A DNA stretch of 64,000 bases from an uncultured Ruminococcus sp. (lineage in GTDB: Bacteria > Bacillota > Clostridia > Oscillospirales > Ruminococcaceae): positions 124,001 through 188,000 of the forward strand of contig NZ_CAMYUE010000003.1 in the NCBI RefSeq assembly GCF_947301925.1, in the 5' to 3' direction. Shown piece by piece: positions 1 to 64,000 of the stretch. The notes beneath the pieces were generated by a model. The model was not told the origin of the DNA. It saw nothing but the letters and a program-made list of their open reading frames with translations, and did no database searches. Position numbers and translations under genes: made by a program. The stretch's first letter is position 1. Every line of letters begins with the position of its first letter.

Positions 1-3000
1 GGTTACAAGATGAGCGATCTTTCAGGTGAAAAGGTCGGCGTATATGCAGGTGTCGGTACTCATGATTTTACCGAAATACTGCTTGAGAGCGGGAATATTG
101 AAAAACCGTACAGTGCAACTGGAATAGCTCATTCAGTGCTGGCAAACAGAATATCGTATCTCTTTGATTTCAAAGGCCCCAGTGAACCTATTGATACAGC
201 TTGCTCAAGTTCTCTTGTGGCAGTCCATAATGCTGTAGAATCTCTCAGGGCGAATGAGTGCAGGATAGCCATTGCAGGTGGCGTTAATGTTATGATCTCC
301 CCCTCTTTGTTCCGTGCATTCCAGAACAGTGGTATGCTTAGTCCTGAAGGGAAGTGTAAGACCTTTGATGCAAAGGCTGACGGATATGTCAGAGGTGAGG
401 GGGCAGGAGCATTCGTGCTCAAAAAGCTCTCGGAAGCTAAAAAGGACAGGGATCATATTTACGCAGTTATAAAGGGCAGTGCAGTAGCTCATGGCGGAAA
501 GGTATCGTCCCTGACCGTGCCTAACCCCGTTGCACAGGCAGAGATGATATGCGATGTATGGGAACGATCTGACCTGGATATAAACAATCTTTCATATATC
601 GAGGCACACGGAACAGGTACTGCACTGGGCGATCCTGTAGAGGTGAACGGCTTAAAGAAGGCGTTCAGAGCGTACTGTGATAAAAAGCATATTTCCTTTT
701 CGGATATTTCCGGGAAATGCTATCTTGGTTCGGTAAAACCCAATGTTGGACATCTTGAGACAGCAGCAGGCGTGGCAGGTATGGCAAAGATAATAATGTC
801 AATAAAAAATAAATTCCTGCCCGGAAACGTTAATTTTGAAAAGCTCAACCCATATATTACATTTGAAGATGTGCCGTTACAGGTACTTGAAAACGGCGTG
901 AAGTGGAACAACAGGCAGAATGCTGACGGCGTTGAGCCTCTTACGGCAGCTATCAGCAGTTTTGGCTTCGGGGGCGTTATCTCTCATGTTGTTTTTGAGG
1001 AGTATATAGATAGCCGAAAAGTGGACGATATGGATTCCGAAGAGGTATTTATCCTGTCTGCTGCTACTCAGAATCAGCTGAAGGAATATTGCATAAAGAT
1101 CCTGGATTGGCTTAAGGAAGAGAAAAATGATGTCAGATGCAATGACATTTCATTTACCCTTATAAACGGACGAGAGGAATTCAGTTCACGTCTTGCTTTC
1201 ATATTCAGGTCTGTTGACGATCTTGAGAAAAAGCTTTCCGCTTTTATCGATGGTGGTATGAGTACAGAGGTGTTCTGCGGAAAAGCTGACAACAGCTCAG
1301 CAGAAATCATCATATGTGATCGTTCCAATGTATCCGAATGTGCAAGGCTTTGGGCAGAAGGCGGAAGAGTGGACTGGAGCGGTATAATGCCTTCAGACGC
1401 ATTCCGTATTTCTATGCCTACATATCCTTATGCAAAGCATCTCTGCTGGCCGGAGCAAAACAGGATCAGCCTTTCAGAAAAACTGGATAAATTCATTGAC
1501 AGGAATATATCAACGATAAATGAGCACCGGTTTGTAAAGAGGTTCACTCTCGATGATGACTATGTAAAGGATCATATAGTAGGGGAGAAGTATATGCTTC
1601 CTGCAGCTGTTTCACTTGAAATGGCTCTGGAGGCTTGCAGACTCTCTTCTAAGGATCCGCACATGAACCAGGTATATTCGGTGGAGTGGAAGAGATCAAT
1701 ACTGATAGGACAGCCTTATACTGATGTGGTTATTGATCTTTCTCCAGAGGGCAAGGATATATTCTTTGAGATCAGTTTGTTGAATTCTGACAGTGATACG
1801 GAGGTATGTGTTTCGGGATATGCAGCTTCATCATCTACGGCCGAAAAAAGTGTAGATGTGAATGACCTTATAGACACATTCGATGAAGAGTATTCCAAAA
1901 AGGAAATATATGATTATTTCGATAACGTTTCCATGCTCTACGGCGGATTGCTGAGATGTGTCGAAAACGTCAAAGTATCCGGCAGAACTGCATTGGCAAG
2001 AATAGATATTGCACATTGTTCTGCTAATGACTTCATACTTTCTCCTGCTGTAACAGACTGCGCCTTCCAGTCCTTCATTACCATAAGCGACCTGAGCTCA
2101 AAAAAGAATGCTTATCATCTGCCGTATTCAGCTGAAAGGATTACTGTTTTCGGGAAGGCTTCAGATATATGCTATGCGTATATCGTAAAAACAGATGAGA
2201 CAGCAAGTGTCAGAAAATATGATATCAGCCTGATAAATGACAAAGGAATGGTTTTTGCGGAATTCAGCGGTATGTGCACACATTCCTTTGCACATGACAA
2301 TATCGGCGTTATAAATTATTCATGTAATTATATAAGACAGGATATTGAAGCTTCAGCATCGGCTGATGATATATCATATATCGTGATAGACACCGATACG
2401 GGTTTCTGTGATGAGCTGAGAAGGCACTGCTGTGATGTGAATTATCTGGAATATGTTTCTGCTTCGGATATGGCTGCCAGCTCTGATAGAATCTCAGACA
2501 GATTTGAAAGTCTGTACAGTGGCCTTAAAGATCATATTGCGGTGATCAATCTTACAGATAGAAACAGCTCCGCAGATACAGATGAAAGCATACTGAAAAG
2601 TGTTCTCATACCCATGGGCATAGCCAAAAAGCTTATTGATGGCAGAACTGGCAGAAAGCTTTCTTTCGTAAATGTATATAACCGTGATAATAAGGATATC
2701 AGTTATTACGCTGCGGCTGCAGCATTTGGCAGATCATTGAATAAGGAATGGGATAATTTTGAACTGAAGAGCATAAGGACTGATGGAGTTTTCTATAATA
2801 ACAGGAAGCTTGTTGATATTGTGCAGAACGAAGTGAATAATTCATCATGCTATGATGAGATATGCTACGACGGCGGCACAAGAATGGTGAAAAAGTATTC
2901 CAGAATCGAAGAAGCGGTAGCATCATCCGATAGTATAAACAGGAATGGAGTATATCTCATTGCAGGCGGCGGTAAGATCGGGTGTGATCTCGCAGCATAC

Positions 3001-6000
3001 CTAGCACATAATTACTGTGCAAGGTCTGTAATATTCAGCAGAAATGCGGATGCTTCAAAGTACAGTGATAACGCAGATATTTCATGCTTTAGAGGAGATA
3101 TCACCGTAAGCAGTGATATAGCCGCGCTCAGCAGATTTATCAGCGAGAGATATGGCAGGCTTGACGGTATCTTCCAGTGCGCAGGCCGTATCAGTGATTC
3201 TACAGTTGCAAACAAGAGCGCTGATGAGTTTCTTGCAAATATCAAGCCAAAGGTACAAGGTACAAACAATATACTTGCGCTTGCAGAGCAGTTCGGCGTC
3301 GGATTTGTGGTAATGTTCTCTTCAATTAGTGCGATGTTCGGAAATGAAGGCCAGAGCGATTATGCTTATGCCAATGCATATATGGATTCACTTGCCTCCG
3401 AAAATACTTCTGACTGTCATATGCTCTCTGTTCAGTGGCCTTTGTGGAAAGACGGAGGAATGAATGTTGACAGAAGCAGGCAGGATTATCTTAAAGAAAA
3501 ATACGGATTGCATCTGATGGGGACAGATACGGCTTTTGAGCAGCTAAGGAAACTAATATCCTCAGACCGTTCGTTTGAAGCTGTAATGTACGGAAATACC
3601 GGCCGGATAGCTGCATCTGTAGGAGCTATGTATAATACAGACAGAGTGTCACAGGCTGATGCATCAGTTTTAGCATCTGATGTCGGAGGACTTGTGGCGT
3701 GGCTCAAGGAGCTTTTTGCAAAGAGCTTCAAAATCAGTCCTGATTCTATAAATGAGAAGCTTCCTCTCGAGAAGTACGGTCTCGATTCCATAATGATAAT
3801 GGATCTTAGCAGAGGACTTGAAAAATATTTTGACAAGATAAGCAAGACCATGTTCTATGAGTGTCTCACCCTGAAAGATATAGCAGCTTATCTTATTGAG
3901 CATTATCCTGCGGCAGTAAACAATATTCTGCCTGAAAGCGGAAACAGCAGCGTTGGTGAGCAGGTATCCGATATTAAGCTCCCAAAGGCAAAAAAAGCGT
4001 ATGCACGCAGTAAAAGCTTCGTTAATGAGAATGAAGATATTGCTATTATCGGTATAAGCGGCCGGTATCCACTTGCAGATGATCTTGCGGAATTCTGGAC
4101 AAATCTTTCCGAGGGAAGGGATTGTATTACCGAAGGGGGCAGAGAGCGCTGGGATTCCTATGGCTATAACAATATAACAAGCTATATGGGCGGTTTTATA
4201 AACGACTATGATATGTTTGACCCGCTTTTCTTTAATATTTCTCCGAATGAAGCTGCAACTATTGATCCTCAGGAAAGACTTTTCCTTGAAACGGTATGGC
4301 ATACGATAGAGAGCTCAGGCTACAGGAAAAGCGACCTTGAAGGTTCCAATACAGGCGTATTTGTAGGAGTTATGTACGGCCAGTATCAGCTGCTCGGCGT
4401 TGAGGAGACGGCAAAGGGGAATATAGTTTCTGTTCCGTCATACTATGCTTCTGTTGCGAACAGGATATCCTATTTCTATAATTTCACCGGACCGAGTCTT
4501 GCATTGGATACTATGTGTTCATCTTCTCTTACGTCTGTATATCTTGCTTGTGAGAGTCTGATAAGGAACGACTGTGAAACTGCTATAGCAGGCGGTGTGA
4601 ACCTTTCGATCCACCCACATAAGTACTCTATTCTCAGTCAGACAGGCTTCATTGCACCTAAGGGGAAATGTCGTAGCTTCAGTGCCGACGGTGATGGCTA
4701 TATTCCGGGTGAAGGCGTAGGAGCTGTCCTGCTTAAAAGATATGATAAGGCGGTTCGTGACGGAGATAGGATATACGCAGTAATAAAGGGAGGTGCACTG
4801 AATCACGGCGGAAAGACAAATGGTTATACTGTTCCGAATCCGAATGCACAGATGTTGCTGATATGTTCTGCATTAGACAAGACAGGAATATCACCTGATT
4901 CCATACAGTATGTCGAAGCCCACGGCACAGGAACTCCATTGGGCGATCCTATCGAGATAAACGGCATAACAAGAGCTTTCCGCAAATATACCGATAAAAA
5001 AGGCTTCTGCTCCATTGGTTCGGTCAAGTCCAATATAGGTCATCTTGAATCTGCGGCCGGTATCGCGGCGATCACAAAGATAGTATTGCAAATGATGAAT
5101 AAAAAGCTGGTTCCGTCGATACATTCGGAGAGTATAAATCATGATATAGATTTTGAAGCAACTCCTTTCTATCTTCAGAAGGAACTGTCTGACTGGAAGG
5201 TCAGCGGTGGTGCGAAGCGAAGAGCTGCAGTAAGCTCATTCGGAGCAGGCGGCTCTAATGCGCACCTTATCCTTGAAGAATACGTTGAAGGTAATACAGC
5301 TGAAAGCTACACTACGGATGATGTATATGTTATACCGGTATCTGCTGCTTCAAAGGCAAGTCTGAAGTCTTACTGCGTGCTCCTGACAAATCTGATAAGA
5401 GAGAACGCTGACGTGACTATCGGAGATATAGCTTATTCTATGGCTGTATCAAAGGAGGCACTGAATTACCGAGCAGCATTTATCGCTAAGGATAAGGAAG
5501 AATTGTTGGATCTTCTCAGAAGATTTAACGAGGATATACCTGATGAAAAGGTACTTGTTTCTTCATTCTATGACTTTGATGAAGTCAAGAACAAGTATTT
5601 GGGCAAAATTGATGAGATCAGCAGCAGAGGCTTCAAAAACGCAGTCAGATGGTGTTGCTTCGATGATCTTGACTGGAGAGATTACTATGGAACTGGCTTC
5701 AGAAAGACGGATCTCCCATTATATCCGTTTGAAAAGCACAGATGCTGGATAAAAACGACAAGCAGTTCTGTGACAGCTGAAAGCAAAGGCATAGACTGGA
5801 TCGATGGGTTCAATATCTCTGATAATATGAATTCGGGAATAGAGATGAAGAAGACTGTAAGTTCGGACGATGCATATATAAAGCATCATATTGTGCTTGG
5901 TCAGCGGATCCTTCCGGGAGCATTTTCAGTTCATATCATATGGTCTGCATTGCATAAGCTTTTCGGCGATGAGAAATTCCGTATCGAATCCCTGACATGG

Positions 6001-8451
6001 AGAGAAAAGGTTATAGTAGACCATACCAAGGAGCTTATAGTCAGGATAAGAAATGACGGAGATTATGTTATAGCAGAGTGCTTTGACAAGAATGACCGCA
6101 GCATTATATATGTTGACTGTAAGGCAAAGAGAATAAGCGAAAGCCTTGGTTATGCAATAAATGATATAAACGAACTCAAAGACGGATGCTGTATAAGTGT
6201 TGACGTTGAGCAGCTGTATGACTATTTCTCGGAGGGCGGTATCGTTTACGGAGAAAACTTCAGACTGATCAGGGAATTGTCCGTTGGCAACGGAGAAGCA
6301 GCCGGCGTGATAGAATCAATGGATACCGTACATGGTTTCGATCCGATTATCATTGATGCTGCATTCCAGACTATATCAGCAATATATCTTAACAGCGATA
6401 AAAGGAGCAGTCTTACCGCTGTGCCTTACAGTATCCAGGAGTATATTCTTTGTAATAAGGTCAGCAGAAGATCCTATGTATATACAGTCCAGAAAGACGA
6501 AACACATTTTGATATCGCAGTGATAAACAGCGATAATGAGGTATCTGTACTTATCAGGGATCTTGAGATAGCAGTAGTGCCGTCAGCAGGGAAGCACATT
6601 TCTTTGTCTGACAGCTTCGCTGAAGATGTATCTGATAGTGATATACTGGATATCTGTTATGTTAATGAATGGAAGAAAGCGGATATATCCGATATCACTT
6701 CTGTTTCTGAAAACAGTTATTCCGGCAGTGTGATATTCTATACAGAATATACCGAGAGACTGAAGGATGCGATAATTGAGCACAGTGGTGAATCTTGGAC
6801 TGCCATAAAGCTTAGCAATGAATACTTTGCTGAATTTGACAGCTATGGTATAGATGTAAATGATCCCGATGCAATATCTGACTTGAGCAGCAGACTGAGA
6901 GACTATGATAGGATAGTGTTCCTTGGAAGCAGCGGCAATAATAATGATATCGGTACAGCTGAGCTTGAAAGTATACAGCAGACAGGTCTTATGTCCCTGT
7001 TCCGTCTGTTCAGAACATTTGATGCTTCATCAGCCGTGGATATAAAGCTCGTAACTGACCGGGTATACCATTTCGAAAATGATGACAGGAGCACATTCCC
7101 GTCAGATGCCTCGATGATAGGCTTTTTCAGAGCGGCTGTTTCGGAGTATCCCGAGGTATTCGGAGCGGTTATAGATGTTGATGCTGAGCAGGCGGCTGAA
7201 AACAAAAACGGAGAGATAGATCTGATCCTGTCAGCAGAGGTAAAAAGCGCTCCGGAAGTTACTCTTGTCAGGGAAGGCAGAGTTTTCAGAAGCGGAATCA
7301 GAAATTGCAGGAATAACGAACTCAGCAGCAGACCGGTGTTCAAAAAGGGCACATATCTTATAATCGGCGGAACAGGCGGTATTGGCTTTGAGCTTTCAAA
7401 GACCCTGTCCGAAAAATATAATGCTGATATCATAGTTACAGGCAGAAGAGAACAGGATGATACTGTAACAGAAAAGATTAACAAGGTCAATTCATTGGGT
7501 GGACGCTGTGAGTATATCAGGGCCGACGTTGCAGATATACAGGATATGCAGGCTGTGCGCGAACACATTATCGGAAGATATGGTAAGATAGACGGCGTGA
7601 TCCATTCTGCGCTGTATCTGAACGATGTATCTGTTGCGAATATGAGCGAGGATACGCTCAAGAACGTATTAAGACCCAAAACATATGGCCCTGTGGTCCT
7701 GCATGAGGTGTTCAAGGATGACAGACTTGATTTTGTTCTGTATTTCTCATCAGCACAGTCGCTTGCTCCTTCACCCGGGCAGTCCAATTATGCAGCAGCA
7801 AGCGTTTTTGAGGATCAGATAGCAAGGTATTACTCATCGCCTGAATACCCGTCATGGGTAATAAACTGGGGCTATTGGGGTACAGTAGGCAGAGTTGCCA
7901 ATGACAGATACAGAAAGAGTCTTGAAAGAAAGGGATTCTATTCAATAAATATCCCCGAGGGAATGAAGGCTATATCTATGGTCATAGGTTCTGATGCGGA
8001 GCAGGTCGCTGTGATGAAGTGTTCGGACAGTATACTTAGCTATTTCGGCTATCATGCTGACGCCGAAGAGGAGATATCCGAGTCTGTGTATGAGGAAACG
8101 GAAGAAGCTCAGGAAGCTTTATCCGGTGACGATAGCCGGAATGAGGATATAAAAACAGCGGCAGCGACTGCTGTAAAGACAGATGAAAAGGCTTTATACG
8201 ATAGAGTATACAGTATTATAATAGATTCGATCGTCGATATACTCGGCGTTGACGCAAACAGTATCGAAAAGAACAAGCAGTTTTCGGAATATGGCATAGA
8301 TTCGATAACAGGACTTGAATTTGTAAAGAGCATCAACGAACAGCTCGGACTTGCAATGCGTACAACTATTGTATTTGATTATGGAAATGTGGAAGCCTTG
8401 ACTAAATATATTATTGCCGAATACAGTGATAAACTCGGAAATAATTTATGA
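1..8451 (+). CDS. trans-AT type I polyketide synthase, 5'-partial: KS1-DH-KR-ACP-KS2-DH-KR-ACP
   Basis: Frame is open to base 1 (GYKMSDLSGEKVGVYAG continues a KS). KS1: DTACSSS, EAHGTGTALGDP, KPNVGHLE. DH: DHIVGEKYMLP and TDCAFQ. KR: LIAGGGKIG, SDYAYANAY. ACP: YGLDSIM. KS2: DTMCSSS, HGTGTPLGDP, KSNIGHLE. DH: HHIVLGQRILP and IDAAFQ. KR: LIIGGTGGIG. ACP: YGIDSIT. No AT (GHSxGE). Confidence 0.95.
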   Translation, partial: GYKMSDLSGEKVGVYAGVGTHDFTEILLESGNIEKPYSATGIAHSVLANRISYLFDFKGPSEPIDTACSSSLVAVHNAVESLRANECRIAIAGGVNVMISPSLFRAFQNSGMLSPEGKCKTFDAKADGYVRGEGAGAFVLKKLSEAKKDRDHIYAVIKGSAVAHGGKVSSLTVPNPVAQAEMICDVWERSDLDINNLSYIEAHGTGTALGDPVEVNGLKKAFRAYCDKKHISFSDISGKCYLGSVKPNVGHLETAAGVAGMAKIIMSIKNKFLPGNVNFEKLNPYITFEDVPLQVLENGVKWNNRQNADGVEPLTAAISSFGFGGVISHVVFEEYIDSRKVDDMDSEEVFILSAATQNQLKEYCIKILDWLKEEKNDVRCNDISFTLINGREEFSSRLAFIFRSVDDLEKKLSAFIDGGMSTEVFCGKADNSSAEIIICDRSNVSECARLWAEGGRVDWSGIMPSDAFRISMPTYPYAKHLCWPEQNRISLSEKLDKFIDRNISTINEHRFVKRFTLDDDYVKDHIVGEKYMLPAAVSLEMALEACRLSSKDPHMNQVYSVEWKRSILIGQPYTDVVIDLSPEGKDIFFEISLLNSDSDTEVCVSGYAASSSTAEKSVDVNDLIDTFDEEYSKKEIYDYFDNVSMLYGGLLRCVENVKVSGRTALARIDIAHCSANDFILSPAVTDCAFQSFITISDLSSKKNAYHLPYSAERITVFGKASDICYAYIVKTDETASVRKYDISLINDKGMVFAEFSGMCTHSFAHDNIGVINYSCNYIRQDIEASASADDISYIVIDTDTGFCDELRRHCCDVNYLEYVSASDMAASSDRISDRFESLYSGLKDHIAVINLTDRNSSADTDESILKSVLIPMGIAKKLIDGRTGRKLSFVNVYNRDNKDISYYAAAAAFGRSLNKEWDNFELKSIRTDGVFYNNRKLVDIVQNEVNNSSCYDEICYDGGTRMVKKYSRIEEAVASSDSINRNGVYLIAGGGKIGCDLAAYLAHNYCARSVIFSRNADASKYSDNADISCFRGDITVSSDIAALSRFISERYGRLDGIFQCAGRISDSTVANKSADEFLANIKPKVQGTNNILALAEQFGVGFVVMFSSISAMFGNEGQSDYAYANAYMDSLASENTSDCHMLSVQWPLWKDGGMNVDRSRQDYLKEKYGLHLMGTDTAFEQLRKLISSDRSFEAVMYGNTGRIAASVGAMYNTDRVSQADASVLASDVGGLVAWLKELFAKSFKISPDSINEKLPLEKYGLDSIMIMDLSRGLEKYFDKISKTMFYECLTLKDIAAYLIEHYPAAVNNILPESGNSSVGEQVSDIKLPKAKKAYARSKSFVNENEDIAIIGISGRYPLADDLAEFWTNLSEGRDCITEGGRERWDSYGYNNITSYMGGFINDYDMFDPLFFNISPNEAATIDPQERLFLETVWHTIESSGYRKSDLEGSNTGVFVGVMYGQYQLLGVEETAKGNIVSVPSYYASVANRISYFYNFTGPSLALDTMCSSSLTSVYLACESLIRNDCETAIAGGVNLSIHPHKYSILSQTGFIAPKGKCRSFSADGDGYIPGEGVGAVLLKRYDKAVRDGDRIYAVIKGGALNHGGKTNGYTVPNPNAQMLLICSALDKTGISPDSIQYVEAHGTGTPLGDPIEINGITRAFRKYTDKKGFCSIGSVKSNIGHLESAAGIAAITKIVLQMMNKKLVPSIHSESINHDIDFEATPFYLQKELSDWKVSGGAKRRAAVSSFGAGGSNAHLILEEYVEGNTAESYTTDDVYVIPVSAASKASLKSYCVLLTNLIRENADVTIGDIAYSMAVSKEALNYRAAFIAKDKEELLDLLRRFNEDIPDEKVLVSSFYDFDEVKNKYLGKIDEISSRGFKNAVRWCCFDDLDWRDYYGTGFRKTDLPLYPFEKHRCWIKTTSSSVTAESKGIDWIDGFNISDNMNSGIEMKKTVSSDDAYIKHHIVLGQRILPGAFSVHIIWSALHKLFGDEKFRIESLTWREKVIVDHTKELIVRIRNDGDYVIAECFDKNDRSIIYVDCKAKRISESLGYAINDINELKDGCCISVDVEQLYDYFSEGGIVYGENFRLIRELSVGNGEAAGVIESMDTVHGFDPIIIDAAFQTISAIYLNSDKRSSLTAVPYSIQEYILCNKVSRRSYVYTVQKDETHFDIAVINSDNEVSVLIRDLEIAVVPSAGKHISLSDSFAEDVSDSDILDICYVNEWKKADISDITSVSENSYSGSVIFYTEYTERLKDAIIEHSGESWTAIKLSNEYFAEFDSYGIDVNDPDAISDLSSRLRDYDRIVFLGSSGNNNDIGTAELESIQQTGLMSLFRLFRTFDASSAVDIKLVTDRVYHFENDDRSTFPSDASMIGFFRAAVSEYPEVFGAVIDVDAEQAAENKNGEIDLILSAEVKSAPEVTLVREGRVFRSGIRNCRNNELSSRPVFKKGTYLIIGGTGGIGFELSKTLSEKYNADIIVTGRREQDDTVTEKINKVNSLGGRCEYIRADVADIQDMQAVREHIIGRYGKIDGVIHSALYLNDVSVANMSEDTLKNVLRPKTYGPVVLHEVFKDDRLDFVLYFSSAQSLAPSPGQSNYAAASVFEDQIARYYSSPEYPSWVINWGYWGTVGRVANDRYRKSLERKGFYSINIPEGMKAISMVIGSDAEQVAVMKCSDSILSYFGYHADAEEEISESVYEETEEAQEALSGDDSRNEDIKTAAATAVKTDEKALYDRVYSIIIDSIVDILGVDANSIEKNKQFSEYGIDSITGLEFVKSINEQLGLAMRTTIVFDYGNVEALTKYIIAEYSDKLGNNL

Positions 8452-8476
8452 AGGCTGTGTCCACGGAGGGTTTAAG

Positions 8477-11400
8477 ATGAATTATGGAAAAATGAATGCT
8501 GATGGTGAGAAAGACCATATGGTAAAGATTGGAAAGCAGCGGCTGAAGACTATACTGCGAAATACTTCGAGGCTGTCTGTTGATCCGGCAAAAAAATACA
8601 AGGTCTTGCTCGATTCACCGGGTGCAGTAAGTGAAGTAAGACTTGCTGTTCTGCCTGACATGAAAACAGGAGATAATGAAGTGAAGATAGAGGTCTATGC
8701 CTTTTCTCTCAATTTCGGAGATCTTCTGTGCGTAAAAGGCTTATATCCAACAATGCCTGATTATCCATTTACTCCGGGATTTGAAGTGTCGGGAAAGATA
8801 ATCGAAACAGGCAGGAACGTCACCCGTTTCAAAAAGGGAGATCCTGTAATAGCGGTAATGTCCCATGATCTTGGCGGTCATAGTCAGATAGTTGTATCAG
8901 ACGAAAGATTTGTAGTTAAAAAGCCTGACAGTGTTACATATGAAGAAGCCTGCTCTTTTCCTGTTGCATTTATCACAGTACATCATGTGTTCAGGAAGGC
9001 ATTGCCGAGAAAAAACGAAACTATTCTGATACACACCGCAACAGGTGGTGTAGGACTGATAGCAGTGCAATATGCAAAGAAGTGTGGACTGAATATAATC
9101 GCAACAGTGGGCTCTGAGGAAAAGATCAGTTATCTGAAGGGGATAGGAGTGGATAATTGTATAAATTATCTTGCATCTGATTTCGGAGAAGAGGTCATGA
9201 AGTTAACAAACGGAAGAGGTGTTGATATCATCATAAACACCCTTTCGGGCGAGGCAATCTCCCGTAATATGGATATTCTCGCTCCCGGTGGAAGATATAT
9301 GGAGATAGCTATGACAGCGCTTAAATCGCTTAAATCATTTGATATCTCAAAGCTGAACGACAATCAGACTTTCTTTAGCATAGACGTAAGAAAGCTCTAT
9401 AAGATAGATCCCGAGCTTATTAACGAATATCTGGAGGATATGTATGATTTTCTTGAAAAGCGCGAGATCCTGCCTACCGTTGGCAGGATATACGATCTGG
9501 CAAATATCAAGGAAGCTTTCTATGCTCTTGAAAATCGTGCAAATATCGGCAAGGTCGTAGTTAATGCAAGGGTTGCGGTTCAGAAAAAAATAAGTGTGCC
9601 TGCACTTAGAATGTCTGCTGCTGATAGTAATAACGGAGCATCGAACGAAGAAATAGCAGTGATCGGAATGAGCTGCAGGCTTCCCGGCGCTGAAAATGCC
9701 AATGAATACTGGGAAAATCTGAAAAGTGGTGTGAACTGCATAGGTGATCTTCCGTATGAACGCTGGGGATTATCTTCCGAGGAATGCAGCGAGCTAAAAT
9801 GTCATTACGGTGGATTTCTTGACAATGTCGGAGATTTTGATCCGTTGTTCTTCAATATGTCAGGCATTGAAGCAGAAATGGCGGATCCTCAGCAGAGGAT
9901 ACTTCTTGAGCAGATGTGGTCGGCTCTTGAGGATGCAGGCTGTTCAGCTGAGTATATGTCAGGAAGAAAATGCGGTGTATTTGTCGGTGTTGGTCAGGGA
10001 GATTATCAGAGTTATATCAAGGATCGCGGAGGCGAGATAAATGCCCAGTCGTTTATTGGCAATTCCAGCTCGGTATCAGCTGCGAGAATATCATATTTCC
10101 TCAATCTGAAAGGCCCGTGCATATCTATAGATACAGCGTGCTCATCATCACTTGTGGCTGTGGATCTTGCGTGCAGGAGCCTCAGAAGCGGCGAGTCCGA
10201 AATAGGCCTTGCAGGCGGCGCGTTTATATCAATGACACCACATTTTTATATGCAGGCCGAGAGATCGGGAATGCTTTCAATTGACGGCAGATGCAAGACA
10301 TTCGACAATTCCGCAAACGGATTTGTACCGGGAGAAGGAGTTTCTGTCCTTGTGTTGAAGAGACTCAGCGACGCTATAAGAGATAATGATCATATTTATG
10401 GCGTTATAGCAGGAAACGGTATCAATCAGGATGGCAAGACCAATGGCATAACAGCTCCGAGCACATTATCACAGACAGAGCTTGAAGTATCCGTATATAA
10501 TAAGTTCGGCATTGATCCTGAGAAAATAAGTTATATCGAAGCTCATGGAACAGGCACCAAGCTGGGCGATCCTATTGAGGTCGAGGCGCTCACCAATAGC
10601 TTTTCAAAATTCACTGATAAAAAGCGTTTCTGTGCAATCGGTTCCTGCAAGACCAATATAGGTCATACGGTAATGTCGGCAGGAATAGCAAGTGTGATAA
10701 AAGTTTTGTTGAGTATGAAGCATAACATGATACCGCCTTCAATAAACTATGTTACTCCAAATGAGCATATCAATTTTAATGACAGTCCGTTCTATGTTGC
10801 TGATAATCTTATTGACTGGCAGGGCGGCGCTGATGCTCCAAGATATGCAGCTGTGAGCTCATTCGGATTCAGCGGTACCAATGCGCATATTGTATTGAAG
10901 GATGCACCTGCTGTATCCGCTGCTGTAGATAAGTTACCTGTATATCTTATTGTATTGTCTGCAAAGAATCAGATTTCGCTTCACAAAAAATATGAGGAGC
11001 TATATTCATGGATATCTGATGAAGGAAATAATCAGACAATACAGGATATAAGCTATACTCTTCTCTGCGGAAGAACACATTTCACGGAACGCTGTGCGTT
11101 TACCGTAAGAAACATGGATGAGTTTAGGGAAAAGCTGAAGGCTCTTGCCATTGACAATAATGCTGTCGGGGTATATCTTTCAGCTGATAATAAAGCCCAC
11201 ACTGCGCCCCTTGACGAGATTACAGAGATGCTTGCTGACCCCGGAGCAGTTCAGACCTACACAGAGGGAGCGGAAAAGCTTGCCGCTGCCTATGCCGATG
11301 GTGAGACCATCGACTTTGCGGGTATATTTGAGGGCATGGGCAGAAAGATATCAATGCCTGCATATCCTTTCAGCAGAAGGACCTATCTTTATGGTTATGA

Positions 11401-13645
11401 TGAGCAAAAGCATACCACTGACAGCTCATCTGATATAAATACTGACGATGGATTAAAGTATGAGATCATCAGGAAAGCTGACAGCGCGGAATGCAGAGTA
11501 AGTCTTTCTCCGGATGTGACAGCCGTCAAAGATCATGTTGTATTCGGGCAGTATATAGTTTCCGCTGCGCTTCAGACAGAACTGATAATCTCTTCTGTTA
11601 GAAAAATAGGCGTTACCTGTAATTGCTGTATCAAGGAGCTTATGCTCCTGAAGCCGGTTATATGTGACGAGAGTGGAACTGAGATCAGGATAGTTTTTTC
11701 AAGAGACGACAATAGGATAAAGGTCAGGATCACAGATGATAATGATGTGGTGTTCACTACAGGCATGATAGCTCCTGGCTCAAATCAGTTCCGCAGCAAG
11801 AAGATGGATATCAGATCTGTAAAAGCTCGGATGACAAAAAAAGCGGATCCTTTAACAATATGGAAGCTTTTTGAGAATGGCGGAGTCTGCTACGGGAATG
11901 CTTATAAATGCCTGAAAAGTGTTGATTATGATGCCTCAATGGAGATATGCAGCATAGGATCAGCAAAGACCGATATGGAGCATAATCCCTATGTAATTGA
12001 TTCTGCTCTTCAGGGAACGTCGGTATTTTATGAATCGACCGATGGTATGCTTGTGCCTTCACGGTTCGGCTCCGTAGAGTACTACGCTCCTGTACCCGAT
12101 AATGCATATTCCATTGCGATGAAGCAGAACGGAGCATTATCGATATGTATTACCGACGAACTTGGAAATGTATGCTCTTACATAAAGGGTATAGAGTACA
12201 GAGAGATCAGAAAAAAAGACATCTCCTATAAAAGAGAAGAAAAAAGCTGTGATAATATGTTTTTTATGCCTGTGTGGGAAAAGACACAGGTCGGAAGAAA
12301 CGTAAAGAAGTACAGCAATACACTCTTTTTATGCTTCAGAAAAATGCATAAGAGTGCATTATCCATAGCTGCCAGGGTATGCTCGGATCATACCGTGGTC
12401 GATATAGAGGACATTATTTCTAACGGAAGAATAGATATAGACAGACTTATGAAAGCTGCTGATATTACTTCATTTGATTCCGTGTTCATGCTTCTGGTCA
12501 ATAATAATCTTCCCACGGATATAAAGAATATCTCTATAGGACAATGCAGAAGGAGTGTAGAGCTCCTGCACGTATTGATGAAAAAGCTGTGCGTGCTCGG
12601 ACTTGATTCAAAGAAGATAGTATGGAGGATAATCACTAATAATTCCTTCAATGTATCGGAAGATGAGCTTATTGATCCTACCTTTTCGCCGATACACGGC
12701 ATAGCTGCTACCGCTTCGGACGAGTTTATCAACTGGAATATCTGCTCATTTGATATAGACATAACTGACTGCACAAAGAACGATATCCTTTCATGCTTCA
12801 AGGAGTATGAAAGCGGAGGAATGATAGCGTTACGCGGTCATATACCGCTTCAGAGAAAGATAAAGAGGACGGAGAAAAGTAAAAGTAATAACGGCTTTAT
12901 CAGAAACGGCACTTATATGATCATAGGTGGCTGTGGCGGAATAGGGAGGATCCTTTCCCGATATCTTGCAGAAAAGTATAATGCAAATATTATACTTGTC
13001 GGCAGAAAGAAGGAAAATGAAGAAATAACAGCCTTTATAGATGAATTGAAAGCCATGGGGGGAGATGCTGTATACTACAGCGCTGATGCCGGAAATGAAG
13101 CGGATATAGAGAATGCCATCCTCAATGGAATAAAAAGGTACGGACAGTTCACAGGCTTTATTCATTCAGCAATCGTACTTAAGGACAGGATGCTCAGGAC
13201 AATGACAGATGAGGAGATGAACGCTGTGTTGTGGCCCAAGATAAACGGGACGGTTGTCCCCGCAAGGATACTGAAAAGACTGGGGACGGAGCATATAATG
13301 TTCTTTTCCTCAGCACAGTCACTGTTCCTGAAAGCAGGTCAGAGCAATTACTGTGCGGCGTGTATGTTTGAGGACAGTTTTTCGATGTTTTTAAAGAATA
13401 ATATCGGAATGGATTCAAAGGTGTTTAATTTCGGATTCTGGGGAGAAGCAGGTATAGTTGCCAATAGCAGATACAGGGATAACCTTAGGAAAGCAGGTCT
13501 TGTTCCGCTTACAAATCAAGAGGGATTATTCGCTATTGAAAACGGTCCCTTTCCAAAGAGCGGACAGCTGGTAGTAATGAAAGCCGATGATAAGCTTCTG
13601 AGTATGAAATTAACGGATAAAAACAATTGGAGGTCGGAAGAATGA
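8477..13645 (+). CDS. trans-AT PKS: N-terminal MDR-type ER - KS3 - DH (atypical) - KR (module completed by the next gene)
   Basis: ATG at 8477 after ggaggg (ORF-track start 8414 overlaps the previous gene). ER: FTPGFEVSGKI, HTATGGVGLIAVQYAKK. KS: DTACSSS, EAHGTGTKLGDP, KTNIGH. DH: DHVVFGQYIVS (Pro replaced) and IDSALQ. KR: MIIGGCGGIG, QSNYCAAC. Confidence 0.93.
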   Translation: MNYGKMNADGEKDHMVKIGKQRLKTILRNTSRLSVDPAKKYKVLLDSPGAVSEVRLAVLPDMKTGDNEVKIEVYAFSLNFGDLLCVKGLYPTMPDYPFTPGFEVSGKIIETGRNVTRFKKGDPVIAVMSHDLGGHSQIVVSDERFVVKKPDSVTYEEACSFPVAFITVHHVFRKALPRKNETILIHTATGGVGLIAVQYAKKCGLNIIATVGSEEKISYLKGIGVDNCINYLASDFGEEVMKLTNGRGVDIIINTLSGEAISRNMDILAPGGRYMEIAMTALKSLKSFDISKLNDNQTFFSIDVRKLYKIDPELINEYLEDMYDFLEKREILPTVGRIYDLANIKEAFYALENRANIGKVVVNARVAVQKKISVPALRMSAADSNNGASNEEIAVIGMSCRLPGAENANEYWENLKSGVNCIGDLPYERWGLSSEECSELKCHYGGFLDNVGDFDPLFFNMSGIEAEMADPQQRILLEQMWSALEDAGCSAEYMSGRKCGVFVGVGQGDYQSYIKDRGGEINAQSFIGNSSSVSAARISYFLNLKGPCISIDTACSSSLVAVDLACRSLRSGESEIGLAGGAFISMTPHFYMQAERSGMLSIDGRCKTFDNSANGFVPGEGVSVLVLKRLSDAIRDNDHIYGVIAGNGINQDGKTNGITAPSTLSQTELEVSVYNKFGIDPEKISYIEAHGTGTKLGDPIEVEALTNSFSKFTDKKRFCAIGSCKTNIGHTVMSAGIASVIKVLLSMKHNMIPPSINYVTPNEHINFNDSPFYVADNLIDWQGGADAPRYAAVSSFGFSGTNAHIVLKDAPAVSAAVDKLPVYLIVLSAKNQISLHKKYEELYSWISDEGNNQTIQDISYTLLCGRTHFTERCAFTVRNMDEFREKLKALAIDNNAVGVYLSADNKAHTAPLDEITEMLADPGAVQTYTEGAEKLAAAYADGETIDFAGIFEGMGRKISMPAYPFSRRTYLYGYDEQKHTTDSSSDINTDDGLKYEIIRKADSAECRVSLSPDVTAVKDHVVFGQYIVSAALQTELIISSVRKIGVTCNCCIKELMLLKPVICDESGTEIRIVFSRDDNRIKVRITDDNDVVFTTGMIAPGSNQFRSKKMDIRSVKARMTKKADPLTIWKLFENGGVCYGNAYKCLKSVDYDASMEICSIGSAKTDMEHNPYVIDSALQGTSVFYESTDGMLVPSRFGSVEYYAPVPDNAYSIAMKQNGALSICITDELGNVCSYIKGIEYREIRKKDISYKREEKSCDNMFFMPVWEKTQVGRNVKKYSNTLFLCFRKMHKSALSIAARVCSDHTVVDIEDIISNGRIDIDRLMKAADITSFDSVFMLLVNNNLPTDIKNISIGQCRRSVELLHVLMKKLCVLGLDSKKIVWRIITNNSFNVSEDELIDPTFSPIHGIAATASDEFINWNICSFDIDITDCTKNDILSCFKEYESGGMIALRGHIPLQRKIKRTEKSKSNNGFIRNGTYMIIGGCGGIGRILSRYLAEKYNANIILVGRKKENEEITAFIDELKAMGGDAVYYSADAGNEADIENAILNGIKRYGQFTGFIHSAIVLKDRMLRTMTDEEMNAVLWPKINGTVVPARILKRLGTEHIMFFSSAQSLFLKAGQSNYCAACMFEDSFSMFLKNNIGMDSKVFNFGFWGEAGIVANSRYRDNLRKAGLVPLTNQEGLFAIENGPFPKSGQLVVMKADDKLLSMKLTDKNNWRSEE

Positions 13646-16600
13646 GTGGCAATACACTTAATTTCAGCGTTGCTGATACCATCAGATCGGTAAAAAGTCC
13701 TGATGATGATTTTGCATTTGCGGACGGTTATAATAAACTGAAAAAGATTGGATGCAGGCTGGTTGCGGATTCATTGTATAAAATGGGATTATACTCGGTA
13801 AAAGGAAGCATCGGCAAAGGTGTTCTGAGAGAAAAGCTGGGGATACTTCCGATGTATACCCGTATGTTTGATGCACTTCTCAGTCTTATGGATGAGGAAG
13901 GATTTATTGAGCTTGAAGCAGATAATGTGCGTATCACAGGAAGCTATGTACCATATCATGAGAGCGATTATCGCAGTGATATGGAAGCCTTGCAGAATGA
14001 ATATCCCGAGATCATGCCTTACAGCAATCTTATAGATCGCTGTGTGAAGGCATATCCCGAGGTCCTGACAGGAAAGAAAGGGTATACTGAGGTGATGTTT
14101 TCTGATAATACGGTATCACAGAATGTATATTCGGGTTCGGGTGAGGTAGACTATTACAACAGCATAGTTGCACAACTGATATATGATTATATTTCAGTCA
14201 ATAAAGGAAGAGGAGAAACTATACGTCTGCTTGAGATAGGTGCAGGAACAGGTGGTACAAGCAAGAGCGTGCTTGAAAAAATATCCCGTTTTGTGGATGA
14301 CAAGGAGGATATCAGATACTGCTATACAGATATCTCGAAATACTTTACGCTGTTCGGAAAAAAGACATTTTATGACAGATATCCGATCCTTGATTTCGGA
14401 CTTCTTGACATAAACGAATCACCTTCGGAGCAGGGCTTTGAGTCCGGACAGTACGATATAATTTTTGCCACTAATGTTATACACGCTACCAGAGATATAG
14501 CCAATTCCATCTCAAACGCGAGATCACTGCTGAAAAAGAACGGTATCATTATCATAAACGAGCTTATAAACAAAAATGACATTGCAACAATGACATTCGG
14601 TCTTACTGACGGATGGTGGAGCTATACGGATGATATCAGAATAAAGAATACGCCTCTTCTGACGGCTGAAAGCTGGAAGAGAGTCATGAGCGATTCAGGC
14701 TATAATGAGGTTATAGTATATCCTGAAAGCAGCAGTACACGTCAGGGTATAATCGTAGGAGTAAACGGGAGCCTCGGCAAGTCCTCGGTACATATGGCAG
14801 AAAAGTCTGAAAAGAGCCGAAGCTCAAAGAAGGAACTCATAATATATCTGAGAAAGGTCTTTTCTGAGGTGCTTAAAGTTCAGGAAGAAGATATAAAAAA
14901 TGATCTTACTTTTGAGAATTACGGTATAGATTCGCTTATTTCTGTGGAGATACAGAAAAGATTAAGTGAAAGATTTGAAGGATTATCGTCAACGCTGCTT
15001 TTTGAATATAATACGATAGAGAAGCTTGCCGAGCATCTGTGTACAGTATGCTCAGAGAAGCTGTCGCCAATCGTTGAAATTGATGAAACAGAAGACGATT
15101 TCAGCCTGTTCTTCGTAAATGATGAAGCAGTTGATGACAGTGATGCCGGTGAAAGCTTCTTTACATCAGAGGATAGCGTATCCGATGCAATAAACGACGA
15201 TACCATTTATGAAACAGAAGAAAAGGCAGTATCCGCTCATACTGACAATGATATCGCGATCATAGGAGTGGAGGGAAGATATCCTGATGCCAATGAGCTC
15301 TCCGAGCTTTGGGAGAATATAAGCAGCGGCCGTTGCTCTGTGACTACTGTTCCCGGTGAGAGATGGGATACGGAAGGCTTTATTTCCGAGAATTACAAAG
15401 CTGAAAAGAAAAGCTATACTTCAGCGGGAGCCTTTATAAACGATATTGATTGCTTCGACAATAAGCTTTTCAGGATAGCTCCAAAGGATGCAGAGTATAT
15501 GGATCCTCAGGAGAGACTGTTCCTTGAGTGTACATGGAAGCTCTTTGAAAAATCAGGATATACACGTTCACATTTCAAGGATATCAATAACAAGGTCGGT
15601 GTTTTCGCAGGCGTAATGAGTTGTGATTATTCAAAGCTTGGCGCACAGCCTTCATACTGGTCACTTACTAACAGAGTATCATATTTCTATGATTTTTGCG
15701 GCCCAAGCATTACGATAGATACAGCTTGTTCTTCCGGACTTACGGCTGTACATCTTGCCTGCCAGAGTCTTCGCGTTGGAGAGTGTAAAATGGCAGTCGC
15801 AGGCGGTGTAAACATTATTATCCATCCCGAGCATTATAATAATCTCTGTAGTATGGATATGCTTTCACGAAGCGGAAAGGTTCATGCATTCGGTGCAGGT
15901 GCTGACGGATTTGTTGACGGAGAGGGCGTCGGAGCATTGCTGTTGAAGCCGCTGAAAGCTGCAATAGCTGACGATGATCATATCTATGGTATAATAAAGG
16001 GCTCGGCGATCAATGCCGGAGGAAAGACTTCCGGGTATACCGTTCCGAATCCCAATGCACAAGCAGATGTCATCAGGACTGCGATTGATAATGCAGGAGT
16101 TGATCCGGAGACGATCAATTATATCGAAGCGCACGGTACAGGTACGGCTCTGGGCGATCCAATAGAGATCAGAGGTCTCGATAATGCGTTCAGAAGCTAT
16201 ACCGACAAGAAGCAGTTCTGCGCCATAGGTTCGGTAAAAAGCAATGTCGGACATCTTGAATCTGCGTCAGGCATACTTTCCATTACCAAGATACTCCTTC
16301 AGATGCAGCACGGAACTATCTGTCCTTCGATAAATGCCGAAACCATAAATCCAAAGATATCCTTTGAGGATACGGCATTTTATCTCCAGCGTGAAGCATC
16401 GGAATGGAAGCATATCACCCTGGAAGAGAACGGAACAAAAACTGTTCTGCCATATAGAGCGGGAGTAAGCAGCTTCGGAGCAGGAGGCGCTAACGCTCAT
16501 ATTGTTTTAGAGGAATATCCCGATAATAAAAATGTGCTTCCCGATGACAATAATGCTGAAAATGTATTTGTGATTTCAGCAAGGACAAAGGAACAGCTCA

Positions 16601-18744
16601 GACGCTATGCAGATGCAGTATACGAGTATCTATTACAGTGCGGAAATAGAGAATCTCTCAGGGAAATCACCGACAGGGTACTGTCTATAGTTTCTGATAT
16701 CCTGTATATAGATAAGAACGAGATAGATACTGATTCTGATTTTGAGACAATGGGCTTCGGAATGTTTCAGTTCAATACCTTGCTTGAAAGGCTTGTGGAT
16801 TCATATGATATCGCCTCCGATTCAGATGTGTTCATAAAATACAACAATGTAGCTTCGCTTGCAGCGTATATATACGGACTTCGCGGTGGAAGCAAAGCGG
16901 AATGCACTCCTGCACAGATAGCTTATACCATGCAGTGCGGAAGAAATGCCATGGAAGAAAGAGCAGCGATTATCTACACTGATATATCAGACCTGACCGC
17001 AAAGCTTGGTTCATGGCTTAACGGCAGTGAAGCCGGTATTATTGTCAAGAACAATATAAGCAGCGGTATCAGTGAAAGCTTCAGAGAAAACGGATATGAT
17101 AATGATTATCTTGACGATCTTCTCAGAAGCGGTGATATGTCAACAGCGGCCGCATTCTGGGTATTGGGTGCTGATCTTGACTGGAGACTTCTTTATGGCC
17201 GTAGGTATACTGTTGCTCCTCTCCCTGCATATCCCTTTGAGAAAAGGAGATGCTGGATAAGCGGCAATAAAATCACTGTTCAGACTACTCCCTCCGTTAC
17301 TGTTACAGCATCGGAAGAGAGAAAGCCGGGACGCACTGTGGATACCGGCACAGATATTAATTCTGCGGTATCGTTGGGCATAGTGAACGGAAGCATAGCT
17401 GTGGTAAGTATGCACGACACAAAGAATCGCAATATGTTCACCCGTGAATTGGTAGACGGCATGAAGCTTGCATTTAAAAAGATCAATGGAAGCAATGAGA
17501 TAAAGGTAGCTGTTGTCACAGGATATGATAATATATTCTGTACAGGCGGAACGTTTGATGAACTTATCGACATGAGCGATAAGAAGGGAAAGTTTACTGA
17601 TGCTTCGTTTATATATAATGCTTTTCTTGAATGCAGAGTTCCCGTTATTAGTGCTATGCAGGGCCATGCCTTCGGCGGCGGATTTGTATTCGGCCTTTAC
17701 GGAGATATGATCATTCTTAACAGTAGCTGTATCTATAATGCCAACTTTATGAAGTATGGGTTTACTCCGGGACTCGGAGCTACCTTTATACTGAAGGAGA
17801 AATTAGGCCAGAGTCTTGCAAACGAAATGATGTTTACCGCAAGGGATTATCTTGGCAGCGAGCTGAAGGAAAGAGGCGCGTCACTCATATTTGAGGATGA
17901 TGGCAAGATCCTCGAAACCGCACTGTCCATTGCGGAAATGATAGCAAAGAAGCCAATGACCTCGATCGAAGTGCTTAAAAAGGAACTCTCGGGCAGATCA
18001 CTTGAGGCAGTCAACAGCATCGTAAAAAACGAAGCAGATATGCACTCTATAACATTCGGCCTTCCCGAGGTAAAGGAGAAGATCACCTATTATAAGGAGA
18101 TTTACAGCAATAATAAGGAAAGTGCATTGCCTGAGAGCAGCCCGGACACAACACAAAGAGAGGCAGCTTTGGAACAAAGCAGTATAAAGTCAGCTTCCGA
18201 AGTGCCGTGTGTGAATGAGTCCAACAGGATACCATGCAGTGAGATCAAAGAAAAGGTGACAGAGATAGTGGCGGCGAAGCTGCACTATGCTCCCGACGAG
18301 ATTAACCCTGATTTTGCATTCAGTGATCTGGGTGCCGATTCTATAAGCTGTGTTGAGATCATAAGAGATATAAATACAAAGTTTTCTCTTGATCTTGAAG
18401 CAGCCGATCTTTACAATTATCCCACGGTGAACAAGCTTACAGCACATATCGGTGAGATATATAGTTCGGGCGAAACTAATGATAAAACTAATAATACCGT
18501 TCCATCAGCACAAAATGCTGATGAGGACATTGCAGATGGCTGCATTACTCTGAAGCCTGTTGATTCAGAAAACGATGAAGAGGAAACGGAGCATGACTGT
18601 CTTATCACTCTTTCGTCCCTTGATGACGAAGCTGCTGATAAGAGCAATCAGGATGACTATGTTCTGTCACTGATGGACAGGCTCAGTAAAGGCGAGATAT
18701 GCGTTGATGATGTTGAATCAATACTCAGCACAGACAAGGATTAA
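13642..18744 (+). CDS. trans-AT PKS: cMT - ACP - KS4 - (Ser-less ACP-like insert) - ECH - ACP - C-terminal docking element
   Basis: ATG at 13642 overlaps the previous stop (ATGA), SD ttggagg. MT: LLEIGAGTGGTSKSVL. ACP: YGIDSLI. KS: DTACSSG, EAHGTGTALGDP, KSNVGHLE. ECH: NMFTRELVDGMK, TGGTFDEL, GHAFGGGFVFGLYGDMI, NFMKYGFTPGLGATF. ACP: LGADSIS. Confidence 0.93.
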   Translation: MSGNTLNFSVADTIRSVKSPDDDFAFADGYNKLKKIGCRLVADSLYKMGLYSVKGSIGKGVLREKLGILPMYTRMFDALLSLMDEEGFIELEADNVRITGSYVPYHESDYRSDMEALQNEYPEIMPYSNLIDRCVKAYPEVLTGKKGYTEVMFSDNTVSQNVYSGSGEVDYYNSIVAQLIYDYISVNKGRGETIRLLEIGAGTGGTSKSVLEKISRFVDDKEDIRYCYTDISKYFTLFGKKTFYDRYPILDFGLLDINESPSEQGFESGQYDIIFATNVIHATRDIANSISNARSLLKKNGIIIINELINKNDIATMTFGLTDGWWSYTDDIRIKNTPLLTAESWKRVMSDSGYNEVIVYPESSSTRQGIIVGVNGSLGKSSVHMAEKSEKSRSSKKELIIYLRKVFSEVLKVQEEDIKNDLTFENYGIDSLISVEIQKRLSERFEGLSSTLLFEYNTIEKLAEHLCTVCSEKLSPIVEIDETEDDFSLFFVNDEAVDDSDAGESFFTSEDSVSDAINDDTIYETEEKAVSAHTDNDIAIIGVEGRYPDANELSELWENISSGRCSVTTVPGERWDTEGFISENYKAEKKSYTSAGAFINDIDCFDNKLFRIAPKDAEYMDPQERLFLECTWKLFEKSGYTRSHFKDINNKVGVFAGVMSCDYSKLGAQPSYWSLTNRVSYFYDFCGPSITIDTACSSGLTAVHLACQSLRVGECKMAVAGGVNIIIHPEHYNNLCSMDMLSRSGKVHAFGAGADGFVDGEGVGALLLKPLKAAIADDDHIYGIIKGSAINAGGKTSGYTVPNPNAQADVIRTAIDNAGVDPETINYIEAHGTGTALGDPIEIRGLDNAFRSYTDKKQFCAIGSVKSNVGHLESASGILSITKILLQMQHGTICPSINAETINPKISFEDTAFYLQREASEWKHITLEENGTKTVLPYRAGVSSFGAGGANAHIVLEEYPDNKNVLPDDNNAENVFVISARTKEQLRRYADAVYEYLLQCGNRESLREITDRVLSIVSDILYIDKNEIDTDSDFETMGFGMFQFNTLLERLVDSYDIASDSDVFIKYNNVASLAAYIYGLRGGSKAECTPAQIAYTMQCGRNAMEERAAIIYTDISDLTAKLGSWLNGSEAGIIVKNNISSGISESFRENGYDNDYLDDLLRSGDMSTAAAFWVLGADLDWRLLYGRRYTVAPLPAYPFEKRRCWISGNKITVQTTPSVTVTASEERKPGRTVDTGTDINSAVSLGIVNGSIAVVSMHDTKNRNMFTRELVDGMKLAFKKINGSNEIKVAVVTGYDNIFCTGGTFDELIDMSDKKGKFTDASFIYNAFLECRVPVISAMQGHAFGGGFVFGLYGDMIILNSSCIYNANFMKYGFTPGLGATFILKEKLGQSLANEMMFTARDYLGSELKERGASLIFEDDGKILETALSIAEMIAKKPMTSIEVLKKELSGRSLEAVNSIVKNEADMHSITFGLPEVKEKITYYKEIYSNNKESALPESSPDTTQREAALEQSSIKSASEVPCVNESNRIPCSEIKEKVTEIVAAKLHYAPDEINPDFAFSDLGADSISCVEIIRDINTKFSLDLEAADLYNYPTVNKLTAHIGEIYSSGETNDKTNNTVPSAQNADEDIADGCITLKPVDSENDEEETEHDCLITLSSLDDEAADKSNQDDYVLSLMDRLSKGEICVDDVESILSTDKD

Positions 18745-18755
18745 GGAGCTTTGAT

Positions 18756-20129
18756 TTGGATAACGAATATGTAAGGATAAAAGCGCTGAACGGTAAAGCG
18801 CTTGGTTCAGATGAGTTCAGGAAGAAATTCGGACTTGAATACGCTTATGTAGTCGGAGGTATGTATAAAGCCATAACATCGTCAGAAATGATAGCTGTTC
18901 TGTCCCGAAGAGGCATTCTTGCCTTTCTGGGAAGCGGCGGTCTTAGGCATGAAGCTGTCTCGCAGGAGATAGACGCCGTAAGGGAAAAGATATCTGACGG
19001 AGTTTTCGGGGTTAACATAATACATACTCCCAAAAATCGGGAAGCAGAAGAAAAACTGATAGATCTTATGCTGGACAAGCAGATACACTTCATTGAAGCG
19101 GCGGCTTTTGTAAGTGTTACGCCGTCTCTGGCAAGGTACAAGATAAAGGGACTTGCAAGGAATGGTGACGGTTGTGTCGTATCAAGAAACAGGATAATGG
19201 TAAAAATATCTCGTTCTGAAGCAGCAGAGGTCTTTATGAGACCCATACCAGACATTATAATATCTGAGCTTCTATGCAAAGGAGTTATAACAGCTTCCGA
19301 AGCCGAGCTTGCTGCCGGCATACCTCTTGCCGATTCCGTAACTGTTGAAACTGATTCCGGCGGTCATACCGACGGCGGAGTTGCCTATGCGGTTTTTCCA
19401 AGTGTGATGTATCTGCGTGACAGGCTTATGAAAGAATACAGCTACAGCTCAAAAATATATATCGGTGCAGCAGGCGGCATAGGCTCACCCGATGCGGCGG
19501 CAGCAGCTTTCATGATGGGAGCGGATTATATAATGACCGGTTCTGTCAATCAGTGTACAGTAGAGGCGGGGACAAGCGATATTGTCAAGGATATGCTTAA
19601 CAGTGCGACAGTCCACGATACAGATTATGCTCCCTCAGCAGATATGTTTGAGATGAATTCCAGATCACAGGTGCTTAAACGGGGAACATTATACTGTGCC
19701 CGCGCAAAAAAGATTTATGAGCTGTACAGCAGGTACGATTCTCTCGAAAGCATAGACAGTCAGACGAGAGATATGCTGGAGAAGCGTATGTTTCATGATT
19801 CATTGGAAAATGTATTTTCAGAATCTGTAAGATATTATCCCGAAGCGGTGATACAGAGGGCGGAAAATGATCCTAAGCTGAAGATGTATATTGTTTTCAA
19901 GTCATACTTCCATCGTTCATCAAAGGCTGCTTTGAACGGTGATGAAAATGATATTTCAAATTTTCAGATAAACTGCGGCCCCGCAATGGGATCGTTCAAT
20001 TCATTTGTGAAGGGAACGGCTTTAGAAAACTGGCATGATCGACACGCGGATGAAATAGCTGTTCTTATCATGGAAAAGGCTGCCGAGAGAATTAACGTAT
20101 TTTTGCGGGAAAAATTTATAGATGTATAA
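18756..20129 (+). CDS. PfaD/PksE-like trans-acting enoyl reductase (FMN nitronate-monooxygenase fold)
   Basis: TTG start after aaggag. YVVGGMYKAITSSEMIAVLSRRGILAFLGSGGL, VETDSGGHTDGG, IGAAGGIGSPDAAAAAFMMGADYIMTGSVNQ and QINCGPAMGSFNSFVKGT are PfaD-family signatures. Confidence 0.9.
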   Translation: MDNEYVRIKALNGKALGSDEFRKKFGLEYAYVVGGMYKAITSSEMIAVLSRRGILAFLGSGGLRHEAVSQEIDAVREKISDGVFGVNIIHTPKNREAEEKLIDLMLDKQIHFIEAAAFVSVTPSLARYKIKGLARNGDGCVVSRNRIMVKISRSEAAEVFMRPIPDIIISELLCKGVITASEAELAAGIPLADSVTVETDSGGHTDGGVAYAVFPSVMYLRDRLMKEYSYSSKIYIGAAGGIGSPDAAAAAFMMGADYIMTGSVNQCTVEAGTSDIVKDMLNSATVHDTDYAPSADMFEMNSRSQVLKRGTLYCARAKKIYELYSRYDSLESIDSQTRDMLEKRMFHDSLENVFSESVRYYPEAVIQRAENDPKLKMYIVFKSYFHRSSKAALNGDENDISNFQINCGPAMGSFNSFVKGTALENWHDRHADEIAVLIMEKAAERINVFLREKFIDV

Positions 20130-20222
20130 GCCGAAGTTCTGTTGCTGCGCTTCATACAAGAAGAGAAGAAAACAATTTATCGGCACTTTTTTCAGAAGAT
20201 CATACTTTTAGGAGGAAATAAA

Positions 20223-21452
20223 GTGGTTAATGTTGGAATTGAGAAGATTGATTTTTACGGTGGAGCGTGTCAGATAGAGGTGTCCGAGATATTCAGGCAA
20301 AGAGGGCTGAATATTGACCGTTATGCTAACCTGCTTATGAACAAGAAGAGTGTAGGCCTTCCTTTTGAGGATGCTGTTACAAACGGAGTGAATGCCGCTA
20401 TGGGCATAATCGAAAGGCTGACCTCCGATGAGATATCAAAGATAAAGATGGTGATAACTGCTTCTGAGTCCGGTGTAGACTTCGGAAAAAGCCTCAGCAC
20501 ATTCATATATGAATTCCTTCCCCTTGAAACAGATGTGCGGCTTTTTGACATCAAACAGGCCTGCTACGGACTTACGGCAGCTTTCAAGCTCGCAGCAACA
20601 CATATCTGCTGTTATCCTGATGAAAAAGTACTGATCATTGGCTCGGATATAGCCCGAAGCAGCAAGGAGGCAGGCTATGGTGAGCCGTCTCAGGGATGCG
20701 GCTCCATAGCTATGTTAATCAGCTCAAAGCCTGATATTTTCAGGCTGGATACAGGCGCTTACGGAAATCACAGTATGTCACTTTATGATTCCTTCAGACC
20801 CGACAGTCAGATTGAAATTGGCGACCCTGATCTGTCTCTTATGGCATATCTTGACTGTGTAGAGGGCTCCTTTGTTTCATATACTCAGAAGGTAAAGGAT
20901 GTTGACATAGAAAAAACCTTTGAACACTTCATTTTCCATGTTCCCTTCGGCGGACTTGTCAAGGGCGCACACAGAAGACTTGTTACCCTGGGCAGGGATA
21001 TGAAAAGAAATGAGATAGAGGCTGATTTCAAAAAGAGAGTTGAGCCGTCTCTTAAGTTCAATTCACAGGTGGGTAATGTCTATTGTTCGGCAGTATACCT
21101 TGCTCTTTGCGGATTACTTGACTCCGTTGATATCAGCAAAGAAAAGAGAATAGGAGTTTTTTCCTACGGTTCAGGCTCTTCCTCGGAATTCTACAGCGGT
21201 GTTATTACACCCTTATCGTCAAAGATAGTAAGGGAACTTGATATACAGAAAAGGCTCGATAGCAGACATATGCTTGAGTTCGATGAGTACGAATATCTGC
21301 TGAAAGAAAACAGGAAGACCATTTTCGGAGCTGAGAGTTTCGTGAATTCCTATAATAAAGAAAAGGATTATATGAAGAGAGTTGCTGAAGGACGCAGAAT
21401 GCTTTGTCTGCGAAGAATAGCCGATTACAGAAGAGAATACGAATGGATATGA
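20223..21452 (+). CDS. HMG-CoA-synthase homologue (HCS, PksG-like) for polyketide beta-branching
   Basis: GTG at 20223 preceded by taggaggaaataaa. VVNVGIEKIDFYGG, acyl-acceptor Cys context DIKQACYGLTAAFK, IGSDIARS, FHVPFGGLVKGAH, VFSYGSGSSSEFYSG. Confidence 0.9.
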   Translation: MVNVGIEKIDFYGGACQIEVSEIFRQRGLNIDRYANLLMNKKSVGLPFEDAVTNGVNAAMGIIERLTSDEISKIKMVITASESGVDFGKSLSTFIYEFLPLETDVRLFDIKQACYGLTAAFKLAATHICCYPDEKVLIIGSDIARSSKEAGYGEPSQGCGSIAMLISSKPDIFRLDTGAYGNHSMSLYDSFRPDSQIEIGDPDLSLMAYLDCVEGSFVSYTQKVKDVDIEKTFEHFIFHVPFGGLVKGAHRRLVTLGRDMKRNEIEADFKKRVEPSLKFNSQVGNVYCSAVYLALCGLLDSVDISKEKRIGVFSYGSGSSSEFYSGVITPLSSKIVRELDIQKRLDSRHMLEFDEYEYLLKENRKTIFGAESFVNSYNKEKDYMKRVAEGRRMLCLRRIADYRREYEWI

Positions 21453-21475
21453 TCCAGGAAAAGGATGGCTTATTT

Positions 21476-24400
21476 ATGAATCACGATATTTCTATCGTTG
21501 GTATGTCTATAAAGGTTCCCAATGCCGATAATATTGAACAGCTCTGGGATATTATGAAGAACAAGGAGGTATGCATCGGTAATATACCTCTGAACCACTG
21601 GGATGCTGAAGCTTTGACACCGAATGTGAACTGGATGGGAGCAATAAAAGATTATAACGATTTTGATCCTTCGTTTTTCAGGATCTCTCCGAGGGAAGCC
21701 GGACATATGGAGCCTCAGCAGAAAATGATCCTTCAGGAAGTTTGGCGTTGTATCGAGGATTCAGGTATCCCCCTGAAGGAGCTTCAGAGAAAAAAGACAG
21801 CTGTGTATATATCATATTTTCTCATAGATAATAAAAATACTGTCCTGAAGCGCGGTGATACTCCTGAGAAATATGACCTTGTAGGTAATGTTGAGTGTAA
21901 TCTTTCCAACAGGATATCTTATTGCTTTGATTTGACAGGAGAGAGTCTGACTGTTAATACCGCCTGTTCCGGCGGACTTGTATGCTTGTATCATGCACAG
22001 CGTGCTCTTGCTGAAAAAGAGTGTGATTACGCCATAGTAGGCGGAGTCAATCTCAATCTTGATGAGTGGAAGTACAGGTGCATTGATCAGGGGCATATGC
22101 TCAGTCCTGATGGAAGGTGCAAGGCATTTTCCATAAATGCCAACGGTTATGTCTCAAGCGAGGGAGCTCTTGCCTTCTTATTGCAGAGGAAAGAAGATAC
22201 GGAAAGGGATCATAATGACGCCTACGCAGTTATCAAAGGATCCGCAGTAAATTATACAGGCAAAAGCTATAGCATAACCGCTCCTAAAATTGAGAGTCAG
22301 AGAAGTGTCATACTTGATGCACTTGAGAATGCGGGCATGAATGCAGATGAAATATCGTATATTGAAGCACACGGTACAGGGACGTCGCTTGGTGATCCTA
22401 TAGAGATCGAAGCGCTTACACAGGCTTTTCGCGAGTATACCGACAGGAGGAATTACTGCAATATCGGTACCGTGAAGTGCAATATTGGTCATCTTGAGCC
22501 TGCGGCCGGTCTTGCCGGACTTGCAAAGGTGATTTCGATGTTCAGACACAGAGCTATTCCTCCAATCATAGACAACGGAGAAGAAAATCCAATCATCGAC
22601 TTCGAAAACAGTCCGTTCAGGACAAATTACGAGATTGTAGAATGGAAACAGGATGGACCTCTGACGGCTGGCATAAGCTCATTCGGATTCAGCGGCATGA
22701 ATTCCCATGTTATCGTTCAGGAATATGTATCCAAGCAGAAAGCCGATATAAGTTCCGCTGCTGTGAACAATGATTTTATACTTAGTGCAAGAACAGAAAA
22801 GAGTTTGAAGAAAACAGTTAGCAAATGGAAGGAAGCTCTTATAAAGGACGGAAATGTCTTTGATATAAATGAGCTCTGCTTCAACGTACAAAACAGCAGA
22901 TCGGCTTTCAGATATCGTATGCATATCAATGCAAATGATATAAGCGAGCTGATAAGCAGGTTGGATTCGGCTGATATCCTTCATTCAGATGATAACGTTC
23001 CGGTCGAGCTTGAGATCAATATGTTCTGTCTGCCTTCGGACGAAGATACAGGTAAGCTTTGGGCCAGGTTTGAAAGCATACACAGCTCATATAACAGGTA
23101 CTGTGACGCAATATTATCAGAAAATGATATACCTGACGGGGCAGAAGCTGACATGATGCGTCAGTTTGTGCTTTCCTACTGCATTTATGAGATGATTCTC
23201 GGTTCGGGATTAAATGTAAACAGACTGAGAGCAGGAAAGGGCTCGGAACTTCTGACAGCAGCTCTGGCAGGAGCTGTCATCCTGAGCGAAGCAGTAAAAG
23301 TATATACAGGCTTTATGAGTGCGGACGATATTAAAATTCTCCCTTTTTCCATGGACATCACAGACGGAGAAAAAACTTTTTACCGTGATATCCATGTTGA
23401 AAAAGACAGGATCCCAGAGCTTGTAAGCAGCTTCCGTAACAGTTTCGAACATATGAGTGAAAATGATCGCAGGATAACTAACAAGCTGTTATCAGATGTT
23501 AAAAAGCTCTATTATACGCAGAATACCATAAAAAAGAATATCAATCTCTGGAACGATATTCTGATTGATCACGGTATATTGCTGACAGACTATATCAACG
23601 GCAGCTATTCTGTCAAGAATGAAGATGATGAGTTTATCATAACTATCGTATTCATAGATGTTTATCTTGAAGTTCTTAACAGATGGAAGATAACCGATAG
23701 ACTCGGATTTGAGAATGCTGACATCAGTCTTATGAAGTCAATGATAGCTGCAAAATGTCTGAACCGTTCTCAGCTTATTGAAGCAGTAAAGGGCAGCATT
23801 TCCGGTGAGCCCGAATATATAGATATCCCTGTGAATGGTATAGATAAAGGAGAGCTTTCTGCTTTCGGAAATAATAATGAAAGAGACATTTTATCGTTTA
23901 TTATGCAGAACAAGGATGAGAGATCATCATATGCCGCATCTGATGGTATATGCAACAGAATAAGAAATATGATCGTTGAGTACTGGAAGAAAGGCAGTGA
24001 TATCGATTGGGAACGCATAAACAGTGGAGTTGCGTACAGAAAATACCATCTTCCGGTATACCAGTTTGATTTCTATGAGCCTTCTGTAAACGAAGAAGCT
24101 CCTGCTGCAAAATCAGAGGATATAGTTAAAGAAAATGTGACTGTAGAAGATATCATTACAATAGTGCGTGATATCGCAGCTGAAACGGTATTCATGCCCG
24201 CTGATGAGTTGGATAACAATACTAATCTGAACGATTACGGCTTTGAATCCCTTACCATAGCTGAATTTATCAAAAGGCTGAACGAGAGGCTCGGTATCTC
24301 TCTTACACTTCTCACATATTTCATGTATCCTACTGTAAATAAGATAGCTGGCTACATTTTCAAGGAATATGGCTCTGTTCTCCGTATCGGAGTCGGTGAT

Positions 24401-27400
24401 GAGGTTCCTGTGACAGCTGACAATACTGACGCAGAGGATTGTCAGCTTGCAGACTGTTTAATAAAGGTATTTTCGGATATCACAGGTATAGATGAGGAAT
24501 ATATAGAGCTCTCGAACGAACTCTCGGAATATGACCTTGATGCATATAAGATGAGTCGTATAGTTGAGTTGATAAACAAGCAATGCGGCATAGCTGCAAC
24601 TCCGCTGATTTTTGCGGACTGTCTTACCATAAATGACATAATGGGAAGAGTTGGTGAATTAACAGCCGATAAGGATAATGTAACAATGACTGAAAGCGTT
24701 TCCGTCACGCAGGATGCCTGTGCATTGCATAGCAGAAAGATAGCCGTTATTGGTTTGTCTCTTGCAGTTCCGGGAGCTGAGGATATGGACAGCTTCTACA
24801 GGCTGCTTGATGCGAACAAAAACGTTCTCGGTGAGGTCCCGTCAGGCAGATGGGACTGGAACGAATTCTACAATTCACTTGACGATAATGCTTCGTACAG
24901 GAAGCTGAAGTACAAGGCAGGCTTTGTAGATGATTTCGAGTTCTTTGATAACGAATTCTGGAATATGTCCTATAAGGAGGCACTTGTTACCGATCCTCAG
25001 CAGAGAGTACTGCTCGGTGCTGTACTTAAGGCTGTAACGGATGCAGGCCTCCAGCTCGATGAGCTTGCCGGAAGAAGAGTGGGAGTTTTCACCGCAGCGA
25101 CCACAGATGATTATTATTCTCTCGTAAGCGGAAGCAAACTCCTTTCTGATCCGAAACGTCTGACAGGAAGCTATCATTGTTTTATAGCTAACCGTATCTC
25201 GTTTATGTTTGACCTTCACGGTCCCAGCGAGAACATCGACACAGCCTGCTCAAGCGGTATAGTTGCTTGTCACAGGGCAAGGCAGGCGCTTCTCGATAAG
25301 GAATGTGATATAGCAGTTGTAGCAGGTGTAAACGTTATAGCTATCCCCGAGACATTCCTTTCACTTGAAAGAAGCAATATGCTTTCCGCTACAAATACCT
25401 GTCACTCATTTAGCAGTGAGGCTGACGGCTATGCAAGAAGCGAGGGCGCAGGTGTACTGATACTAAAGACACTTGACGATGCTATAAAAGATAATAATCA
25501 TATCTATGCGTCCATATGCGGATCTGCTGTTTCACACAGCGGAAGGACAGGCGGTATAACAACACCTGATATTGATTCGATTTCAGAAGTCATATATAAT
25601 GCATGGAAGGATTCGGGAGAACTTATCGATGAAAATACATTTATCGAGCTTCACGGAACAGGTTCCGTAATAGGTGATTCCGTTGAATATATGGCTCTTG
25701 AAAGCTCCATCCGACATATGGAGCAGGACACCGGAAGGGCGCTTGCACCCGGAAGCGTGTTTGTCGGAACATTGAAGCCTGTTATTGGTCATCTTGAGGC
25801 AGCTTCGGGCATTGTGGAGATAATAAAGGCTATTGTCCAGATGAATTATGACACTTTGTTTGCAATCGGAGATCTGGAGGAGCTTAATCCTAATATTATT
25901 GTAAATGATCAAAGCTGTATCGAGCTTATCAGAGTACACAGAAAATGGACAAGGAATAATGACGAGCGTTTAAGATGCGGTATAAATTCATACGGTTTCG
26001 GCGGACTGAATGCACACATCGTACTTGAATCCAGCGGCAATGCTGTTTCCTGCGATACAGAGGTATATACTCGGAATCTTTACCTGTATTCCGCGAAGAG
26101 CAGGGATTTGCTCATTGATCTTATTAAGAAAAATGCCGACTTCCTTCAGCGTGAGCCTCAGATCTGCGAAAGTATGGATGACTATGCTTATACACTTCAG
26201 TGCTGCTGCCAGCATTATCCGTACAGAGCAGCATTTATAGCAGACAGCAGGGAAGAACTCATAAGAAAGCTCATTAGTTACTGCAATAATGATAGTTGTG
26301 ATAAAGAGACTATATGCAAGACATATAGCACTGCTGATATAGAAAGTGCGATTACTGACAGGAAGCTTGACGTTTTAGCAGATATATGGCTCGGAAAGAG
26401 CGGTAGTATCGAATGGAAGAAGCTTTACGGCGGAGCTGAAAGGAACAAGGTTAGTGTGCCTTCCTATCCCTTTGCAAAGAAACGCTGCTGGCTTGAGCTC
26501 AGTTATGATGGAAATGGCGTATATGATAATATCTCCTTCACACAGACGATATGTTTCAATGACAGTATAGTCTCCGATCACCTGGTGGGAGAGCGCCGTT
26601 ATGTGCCGGCTGTGAATTATCTGCTGAACGTAGCGGAAAAGCTTAAAGAGCTATATCCCCATAAGCGCTTTGAGCTGTGCAGTGTACGTTTTATCATGCC
26701 TTGTGTAGTATTGAAGGATACTGTGATAGAGTATTCTGTCATTCTTGATGATAAGGCCGGCAGCTTTATTGCAAAGGCTCCCGATTCTGATATAGTATAT
26801 GCAAAGGGAGCTATAAGAAAACGTTGTAATGCTGAAGTGTCCCATACCCCTGGAGCAGTCAGCGGTGATACCATTTCAGCGGAGGCTCTGTATGAACGCA
26901 TAAAGCGGATCGGCATAGACTATGGTGAGACTTATCGCGGGATAAAGAACGCTGTTATCGGCAGAGAACGTTTTGAGGGCATTATTGCTGCAAGCAGCAG
27001 CGATACCCTTGCAGCGCGAGTTGCATTATTTGATTCGTCATTGCAGGGAGTATTCATGTATATCGATGATATGTTCGTTCCATTTGAAGCTGAGAGCGTA
27101 TATATAGATCCTTCTGTCAGTGCAGGCAGCTTCAGAAGCATTATGGATATATCAGAGGATCATTATAATATAAGTTGTTCTGATGAGAGCGGAAAAACAG
27201 TTCTTGAAGCAAGAGGGCTTGTGATGAGACAGGCGAAAAAGGAGAGCTGCGGCATATTTGCGCCCGTATGGGAAAAGATCCATACCGCCACAGAGAATGC
27301 TGAAAGCGATTCCGAGAGGACCATAGCTGTAATGCCTGTTTTCTCGGAAAAGGCTTTCGCTGTGCTGAAGAGCTACTATCATAACATCGGATATATATGC

Positions 27401-29935
27401 GCTGATGATATAATAAACGGCAGGATGGACGCATTTGACAGCTCGGTAAGGAGAGTGATATTTGTCTCTTTTTATGAAAAGAGCAGTTCCGACTCTCTTG
27501 TTGATAGCTATAATACAGAAAACTCAGCAGTATCTTTCTTCAGGCTTGTCAAGGAAATGTTGAAAAATGAAATGGACGGCTGTGATATAAGCATCATGAT
27601 CGTTACTGATTCAGCATTCAAAGTCACCGGCAGAGAGCGGATGGATCCGTTCGGTTCAGATATCGTCGGAATGGCATTGTCTGTCAGGAAGGAGATAAGC
27701 GGCTGGCAGATCACTTGTTTTGATACGGACACACTGAACGAAGATACAGTCAGGTCAATGGGAGCGATAAACAGATACTCCGAAGGAGCGTCAGCGCTCT
27801 ATGCCTTCAGAAACGGTGAGGTATATATCAGGAAGCTTGAAAAGACGTGTGTTCCGGAAGAAAGCGGTGATTCACCTTTCAATGAGGAAAGCGTTGTGCT
27901 TATCATCGGAGGCGGTTCTGGCATAGGAGCTCTTACAGCGGCTCATATTGCCGACAGGTATCACAGCAGGATAGCAGTATGCGGAAGAAGGTCAGAGATA
28001 AAGTCTAAACCTGACTATATTGACTATTATTCTTGCGATATATCTGATCCGCTTCAAGTTGAAAGCCTTTTTGACAGAGTACATCAGACATACGGCAAGA
28101 TAGATACAGTGATCCATTCAGCTCTTGTTCTGGACGATTCAACTATAGCTAACATGACTGAAGAACAGCTTCTCCGTGGTCTTGCACCCAAGACATCGGG
28201 TATAATAAATATTGCCAGGGCTATGAGAGCTCATAATGCAGGACAGCTCATAGTATATTCGTCGGTGATGTCCTTTGCTAACTATGCAGGCCAGAGCAAT
28301 TATTCCGGCGGAAGCGTCTTTATCGACTGCTTTGCGGCATATGCGGCAAGAGAGTTTGGGATCAGGTGCAAGGTGTTTAACTGGGGGTTATGGTCGCAGA
28401 CAGGCATCGTAACTGACAGTTTCCATGCGGGAGTGATGAAAAAGAAGGGCTTCCTCGGAATGGACAATGCTGAAGGTATGGAGATGCTTGAAACAGGACT
28501 GCGCTGTACAGACGAACAGTTGGTGGTTCTGAAGCAGATAGGTACTACCGTTACAAATGAGCTTAACGATTACAGGTATCCCGAAGCATTTGCTGCTGCT
28601 GAAGATGCCGGCTTCTCAGATTATCTTGTCGAAAGGCTTATCACCTACGATAAGGTGAGTGAGCTTCTTGAATATAAGAACAGGATAAAGTATATTTCTG
28701 TAGCATTTGCGGACAGGATATTGAAAACAATAGGGGCGGACAGAACGGCCATAACAAGCAGGAACGCACAGCTGCTTTATAATGAGCTCAAGGAGGCTGT
28801 AGAGGCAGACGGCAATATGCTCGATGTGAACTTGGAAACAGGTGATGACTGCTATACAAGGCTGCTTGACAAGATAGAAGGAGCCTATAAAGATGTGCTC
28901 TGCGGCAGAACCGCAGCTACTGAGCTGCTCTTTGCCAATGACACAAAGCAGTTGGTGGCAGATATATACGGTAATAATGACATGGCCGATTATTATAACA
29001 CTATAATAACCAAGTCGCTTCAGTATAAGCTGCTGACATATTTCAGATCAGGCGGGACATACGGCAAAAAGATAAGGATACTTGAGGTCGGTGCAGGCAC
29101 AGGCGGCACAACAAGACCTGTCGCCGAAGGGCTTGAACCATTCTCGGACTTTATCGAATATTATTATACCGATATATCGAAGAGCTTTGTGCTTCACGCA
29201 AAGGAGCGCTTCGAAAGATATGATTTCTTCAGATACAGAACGCTGAATATAGACACTCCTCTTGAGGGCGATCTTGCTGAAATGAAATTTGACTATGTGA
29301 TATGCGCAAATGTTATCCATGCGGTTGCGGATCTTGATCTTGCGCTGGATAATCTCAACAGACTGCTTGATATATCAGGAAGTCTTATAATGTATGAGAT
29401 GACGGAAAAGCTTCTGTTCAATACCATCATATTCGGACTTCTTGACGGTTGGTGGCTGTATGAGAATGACAGGCGCAGGATAAAGGGATCGCCGCTGCTT
29501 ACGAAGTATTCGTGGAAAAAGGTCCTTGAGAAGCACAGTTTCGGTAATATCTCATTCTATGGAGATATAAGCGGCTCGCGAAATATCGGTCAGAATATCA
29601 TTATAGCCGAAAAAATCGGCGAGACTTCGGGGGCGGACACTACAGCCGCAATGCAGGAGCAGGTCATCAGAGATGACAGAAAAGACGTGTTCATATCTAC
29701 AGATGATGTGATATCAGGGGTAATAGGAATGATTGAGGGCGTCGTTCAGGAAAAGATTGCCGATCCGCGAAAGCCGTTTGTGGATTGCGGTATCGATTCC
29801 ATAATGGCTATTGAGATAATAGAGAAGATCAATACAGCCTTCGGACTAAGACTGAGAGCGGTGGATATTTTCAAATATGTTTCTCCCTATGGACTTGCTG
29901 AGCACATCAAAAAGATAAAAACGACAGATCCGTAA
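21476..29935 (+). CDS. trans-AT PKS: KS5 - AT-like relic - ACP - Ser-less ACP-like - KS6 - DH - KR - cMT - ACP
   Basis: ATG at 21476 is in frame with ORF 21404. KS5: NTACSGG, EAHGTGTSLGDP, KCNIGHLEP. ACP: YGFESLT. KS6: DTACSSG, ELHGTGSVIGDS, IGHLEAASG. DH: DHLVGERRYVP and FDSSLQ. KR: LIIGGGSGIG, QSNYSGGS. MT: ILEVGAGTGGTTRPV. ACP: CGIDSIM. Confidence 0.92.
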   Translation: MNHDISIVGMSIKVPNADNIEQLWDIMKNKEVCIGNIPLNHWDAEALTPNVNWMGAIKDYNDFDPSFFRISPREAGHMEPQQKMILQEVWRCIEDSGIPLKELQRKKTAVYISYFLIDNKNTVLKRGDTPEKYDLVGNVECNLSNRISYCFDLTGESLTVNTACSGGLVCLYHAQRALAEKECDYAIVGGVNLNLDEWKYRCIDQGHMLSPDGRCKAFSINANGYVSSEGALAFLLQRKEDTERDHNDAYAVIKGSAVNYTGKSYSITAPKIESQRSVILDALENAGMNADEISYIEAHGTGTSLGDPIEIEALTQAFREYTDRRNYCNIGTVKCNIGHLEPAAGLAGLAKVISMFRHRAIPPIIDNGEENPIIDFENSPFRTNYEIVEWKQDGPLTAGISSFGFSGMNSHVIVQEYVSKQKADISSAAVNNDFILSARTEKSLKKTVSKWKEALIKDGNVFDINELCFNVQNSRSAFRYRMHINANDISELISRLDSADILHSDDNVPVELEINMFCLPSDEDTGKLWARFESIHSSYNRYCDAILSENDIPDGAEADMMRQFVLSYCIYEMILGSGLNVNRLRAGKGSELLTAALAGAVILSEAVKVYTGFMSADDIKILPFSMDITDGEKTFYRDIHVEKDRIPELVSSFRNSFEHMSENDRRITNKLLSDVKKLYYTQNTIKKNINLWNDILIDHGILLTDYINGSYSVKNEDDEFIITIVFIDVYLEVLNRWKITDRLGFENADISLMKSMIAAKCLNRSQLIEAVKGSISGEPEYIDIPVNGIDKGELSAFGNNNERDILSFIMQNKDERSSYAASDGICNRIRNMIVEYWKKGSDIDWERINSGVAYRKYHLPVYQFDFYEPSVNEEAPAAKSEDIVKENVTVEDIITIVRDIAAETVFMPADELDNNTNLNDYGFESLTIAEFIKRLNERLGISLTLLTYFMYPTVNKIAGYIFKEYGSVLRIGVGDEVPVTADNTDAEDCQLADCLIKVFSDITGIDEEYIELSNELSEYDLDAYKMSRIVELINKQCGIAATPLIFADCLTINDIMGRVGELTADKDNVTMTESVSVTQDACALHSRKIAVIGLSLAVPGAEDMDSFYRLLDANKNVLGEVPSGRWDWNEFYNSLDDNASYRKLKYKAGFVDDFEFFDNEFWNMSYKEALVTDPQQRVLLGAVLKAVTDAGLQLDELAGRRVGVFTAATTDDYYSLVSGSKLLSDPKRLTGSYHCFIANRISFMFDLHGPSENIDTACSSGIVACHRARQALLDKECDIAVVAGVNVIAIPETFLSLERSNMLSATNTCHSFSSEADGYARSEGAGVLILKTLDDAIKDNNHIYASICGSAVSHSGRTGGITTPDIDSISEVIYNAWKDSGELIDENTFIELHGTGSVIGDSVEYMALESSIRHMEQDTGRALAPGSVFVGTLKPVIGHLEAASGIVEIIKAIVQMNYDTLFAIGDLEELNPNIIVNDQSCIELIRVHRKWTRNNDERLRCGINSYGFGGLNAHIVLESSGNAVSCDTEVYTRNLYLYSAKSRDLLIDLIKKNADFLQREPQICESMDDYAYTLQCCCQHYPYRAAFIADSREELIRKLISYCNNDSCDKETICKTYSTADIESAITDRKLDVLADIWLGKSGSIEWKKLYGGAERNKVSVPSYPFAKKRCWLELSYDGNGVYDNISFTQTICFNDSIVSDHLVGERRYVPAVNYLLNVAEKLKELYPHKRFELCSVRFIMPCVVLKDTVIEYSVILDDKAGSFIAKAPDSDIVYAKGAIRKRCNAEVSHTPGAVSGDTISAEALYERIKRIGIDYGETYRGIKNAVIGRERFEGIIAASSSDTLAARVALFDSSLQGVFMYIDDMFVPFEAESVYIDPSVSAGSFRSIMDISEDHYNISCSDESGKTVLEARGLVMRQAKKESCGIFAPVWEKIHTATENAESDSERTIAVMPVFSEKAFAVLKSYYHNIGYICADDIINGRMDAFDSSVRRVIFVSFYEKSSSDSLVDSYNTENSAVSFFRLVKEMLKNEMDGCDISIMIVTDSAFKVTGRERMDPFGSDIVGMALSVRKEISGWQITCFDTDTLNEDTVRSMGAINRYSEGASALYAFRNGEVYIRKLEKTCVPEESGDSPFNEESVVLIIGGGSGIGALTAAHIADRYHSRIAVCGRRSEIKSKPDYIDYYSCDISDPLQVESLFDRVHQTYGKIDTVIHSALVLDDSTIANMTEEQLLRGLAPKTSGIINIARAMRAHNAGQLIVYSSVMSFANYAGQSNYSGGSVFIDCFAAYAAREFGIRCKVFNWGLWSQTGIVTDSFHAGVMKKKGFLGMDNAEGMEMLETGLRCTDEQLVVLKQIGTTVTNELNDYRYPEAFAAAEDAGFSDYLVERLITYDKVSELLEYKNRIKYISVAFADRILKTIGADRTAITSRNAQLLYNELKEAVEADGNMLDVNLETGDDCYTRLLDKIEGAYKDVLCGRTAATELLFANDTKQLVADIYGNNDMADYYNTIITKSLQYKLLTYFRSGGTYGKKIRILEVGAGTGGTTRPVAEGLEPFSDFIEYYYTDISKSFVLHAKERFERYDFFRYRTLNIDTPLEGDLAEMKFDYVICANVIHAVADLDLALDNLNRLLDISGSLIMYEMTEKLLFNTIIFGLLDGWWLYENDRRRIKGSPLLTKYSWKKVLEKHSFGNISFYGDISGSRNIGQNIIIAEKIGETSGADTTAAMQEQVIRDDRKDVFISTDDVISGVIGMIEGVVQEKIADPRKPFVDCGIDSIMAIEIIEKINTAFGLRLRAVDIFKYVSPYGLAEHIKKIKTTDP

Positions 29936-29956
29936 ATATATAAGAGGGTAATTAAA

Positions 29957-32900
29957 TTGAATGATATCAATAAATTAATGGATGGCCTATCCGACAAGAA
30001 GATAAATAAAAATAATATATTGCAGTTCCTTGGCGGAAACAGCATATCAGAAGATGATACGAAGAGCTGTAAGACGGACGGCAGAATAGCTGTCATAGGT
30101 CTTGCCTGCCGCTTTCCCGATGCAGATGATTATCGTCAGTTTTGGAGCAATCTGCTGGAAGGAAAATGCTCTATACGTGAGATAGAGAGGTGGGACGAAG
30201 AAGACTATTATTCAGCAGACAGGAATGCGGAGAATATGAGTTATAGCAAATGGGGCGGAATGCTTGATGACATAGCTTCATTTGATCCGGCGTTCTTTGA
30301 TATCACACCTGCTGAAGCTAAAAAAATGGACCCTCAGCAGAGGATACTTCTTGAAGAAACGTGGCACGCTTTTGAGAATGCAGGATATTCCGACAGGGAT
30401 CTGAGCGGCATGAAGTGCGGAGTGTATGTCGGTATAGCTGACAGTTCATACGGAGATGTACTGTCAGAGAACAATACTCCTGCCGATTCCTATCAGTGCA
30501 TGGGACTGAATAATTCAATACTTGCCAGCCGTCTTTCGTATTTTCTGAATATGAAAGGTCCCGCCATAGCTGTAGATACTGCCTGCTCTTCTTCATTGAC
30601 AGCTATCCATCTTGCCTGCAATGCATTATTGCAGGGCGACTGCGAAATGGCAGCGGCTTCGGGAGTGACCGTTTATTCATCGCCAAAGATGTATATAAAT
30701 ACCAGCAAGAACAATATGCTTTCCGAGAACGGAAAGTGTCGTCCCTTTGACAAGGATGCAAACGGATTTGTGCCCGGCGAGGGCTGCGGTGTCGTTATAC
30801 TGAAAAGACTGGGAGATGCGTTAAGGGACAACGATAATATCCTCGCAGTGATAGATGGTTCGTGTATGAATCAGGATGGAAAGACAAACGGTATCATGTC
30901 GCCGAATGTTATCTCGCAGTGCGCTCTTGAAAAGGAAGTATACGAAAAATTCGGCATACCTGTTGAAAAGATAGGGTACTGTGAGGCGCATGGTACAGGA
31001 ACAAAGTTAGGTGATCCCATAGAGATCGAGGCGCTCACCGAGAGCTTCAGGGAGCATACTTCCAAAGTCGGCTTCTGCTCCATAGGCTCTGTAAAGGCTA
31101 ATATCGGACATACTGTTGCAGCAGCAGGTGTTGCCGGTGTAATAAAGCTCATATGTATGCTTCAGAACGGCGTAAAGCCTCCGGAGATAGGCTACGATGA
31201 ATGCAATCCGTATATCGAGCTTGATAGTTCGCCGTTTTATATCAATACAAAAGCTGAAAAATGGGTGGACAGAGCTGACAAGAAGTGCATAGTCAGCTCA
31301 TTCGGATTCAGCGGTACAAATGTTCATCTTGTAATTGAGGGATATAGTGATACCGTCGGCAAATGCGAAAGCAGGAAAAGGCTTTATGTTTTCTCGGCAA
31401 AAAGTGAATCAGCGCTGAAAAGCTTGCTGAGCATCTATACAGACTGGCTTGACGGTCAGTCCGAGGATATTGCGGCCAGACTGGCGTATACCCTTATGTA
31501 CGGAAGGAGTCATTTCCCTTACAGAGCTGCTTTCGTATGCTCCGATCTCAGCGATCTCCGAAGCAGCATAACATCTTTCCTTGACGGGATCAGTGCAGGG
31601 GGGATGTGTTCTGTTCAGAGCATGGCAGATGACGATGCCGCGCAGCTTATCGACCATTTATATGAAAGCGATTTCTCTGACGGTGATACGGAGAAGGCAT
31701 ACAGTAAGTATCTTGAAGGATATTCGGGAAACAGGGAAAGACTCACAGTTCATCAGAGGATAGTATGTGCTCCGGGCTACTGCTTTGACAAGTCTGTATA
31801 CTGGATAGACAGCAAAAAGGACAGGTATAAGAATATTTGTGTACTTGGTGAAAGACTTGTAAAGGCGCCTGTGGATCTGTCTGCGAGAACTGATGTCAGC
31901 AATGCGGTAGTTGCAGCGGCAGATAATAAAAAGCCTGCCTATTGCAGGAACATTACTGCTGTAGGCGGAGAGTTCTTTGATCATGCATTTGAGTCTGACA
32001 CTATGGTATTTAATTATGAAACAGATAAAACTGCAACAGATGTCGGCACTGTAGTCAGGGATCTTTTTGCAAGGATAAAGAAGGTCCTTGCTAACAATAC
32101 TTCAGGCAGCTACAGGATAATAAACGTATTCAGCAGTGTTTCCGCAGATACAGTTCCCGAGCTTGAGGCTCTTGACGGACTGAGCGTGACTGTCCGCAAT
32201 GAATATCCGCAGGTATCTGTGAAGAATATCTTTGTGGCATCGGCAGATACTTCTTTCATATCAGACAAACTGTACGATGATATTTGCTGCGGCAACGAGA
32301 AGACAGTATACTACAACTCTCAGGGCGAGAGATATGTATATGATTACTATGATGCGGTTCCCTCTGCTGAAGGATACACCTTCCCTGATGAAAACGGAAA
32401 CTATATCATAACAGGCGGAACAGGCGGCATAGGCTCTGAGCTGACGGCGTATCTGACAGGAAAGCTGCATGGCAATATCATAATACTCGGAAGAAAAGCC
32501 CTGAATGAAGATATTGAGCAGAAGCTTGAGAAAATACAGTCTGATAAATGCAAAGCAGTATATATCAGCTGTGATATCACAGATGAAGATTTGTTAAAAA
32601 AATGCGCTCAGGATATTGTAAACTCTTATGGTACAATAAATGGTGTTATTCACTGCGCAGGTATTTTCAGAAACAATTTTATCATAAACAAGGACACTGA
32701 TGAGTTTGATACCGTCCTTGCACCCAAGGTCGGTGGGACGAAGCTGCTTCACCGGTATTTCCGCGGAAGCGGACTGAAGTTCTTCTTCGTTATTTCTTCA
32801 GTAGCTTCTGTTATAGGAAAGACAGGACAGAGCGATTATACCTACGCAAACAGGTTTCTTGATCTGTTCGTCAGAGCCAAGTCGGCAGAAAACCGCAGCT

Positions 32901-35812
32901 GCAGATATGCGTCTTTCAATTATTCTTACTGGGAAAATATGGGGATGAAGCTTTCTGCGGATGATGCTGACGAGCTTATTGAAAAATACGGTATATATTC
33001 GTTCAAGGGGGACGAAGGAACTTTTGCATTTGAATCAGCAATGAAAACGGGAAGCATAAATAATTATCTTGTCAAGACAAAGGATACATCGGTCATTAAA
33101 GACAGGATAAATGCTCTTTCGTCTTCGCATCCGACAAAGACAGTGAATGATGAGTATACTTTATCGGACGCAGAGGATATAATAAGGCGCGTTCTTTCTG
33201 ATGTTACAGGCTATGACATATCTACGTTCACTGCTGGTTTTGAGCTTGATGCTCTTAATCCCGATTCAGTTATCATAAACAGCTTCAACAGCAGGATAGA
33301 GAAGTATTTCACCGGACTTCCCAAAACTATACTATATGAGAAGAATACAGTGGAAGAAATAGCTGAATATGTAATAAAGCAGACGACTCATATTATAAAG
33401 CCTTTGGCAGTTAATAATGTCGGCATTGAAGCAGGCAGTGCTTCAGCGCCTGATGAAAAGAATGACCGCAGCTCAAAGCTTGCAATCATTGGTATAAGCG
33501 GAAGATTTGCCTCTGCAGAAAGCGTTGGTGAACTCTGGAATGCTGTAATTGATGAAAAGTCACTGATATCGGGCTTGCCTACAGATCGCTGGAAGGAGCA
33601 CGAAAAGCAGTTGAGACTTTATGATGAGGAGATATACTGCAAGTCGGGCGGATTTATGAAGGATATCTACGGCTTTGACACAGAGTTGTTCCATATCTCG
33701 CCAAGAGAAGCAAAGCTGACAGATCCACAGGAAAGAAAGTTTATGGAGGTTGTATTCGAGGCTTTGCAGGACAGCGGTTATATCAGCAAGTCACTGAGCT
33801 CCTCGAAGGTCGGCGTTTTTGTAGGATCAACAACTAATACTTTTTCCTCATATGCCGAGAACAGCTGGACAAGCGGAAGTTTCGAGGCCGCACAGGCGAC
33901 TCCCTGGTCAATATCCAACAGGATATCCTGGTTTTATAATTTCCACGGCCCATCAATGACGATCGATACAGCTTGTTCATCAGGTGCAGCGGCGTTCCAT
34001 ACAGCTTGTCAGAGTATAAAGAGCGGAGACTGTGACACCGCTGTGGTTGGAGGTGTGAATATATACACTCACCCGTACAAGTATGCAGTGATGTGCAGAA
34101 AGCAGATGCTGTCAAGGTCGGGAGTATGCTCCGCATTCGGACAGGGAGCTGACGGATTTGTACCGGGAGAAGGAGTTTCGGCTGTAATAATAAAGAGGCT
34201 TGAGGATGCAGTGAGAGATAATGATCATATCTATGCTGTTATAGAGTCCTCAGCAATTAACACGGCAGGAAAGTCAAAGGGCTTCCTTGTTCCCGACATA
34301 AATCAGCAGGCAGAGGTTATAGAAAAGGCGCTTTCAGATGCTGATCTCGTTCCGGATGATATAACGTACATAGAAGCTCACGGCACGGGAACACAGCTGG
34401 GAGATCCCATAGAGATAGCTGCATTGAATAAGGTGTATCGCAGAGGCAGCAGAACAAAGCTCTGTCCTGTCGGCTCTGTAAAGACCAATATCGGACATCT
34501 TGAGTCCGCAAGTTTTTTCGCATCACTGGCAAAGGTGATATGCATGATAAAGGAGCGTAAGATCGCAAAGACACTGAACAGTGCGGATATCAACACCAAT
34601 ATAGATATGGAAAACACACCGTTTTATTTCCCACAGTCCGGTACAGAATGGAAAGCTGACAGCAACGGGCGAAGAATAGCTGCCATAAGCTCATTCGGAG
34701 CAGGCGGAGTTAATGTCCATGTGATAGTCAGCGAATACGATGACTTGAATAATGATTCTACAGCTTGTAACAGTGAAAAGCTTTGGTTTCCTGTTTCAGC
34801 AGTCAGTGATAAGAGGCTCATGACGTATTTAGCAATTATCAAAGACTGGCTAACAGAAAGTTCTTCATCACATACCGGATTTGGCGATATTTGCTATTCA
34901 TTAAGAAGGAAAATGCCAATGCTGGACATATCAGTTGGTATATGTGCTCATAGCGCAGATGAAGCTGTAAGAGTTATTGACTCGGTTATTTCATCAGGCA
35001 GTGCATTTGACGGGGCAGTTTACGGTGATGGTAATGAAAATGAAGATATTACCGCTGAGTTTGAGAAATGGAGAAAAGGCGGAAAAACTTCAGAAACAGA
35101 GATCGGTCTGAAACTTGTTGAACTGCCGTTCTATCCTACTGATAATATGATCTACAGACCTGATATTGCAGCACAGTTTAGCCGCAGAGATCATACCAGC
35201 GGTCACAGGCAGCGTTCGGGCAGCTTTGTATACGGGATGGATTCTGAGAGGAGTTTTTGCGACGGGGCAATAAACGTTTTTGAAGTGCTTGAGATCATGG
35301 GAGAAATGGTATACATATATAATCGTTCTGATGCAGCCGGCATAAGATCGGTGCGCTTTGCGTCGCCTTTGATCTCGGCGAATGCAGAACGTTATGAGGC
35401 AGAAATATCGGAACATGATATAAGAGTATATATTGCAGAGAAAAGTGCGAAAAGGCTTTTCGCAGCGGCAGAGCCTTGTGATTCCGATGAGATCAGCGAC
35501 AGAGCTGAAAACAGCTATATCGAAGAAAATGAACTGTCCTGCGGCGGCGGTGTGCCGCTTTCAACGTCAGTACATAACGCTGTGAAAGAATTTGTCAGGT
35601 CTCAGGTGCCTTTTGCGACCGGCTTTGCAGCTGCCTCTGTCGAAAGTTGTTTGCTTTACGGTGAAATATCCGCTTCAGATGAAAAGAATATACACATCGG
35701 ACTTGTAAAAAAGGTCTCCGATACAAAATATGTTATTGATCTGAGGATCAGCGACAGATATGGAAACACACTTATGATCATAAATAGAATGTATCTGATC
35801 TGTAAGGGGTAA
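29957..35812 (+). CDS. trans-AT PKS: N-terminal docking element - KS7 - KR - ACP - KS8 - degenerate DH-like C-terminus
   Basis: TTG start after agaggg. KS7: DTACSSS, EAHGTGTKLGDP, KANIGH. KR: YIITGGTGGIG, SDYTYANRF. ACP: LNPDSVI. KS8: DTACSSG, EAHGTGTQLGDP, KTNIGHLE. C-terminal ~200 aa lacks the DH His motif. Confidence 0.92.
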   Translation: MNDINKLMDGLSDKKINKNNILQFLGGNSISEDDTKSCKTDGRIAVIGLACRFPDADDYRQFWSNLLEGKCSIREIERWDEEDYYSADRNAENMSYSKWGGMLDDIASFDPAFFDITPAEAKKMDPQQRILLEETWHAFENAGYSDRDLSGMKCGVYVGIADSSYGDVLSENNTPADSYQCMGLNNSILASRLSYFLNMKGPAIAVDTACSSSLTAIHLACNALLQGDCEMAAASGVTVYSSPKMYINTSKNNMLSENGKCRPFDKDANGFVPGEGCGVVILKRLGDALRDNDNILAVIDGSCMNQDGKTNGIMSPNVISQCALEKEVYEKFGIPVEKIGYCEAHGTGTKLGDPIEIEALTESFREHTSKVGFCSIGSVKANIGHTVAAAGVAGVIKLICMLQNGVKPPEIGYDECNPYIELDSSPFYINTKAEKWVDRADKKCIVSSFGFSGTNVHLVIEGYSDTVGKCESRKRLYVFSAKSESALKSLLSIYTDWLDGQSEDIAARLAYTLMYGRSHFPYRAAFVCSDLSDLRSSITSFLDGISAGGMCSVQSMADDDAAQLIDHLYESDFSDGDTEKAYSKYLEGYSGNRERLTVHQRIVCAPGYCFDKSVYWIDSKKDRYKNICVLGERLVKAPVDLSARTDVSNAVVAAADNKKPAYCRNITAVGGEFFDHAFESDTMVFNYETDKTATDVGTVVRDLFARIKKVLANNTSGSYRIINVFSSVSADTVPELEALDGLSVTVRNEYPQVSVKNIFVASADTSFISDKLYDDICCGNEKTVYYNSQGERYVYDYYDAVPSAEGYTFPDENGNYIITGGTGGIGSELTAYLTGKLHGNIIILGRKALNEDIEQKLEKIQSDKCKAVYISCDITDEDLLKKCAQDIVNSYGTINGVIHCAGIFRNNFIINKDTDEFDTVLAPKVGGTKLLHRYFRGSGLKFFFVISSVASVIGKTGQSDYTYANRFLDLFVRAKSAENRSCRYASFNYSYWENMGMKLSADDADELIEKYGIYSFKGDEGTFAFESAMKTGSINNYLVKTKDTSVIKDRINALSSSHPTKTVNDEYTLSDAEDIIRRVLSDVTGYDISTFTAGFELDALNPDSVIINSFNSRIEKYFTGLPKTILYEKNTVEEIAEYVIKQTTHIIKPLAVNNVGIEAGSASAPDEKNDRSSKLAIIGISGRFASAESVGELWNAVIDEKSLISGLPTDRWKEHEKQLRLYDEEIYCKSGGFMKDIYGFDTELFHISPREAKLTDPQERKFMEVVFEALQDSGYISKSLSSSKVGVFVGSTTNTFSSYAENSWTSGSFEAAQATPWSISNRISWFYNFHGPSMTIDTACSSGAAAFHTACQSIKSGDCDTAVVGGVNIYTHPYKYAVMCRKQMLSRSGVCSAFGQGADGFVPGEGVSAVIIKRLEDAVRDNDHIYAVIESSAINTAGKSKGFLVPDINQQAEVIEKALSDADLVPDDITYIEAHGTGTQLGDPIEIAALNKVYRRGSRTKLCPVGSVKTNIGHLESASFFASLAKVICMIKERKIAKTLNSADINTNIDMENTPFYFPQSGTEWKADSNGRRIAAISSFGAGGVNVHVIVSEYDDLNNDSTACNSEKLWFPVSAVSDKRLMTYLAIIKDWLTESSSSHTGFGDICYSLRRKMPMLDISVGICAHSADEAVRVIDSVISSGSAFDGAVYGDGNENEDITAEFEKWRKGGKTSETEIGLKLVELPFYPTDNMIYRPDIAAQFSRRDHTSGHRQRSGSFVYGMDSERSFCDGAINVFEVLEIMGEMVYIYNRSDAAGIRSVRFASPLISANAERYEAEISEHDIRVYIAEKSAKRLFAAAEPCDSDEISDRAENSYIEENELSCGGGVPLSTSVHNAVKEFVRSQVPFATGFAAASVESCLLYGEISASDEKNIHIGLVKKVSDTKYVIDLRISDRYGNTLMIINRMYLICKG

Positions 35813-35814
35813 AA

Positions 35815-38800
35815 ATGATAGAGATTTATAATGATAAACTGACAGAGCAGCCGGTAATGAACTGCGGTGAGCTCGTGAGAGAGACTGTAATATGTGATAT
35901 ATCAGGAAAAAGATTTGCAGGATATGATTTCGGACATGATGTGCTCTGCTGCAACAGCATGGATGAGATGAGCGCATATGTATATGATTCCTTGACAGGC
36001 GGCAAAGATATAGATATAGTCATCTGTGATGATACCATAGCCGGTGCAGACAGCATTATGTATATAAAAGAGTATTATCTGAAGCTCCTTGATATTGTAA
36101 AAACAGCAGTGTTTGAAAAAAAGTCATGTCTGCGCCTGATAGTATTCTATAAGACTGGAGATGACATCTTACCGTATAATGAGGCATTTGCCCCTATAGG
36201 TATGTCAGCTGCGATAATCGGAGGAGAACTGAAGATAAAGACAGTGGGGCTTGATAAGGCAACTGATCTTACCTTTGATATTCTCATGTCCGAGCTTACC
36301 GAGGCAGATTTTACTGACAGTACCGTAGTATATAACAGCGGCAAACGATACATAAAGAGTATGGTGCCATGCAGAAGTGCAGGCACGGGCCGCGGAAGCT
36401 CTCTCATTCTTGATGGTGATTCAGCAATTGTAATCACAGGAGCGTCAGGTAGGATCGCGGGCATATTAGCGAGAGCTGTTGCAGAAAGGAGCAGAGCTGG
36501 CATAATACTTATCAGCCGCAGCAGGAATAGTCAGATAGATGATCTTTTAGAAAGATACGGCGGAAGGGTAAGCTTTATCGAATGTGATATAAACGATGGC
36601 AGCAAATTTGAAACGGTTTTGTCAGAAGCCCTTGCAGGCTACAGCAGATGTGCGGCTATAATAAATACCGCAGGCAACAATGACGGTAAGTACTTCATAA
36701 ACAAGAACAGAGAGGACATGGAATATGTTTTCGCCCCAAAGCTCAACGGAGCCTTCGTTTTGTTTGAGTATGCCTGCAAGCATCCTGTTGACAGGCTGAT
36801 ACTGTTCTCCTCCTCTTCGGCATTCTTAGGAGATCTCGGACAGGTGGATTACTCGCTGATAAACCGATTTACCGATGTGTTCGCCGCTTATGCGGATAAG
36901 TATCTCAGACGAAGCGGCAGGAATACAAGAGTGGTTTCAGCGGCATGGCCGCTGTGGAGAAATGGCGGTATGCACATGGAGGAGAGCAGAGAGGCGGTCT
37001 ACCTTGCGATGAACGGGGCAGAGTACCTTGAAGATGAAGAGGGAGCAGCTCTGCTGTTTGAACTTATGACAGATGAGGAGCATACAGGTCTGTTGGTAAT
37101 TAAAAAGAAGGATAAGTCAGAGGTGAAAAAAATGTCTGAAAAGAATTATAACAGGGGAGACGACAAAATCTCATCAGAGCTCAGGGATATCATCTATAGA
37201 GTAATAGATCTTGAGCCCGAAAGGATAAGCGAGACCAGAAATTTCAGTGAAATGGGATTTGATTCCATATCCTTCAGAGAATTTGCAGAGCAGATAAACA
37301 AGAGTTTCGGGCTTGAAATACTGCCCATAGACTTCTTTTCGTGTACGAATCTGAAGCTGCTTGCTGAAAAGGTTTCAAAGGAATACGCAGCCGCTGATAT
37401 GAAAAGAAAGACATCTGCTGCTTCCGTTAACGATCCGTTTGCTTTTCTTGACGATGGAGCTGACACAGCTGTATCTGATACAGGAGTATCGGCTGTATGC
37501 GGCGATAGTGCAAAAAAATGCGATGATATAGCCGTTATCGGTGCAGAATGTATAATGCCTGATGCAGATAATATATGGGAGTTCTGGAAGAATCTTACAA
37601 AAGGAAGATGCAGTGTAAAGAACGTTCCCGCTGAAAGGCTTACAGATGGCTGCTTTAAAGAAGGTACAGATATAAAGGCCTGCTTTATTGACAGAATAAA
37701 GGGATTTGACGGCGAATTCTTCGGAATCACTCCACGCAACTGCGATAATATGGATCCGCAGCAGCGGCTTTATATTGAAGTCGTATGGAGAGCTTTTGAG
37801 AGAGCGGGTTACAGGATAAGTGACCTTGAGGGTAAAAATGTCGGCGTGTTTACGGGAGTACAGCACTGTGACTATAAAAATATCCTTATGCAGAAGGGGA
37901 TACTTGACGGTTCTTCGGTAATAGGGACTGATCCTACAATGCTCAGCAATTATCTTTCGTACATATTTGATCTCCACGGCCCCAGCGAGTCAGTGAATAC
38001 AGCCTGCTCTTCCAGCCTTACAGCCGTACACAGAGCTGTAACTGCGATAAAGAACGGCGAATGTGAAATGGCAGTAGCAGGAGGAGTAAGTTTGCTGCTA
38101 AACGCCAATTCGTTCACTATGGCGGATAGTATGGGTATACTTTCACCTGAGAATACCTGTTCCGCCCTTGACGAAAGCGCCAGCGGATATGTAAAGGGTG
38201 AAGGAATAGGAGCGATTGTTCTTAAGCCGCTGTATAAGGCAGTCAGAGACGGTGACAACGTACTTGCGGTTATAAAGGCGAGCGGCGTAAATCACGGAGG
38301 CCGTGCGCAGTCCGTTACCTCTCCCAATGAAGAGGCTCAGTTGAAACTTGTGACCGACACCTTTGAAAAAGCTGGCATATCCCCTGATACTGTATCGTAT
38401 ATGGAGCTCCACGGAACAGGCACAAAGCTTGGCGACCCGATCGAGGTAAGAGCACTGAAAAGAGCATATGAGTATTTCGGCACTGAAAGCCGTGGTACCG
38501 TTGCAATAGGCTCCCTGAAAAACAATATAGGACATCTGGAGCCTGCATCGGGAATAGCAAGCATGATAAAGGTTATAATGTGTCTGAGAGAAAAGACTCT
38601 TGTACCTCATATCAATTACAGAAATGAGAATCCATATCTGAAGCTTTCCGAGACGCCATTCTATGTAAATACAGAGCTTCGTCAATGGAATACGGAAAAC
38701 ATCAGACGAGCTACAGTAAGCTCATTCGGTTTTGGCGGAGCCAATGCATTCGTTATTCTTGAGGAAGCTCCTCAAAATAGCAGTCATTCCCCTGATATCG

Positions 38801-40839
38801 GGACAGATAAATATGTCTTTGTTCTTTCGGCAAAGAGCGGGCAGCGCCTGATGAATAAGGTTGAGCAGTTTAGGGGATACCTTGCAGCAAAACGACCTTC
38901 AGAGCTCGGCAGAACATTTTTATCCGATATGTGTTATACTCTTCAGCTTAAGCGTGAGGAATATGAGCAAAGGCTTGCCATCGTATTCAGCAGGGCTGAA
39001 GAACTAATCTCCTGTCTGGCTGATACCGTGAATGGAGCGGGATGCATCAATGCTTCATCAGACATACCTGATAGCGATATAACAGTAAGAACAGCTCGGA
39101 TATGGTGTGAAGGAGGCAAAGCAGACTGGATTAGCCTTTATGACGACCGCAGAGCCTTAACAGAAGATCTGCCGCCGGAACCATTCATACACCGCGATCA
39201 CTGGTTTGATTCATTCTGCCAGAAAAAAACTGAGACAAAACCGGCAGTAAAAAGTACTCCATATAAATATAACCCTTCTGTGAATAATGATGCCTCCGAG
39301 GCAGTATTTCTTGAATACATAACAGATGAGATATGCGTGCTCCATCTAAATTATACCGAGCAGAAGAATATGTTCACCAAGGCCTTCCTCAGCGGCATTA
39401 CCGAAAAGTTGTTACAGGTAAAGCGTGACAATAGACTGAAGGTTCTGATAGTAACGGGATACGGTAATATATTCTCCATGGGCGGAAGCAAGGAGGAACT
39501 GATGAGTCTTGCAAACGGCGACAATGAGTTTTCCGATGCTGACGGCTCTGTTATATACAATGGCTTTGCCGGGCTGGAGATACCTGTTATTTCGGCAATG
39601 CAGGGATATGCCTTCGGCGGCGGCCTGATATTCGGCCTGTACGGCGATATAGTTATACTTTCAAACCAAGCCTCTTACAGTGCAAACTTCATGAAATACG
39701 GTTTTACTCCCGGACTGGGCTCCACCTTCCTGCTCAGGCACAAGCTTGGCGACCTGCTTGCAAATGAGATGATGTATACAGCTCATATATACACCGGAAA
39801 AGAGCTTAGTACAAGGTGTACAGGTGTTATTTTCGAGGACCAGAATGATGTTATGATCAGAGCGGTTAGCATAGCCCGTGAGATCGCAGGCAAGACTTCA
39901 AAATCGCTTGCCGTGCTTAAAAGCGGTCTTGGTCAGAAGTATAAAGACGATCTCAAAGCTGCCATTGATCTTGAACTTGAAATGCACAGAAAGACCATAA
40001 CTACAGCCGAATCAAGAATGCGAATAGACAAGCTTATCAGCGACAGCGTATCGAAGCCTTCAGCATCTCATTCGGAAAGCGCACCTGTGCTTGAACTGAA
40101 TAAACAAGTCGTTACTCCTGCTTTTACGAGGGAAAACATTATGCTGCCGCCTCTTGATGATACCGCTGAAGTGAGAAAAAATGACAGTGATATGTTGGAA
40201 TATGTGATTTCGGTTATTTCCAACATCCTGCATATACCGGAGAGCGAGATAGACAGCAATATTCTTTTGCACGATCTTGGTATAGATTCTATAAATATGG
40301 TTGAGCTGTCAAGGATCATCAACAACGATCATATGCTGGATATAGATGCATCGGAACTTTATGACTATTCAACCCCCGGTAGAATAGCAAAGCTCATATC
40401 GGAAAAAACAGGCATTGAGAGCATAGCGCCAAAGCGTGAGGCATTACCTGTGCAGAATGTTTTGCCGGAAAAAACAAAAAACGAAAAAGAAGATATGCAG
40501 GAGGTGTATTACGGACTTACTGCTATAATAAGCGAGATACTTCATCTACCTGCAGCTGATATCGACATAAATGATAGTTTCAGCGATCTTGGCATGGATT
40601 CCATCAATATGATAGAGTTGTCAAGGCGAATGAAGGATACCTATGATGTATCTGTGGACGCGTCCGAACTCTATGATTATAATTCCATCAAAAAGGCGTC
40701 ACAACTCATAGGCAGAGATCGTATCGTACAGGAAAAAACATCATGTGATAATGAAAAGAGCGTTCTTGATATGCTTAAAGGTATCGACGATGAAACAGAC
40801 CTTGACGATCTTGACAAGTATCTGGCAGATCTCCTGTGA
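35815..40839 (+). CDS. trans-AT PKS: KR - ACP - KS9 - ECH - ACP - ACP, no thioesterase
   Basis: KR: IVITGASGRIA, VDYSLINRF. ACP: MGFDSIS. KS9: NTACSSS, ELHGTGTKLGDP, KNNIGHLEP. ECH: NMFTKAFLSGITE, GYAFGGGLIFGLYGDIV, NFMKYGFTPGLGSTF. ACPs: LGIDSINMVELSR and LGMDSINMIELSR. Confidence 0.93.
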   Translation: MIEIYNDKLTEQPVMNCGELVRETVICDISGKRFAGYDFGHDVLCCNSMDEMSAYVYDSLTGGKDIDIVICDDTIAGADSIMYIKEYYLKLLDIVKTAVFEKKSCLRLIVFYKTGDDILPYNEAFAPIGMSAAIIGGELKIKTVGLDKATDLTFDILMSELTEADFTDSTVVYNSGKRYIKSMVPCRSAGTGRGSSLILDGDSAIVITGASGRIAGILARAVAERSRAGIILISRSRNSQIDDLLERYGGRVSFIECDINDGSKFETVLSEALAGYSRCAAIINTAGNNDGKYFINKNREDMEYVFAPKLNGAFVLFEYACKHPVDRLILFSSSSAFLGDLGQVDYSLINRFTDVFAAYADKYLRRSGRNTRVVSAAWPLWRNGGMHMEESREAVYLAMNGAEYLEDEEGAALLFELMTDEEHTGLLVIKKKDKSEVKKMSEKNYNRGDDKISSELRDIIYRVIDLEPERISETRNFSEMGFDSISFREFAEQINKSFGLEILPIDFFSCTNLKLLAEKVSKEYAAADMKRKTSAASVNDPFAFLDDGADTAVSDTGVSAVCGDSAKKCDDIAVIGAECIMPDADNIWEFWKNLTKGRCSVKNVPAERLTDGCFKEGTDIKACFIDRIKGFDGEFFGITPRNCDNMDPQQRLYIEVVWRAFERAGYRISDLEGKNVGVFTGVQHCDYKNILMQKGILDGSSVIGTDPTMLSNYLSYIFDLHGPSESVNTACSSSLTAVHRAVTAIKNGECEMAVAGGVSLLLNANSFTMADSMGILSPENTCSALDESASGYVKGEGIGAIVLKPLYKAVRDGDNVLAVIKASGVNHGGRAQSVTSPNEEAQLKLVTDTFEKAGISPDTVSYMELHGTGTKLGDPIEVRALKRAYEYFGTESRGTVAIGSLKNNIGHLEPASGIASMIKVIMCLREKTLVPHINYRNENPYLKLSETPFYVNTELRQWNTENIRRATVSSFGFGGANAFVILEEAPQNSSHSPDIGTDKYVFVLSAKSGQRLMNKVEQFRGYLAAKRPSELGRTFLSDMCYTLQLKREEYEQRLAIVFSRAEELISCLADTVNGAGCINASSDIPDSDITVRTARIWCEGGKADWISLYDDRRALTEDLPPEPFIHRDHWFDSFCQKKTETKPAVKSTPYKYNPSVNNDASEAVFLEYITDEICVLHLNYTEQKNMFTKAFLSGITEKLLQVKRDNRLKVLIVTGYGNIFSMGGSKEELMSLANGDNEFSDADGSVIYNGFAGLEIPVISAMQGYAFGGGLIFGLYGDIVILSNQASYSANFMKYGFTPGLGSTFLLRHKLGDLLANEMMYTAHIYTGKELSTRCTGVIFEDQNDVMIRAVSIAREIAGKTSKSLAVLKSGLGQKYKDDLKAAIDLELEMHRKTITTAESRMRIDKLISDSVSKPSASHSESAPVLELNKQVVTPAFTRENIMLPPLDDTAEVRKNDSDMLEYVISVISNILHIPESEIDSNILLHDLGIDSINMVELSRIINNDHMLDIDASELYDYSTPGRIAKLISEKTGIESIAPKREALPVQNVLPEKTKNEKEDMQEVYYGLTAIISEILHLPAADIDINDSFSDLGMDSINMIELSRRMKDTYDVSVDASELYDYNSIKKASQLIGRDRIVQEKTSCDNEKSVLDMLKGIDDETDLDDLDKYLADLL

Positions 40840-40865
40840 TCATAATAGCGTCAATATAAGAAAAG

Positions 40866-40900
40866 CCCGCGGACTATTGTAAAAAGTCTGCGGTTTTTTC
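40866..40900 (+). terminator. Rho-independent terminator of the PKS operon
   Basis: ccgcggact ... agtctgcgg (9-bp stem with one G-T) followed by ttttttc, 27 nt after the last PKS stop. Confidence 0.85.
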
Positions 40901-40920
40901 TTATATAAATACTCATGCGC

Positions 40921-40954
40921 AAAAAAATCGCGCCCCACATTAAGTGAGGCGCGA
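40921..40954 (-). terminator. Rho-independent terminator on the minus strand
   Basis: Minus-strand reading: tcgcgcc-loop-ggcgcga followed by ttttttt. Confidence 0.7.
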
Positions 40955-41061
40955 ACTTGTCTGCGGGAGTTACCCGCTTGTGTGAGCTGAACATAATTGA
41001 TGAGAGTGTCGTGAGCGAAAGCAGACTGACATTTTCGTACAAAGTGAACGAGTAAAACAAG

Positions 41062-41080
41062 TGCCCCCGTGAAGGGGGCA
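41062..41080 (-). terminator. Hairpin just downstream of tRNA-Leu, possible terminator or processing stem
   Basis: tgccccc-gtga-agggggca in + orientation (allowing loop variation); short T-rich run (cttgtttta) on the minus strand. Confidence 0.45.
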
Positions 41081-41092
41081 CAGGCACTGTGC

Positions 41093-41179
41093 TGGTGCCG
41101 GTGGCGGGGGTCGAACCCGCACGGTGTTGCCACCACGAGATTTTGAGTCTCGCACGTCTGCCAATTCCATCACACCGGC
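41093..41179 (-). tRNA. tRNA-Leu (anticodon CAA), CCA encoded
   Basis: Reverse complement GCCGGTGTGATGGAATTGGCAGACGTGCGAGACTCAAAATCTCGTGGTGGCAACACCGTGCGGGTTCGACCCCCGCCACCGGCACCA. 7-bp acceptor stem, loop CTCAAAA, long variable arm, GGTTCGA T-loop. Confidence 0.95.
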
Positions 41180-41267
41180 GCAACGGAATAATTATACCAC
41201 ATAACCGTACATAATGTCAAGACATAATACAAAAAAACAGGGCTGCCATATCCGGCAGCCCATATAT

Positions 41268-42947
41268 CTATTCATACAGATAGTTTCCGGCCAGCCTTTT
41301 TTCAAACTCCTCAATGGGGAGCGGCTTATCAAAGTAAAAGCCTTGAGCCAGCTTGCAGCAGTTTGAGGTAAGGAGCGCAACGTGCTCCTTGGTCTCAACG
41401 CCCTCGGCGATACATTCCAGCCCCATTTCCTGTGCCATTGATACGATATACTTGAACATGATACATTTCTGCTGATAGTTGGCATTGTCAGCACCGGGGA
41501 GCAGGCTTTTATCCAGCTTCAGTACGTTCCAGGGAAGCTCCTTGATAAGGTTCAGAGAGGAATAGCCTATACCGAAATCGTCAACGGAGGTGGATATGCC
41601 TGCCTGATGGAGCCCGTTTATGGTGCGCTTCAGATCCTTGAACTCAACGTCCGTGGTAGTTTCGGTCAGTTCTATCTCGATATATTTATGAGGAACATCG
41701 TGCTTGTCGATGATCTTTTCTATACGCTCCACAAGGTCCATATCCGACAGGTGTCTGCGTGAGAGGTTCACCGATATCCTCACCGCGTTCCCGCCCTGAT
41801 CCAGCCATCTTCTTATATCGCGGCACACTCTGTCCAGCACATAGAAATCCAGCTTGCAGATGTCGCGTCCCTGTTCGAGGACGGGGATAAAATCAGCAGG
41901 AGGGACGACTCTTCCGTTATGGAACCATCGTGACAGAGCCTCTGCGCCTGCGATATTCCTTCCCTCCAGGGATATCTTTGGCTGATAGTATACAAGGAAC
42001 TCGTTGTTTTCGAGAGCCTTGGGGAAGCTTGCAGTGATATCGTTATTGCGTTTGCTTCTTGCGAGAAGGGCGTCGTCGAAATAGACTACATTTCCGTTGT
42101 TCTTGGCGATATAGAAGGCCATGCTTACTCTGTCCATGATATCGGTAGGCAGAATAAAGCTGTCCATATCAGGGATAATGTATATTCCTGCCGAGGCAGT
42201 TATCAGTATGCGTTCGGCTTTTCCGCCGTCTATAGACACGGCGGTGCCGTTGAGCAGCTCCAGCAGTGACGGCAGTTTTTCGCCTCTGATGAGAGTGATG
42301 AAGTTATCTCCGCCCACTCGGCAGACGAATTCGTCCTTATGATCAAGGAGCTGATCTATCATGCCGATGAAGCGTTTCATGACTCTGGTGCCGTTTTCGC
42401 GGCCGATACGCTGATTGACGATGGAGAACCGCTTCAGATTGAAGTATACTGCGGCAAAGCCCTCTATGCGCTCCTCCTTGCACAGCAGCTTGACGGTCTT
42501 CATGAACTGCTGCAGGTTATACATACCTAGATCGCTGTCATAGAAAGTGAGCCGGTGGGTAAGCTTCAGCAGTCTGCTTCTTGCGTTGAAGGTACTGAGC
42601 AGGGAGATAAACACCTCTATCCTGCCTCTTTCAACCTCTGTCCACTCGTCTGCGCCGTCCCTGAGCATGACCTTATACACCGCGATGTTTTCATCGGGCG
42701 TAATGATGCGTCTTGTAATGTAATCACCGTCGCAGCTGCCGCCGTAATCGTAGAAGCAGTAGCTTTTGAAAAGCCCCATATGTTCGGAGGCCTCGTTATC
42801 GTAGGCTATAAAGTCCACCTTGCCTATTTTCAGGCAGTAGCAGAGCTCCTCCATAGTTTCGGGAACATCAGGTGAAAGAGTATCGGGTATCATATAGATC
42901 CCGTGAATGAATTTTTCCAACGCTGTCAGGTACTCGTTTGTATTCAT
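41268..42947 (-). CDS. GGDEF (degenerate)-EAL domain protein, probable c-di-GMP phosphodiesterase
   Basis: Start ATG 42947 with SD ggagggg. GGDNF in place of GGDEF. EAL motifs: GAEALSRW, SVNLSRRHL, IELTETT, VDDFGIGYSSL, IAEGVET. Confidence 0.9.
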   Translation of the reverse strand: MNTNEYLTALEKFIHGIYMIPDTLSPDVPETMEELCYCLKIGKVDFIAYDNEASEHMGLFKSYCFYDYGGSCDGDYITRRIITPDENIAVYKVMLRDGADEWTEVERGRIEVFISLLSTFNARSRLLKLTHRLTFYDSDLGMYNLQQFMKTVKLLCKEERIEGFAAVYFNLKRFSIVNQRIGRENGTRVMKRFIGMIDQLLDHKDEFVCRVGGDNFITLIRGEKLPSLLELLNGTAVSIDGGKAERILITASAGIYIIPDMDSFILPTDIMDRVSMAFYIAKNNGNVVYFDDALLARSKRNNDITASFPKALENNEFLVYYQPKISLEGRNIAGAEALSRWFHNGRVVPPADFIPVLEQGRDICKLDFYVLDRVCRDIRRWLDQGGNAVRISVNLSRRHLSDMDLVERIEKIIDKHDVPHKYIEIELTETTTDVEFKDLKRTINGLHQAGISTSVDDFGIGYSSLNLIKELPWNVLKLDKSLLPGADNANYQQKCIMFKYIVSMAQEMGLECIAEGVETKEHVALLTSNCCKLAQGFYFDKPLPIEEFEKRLAGNYLYE

Positions 42948-43175
42948 GCATATCCCCTCCGAACAGGCGTGAGCCTGCATCAGATTATTTATATTTATAA
43001 TGATTATAACATAATAAAAACGGGGAATGATTGACATTCTGTGAATATAGTGTGAATATTACAATGGCGGCGCTGAAATGTTGTTTTTTGTTGGTGAAAA
43101 TCAACAATCGGAGATGGCGGAGCTTAAAGCAGCACGGAAAAGTTCAACGAATAAAAGCTTTAAAGCAAAAAAGTG

Positions 43176-43204
43176 TTGACAGTGTACGCCGTGTATGCTA
43201 TAAT
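43176..43204 (+). promoter_or_regulatory. Sigma-70-type promoter of the aro operon
   Basis: TTGACA - 17 bp - TATAAT with extended -10 (TGCTATAAT). Confidence 0.85.
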
Positions 43205-43262
43205 TTAACTAAAGCTGCCGCTGTGCCTTTCAGCGGCATATTTTGTATCGGAGGTCGGTAGT

Positions 43263-44303
43263 ATGAGGAAGATAAGCATTAATACGAGCCACCCTTACGA
43301 TGTGCTCATACAGCGCGGAGGGCTTGCAAAATGCGGAGAATATATATCAGAGGTGACCGGCTCGCGGAGAGCTGCCATAATAACGGACGATGTGGTGGAA
43401 AAGCTCCATTTGCAGACTGCTCTCGACTCAATGAAAGCCGCAGGCTTTGAGTGCAGTGTTTTTGTTTTCCCCAACGGAGAGCAGTCCAAGTGCCTTGAAA
43501 CTCTGGGCAGGATATACGATTTCCTCTGTGAGAGCAATATTACCAGAAGCGATATCATCGTTGCTCTGGGAGGCGGCGTCGTAGGTGATATCACAGGCTT
43601 TGCGGCCGCTACATATCTCAGGGGCGTGGAGTTCATACAGATACCCACCACCCTTCTTTCACAGGTGGATTCCTCAGTGGGCGGCAAGACCGCCATAGAC
43701 ATTGCAGGGGGCAAGAATCTTGTGGGCTCCTTCAAGCAGCCTGCTCTTGTCATCTGTGACAGCGACATATTGAAGACCCTGAAGCCCGAAACTCTTGCGG
43801 AGGGCATGGGCGAGTGCATCAAATACGGCATGATAAGGGACGAAAAGCTCTTTGAGCTCATGGAGTCACACTGCCTTGAAAATGTTGACGGGATAATGGA
43901 CGAGATGGTATACAAATGTGTGGATATAAAGCGTCAGGTGGTGGAAAACGACGAGTTCGACAAGGGCGAGCGCATGATACTTAACTTCGGCCATACCATA
44001 GGACACGCCCTTGAAGGCTGGCACAACTACAAGGATTACGCACACGGAGCAGGAGTTGCCGCAGGTATGTGCATCATAACCGACCGCCTTGCGCCTCAGC
44101 TTTCGGAGAGGCTGAAAAAGTGCTGCGAGGCTTATAAGCTCCCTACAGGTACGGATATACCCATGAGCGAGCTGCTGCCCTTCTGCTCGAAGGACAAGAA
44201 GAACGAGGCAAAGAACATAAACTACATCATCTGCAACGAGATAGGCAGGGGAGAGATCGTCAAGGTCCCGTTTGATGAGTTCTGCCGCCTTATGGAGGGC
44301 TGA
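43263..44303 (+). CDS. aroB: 3-dehydroquinate synthase
   Basis: ALGGGVVGDITGFAAATYLRGVEFIQIPTTLLSQVDSSVGGKTAID, NFGHTIGHALE. Confidence 0.96.
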   Translation: MRKISINTSHPYDVLIQRGGLAKCGEYISEVTGSRRAAIITDDVVEKLHLQTALDSMKAAGFECSVFVFPNGEQSKCLETLGRIYDFLCESNITRSDIIVALGGGVVGDITGFAAATYLRGVEFIQIPTTLLSQVDSSVGGKTAIDIAGGKNLVGSFKQPALVICDSDILKTLKPETLAEGMGECIKYGMIRDEKLFELMESHCLENVDGIMDEMVYKCVDIKRQVVENDEFDKGERMILNFGHTIGHALEGWHNYKDYAHGAGVAAGMCIITDRLAPQLSERLKKCCEAYKLPTGTDIPMSELLPFCSKDKKNEAKNINYIICNEIGRGEIVKVPFDEFCRLMEG

Positions 44304-44305
44304 AA

Positions 44306-45538
44306 ATGGATATCAGGATAAGTCCCTCTGTGCTCGGCGGAGAGCTGAGCATACCTGCCTCAAAAAGCTGCGCACACCGCTCTATAATATGCGCGGCTCT
44401 TGCAGACGGAGTTTCACATCTCAGCGGAGTTACCATGTCAAAGGACATCGAGGCTACTATCGGAGCAATGAGGGCTCTGGGAGCTGAGTTCGTGGTCAGC
44501 GGCAGAGATATAACCGTAAAAGGCACAGGCGGCCGTCATACCGGCAGCTGCCTTATCGACTGCAACGAGAGCGGTTCTACCCTGCGCTTCATACTTCCCA
44601 TAGCTGCCGCAGTCAGCAGCAGTGCCGAGTTCATCGGCAGGGGAAGACTGCCCCAGCGTCCCATTGATATTTTTGTCCGCGAGCTTGGCAGAAACGGTAC
44701 ACGATTCGACTATCACAATACAATGCCCTTTACCGTTTCGGGAGGGCTGAACAGCGGCGTTTTCAAGGTGGAGGGAGATGTCTCCTCACAGTTCATAACG
44801 GGACTTCTCTTTGCACTGCCCCTTCTTGAAGGGGACTCGGAGATCGTCCTCACCTCACATCTGGAATCCCGTCCCTATGTGGACATAACCATAGATACTC
44901 TGCGCAGATTCGGCATTTCTGCCGAGGAGAGCGTGAACGGCTTCCGCATAAAAGGCGGTCAGAGGTATCTCCCCAATGATGAGAGGATAGAGGGAGATTA
45001 TTCACAGGCGGCCTTCTTCTATGTGGCGAATGCACTGGGTTCACAGGTGGAGCTTCATAATCTCAATGAAAACAGTGTTCAGGGCGACAGGAAAATCCTT
45101 GAAATTATACGCAATATGTGTTATAATGGCAGTATCGGACATTACGATGCCGACTGCTCGGATATACCCGACCTTGTACCCGTGCTTGCGGTGCTGGGAG
45201 CCTTCGGCAGCGGCGATTCCCGTATATATAACGCTAAACGACTTAAAATAAAGGAAAGCGACCGTTTACAGACCACTGCGGCCATGATAAACGCTCTCGG
45301 AGGAAATGTTGACATCACCGATGACGGCCTCATCATTCATCCCACAGGCGCTATGCACGGCGGTACTGTAGACAGCTCCGGAGACCACAGGATAGCTATG
45401 GCGGCTGCTGTTGCGGCTACCCGTACCGACGGCGATGTTATCATCAGAGGCGCCGAGGCAGTGGAAAAATCCTATCCCGCTTTCTTTGACGACTACAAAA
45501 AGCTCGGAGGTAAAGCAAATGTCATCATTCTGGAATAA
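44306..45538 (+). CDS. aroA: 3-phosphoshikimate 1-carboxyvinyltransferase (EPSP synthase)
   Basis: IPASKSCAHRSIICAALADG, NESGSTLRFILPIAA, DYSQAAFF, KESDRLQTTAAMINALGG, DHRIAMAAAVAA. Confidence 0.96.
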   Translation: MDIRISPSVLGGELSIPASKSCAHRSIICAALADGVSHLSGVTMSKDIEATIGAMRALGAEFVVSGRDITVKGTGGRHTGSCLIDCNESGSTLRFILPIAAAVSSSAEFIGRGRLPQRPIDIFVRELGRNGTRFDYHNTMPFTVSGGLNSGVFKVEGDVSSQFITGLLFALPLLEGDSEIVLTSHLESRPYVDITIDTLRRFGISAEESVNGFRIKGGQRYLPNDERIEGDYSQAAFFYVANALGSQVELHNLNENSVQGDRKILEIIRNMCYNGSIGHYDADCSDIPDLVPVLAVLGAFGSGDSRIYNAKRLKIKESDRLQTTAAMINALGGNVDITDDGLIIHPTGAMHGGTVDSSGDHRIAMAAAVAATRTDGDVIIRGAEAVEKSYPAFFDDYKKLGGKANVIILE

Positions 45539-46598
45539 CAGGATATCCGTGTCCATGTTCGGCGAAGCACAGGGCCCCGCCATAGGCGTGACCGTTGACA
45601 ATCTCCCCTCGGGAGAATATATCGACCCCGAGGAGCTCGCCCGTTTCATGGCCAGAAGATATCCGGGCGGCAGCTCCTCTGCCGTGAATTCCATGCCCCA
45701 TATCATGTCGGGTATATTCAACGACCGCACCACGGGCACTCCTCTATGTGCCTTCCTTCAGAATACTCAGGCGTCGGCTCCTCAGCATGAGGACATCGAC
45801 AATCTGGTAAGACCGGGTCATGCGGACTATACAGGTACTCTCAGATACAGGGGCTTCAATGATGTGCGCGGAGGCGGACACTTTTCCGACAGACTTACGG
45901 CTCCGCTATGCTTTGCGGGAGCTGTATGCGCCCAGATACTGGAAAGACGCGGTATCTATACAGGCGCCCATATACTTCAGATACACAACATAAAGGATAA
46001 TCCCTTCGATCCCGTTAATATCACAAGGGACGGCATACTCAGCGTCAGAGGAAAGGCCTTCCCCGTTATCAGCGACCGCAAGGGCTGGGAGATGACAGAG
46101 GATATAAACAAGGCCTATGAGGGCGGCGAGTCCCTGGGAGGAGTTATCGAGTGCGCGTCTGTGAATGTGCCCGCAGGTATTGGTTCTCCCGTATTTGACG
46201 GACTTGAAAACAGCATTGCTCAGCTCATATTCGGTATCCCCAATGTAAAGGGACTGGAGTTCGGAGCTGGCTTTACCTCAGCGAAAATGGTGGGAAGCCA
46301 GAACAATGATGAGTTCTATGTGAACGATCACGGTCATGTACTCACAAAGACCAATAACCACGGCGGAGTCATCGGCGGTATCTCTACGGGTATGCCTGTA
46401 ACTCTGAGAGTGGCCTTCAAGCCCTCGGAATATGTGGGCGGACAGCAGTCTGCGGTGAATTACCGCGATATGACCGACAGTACCGCCGAAAGCGCAGGCC
46501 ATATACCCTGCGGAGTTCCCGCGGCAGTTCCCTGTGTAGAGGCGGCGGTGAATATCGCCCTCCTTTCCCATATGCTGGATTATCCCAATTTCTGTTAA
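45519..46598 (+). CDS. aroC: chorismate synthase
   Basis: MSSFWNNRISVSMFGEAQGPAIGVTVDNLPSG, RPGHADYTGTLRYRGFNDVRGGGHFSDRLTAPLCFAGA. ATG 45519 (SD ggaggt) overlaps the aroA 3' end by 20 bp; ORF-track start 45411 is too early. Confidence 0.95.
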   Translation: MSSFWNNRISVSMFGEAQGPAIGVTVDNLPSGEYIDPEELARFMARRYPGGSSSAVNSMPHIMSGIFNDRTTGTPLCAFLQNTQASAPQHEDIDNLVRPGHADYTGTLRYRGFNDVRGGGHFSDRLTAPLCFAGAVCAQILERRGIYTGAHILQIHNIKDNPFDPVNITRDGILSVRGKAFPVISDRKGWEMTEDINKAYEGGESLGGVIECASVNVPAGIGSPVFDGLENSIAQLIFGIPNVKGLEFGAGFTSAKMVGSQNNDEFYVNDHGHVLTKTNNHGGVIGGISTGMPVTLRVAFKPSEYVGGQQSAVNYRDMTDSTAESAGHIPCGVPAAVPCVEAAVNIALLSHMLDYPNFC

Positions 46599-46609
46599 GG
46601 TGATTCATT

Positions 46610-47203
46610 ATGCAGGACGAAAACATCATGAAGATGGCAGAGCGTGCCGACACCGAGATAAAGGACGTCCCCACGCTGAATATACTTCTCTGCTATCTGC
46701 TCTATAAAATAGACAGACCCGTTAGTCCCGACCAGCTTTACGACATCGCTATCGGAACGGGTATCATAAACTATTTCTACTATCAGGACTCTGTGGGTTA
46801 TCTCCTGAAAAACGGACTTATCACAGAGGAAGCCGACGATAAGGGCGGCTCCTGCTATATGCTGATGCCAAAGGGCAGGGAGTGCGCAAAGCAGCTGAAG
46901 AACTATGCTCCCAAGTCCTACAGGGACAAGCTTGTGCTGGCGGCAATACGCTATTTTGCCCGTATACAGTACGAGAAGGAGCTGAAGATCGAATACGAGC
47001 CCGTGGGCAGCGGCTATTATGTCCATGTAAGGTGTATCGACAGCACCTTCGACCTTATGGATCTGAGGCTGTATGCTCCCGATATGACTCAGGCAAAGCT
47101 CATAGGGGAGAGGATACTTCTCAATCCTGCGGGCTTCTACGGCAAGGTCATAGAGGTAGCTCTCACCAACGAGGAGCCTGCCTACGACCTCAGCGACAAC
47201 TGA
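46610..47203 (+). CDS. DUF4364 family protein
   Basis: 197 aa, LNILLCYLLYKIDRPVSPDQLYDIAIGTGIINYFYYQDSVGYLLKNGLI winged-helix-like N-terminus resembling DUF4364 proteins of Clostridia. Confidence 0.75.
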   Translation: MQDENIMKMAERADTEIKDVPTLNILLCYLLYKIDRPVSPDQLYDIAIGTGIINYFYYQDSVGYLLKNGLITEEADDKGGSCYMLMPKGRECAKQLKNYAPKSYRDKLVLAAIRYFARIQYEKELKIEYEPVGSGYYVHVRCIDSTFDLMDLRLYAPDMTQAKLIGERILLNPAGFYGKVIEVALTNEEPAYDLSDN

Positions 47204-47205
47204 AA

Positions 47206-47679
47206 ATGAATTATACTGTCAGACCGCTTCGCAAAAGCGAGTACCCGCTGCTTGAAGATTTTTTGTATGAGGCCATATTCATTCCCGAGGGAGCTGATCC
47301 GCCGCCCCGTGAGATAGTCCGCCTGCCTGAATTGCAGGTATATGTGGAGAACTTCGGCAGCAGAAAGAGCGATATCGCTCTCTGTGCGGAGGTCAGTGGC
47401 CGCGCAGTCGGCGCGGTGTGGGGCAGGATAATGAATGATTACGGCCATATCGACGACGAAACGCCTTCACTTGCAATTGCACTGTATAAGGAGTACAGAG
47501 GCTGCGGCATAGGTACGGCGATGATGAGGGCTATTATAGCAGAATACAGGAGAATTGGCTATAAAAGACTGTCACTGGCAGTCCAGAAGGCAAATTATGC
47601 CGTGAAGCTCTACGAAAAGGCGGGTTTCAGTGTAGTTTCGGAAAATGACGAGGAATACATCATGCAGGTGATCGTTTAG
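47206..47679 (+). CDS. GNAT family N-acetyltransferase
   Basis: ATG at 47206 just after the previous stop. LAIALYKEYRGCGIGTAMMRAIIAEYRRIGYKRLSLAVQKANYAVKLYEKAGFSVV. Confidence 0.9.
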   Translation: MNYTVRPLRKSEYPLLEDFLYEAIFIPEGADPPPREIVRLPELQVYVENFGSRKSDIALCAEVSGRAVGAVWGRIMNDYGHIDDETPSLAIALYKEYRGCGIGTAMMRAIIAEYRRIGYKRLSLAVQKANYAVKLYEKAGFSVVSENDEEYIMQVIV

Positions 47680-47710
47680 TTGATATACGATCACTAAAAG
47701 GGAGAAAGAG

Positions 47711-48559
47711 ATGAAATACGGACTTGTTCTTGAGGGCGGCGCTATGCGCGGATTGTTTACCGCAGGCGTTACAGACGTCCTCATGGAAAATGATATCGTC
47801 CTTGACGGAACAGTGGGCGTCTCCGCAGGAGCTGCCTTCGGCTGCAATTATAAGTCGGGACAGATCCGCAGGGTTATCCGCTATAATACACGGTTCTGCA
47901 AGGACAAGCGCTATTGCAGCAAGCGCTCGCTTATAAAGACGGGAGACCTGTTCGGAGCGGAATTCTGCTATCATACCATTCCCAACGAGCTTGATCTCTT
48001 TGATAACGATGCATTTGAGACCTCACCCATGGAATTCTGGGTAGTGGCTACGGATATAACCACAGGCAAGGCGGTGTATCACAAGTGCGGCCCCATAGAC
48101 TACGACGAGCTTGAATGGATAAGAGCTTCGGCTTCCATGCCCGTTGTGGCGCGTATCGTTGAGGTAGGAGGGTATAAGCTACTTGACGGCGGTATATCCG
48201 ACTCGATACCTCTCAGATTCATGGAGAGCAGAGGCTATGAGAAAAATGTGGTGGTGGTGACTCAGCCCCGCGACTATGTCAAGAAGCCTGCAAGCGGAAT
48301 GGCACTTATGAAGATGAAGTACAGGAAGTATCCCGAGCTCATAAAAGCGGCGGAGAACCGTCACAAGATGTACAACTCGGAGCTGAAGCACATACGCAGC
48401 GCCGAGGAGCAGGGAAAGGCCTTCGTTATCGCGCCCCCCGAGGCTCTGCCTGTAGGTCATGTGGAGCACGATCCCGATGTCATGAGGGAGGTCTACCGCA
48501 TCGGCAGACGTATAGCCAACGAGAGGCTGGACGCGCTCAGAGAGTTCCTTGGAATATGA
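47711..48559 (+). CDS. patatin-like phospholipase family protein
   Basis: LVLEGGAMRGLFTAGVTD, GVSAGAAFG (GXSXG), LDGGISDSIPLR (DGG). Confidence 0.9.
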   Translation: MKYGLVLEGGAMRGLFTAGVTDVLMENDIVLDGTVGVSAGAAFGCNYKSGQIRRVIRYNTRFCKDKRYCSKRSLIKTGDLFGAEFCYHTIPNELDLFDNDAFETSPMEFWVVATDITTGKAVYHKCGPIDYDELEWIRASASMPVVARIVEVGGYKLLDGGISDSIPLRFMESRGYEKNVVVVTQPRDYVKKPASGMALMKMKYRKYPELIKAAENRHKMYNSELKHIRSAEEQGKAFVIAPPEALPVGHVEHDPDVMREVYRIGRRIANERLDALREFLGI

Positions 48560-48564
48560 AAAAT

Positions 48565-48605
48565 GCCCGTAACGGTCGGTGTATGACCGTTACGGGCTTG
48601 TTTTT
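48565..48605. terminator. Rho-independent terminator between convergent genes
   Basis: gcccgtaacggtc-ggtgtat-gaccgttacgggc perfect 13-bp stem, followed by ttgttttt on the + strand. Confidence 0.85.
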
Positions 48606-49176
48606 ACAGATCTAACTGCTTTTTTACGCGGCAGGATATTACCGCCGCAAGGACCAGCTTGATAATATCAAACGGGATAAACGGTATCACGCAGAGCTTC
48701 AGCGCCTTGTAGAAGCTCATACTGCTTTCGCCGTTGGAATAGCCGAAAACGAACCATATCGTGCCGAAAAGATAGCAGACGAGAAGTCCTGCCGTCAGCA
48801 GTCCTATGCTTACGGGAAGCTTACTGCCCAGGAGCTTCGTTCCGCACCAATACAGCAGAGCCATAAGGATAAATCCGAGGATATAGCCTCCCGTCGGTCC
48901 CGTAAGTGCTCCGATACCGCCCTTGAAGCCCGTGAATACAGGAAGTCCCACAGCTCCGAGGAGTATATATACAGCGATAGAGAATGTACCGTTTCTGCCG
49001 CCTAAGAGGCTCAGTGCGCAGAATACGCCGAAGGTCTGCAAGGTTATGGGAATGCTGCCGATGGGGATCGATATCCATGAGCAGACCGCCATGACAGCGG
49101 CAAACATAGCGATAAGTACCATTTCCTTGGTCGAAAATGTCTTTTTGGGACTTTTTACAGTTGCAGTTTCGTTCAT
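48604..49176 (-). CDS. bioY: BioY family biotin transporter (ECF substrate-binding component)
   Basis: ATG 49176 with SD aggaga. PIGSIPITLQTFGVFCALSLLGGRNGTFSIAVYILLGAVGLPVFTGFKGGIGALTGPTGGYILGFI. Confidence 0.92.
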   Translation of the reverse strand: MNETATVKSPKKTFSTKEMVLIAMFAAVMAVCSWISIPIGSIPITLQTFGVFCALSLLGGRNGTFSIAVYILLGAVGLPVFTGFKGGIGALTGPTGGYILGFILMALLYWCGTKLLGSKLPVSIGLLTAGLLVCYLFGTIWFVFGYSNGESSMSFYKALKLCVIPFIPFDIIKLVLAAVISCRVKKQLDL

Positions 49177-49206
49177 AATTATATCTCCTTTTAGTGGTTT
49201 AACTGT

Positions 49207-49235
49207 ATTATAGCACATAAAAATACGTTTGTCAA
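49207..49235 (-). promoter_or_regulatory. bioY promoter
   Basis: Minus strand TTGACA - 17 bp - TATAAT with TGC extended -10. Confidence 0.85.
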
Positions 49236-49262
49236 CCGCTTTTATAAAAGCAGGTTGACAAA
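49228..49262. promoter_or_regulatory. BirA-like operator overlapping the bioY promoter
   Basis: TTTGTCAACC-N15-GGTTGACAAA perfect inverted repeat. One half-site contains the -35 hexamer. Confidence 0.8.
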
Positions 49263-49323
49263 GGCGGCGAAAATGAACAGATTCATTAAAAATCAAAACG
49301 GAGCATTTATGAACAAAACGGAG

Positions 49324-49352
49324 TTGAAATTACTTCTCTATTATGTTATACT
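49324..49352 (+). promoter_or_regulatory. Promoter of the ECF/ABC operon
   Basis: TTGAAA - 17 bp - TATACT. Confidence 0.65.
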
Positions 49353-49426
49353 ATCAAAGGAGCCTTCAGGAATAAGGCTCAAATCTATGTATATAAGTTA
49401 GTGAAATCTAACTTTTGGAGGTAGCT

Positions 49427-49984
49427 ATGAAAGGCAAGGATCTCATCAATATCGGCATTTTTTCGGCGATATATTTCGTCATCGTTTTCGTCATTGCCAT
49501 TCTGGGAATGATCCCCGTATTCCTGCCGCTGCTTGTACCCATATTCGGCGGTATACCCTTCATGCTCTTTCTGACGAGAGTCAGGAAATTCGGCATGATA
49601 TGGATAATGAGCATAATCATGGGCATCATGATGCTCCTTACGGGCATGAGCTGGCCGCCGCTGGCAGTATCGGTATTCAGCGGACTTTTGGCGGAGCTCG
49701 TATACAGGAGCGGCAAATATAAGAGCGCAACCAAGGCTGTCGTCACCAACGGAGTTTTCAGTCTTTGGGTGGCTGCGAATTATCTTCCGCTCTTCTTCAA
49801 CGCCGAAAAATACTGGGCTTCACGCCAGAATTACGGCCAGGACTACATCGACGCTGTGACTAAGCTCATGCCGTCATGGATGTGTCCCGTGACGTTCATT
49901 GCGGCATTTGTGTGCGGTATCATAGGCGGACTCCTCGGCAAGGCACTGATGAAGAAGCACTTCGAGAAAGCAGGCATAGCGTGA
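49427..49984 (+). CDS. MptD/Trep_Strep-family putative ECF transporter S component
   Basis: ATG 49427 with SD ggagg. Multi-TM 186 aa: KDLINIGIFSAIYFVIVFVIAILGMIPVFLPLLVPIFGGIPFMLFLTRVRKFGM. Confidence 0.8.
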   Translation: MKGKDLINIGIFSAIYFVIVFVIAILGMIPVFLPLLVPIFGGIPFMLFLTRVRKFGMIWIMSIIMGIMMLLTGMSWPPLAVSVFSGLLAELVYRSGKYKSATKAVVTNGVFSLWVAANYLPLFFNAEKYWASRQNYGQDYIDAVTKLMPSWMCPVTFIAAFVCGIIGGLLGKALMKKHFEKAGIA

Positions 49985-50961
49985 GCAGGGATATTTTTGA
50001 GGCTCTTGACAGTGCAGGCTTCGGCGGCAACGTCCACGAGATAGCCGAGGATGGCGAATGCCGCGTGCTCCGCATCGACGGCGAGGACGGAGAGGGCTTC
50101 ATGACCATGTACCGCGTATTCGACGGCGTGTACCTGATGTACAACGATTTCCATATGCGGAGCTGCGTGTCGGAGTATCAGAATGCCGATACGATCCTCT
50201 GCATCGACCACTGCCGCGAGGGACGCATCGAGCACGAAAACTCTCTCGGAGAGCGCTATTATATGGAGGCAGGCGACCTGCGGATAGACAAGCGCGTCCA
50301 CCATGAGGGACGAGTGGAGCTGCCGCTGTCCCACTATCACGGTATCACCATCGGCTTTGTGCGTGAAGCGGCTGAGGAGTCGCTGAAGCGCGGGTTTCCG
50401 TGGCTGTCAGTTGATATAGGCGCTCTTGCGGAGGGTTTCTGTTCCGGCGGCAGGGAATTCGTCCTGCGGGGCAATGAGGCTGTAAACAGGATTTTCTCAC
50501 AGCTGTACAGTGCTCCCAAGAGCGTGCGCCTCGACTACTTCAGGGTAAAGACGGCGGAGCTGCTGCTCATGCTCGGTGCGCTGGATATTTCCGTGACTGC
50601 GGAACAAAGGCAGTATTTTCCTGCCAGGCAGACGGACAAGGTCAAGCAGATACATGAGCTGATAACGGGCTCGCTCTGCAGGTCATACACGGTTGACGAG
50701 CTGTCGGCGAAGTTCGATATGCCGCCTGCGACGCTGAGAAAGGTGTTCAGGGCGGTTTACGGAGCGCCGATATACAGATACATCAAAAGCTATAAAATGA
50801 AGGCGGCGGCTTCCATGCTGATATCCGAGGAAGATCTGACCGTCGCGGAGATAGCCCAGCAGCTCGGATACGACAACGCCTCAAAGTTTTCAGCGGCTTT
50901 CCGCGATATTATGGGCGTTTCGCCCCAGGCTCACAGGAGGGATAACAATGGAAAAGGATAA
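49981..50961 (+). CDS. AraC family transcriptional regulator
   Basis: GTG 49981 overlaps the previous stop (GTGA). C-terminal HTH: YTVDELSAKFDMPPATLRKVFRAVYGAPIYRYIKSYKMKAAASMLISEEDLTVAEIAQQLGYDNASKFSAAFRDIMGVSP. Confidence 0.9.
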   Translation: MSRDIFEALDSAGFGGNVHEIAEDGECRVLRIDGEDGEGFMTMYRVFDGVYLMYNDFHMRSCVSEYQNADTILCIDHCREGRIEHENSLGERYYMEAGDLRIDKRVHHEGRVELPLSHYHGITIGFVREAAEESLKRGFPWLSVDIGALAEGFCSGGREFVLRGNEAVNRIFSQLYSAPKSVRLDYFRVKTAELLLMLGALDISVTAEQRQYFPARQTDKVKQIHELITGSLCRSYTVDELSAKFDMPPATLRKVFRAVYGAPIYRYIKSYKMKAAASMLISEEDLTVAEIAQQLGYDNASKFSAAFRDIMGVSPQAHRRDNNGKG

Positions 50962-52699
50962 GAATGGTTCCTTCGGCTGGCTGCTGAGGCAGTCGGGCGA
51001 GCGCAAAGGGAAGTTCGTACTCAGCGTGATACTTGCGGCTCTGAGCACGCTATGCGGCATTGCGCCGTACTATTTCGTAGCAAGGATAGTGAAGCTGCTC
51101 CTTGACGGCAGCACCGACCAGAGCGAGTATATCCTCAACTGCGTGATTATCCTTGCGCTGTGGCTGGGTCATTCCCTCTTTCATGCGCTGTCCACTTCCA
51201 ACTCCCACCTTGCCACATTCCACACCCTGGCTGTGATACGCAAGAAGGCTCTGGACAAGCTGGCGAAAATGCCTCTCGGCGACGTTATATCGCAGCCGTC
51301 GGGTTCGCTGAAAAGCACCATAGTCGAGCGCATAGACAGCATCGAGACCACTCTTGCGCACATACTTCCCGAGTTCACAACGGGTATAGGAGCGCCTGTT
51401 ATTGTGCTGGTATATGTTTTCATCATAAGCTGGAAACTCGGACTTGCTGCCCTCATCACCATTCCCCTCGGAGTTGTCTGCTACGCTCTTATGATGTTCG
51501 GTTATGAGGAGAACTACAAACGCACTGTCAACGCCACAAAGGCGTTGAACGCGGTCACTACCGAGTATATCCGCGGTATCGAGGTGATAAAGGTCTTCGG
51601 CAAGGCGCAGTCGAGCTATGAGAAGTTTGCCGCCGCCGCAAGGGAGAGTGCGGCAAGCTTTGTAGACTGGATGAGAAAATGCAATGTGTACATGACCTTC
51701 GCCATGTGCATAATGCCTGCGACTATGCTGTCCGTCCTGCCCATAGGCGGCATAATGGCTATGCACGGAACCATAAGCACTGCCGACTTCATCACCGTGA
51801 TAATACTCACGGTGGGACTTATTGAGCCGCTTATCCGCGTGATGTCATACTCGGACGATATCGCGCAGATGAGCACTATCGTCGGCGAGGTCCGTACCAT
51901 CATAGACGCAAAGGAGATGACTCGTCCCGAAAAGCTGACGAAAACTCCCGTCGGCGGAGATATAGTCCTCAACGACGTTCACTTCGGCTATGAGGACAAG
52001 GAGATACTTCACGGCGTATCCATGACCATACACAGCGGAGAGTTCGTCGCTCTGGTGGGCCCCTCGGGCAGCGGCAAATCCACTATTGCACGCCTTATAG
52101 CCAGCCTGTGGGACGTGGACGGCGGAAGCATTTCTCTCGGCGGCACTGACATAAGGGATATCCCCCTGGACGATTACAACGACCGCATTGCCTACGTTTC
52201 CCAGGACAACTTCCTGTTTGACCTGTCCGTGCGGGAGAATATCCGTCTCGGACGGCAGTCCGCAACAGATACCGAGGTCGAGGAGGCGGCAAGGAAGTGC
52301 GGCTGTCACGACTTCATCATGGGACTTGAAAACGGCTATGATACCGTAGTCGGCACGTCGGGAGGCCATCTTTCGGGCGGCGAGCGCCAGCGTATCGCTA
52401 TTGCCCGTTCAATGCTCAAGAATGCGGATATCGTTATTCTCGACGAGGCTACCGCCTATACCGACCCCGAAAGCGAGGCTGTTATCCAGCGGAGCGTTGC
52501 CGGACTCGTCGAGGGCAAGACCCTCATAGTCATCGCTCACAGGCTCTCTACCGTTAAGAACGCCGACTGTATTTACGTTGTAAGCGACGGCAATATCACG
52601 GAGTCGGGCAAACATGAGGAGCTGCTGAAAAACGGCGGTCTTTACAGCTCCATGTGGACGGCACATATCTCAGCAAAGGACGGTGAGGACGATGTTTAA
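50948..52699 (+). CDS. ABC transporter, fused permease/ATPase
   Basis: Walker A GPSGSGKST, signature LSGGERQRIAIARS, Walker B IVILDEATA, N-terminal TM domain. Confidence 0.92.
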   Translation: MEKDKNGSFGWLLRQSGERKGKFVLSVILAALSTLCGIAPYYFVARIVKLLLDGSTDQSEYILNCVIILALWLGHSLFHALSTSNSHLATFHTLAVIRKKALDKLAKMPLGDVISQPSGSLKSTIVERIDSIETTLAHILPEFTTGIGAPVIVLVYVFIISWKLGLAALITIPLGVVCYALMMFGYEENYKRTVNATKALNAVTTEYIRGIEVIKVFGKAQSSYEKFAAAARESAASFVDWMRKCNVYMTFAMCIMPATMLSVLPIGGIMAMHGTISTADFITVIILTVGLIEPLIRVMSYSDDIAQMSTIVGEVRTIIDAKEMTRPEKLTKTPVGGDIVLNDVHFGYEDKEILHGVSMTIHSGEFVALVGPSGSGKSTIARLIASLWDVDGGSISLGGTDIRDIPLDDYNDRIAYVSQDNFLFDLSVRENIRLGRQSATDTEVEEAARKCGCHDFIMGLENGYDTVVGTSGGHLSGGERQRIAIARSMLKNADIVILDEATAYTDPESEAVIQRSVAGLVEGKTLIVIAHRLSTVKNADCIYVVSDGNITESGKHEELLKNGGLYSSMWTAHISAKDGEDDV

Positions 52700-54425
52700 G
52701 ATACTGAAAAGATTCTTTGCCTTTTGCAGTCCCGGGGACAGAAAAAAGTTCTTTGTCTCGATCTTTATGAGCTTCATGCAGGCCATGTTCGAGGCGCTGA
52801 AGATTCCTGCTATCGCCTGCATGGCTAAGGCTCTCCTCGACGGGAACGTCACCTCAAAGACCTGCCTGATATGTCTCGGGATAATGCTGGTCAGCATAAT
52901 CGGCGGAGGAACATTCAAGGCAAAGGCGACTATGCTCCAGACCGAGGGCGGCTACAACACCTGCGCCGAGAAGCGTATGCGCATCGCGGAGCATCTGCGC
53001 TACCTGCCCATGGGCTACTATAACGAAAACAGTCTCGGCCGCATAATGTCCGTGACCACAAATACCATGCAGAACCTGGAAAACGTGGCGACCAGAGTGG
53101 TAATGATAGTCAGCTCCGGACTGCTCTCCACAGCGGTCATAACCGTGATGATACTCGTATTCGACTGGCGTATCGGTGTGATACTCTGCTTCGGACTTGT
53201 GGTGTTTTTTGCGGTAAACAGCGCTATGATGAAGGCGAGCGCAGCCATGGCAAAGCAGAAGATAGAGAAGGACTCCGCACTTGTGGCGAAGGTCATAGAG
53301 TATGTGCAGGGGATTGCCGAGGTAAGAGCTTTCCGCCTTACGGGAAAGCGCAGCCGCGAGCTCAACGCTGCCATTGACGAGAACGAGCACGCAAATTCCG
53401 CAATGGAGCTCAGACTCATACCCTTCATGACCTTGCAGAGCTTCTGGCTCAAGGCGCTGGGTACGGTCATAGTCATGGCGTCGGTTCTGTTCCGTATCGA
53501 CGGAAGCATGGATCTCCTGACCTGCATGATAATGATAATCAGCTCCTACCTTATATATGCGCAGCTGGACAATGCAGGCACATATTCGGCGCTTCTGCGT
53601 GTTGTGGACAACAGCGTCAAGCAGGCGCAGGACATTCTCGATACGCCTCAGATGGATATCTCGGGTGAGGACATTGCTCCCGCACACTGCAATATCAGGG
53701 CAGAGGACATCTCCTTTGCCTACGAAAACAGGCGCATAATCGACGGATTGACCCTTGATATCCCCGAGGGCACGACTACCGCTATCGTCGGTCCTTCGGG
53801 CGGCGGCAAGACTACGCTCACATCGCTGCTGTCGCGGTTCTGGGACGTCGATGAGGGGCGTGTTGCCCTTGACGGCAGGGATATCCGCGATTACAGCATG
53901 GACGCGCTTATGAAAAACTTCAGTTTCGTTTTCCAGAGGGTCTACCTCTTTGCGGACACCATAGCCAACAATATACGCTTCGGACAGCCCGACGCTCCTA
54001 TGGAAAAGGTCATCGAGGCGGCAAAGAAGGCTTGCTGTCACGACTTCATCACGGAGCTTCCCGACGGCTATGACACTGTCATCGGCGAGGGCGGTGCGAG
54101 CCTGTCAGGCGGTGAAAAGCAGCGTATCTCCATAGCGAGGGCGATAATGAAGGACGCTCCCATAATAGTGCTTGACGAGGCCACCGCTAACGTCGATCCC
54201 GAAAACGAGGCGGAGCTCATGAACGCTATCGAGGCTCTTACAAAGGAAAAAACCATAATCATGATAGCTCACAGGCTGAAAACTGTCCGTCACGCAGACA
54301 ATATCCTCGTCATAGACAGCGGCAGGATAGCTCAGCAGGGCACTCATGACCAGCTCATGCAGCAGGACGGCATCTACCGCTCCTTCGTGGAGAGCAGACG
54401 TGAAGCCGCTTCGTGGAGGCTCTGA
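52692..54425 (+). CDS. ABC transporter, fused permease/ATPase (second half-transporter)
   Basis: Walker A GPSGGGKTT, LSGGEKQRISIARAIM, IIVLDEATA. ATG 52692 overlaps the upstream gene. Confidence 0.92.
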   Translation: MFKILKRFFAFCSPGDRKKFFVSIFMSFMQAMFEALKIPAIACMAKALLDGNVTSKTCLICLGIMLVSIIGGGTFKAKATMLQTEGGYNTCAEKRMRIAEHLRYLPMGYYNENSLGRIMSVTTNTMQNLENVATRVVMIVSSGLLSTAVITVMILVFDWRIGVILCFGLVVFFAVNSAMMKASAAMAKQKIEKDSALVAKVIEYVQGIAEVRAFRLTGKRSRELNAAIDENEHANSAMELRLIPFMTLQSFWLKALGTVIVMASVLFRIDGSMDLLTCMIMIISSYLIYAQLDNAGTYSALLRVVDNSVKQAQDILDTPQMDISGEDIAPAHCNIRAEDISFAYENRRIIDGLTLDIPEGTTTAIVGPSGGGKTTLTSLLSRFWDVDEGRVALDGRDIRDYSMDALMKNFSFVFQRVYLFADTIANNIRFGQPDAPMEKVIEAAKKACCHDFITELPDGYDTVIGEGGASLSGGEKQRISIARAIMKDAPIIVLDEATANVDPENEAELMNAIEALTKEKTIIMIAHRLKTVRHADNILVIDSGRIAQQGTHDQLMQQDGIYRSFVESRREAASWRL

Positions 54426-54426
54426 T

Positions 54427-55170
54427 ATGGCGGGGCTTTTCACGGCGGATATCGAAAACCGCGGACTTGTTCTGGATCCGAGGACTAAGCTGGCAGTTAT
54501 GATTACGCTGGTAGTGTTTGCACTGGGCGGCGCAGGCAGCGATATACAGGCGGTCAGGCTGGCGACCATAGCTGTCAGCGCACTTCCTGTGGTGCTGCTG
54601 GCAACAGCCCGCCAGTGGAAAAAAGCAGCCGTTTTCGGGCTGCTCTATGCGGTACTGAAGTCGGCGGAGCTTCTGCTGGTACCGCAGCTTTCGGGAGCGG
54701 CGCTGAGTATAGTCGGGCTGTGCTGTCTTATATTCGTGCGGCTCATGCCGTCGCTGATAATGGGGGCGTATATGCTCTCGTCGACGACGGTCAGCGAGTT
54801 CATTGCTGCAATGCACCGTATGCACGTTCCGCAGCAGATAACTATACCCATGTCGGTGATGTTCCGTTTCTTTCCCACGGTTATGGAGGAGTTCGCAGCG
54901 ATAAACACGGCTATGCGGATGCGGGATATCCGAATGGGCGGCAGGAACGCAGGCAGGCTCATAGAGTACAGACTGGTGCCGCTCATGGTCTGTTCGGTCA
55001 ACATCGGCAGCGAGCTGTCGGCAGCTGCACTTACGAGAGGACTCAGTACAGGTATCCGCCGCACGAACATCTGCAAAATAGGCTTTCATGTGCAGGACTT
55101 CGCAGTAGCGGCAGTCAGCGGTGCAGTGTACATATTATGGATACTCGGTATGACGGGAGTGGTAAAATGA
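54427..55170 (+). CDS. ECF transporter T component (CbiQ/EcfT-like)
   Basis: LDPRTKLAVMITLVVFALGG, MFRFFPTVMEEFAAINTAMRMRDI; start 1 nt after the previous stop. Confidence 0.85.
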   Translation: MAGLFTADIENRGLVLDPRTKLAVMITLVVFALGGAGSDIQAVRLATIAVSALPVVLLATARQWKKAAVFGLLYAVLKSAELLLVPQLSGAALSIVGLCCLIFVRLMPSLIMGAYMLSSTTVSEFIAAMHRMHVPQQITIPMSVMFRFFPTVMEEFAAINTAMRMRDIRMGGRNAGRLIEYRLVPLMVCSVNIGSELSAAALTRGLSTGIRRTNICKIGFHVQDFAVAAVSGAVYILWILGMTGVVK

Positions 55171-56606
55171 GCGGGAATGCGGCTGTTCTGAGAGACGTCA
55201 CGTTCAGATACGCAAACGGGGAGCAGGGGGCGCTGAACTTCCTCGGCCTCGAAATAAAGCGCGGCGAATGTCTGCTGATCTGCGGCAGCTCCGGCTGCGG
55301 CAAAACAACGGTCACAAGGCTGCTGAACGGTTTGATCCCCCACTATTACGAGGGCGAGCTCAGCGGCGATGTTACAGTATGCGGCAGAGATATCCGCAGG
55401 ACTGCCATAGAGGAGCTGGCGGGGACGGTGGGGAGCGTTTTCCAGAATCCGCGCAGTCAGTTCTTCTGCGTGGATACTACAGCGGAGATAGCCTTCGGCT
55501 GCGAGAACATGGGGCTCCCTGAAGCCGAGATACGGCAGCGTATGGACGCTGCGGTCTCTGATATGAGGATAGAGAAGCTACTCGGGCGCAGTATATTCAA
55601 GCTTTCGGGCGGCGAGAAGCAGAAGATAGCCTGCGCGGGAGTATCGGCGATGCTGCCGGAGCTGATAGTCCTTGACGAGCCGACCTCAAACCTCGATCTT
55701 GACGCAATAGACGAGCTCCGCGAGGTCATCGCGGCATGGAAGTCGCAGGGCAGGACGATAGTCGTCGCGGAGCACCGTCTCGGCTGGCTGGACGGACTTT
55801 GCGACAGGGTCATACTAATGGAAAACGGCAGTATTTCCGCAGAGTTTTCGGGCGCGGACTTCTTTGCACTCAGCACACGGAAGCTCAACAGCATGGGGCT
55901 TCGGGCGGCGCATACGGACTGCAATTACCTTGAAAGCGAGACCGGTCTGCACGCGATAAAGCCTTTTTCGGGCAGCGAGGTCATAACGCTGGAGAACTTC
56001 GTCTACAGCTGCGGAGGTCGGAAAGTCCTCGATATCGGCAGGCTTGAGCTGCCCGCAGGTTCTGTCACGGCAGTTGTGGGACACAACGGCGCAGGCAAAT
56101 CCACATTTGTGAAGTGTCTGTGCGGACTGCAAAAGCACTTCAGGGGGACGGTCACAGTGGGCGGCAAGCGGCTGCGCTCCAGGGACATGATGAGACTGTC
56201 GTACATGGTGATGCAGGACGTGAATCATCAGCTTTTCGCGGAGACCGTGCTGGAGGAGGTCATGCTCGGCGCGGCCGAGGGCTCTGAGGAAAAAGTGGAG
56301 CAAGTGCTTGAAAAGCTGGGTATATCGCAGTATAAGGAACGCCACCCCATGTCGCTCTCGGGCGGACAGAAGCAGCGCACAGCTATCGCGTCGGCGCTGC
56401 TCGCGGGGAAAAAGCTCCTTGTATTCGACGAGCCTACAAGCGGTCTTGATTTCAGGAGCATGGAACACACGGCGGAGCTGCTAAGCTCTCTTGACAGGGA
56501 CGTGACGGTGCTGATAGTCACCCACGACATGGAGCTGACAGAGCGCTGCTGTACCCATATACTCCATATCGAAAACGGACAGATCAAACAGATGGTGAAG
56601 CAATGA
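55167..56606 (+). CDS. ECF transporter A component with two fused ATPase domains
   Basis: Two Walker A motifs (CGSSGCGKTT, GHNGAGKST) and two signatures (LSGGEKQKIACAG, LSGGQKQRTAIAS). ATGA overlap with the T component; ORF-track start 54615 is too early. Confidence 0.9.
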   Translation: MSGNAAVLRDVTFRYANGEQGALNFLGLEIKRGECLLICGSSGCGKTTVTRLLNGLIPHYYEGELSGDVTVCGRDIRRTAIEELAGTVGSVFQNPRSQFFCVDTTAEIAFGCENMGLPEAEIRQRMDAAVSDMRIEKLLGRSIFKLSGGEKQKIACAGVSAMLPELIVLDEPTSNLDLDAIDELREVIAAWKSQGRTIVVAEHRLGWLDGLCDRVILMENGSISAEFSGADFFALSTRKLNSMGLRAAHTDCNYLESETGLHAIKPFSGSEVITLENFVYSCGGRKVLDIGRLELPAGSVTAVVGHNGAGKSTFVKCLCGLQKHFRGTVTVGGKRLRSRDMMRLSYMVMQDVNHQLFAETVLEEVMLGAAEGSEEKVEQVLEKLGISQYKERHPMSLSGGQKQRTAIASALLAGKKLLVFDEPTSGLDFRSMEHTAELLSSLDRDVTVLIVTHDMELTERCCTHILHIENGQIKQMVKQ

Positions 56607-57409
56607 CGGCAATTCAGCTTTTCCCGGATATCAGGCTGATATCCGGCGCGGGGAGCTCTCAGGCAGCAGAGGGCGAAACGGAGATAAGCATATGTATCGG
56701 CGGCTGCTGTGAATACAGAACAGGGGACGGATACTACTATCTGACTGCTGGGAGCTGTATCATCAGAGGCAGCGGGCGCGGATGTTGCAATGTTGCGTAT
56801 TCACGGGATTACCGCGGTATAACGCTGCTGACGGACAGGCACTGCGGCAGCGGCTTTGATGATGTGTTCGGCATAAGGGAACAGCTTGCAGGTATCTGCG
56901 AAACTGAAATGCACGTATTCAGGGCCGATGAGAAAATACAGCAGCTCGCAGAGGAGATATACGTTATCGGTGATGATCCGCGGAAGTCCATGCTGAGAAT
57001 TAAGACGGTGGAGCTTCTCATGCTGATCGGCGACCGTAGGAACAGGCACAGCGATCGTGCCGATACGATAAAGCTCATCGGCGAATTCATCTGCAAGAAC
57101 GTCTCCGAGCACTACACTATCGCACAGCTTTCGGAGCTGTTTAAGATAGATCCGACTACACTGAAGCTCCTTTTCAGGCAGAACTACGGCTGTCCGATTT
57201 ATACCTATACGAAAAGCAGAAAGATGTTCAGGGCGGCGGAGCTTCTCAGGGATACGGAAATGAAAGTCATAGACATCGCCGAGGAAGTGGGCTACTGCAA
57301 CGCCAGCAAGTTTTCAGGCGCCTTCAGGGACGTGATGGGAACAGCTCCGAAGAATTACCAAATGGAGCACAAAAATATGATAAGGCCGAAAGATCACGAT
57401 ATATCCTGA
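56603..57409 (+). CDS. AraC family transcriptional regulator (second)
   Basis: YTIAQLSELFKIDPTTLKLLFRQNYGCPIYTYTKSRKMFRAAELLRDTEMKVIDIAEEVGYCNASKFSGAFRDVMGTAPKNY; ATGA overlap with the A component. Confidence 0.88.
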   Translation: MTAIQLFPDIRLISGAGSSQAAEGETEISICIGGCCEYRTGDGYYYLTAGSCIIRGSGRGCCNVAYSRDYRGITLLTDRHCGSGFDDVFGIREQLAGICETEMHVFRADEKIQQLAEEIYVIGDDPRKSMLRIKTVELLMLIGDRRNRHSDRADTIKLIGEFICKNVSEHYTIAQLSELFKIDPTTLKLLFRQNYGCPIYTYTKSRKMFRAAELLRDTEMKVIDIAEEVGYCNASKFSGAFRDVMGTAPKNYQMEHKNMIRPKDHDIS

Positions 57410-57530
57410 CACAGCTCTTATTAGCATACTATATCAAACTAAGCCGGTTCGGAGCGGAAGCAGCTTGATATATATGGTATCATTAGTTTAACGGAATCGG
57501 ATATTCCAATGCTTTTACTGAGGTGATCTT

Positions 57531-57827
57531 ATGAAATTCAATGATATCCCATGGAAAAAAATAGGTCTGTTTGCAGGCGGCGTCCTTTTCGGAACAGCAG
57601 GTATCAGAGTACTTTCGAGCAAGGACGCGAAAAAGTGCTATACCCATGCCACTGCGGCTGTGCTTCGTGCAAAGGAAAATGTTATGGAGACCGTAACTAC
57701 TGTCCGCGAGAACTGTGATGATATCCTTTCGGACGCAAAGGAGATAAACGAGCAGAGAGTTCTCGAGGAAGAAGCTGCCGTTATCGCAGACAAGTGCGAG
57801 GAGATAGCCGACACAAGCGAAGAATAA
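57531..57827 (+). CDS. small DUF6110-like protein with N-terminal hydrophobic segment
   Basis: 98 aa: WKKIGLFAGGVLFGTAGIRVLSSKDAKKCYTHATAAVLRAKENVMETVTTVRENCDDILSDAKEINE; directly upstream of the P1B ATPase. Confidence 0.7.
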   Translation: MKFNDIPWKKIGLFAGGVLFGTAGIRVLSSKDAKKCYTHATAAVLRAKENVMETVTTVRENCDDILSDAKEINEQRVLEEEAAVIADKCEEIADTSEE

Positions 57828-57832
57828 GAAAA

Positions 57833-57858
57833 ACAGGTCGCAGCGGCGGCCTGTTTTC
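57833..57858 (+). terminator. Intercistronic hairpin / weak terminator
   Basis: acaggtcgc-agcg-gcggcctgt (one G-T) followed by tttc. Confidence 0.5.
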
Positions 57859-57874
57859 ATAGGGAGACTTTTTT

Positions 57875-59941
57875 ATGAAATGTAAGATATTACACGAATC
57901 AAAGGGGCGTATGCGGGTGCGCTTCTGTATAAACCGCATGACGTTGAAGCAGGCTGATATCGCGGAATATGCGCTGTCTGCCATAATTGGTGTGACAAGG
58001 GTACAGGTCTTTGACCGTACCTGCGATATCGTTATTGCCTATACCTGTGACAGAGCGGATATTATCCGTGAGCTTTCGGCTTTTTCATTCAATGACAGGA
58101 AGAACACGTCTCTTGTTCCCGAGCATACAGGCAGAGAGCTTAACAAGCGGTATGAGGAGAAGCTTGCGGCGGTAGTTATAAGGCGGTTTGTGAACAAGCT
58201 CATACTGCCTTTGCCCCTCCGCAGACTGATGGCCGTTGTAAAGGCCGCGAAGTACATATTTCGGGGACTGAAATGCCTGCTGAAGGGCAGGCTTGAGGTG
58301 TCCGTCCTTGATGCTACGGCAATAGGAGTATCACTTCTCCGCGGCGACTTCAGAACAGCGGGCTCGGTGATGTTCCTGCTGAATGTAGGCGATATCCTCG
58401 ACGAATGGACCCACAGGAAGTCTGTTGACGACCTGGCGCGGACTATGTCCCTGGGAGTTGAACAGGTCTGGCTCAGGACTGCCGACGGACAGGAAGTTCT
58501 CGTGCCCGTTAATGAAGTCCGCAGGGGCGACTTGGTGGTTGTGAGAACAGGCTCGATGATCCCCCTTGACGGCAAGGTGGTTTCGGGCGACGCAATGGTG
58601 AATCAGGCTTCAATGACGGGGGAATCCGTGCCTGTTCACAAGTCCGTGGGAGCTTATGCCTACGCGGGCACTGTTGTTGAGGACGGCGAGTGTACCATAG
58701 CTGTTGAAAATACGGCAGGCGGCGGCCGCTATGACCGTATCGTGAAGATGATAGAGGAGTCGGAGAAGATGAAGTCGGCCGCAGAGGACAAGGCTTCTCA
58801 TCTTGCCGACAGGCTGGTGCCGTGGAGTCTTGGGGGGACGCTTCTCACATGGCTGCTGACCAGAAATGTTACAAAGGCTCTGTCAATACTCATGGTGGAC
58901 TTTTCCTGTGCGCTGAAGCTTGCAATGCCTATATCCGTACTTTCTGCAATGCGCTATTGCAGCCGCGCAGGCATAACCGTAAAGGGCGGCCGTTTTATGG
59001 AGGCTGTTGCCGAGGCTGACACCATAGTTTTTGACAAGACGGGAACTCTTACATATTCCACTCCGAAAGTTTCCGGGGTAATTACCTTTGACGGACGGGA
59101 CGAGGACGAAATGCTTCGCCTTGCGGCCTGTCTTGAGGAGCACTATCCCCATTCCATAGCAAATGCGGTAGTAGCTGAGGCAGAGAAGCGGGGACTTGTC
59201 CATGAGGAGTTCCATTCAAAGGTGGAATATGTGGTAGCCCACGGCATATCAAGTATGGTGGAAGGGGAGCGCGTGCTCATCGGAAGTCACCATTTCATTA
59301 TAGAGGACGAGCAGTGCTCCGAGCCCGACGACGAGCGCTACAGGGAGCTTCCCGGCGAGTATTCTCACCTTTATCTGGCTATAGGCGGAGAGGTGGCGGC
59401 TGTTATCTGTATAGAGGATCCGCTTCGTGAGGAAGCAGCCGACGTTATTGAGAAGCTCCATGAATACGGCATATCCCGCGTGATTATGATGACGGGGGAT
59501 AATGAGCGCACAGCACGGGCTGTAGCGGAAAAGGTGGGCGTTGACGAGTATCATGCGGAGGTGCTTCCCGAGAACAAGGCCGCCTTCATACGCGAAGAGC
59601 ACGAGGCTGGACGCAGGGTAATAATGATAGGCGACGGCGTCAATGATTCACCTGCACTCAGTGAGGCCGATGCAGGTATCGCCATAAGCACGGGAGCTGC
59701 CATTGCCCGTGAGATAGCGGATATCACCATATCCGCCGATGACCTTTATGCTCTTGTGGAGCTGAAACGGCTGAGCAATGAGCTTATGGCGCGTATAGGC
59801 CGGAATTACCGTACTATCATCGGTTTCAACGGCGGACTTATAGGCCTCGGAGTTCTTGGGGGATTGCCGCCTGCGACTTCCGCGCTTCTGCATAACGCTT
59901 CGACGCTGGCAATAGGTCTCAGGAGTATGACTGAGCTTTAA
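57875..59941 (+). CDS. heavy-metal P1B-type ATPase with atypical FSC motif
   Basis: MTGESVPVHKS, FDKTGTLT, MMTGDNERTA, GDGVNDSPAL; TM metal motif VDFSCALKLAMP. Confidence 0.9.
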   Translation: MKCKILHESKGRMRVRFCINRMTLKQADIAEYALSAIIGVTRVQVFDRTCDIVIAYTCDRADIIRELSAFSFNDRKNTSLVPEHTGRELNKRYEEKLAAVVIRRFVNKLILPLPLRRLMAVVKAAKYIFRGLKCLLKGRLEVSVLDATAIGVSLLRGDFRTAGSVMFLLNVGDILDEWTHRKSVDDLARTMSLGVEQVWLRTADGQEVLVPVNEVRRGDLVVVRTGSMIPLDGKVVSGDAMVNQASMTGESVPVHKSVGAYAYAGTVVEDGECTIAVENTAGGGRYDRIVKMIEESEKMKSAAEDKASHLADRLVPWSLGGTLLTWLLTRNVTKALSILMVDFSCALKLAMPISVLSAMRYCSRAGITVKGGRFMEAVAEADTIVFDKTGTLTYSTPKVSGVITFDGRDEDEMLRLAACLEEHYPHSIANAVVAEAEKRGLVHEEFHSKVEYVVAHGISSMVEGERVLIGSHHFIIEDEQCSEPDDERYRELPGEYSHLYLAIGGEVAAVICIEDPLREEAADVIEKLHEYGISRVIMMTGDNERTARAVAEKVGVDEYHAEVLPENKAAFIREEHEAGRRVIMIGDGVNDSPALSEADAGIAISTGAAIAREIADITISADDLYALVELKRLSNELMARIGRNYRTIIGFNGGLIGLGVLGGLPPATSALLHNASTLAIGLRSMTEL

Positions 59942-59965
59942 TGAGCTTCATCAGGCAAAAAGAAG

Positions 59966-59999
59966 AAGGCTGTTCCGCCAAAAGCGGAGCAGCCTTTTT
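59966..59999 (+). terminator. Rho-independent terminator
   Basis: aaggctgttccgc-caaaa-gcggagcagcctt (one G-T) then tttat. Confidence 0.85.
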
Positions 60000-60062
60000 A
60001 TATATACTTAAAATCATACAGAAACAGCACTGAAAATCCTTGTTTTTTCATTACGCCACCTC

Positions 60063-60091
60063 TTGAAATTTGTGTTAGTATATGCTAAAAT
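60063..60091 (+). promoter_or_regulatory. Promoter of the methyltransferase gene
   Basis: TTGAAA - 17 bp - TAAAAT with TGC extended -10. Confidence 0.75.
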
Positions 60092-60117
60092 ATAGTTATA
60101 AGTTTGCATATACTAAC
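60074..60117. promoter_or_regulatory. Paired operator: inverted 12-mers in the promoter spacer and just past the TSS
   Basis: GTTAGTATATGC (60074-60085) and its exact reverse complement GCATATACTAAC (60106-60117). Confidence 0.7.
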
Positions 60118-60151
60118 GTCTATAAAATAATAATAAAAAGGAGCTGTAATT

Positions 60152-60949
60152 ATGGAACTGAAATTAGGCGATGTACAGACTACCGCGCTTATACCGCTTG
60201 CGATAAAAGCGAATGAGACACTCAGGAAAAATGCGCGTATCAAGGACAAAAAGGCTGTGGAGATAATCAGAGCGCTGAATATAGACACCAGGCCTTATGA
60301 TAAGTTCATGTCGCATGAGGGCGTTATTGCGCGTACCATTATGCTTGACAGGCAGCTGAAGGGTATCATTCAGAATTCTCCCGATACGGTGGTCGTGAAT
60401 GTGGGCGCAGGCTTTGACGACCGCTTCTCAAGAGTGGATAACGGCAAAATACTGTGGTTTGACCTTGATCTGCCCGATTCTGTCGCCGCAAGAAGAAAAG
60501 CCTTTCCGGAACGTGACCGGGTTACGATGATCGCAGGAAACGCGCTGGAAAGCGACTGGTGCAAAACGGTACAGGAAGCTCTTGAGGGCAGGAAGTCCAG
60601 GCCTGTTTTTATTGCCGAAGGACTCTTTATGTACCTTACTTTTGAGCAGATACGCACTTTTCTGGAAGTGCTGAAAAACAATTTCCCCCACGGGGGTATC
60701 CTCATAGCCGAGCAGAACTGCAAGGCGATGCAGAAGAGCGAAAAGCACCACGATACCGTAAAAAATACCAACGCGCATTTCTGTTCGGGTACTGATTCGG
60801 GGCAGGAGATAGCTGATCTGACAGACGGAATACAGTTTGTTGAGGAGCACAGCTTCAATGAGGAAATGAAGAAATACAGCATACGCGCAAAACTGTTTGC
60901 ACTGCTGCTGCCGAAAATGAATGACCGCTGGGCAACCTTCAGATGGTGA
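60152..60949 (+). CDS. class I SAM-dependent methyltransferase, PPM1/TcmP (leucine carboxyl methyltransferase-like) family
   Basis: VVVNVGAGFDDRFSRVDNGKILWFDLDLPDSVAARR, FIAEGLFMYLTFEQIRTFLEVLKNNFPHGGILIAEQN. Confidence 0.85.
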   Translation: MELKLGDVQTTALIPLAIKANETLRKNARIKDKKAVEIIRALNIDTRPYDKFMSHEGVIARTIMLDRQLKGIIQNSPDTVVVNVGAGFDDRFSRVDNGKILWFDLDLPDSVAARRKAFPERDRVTMIAGNALESDWCKTVQEALEGRKSRPVFIAEGLFMYLTFEQIRTFLEVLKNNFPHGGILIAEQNCKAMQKSEKHHDTVKNTNAHFCSGTDSGQEIADLTDGIQFVEEHSFNEEMKKYSIRAKLFALLLPKMNDRWATFRW

Positions 60950-60982
60950 CAGTATTTATCAAGTTGTCGTCCGGCCGAAATA

Positions 60983-61015
60983 AAAACCGCCTGTACGTTC
61001 AGTACAGGCGGTTTT
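60983..61015. terminator. Bidirectional intrinsic terminator
   Basis: aaaaccgcctgta-cgttcag-tacaggcggtttt between convergent genes. Confidence 0.85.
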
Positions 61016-61057
61016 ATATGAATAGGAAGGGTCTATGAAGATTTCACTATGATGTGC

Positions 61058-62368
<1,311 letters not shown>

Positions 62369-62509
62369 TTATAATATATTTAATGTGATCGCTCACATTA
62401 TTGACGGTAGCAGGCTCTTGTATGCAATATAGAGGAAATTCGCACTTTTCCCCCACCGAAAGGAGCCTGCTGTTATGATTTATTAACGTTAGGATGCCCT
62501 AACATTATG

Positions 62510-62538
62510 ATTATAGCATTTTACGGCGCACTTGTCAA
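62510..62538 (-). promoter_or_regulatory. enolase promoter
   Basis: Minus strand TTGACA - 17 bp - TATAAT with TGC extended -10. Confidence 0.85.
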
Positions 62539-62655
62539 TTTGATTATTGATATTTGTATATACTAACAAATATGACACAGCGATATTCAAAAGCCATGTG
62601 CAAGTCGTTTAGATATAAGTAATATACAGCTTTTTGTATACGCCGCTGAATGCGG

Positions 62656-62690
62656 CTATTGCTTTTTTTTCCATACTGTGTTATAATTAA
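62656..62690 (+). promoter_or_regulatory. Promoter candidate of the P-type ATPase gene
   Basis: TTGCTT - 17 bp - TATAAT. Confidence 0.5.
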
Positions 62691-62723
62691 AAAAGTATAT
62701 TTTGCGAGGTGTAATTCGACATA

Positions 62724-64000
62724 ATGAAAACCAGTGAATTCCGCGAGGTCACTGATCCCGAACGCTTCAAGGCGGATTACGATCAGGGACTTACCGTTGC
62801 TCAGGTAAAACAGAGGATCGCCGAGGGGCTGGATAACAAGCCCGTTGAATCTCCCTCAAAGACCGTGAAGGAGATACTCGCCGACAATATCTTTACCTAC
62901 TTCAACCTTATATTCGTTATACTCTCGGTGCTGCTCATAATCGTCGGCTCCTACCGTGACCTGACCTTTATGCCAGTCATCATCGCCAATGCCCTTATCG
63001 GTATTATCCAGGAGCTCCGCTCCAAATCGGTGCTGGACAAGATAGCGGTGCTCAATGCACCTGTTTCCACCGCTGTCCGTGACGGACAGATAGTAAGCAT
63101 ACCCTCAAAGGATCTTGTGCTGGACGATATCGTTATCTTCAAAGCGGGCAATCAGATATGCGCCGACGCTGTCGTAGTGGACGGAAATGTTTCCGTAAAC
63201 GAGTCGCTGCTGACGGGCGAATCCGACGAGATAACCAAGAAGCCCGGCGATACCCTTATGTCGGGAAGCTATATCGTTTCGGGCACCTGCCGCGCAAGAC
63301 TTGAAAAGGTGGGCAGACATTCCTATATCTCAAGACTGACCCTTCAGGCAAAGAAGTCCAGAAAGGGCGAGCAGTCCGAGATGATACGCTCACTCAACAG
63401 GATAGTAAAGTTTGCAGGTGTGGCTATAATACCTATCGGTATAATACTTTTCTATCAGGCCTTCTATATAAACCACTATACCATAAAGGAAAGCGTGCAG
63501 TCCATGGTGGCTGCGGTCATCGGCATGATACCCGAGGGACTGTTCCTGCTGGCAAGCGTTTCCCTTGTTATCAGCGCCATGAAGCTGGCTATCAAGAAGG
63601 TACTGGTCCACGATATGAAATGTATCGAGGCCCTTGCGCGAGTGGACGTGCTCTGTGTGGACAAGACCGGTACTATCACCAAGAACGAGATGACTGTGGC
63701 GGACGTTGTGGCTGCCTCGGCCGAATATGATACGGAAATGATACAGGGGCTCCTCAGCGACTTTGCTGCCGCCCAGGACTCCGACAACCAGACCATGACC
63801 GCTCTGAAGGGGCATTTCCACCGTCCTGCGGGAAGGAGAGCAGTTTCCACTACGGGCTTCTCCTCTGAATTCAAGTACAGCAGCGTTACCTTCGAGCGTG
63901 ATTCCTATGTCATCGGCGCTCCCGAATTCGTACTGAAGGAGAGCATCAGCGGCTATAAGGATACTATCGACAGCTACAGCCGCAAGGGCTACAGAGTTCT
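62724..64000 (+). CDS. cation-translocating P-type ATPase (HAD-IC family, CtpE-like), 3'-truncated by the window
   Basis: Manual translation MKTSEFREVTDPERFKADYDQGLTVAQVKQRIAEGLDNKPVE..., NESLLTGESDEITKKPGD, MIPEGLFLLASVSLVIS, VDVLCVDKTGTITKNEMTV. Absent from the ORF track because there is no stop before 64000. Confidence 0.9.
   Translation, partial: MKTSEFREVTDPERFKADYDQGLTVAQVKQRIAEGLDNKPVESPSKTVKEILADNIFTYFNLIFVILSVLLIIVGSYRDLTFMPVIIANALIGIIQELRSKSVLDKIAVLNAPVSTAVRDGQIVSIPSKDLVLDDIVIFKAGNQICADAVVVDGNVSVNESLLTGESDEITKKPGDTLMSGSYIVSGTCRARLEKVGRHSYISRLTLQAKKSRKGEQSEMIRSLNRIVKFAGVAIIPIGIILFYQAFYINHYTIKESVQSMVAAVIGMIPEGLFLLASVSLVISAMKLAIKKVLVHDMKCIEALARVDVLCVDKTGTITKNEMTVADVVAASAEYDTEMIQGLLSDFAAAQDSDNQTMTALKGHFHRPAGRRAVSTTGFSSEFKYSSVTFERDSYVIGAPEFVLKESISGYKDTIDSYSRKGYRV

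Follow-up and report, generated by a model that had tools for sequence, protein, structure and literature searches.

Introduction

Dead AT-like domains placed after the ketosynthase (KS) domains of trans-AT polyketide synthases (PKSs) are already known as a kind. MmpF, from the mupirocin trans-AT PKS, joins a KS to an AT-like domain that is truncated and lacks the Ser-His dyad (PMC10098928). In the same source, OzmQ_KS1 (oxazolomycin) and MgsF_KS4 (iso-migrastatin) are described as carrying partial AT truncations and are called cis-/trans-AT evolutionary intermediates (PMC10098928). In trans-AT KSs, the flanking subdomain (FSD) is likewise considered a relic of evolution (PMC9113145). Lines of the cis-AT type carry the LPTYPFx5W motif behind the AT, and trans-AT lines carry it behind the FSD (PMC11260071). 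Two related Ruminococcus lines of 13/14 modules have already been noted in metagenomes (PMC7930024).

The locus described here lies in a Ruminococcus genome and was analysed in a window of 64,000 nucleotides (G000:C3:124001-188000); positions given without a prefix are those of the window. The fifth KS of the line (KS5) is followed by an insert that an earlier note on this DNA had taken for a dead AT and likened to the AT-docking remnants of leinamycin-type systems. The insert does occupy the same place after the KS as the flanking subdomain and the AT-docking region proposed in the leinamycin idea (PMC6164871, PMC9113145), but where ordinary trans-AT KSs have the flanking region, KS5 has that region plus about 300 further residues. 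MmpF, OzmQ_KS1 and MgsF_KS4 are a closer parallel than the leinamycin-type remnants. Like KS5, MmpF has an AT-derived piece without a catalytic dyad behind its KS in a trans-AT system; in MmpF this piece is of the alpha/beta-hydrolase type. MmpF itself, however, is a stand-alone and shorter KS-AT relic, made up of an AT-like part and a loop (507-745), whereas the KS5 insert has full AT length, lies within a multi-module protein and has a separate, probably helical second half.

OzmQ_KS1 and MgsF_KS4, compared by their published description, likewise have an incomplete AT behind a trans-AT KS; unlike them as so described, the KS5 insert and its homolog in a second Ruminococcus genome (G040) are not shortened overall and have no recognisable AT C-terminal half. 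The insert thus resembles this truncated class in being AT-derived, dyad-less and part of a trans-AT system, but it is not truncated (416 residues from KS to post-linker, and 438 in G040, vs 397-418 in intact modules). The LINKS motif of trans-AT KSs adds a helical element to the KS-AT linker domain (PMC11907408), as the insert may do; LINKS elements are not described as AT-derived (PMC11907408), whereas the first part of the insert very probably is. Within the open-access literature, the features that appear to set the insert apart are its full length, its new second half, its embedded position and its recurrence in a second cluster.

Results

The KS5 module and its cluster

The polyketide cluster extends roughly over C3:76972-164839. 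KS5 is the first domain of ORF 21404-29935, in which it is followed by a linker, the insert, a post-linker, an ACP, an ACP-like domain, KS6, DH, KR, methyltransferase and ACP. The HMG-CoA synthase-like gene lies directly 5' of the KS5 gene. The features around the insert are as follows.

18756..20129, plus strand: PfaD-type protein of the cluster (TIGR02814, E 2.7e-172)
20142..21452, plus strand: HMG-CoA synthase-like beta-branching enzyme (PF08540/PF01154; TIGR01835, E 4.4e-72, under the curated cut-off)
21476..22735, plus strand: KS5 ketosynthase domain (Pfam PF00109/PF02801)
22769..22990, plus strand: KS-to-AT type linker domain (flanking subdomain, N-terminal part; PF16197 in the ORF)
22991..23923, plus strand: whole insert, 311 residues, from the linker domain to the post-linker motif (spacing; SAb67; G040; dN/dS)
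23057..23317, plus strand: probable degenerate AT N-terminal core, insert residues 23-109 (hhalign; decoys; PDB stretches)
23318..23923, plus strand: second half of the insert, no known family assignable (conservation in G040; no Pfam match)
23924..24079, plus strand: post-AT-type linker, terminating in YHLPVYQFDFYE (A6 profile vs PDB)
24134..24373, plus strand: ACP1 of module 5, attachment Ser present (GFESL; PF00550, E 5.6e-16)
24449..24673, plus strand: ACP2 of module 5, Ala for the attachment Ser (YDLDAYKM; PF00550, E 1.3e-7)

KS5 is probably active, because the Cys, both His and the Lys of the active site are present (C164, H299, K334 and H339, all invariant across the KS alignment). A profile of the linker and the insert together (A6) was searched against all PDB chains. 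Its positions 2-67 match the linkers of trans-AT KSs (PksL, PksJ and others) and its positions 400-433 match KS post-linkers. The Ser-to-Ala change of ACP2 (YDLDAYKM) is also found in R. flavefaciens SAb67, and module 5 thus combines a dead AT with a dead ACP. The linker domain of KS4 is interrupted at 16645-16875 by an ACP-like domain (PF00550, E 4.9e-9) from which the attachment Ser is missing (GFGMFQF).

A PF00698 search of the whole genome detected no AT embedded in any module; the matches were two free-standing AT proteins, one lone and one tandem, and FabD elsewhere, in agreement with the earlier description of the assembly line as otherwise AT-less. The free-standing ATs of the cluster are the lone AT at C3:76990 and the tandem AT protein at C3:104928-106712. 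The second AT of the tandem protein (G000:C3:105927-106712, L008) has GCSLGE in place of GHSxGE and could be of the acyl hydrolase type known from trans-AT clusters. Located 5' of the tandem AT (G000:C3:100053-104880, L004/L005) are HADH-, FkbH- and acyl-CoA dehydrogenase-like genes and two electron-transfer flavoprotein subunits, likenesses that were taken from the sequence starts only; these genes suggest an unusual extender or starter unit.

Position and length of the insert

The length of the region was followed as the spacing between the end of the KS and the W..G..IDW post-linker motif, where this pattern was found directly after the KS. This spacing is 416 residues for KS5, vs 109, 112 and 128 residues for three AT-less KSs of the same line, which bears out the some 300 extra residues first reported. 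KS4 has a spacing of 210 residues, owing to a different insert. For modules that have an intact cis-AT (Ruminococcus, Streptomyces, Burkholderia and others), it is 397-418 residues. As the KS5 spacing is like that of intact cis-AT modules, the extra length is that of one AT domain, and it lies at the place of the AT, between the KS-AT linker and the post-AT linker. The peptide quoted for the insert in the earlier note is in frame in ORF 21404-29935, but the end given there (23810) falls about 110 bases before the true end of the insert. The insert is open in the R. flavefaciens SAb67 ortholog, with which it is 77% identical and aligns without gaps.

A homolog in a second cluster

Searching 125 genomes of the genus for KSs led to a homologous insert on contig 80 of G040. 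The linker and insert of G040 align with their KS5 counterpart by BLAST, and the G040 insert alone scores 19.6 bits against a two-sequence profile (best shuffle 9.3). Its KS-to-post-linker spacing is 438 residues, and the AT pattern is better preserved in it (GYGSGFYTSLAASGIIMLTEAL). By sequence match of the insert, SAb67 was the only hit within the 125-genome genus sample, G040 having come via its KS. Samples of the order, the class and the family, each comprising several hundred genomes, yielded no match to the insert, and neither did a plasmid collection. The G040 cluster is a small trans-AT cluster (L097:858-6299) with one PKS composed of KS, pseudo-AT, psi-KR, KR and ACP. A free-standing AT gene (GFSLGE) directly adjoins this PKS, and several KAS III-like genes lie alongside.

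Loss of catalytic residues

The AT nucleophile is absent from both inserts, the GHSxGE motif being replaced by AGKGSE in KS5 (23231-23248) and by GYGSGF in G040; the loss of the Ser in KS5 had been correctly noted before. The dead motif lies 165-172 residues past the KS (165 in KS5), vs 166-220 in intact cis-ATs. On inspection of the aligned inserts, the GQGSQ motif, the Arg and the catalytic His were not recognisable. All three sequences retain a Ser (GKGS, GYGS) beside the place of the lost nucleophile. With these residues gone, the insert would be incapable of acyl transfer.

Probable AT ancestry of the N-terminal part

No PF00698 match or other useful Pfam or NCBIfam match was obtained with the KS5 insert alone, and its single-sequence scores against FabD or cis-AT HMMs were not above those of shuffles. 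The AT likeness became significant only once the related sequences, i.e., the SAb67 ortholog and the G040 homolog, were added. With an ungapped 62-column AT matrix, the best windows of the inserts scored 7.1 bits (KS5), 10.8 bits (SAb67) and 28.0 bits (G040). Among the 258,612 windows that lack an intact GHSxGE motif, only 9, mostly ATs or AT relics, reached 10.8 bits or more, and the G040-level score (28 bits) was matched by three other such windows, one an AT and two of them relics. Some unrelated windows score 7-20 bits, and the KS5 matrix scores alone are therefore modest.

Profile comparison with 29 ATs by hhalign gave the N-terminal part of the insert a score of 40; for the core at insert residues 23-109, scores of 41-42 (E 2.2e-5 to 3.7e-5) were obtained. 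In the controls, 300 column shuffles reached at most 20.0 and 199 real non-AT stretches at most 24.1. Without G040, the two orthologs alone still scored 37. Among the PDB chains matched by the A6 profile, those of PKSs extending into the N-terminal half were the CurL KS-AT (positions 3-180), ZmaA (3-181) and the PKS AT 5yda (120-183), whereas trans-AT KSs matched over the linkers only. The G040 insert alone retrieves only two ATs from the PDB, and the G040 linker and insert together match an NCBIfam KS-AT PKS model (E 7.8e-10) over both linker and AT core. PDB matches to Protein A and DARPins were discarded as helical repeats, and weak profile matches to L057 and L058, which are not KS tails, as chance.

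From these comparisons, insert residues about 23-109 very probably descend from an AT. The proposal of a dead AT is thus supported for the first 110 or so residues of the insert, in which the profiles and PDB matches agree and the catalytic motifs are gone; beyond a weak hint, it does not extend to the second half.

The second half of the insert

The remainder of the insert occupies the place of the AT small subdomain and C-terminal part and is predicted, at low confidence, to be mostly helical. It shares LYxxQxTxKKxIxxW with G040. The relationship between KS5 and G040 is detected more clearly in this C-terminal half than in the AT-like half, a hint that the C-terminal half may have its own function. 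A weak match of this half (23475-23800; L097:2913-3356) to the AT core region that the first half also matches would suggest tandem AT cores but is not robust: hhalign scored 27.6 with three sequences and 11.6 with the ortholog pair, and shuffles reached up to 27.5. In both AlphaFold models of the insert (one from two sequences, the other in its KS context with ten sequences), pLDDT was about 30-45.

Selection and history

Between the KS5 cluster genome and SAb67, the insert has a dN/dS of 0.22 at a dS of 0.57, with no indel in 311 residues. The corresponding ratios are 0.22-0.24 for linker and psi-KR parts and 0.045 for KS5. The insert is therefore under constraint and is not junk, yet it is unlike a catalytic domain.

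In the tree of KSs, KS5 groups with the KS of G040 (98/97) inside the trans-AT KSs (93/89). A tree with the pair placed at the main cis-AT KSs is worse by 7.7 log units but is not rejected (p 0.14), and KS5 may yet be a captured cis-AT KS. Other Ruminococcus PKSs also carry AT relics (L091/G119, L092/G133, L107/G019, L006/G036, L090 on G109:C14, L095 on G045:C26 and L093/G048). Like KS5, they have a KS-linker and then a dead AT core at a similar offset; unlike KS5, they are shorter, with 226-248 residues up to the post-linker in those measured, and those that were placed belong to a separate KS lineage. A single origin of all relic-bearing KSs was rejected (p 2e-8), so ATs have decayed at least twice in the genus. 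The genus shows a graded decay of the AT: intact cis-ATs, full-size dead ATs (KS5 and G040), short relics, and modules with no AT.

Discussion

The explanation that we favour, and consider somewhat better than even, is that the insert is a pseudo-AT retained for its structural part in the KS-linker platform, the extenders coming from trans-ATs. Its first third would stem from the N-terminal core of a cis-AT at the normal place between the linkers, and the rest would be a conserved, probably helical segment that replaces the missing AT parts. The malonyl units for module 5 would be supplied by the free-standing ATs of the cluster, with ACP1 loaded in trans. The pseudo-AT may have been kept because the KS, the linker domain and the post-linker fold against it, as filler or scaffold. 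A scaffold role would fit the measured constraint. Counting against the reading as a pseudo-AT are the lack of a Pfam match, the low pLDDT of the insert and the C-terminal half, which is not convincingly AT; the Ser kept beside the lost nucleophile also leaves a slight chance of a shifted nucleophile.

In the main rival reading, the insert is a docking platform that would bind the trans-AT of the cluster, or another trans-acting enzyme such as the HMG synthase cassette, and bring it to ACP1. It lies where a cis-AT would be, and it is found in two clusters that each encode free-standing ATs. Conservation of the second half can be detected from one cluster to the other, and the insert is under purifying selection. 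However, most KSs of the line, which the same ATs presumably serve, lack such an insert, and the AT-docking idea in the literature, described only as originally proposed, is about the region that follows the KS (PMC6164871); docking is unlikely. In a more elaborate form, to which we would give rather little weight, the dead AT was rebuilt, its C-terminal half having been exchanged for a new helical domain that would recruit a trans-AT or a beta-branching enzyme to one module. A roleless relic, still decaying and with only its in-frame length remaining, would account for the loss of all catalytic motifs, for a dN/dS above that of catalytic domains and for the shorter AT relics in other PKSs of the genus. 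It is nevertheless improbable given a dN/dS of 0.22 without a single indel in 311 residues at a dS of 0.57, and given a non-AT half that is detectably conserved between two distant PKSs.

Two further readings bear on the nature of the N-terminal part. If the AT motif had arisen by chance, the insert could be a helical insertion of non-AT origin, e.g., a LINKS-type element that has grown in size and serves lateral contacts between KSs. In trans-AT KSs, LINKS elements add helices to the KS-AT linker (PMC11907408); the insert is predicted to be mostly helical (at low confidence), and neither Pfam nor the single-sequence scores place it above chance. Such an origin is very unlikely, as the profile scores lie far over those of shuffles and decoys, the sequence neighbours of the N-terminal half among solved structures are AT chains, and the spacing is AT-like. 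The constraint on the insert and the invariance of the GxGS Ser in all three sequences could also point to a new catalytic use, for instance through this Ser, which is one position off the lost nucleophile. That possibility is slight in the extreme, since no GQGSQ, Arg or His motif could be recognised and the dN/dS is well over that of catalytic domains.

The conversion of cis-AT modules into trans-AT modules is usually argued from the end states. Here one genus has a graded series of ATs at the same place. With its full length, its new second half and its recurrence in a second gene cluster, the KS5 insert is useful as an evolutionary intermediate. Were the rebuilt AT the true reading, an AT would have been turned into a module-specific docking domain common to two otherwise different Ruminococcus trans-AT PKSs. 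If the pseudo-AT, which we regard as probably a retained structural part, does have a role, then module engineering at the LPTYPF-type boundary would be concerned, where it would matter whether the segment is a scaffold, a docking site or debris.
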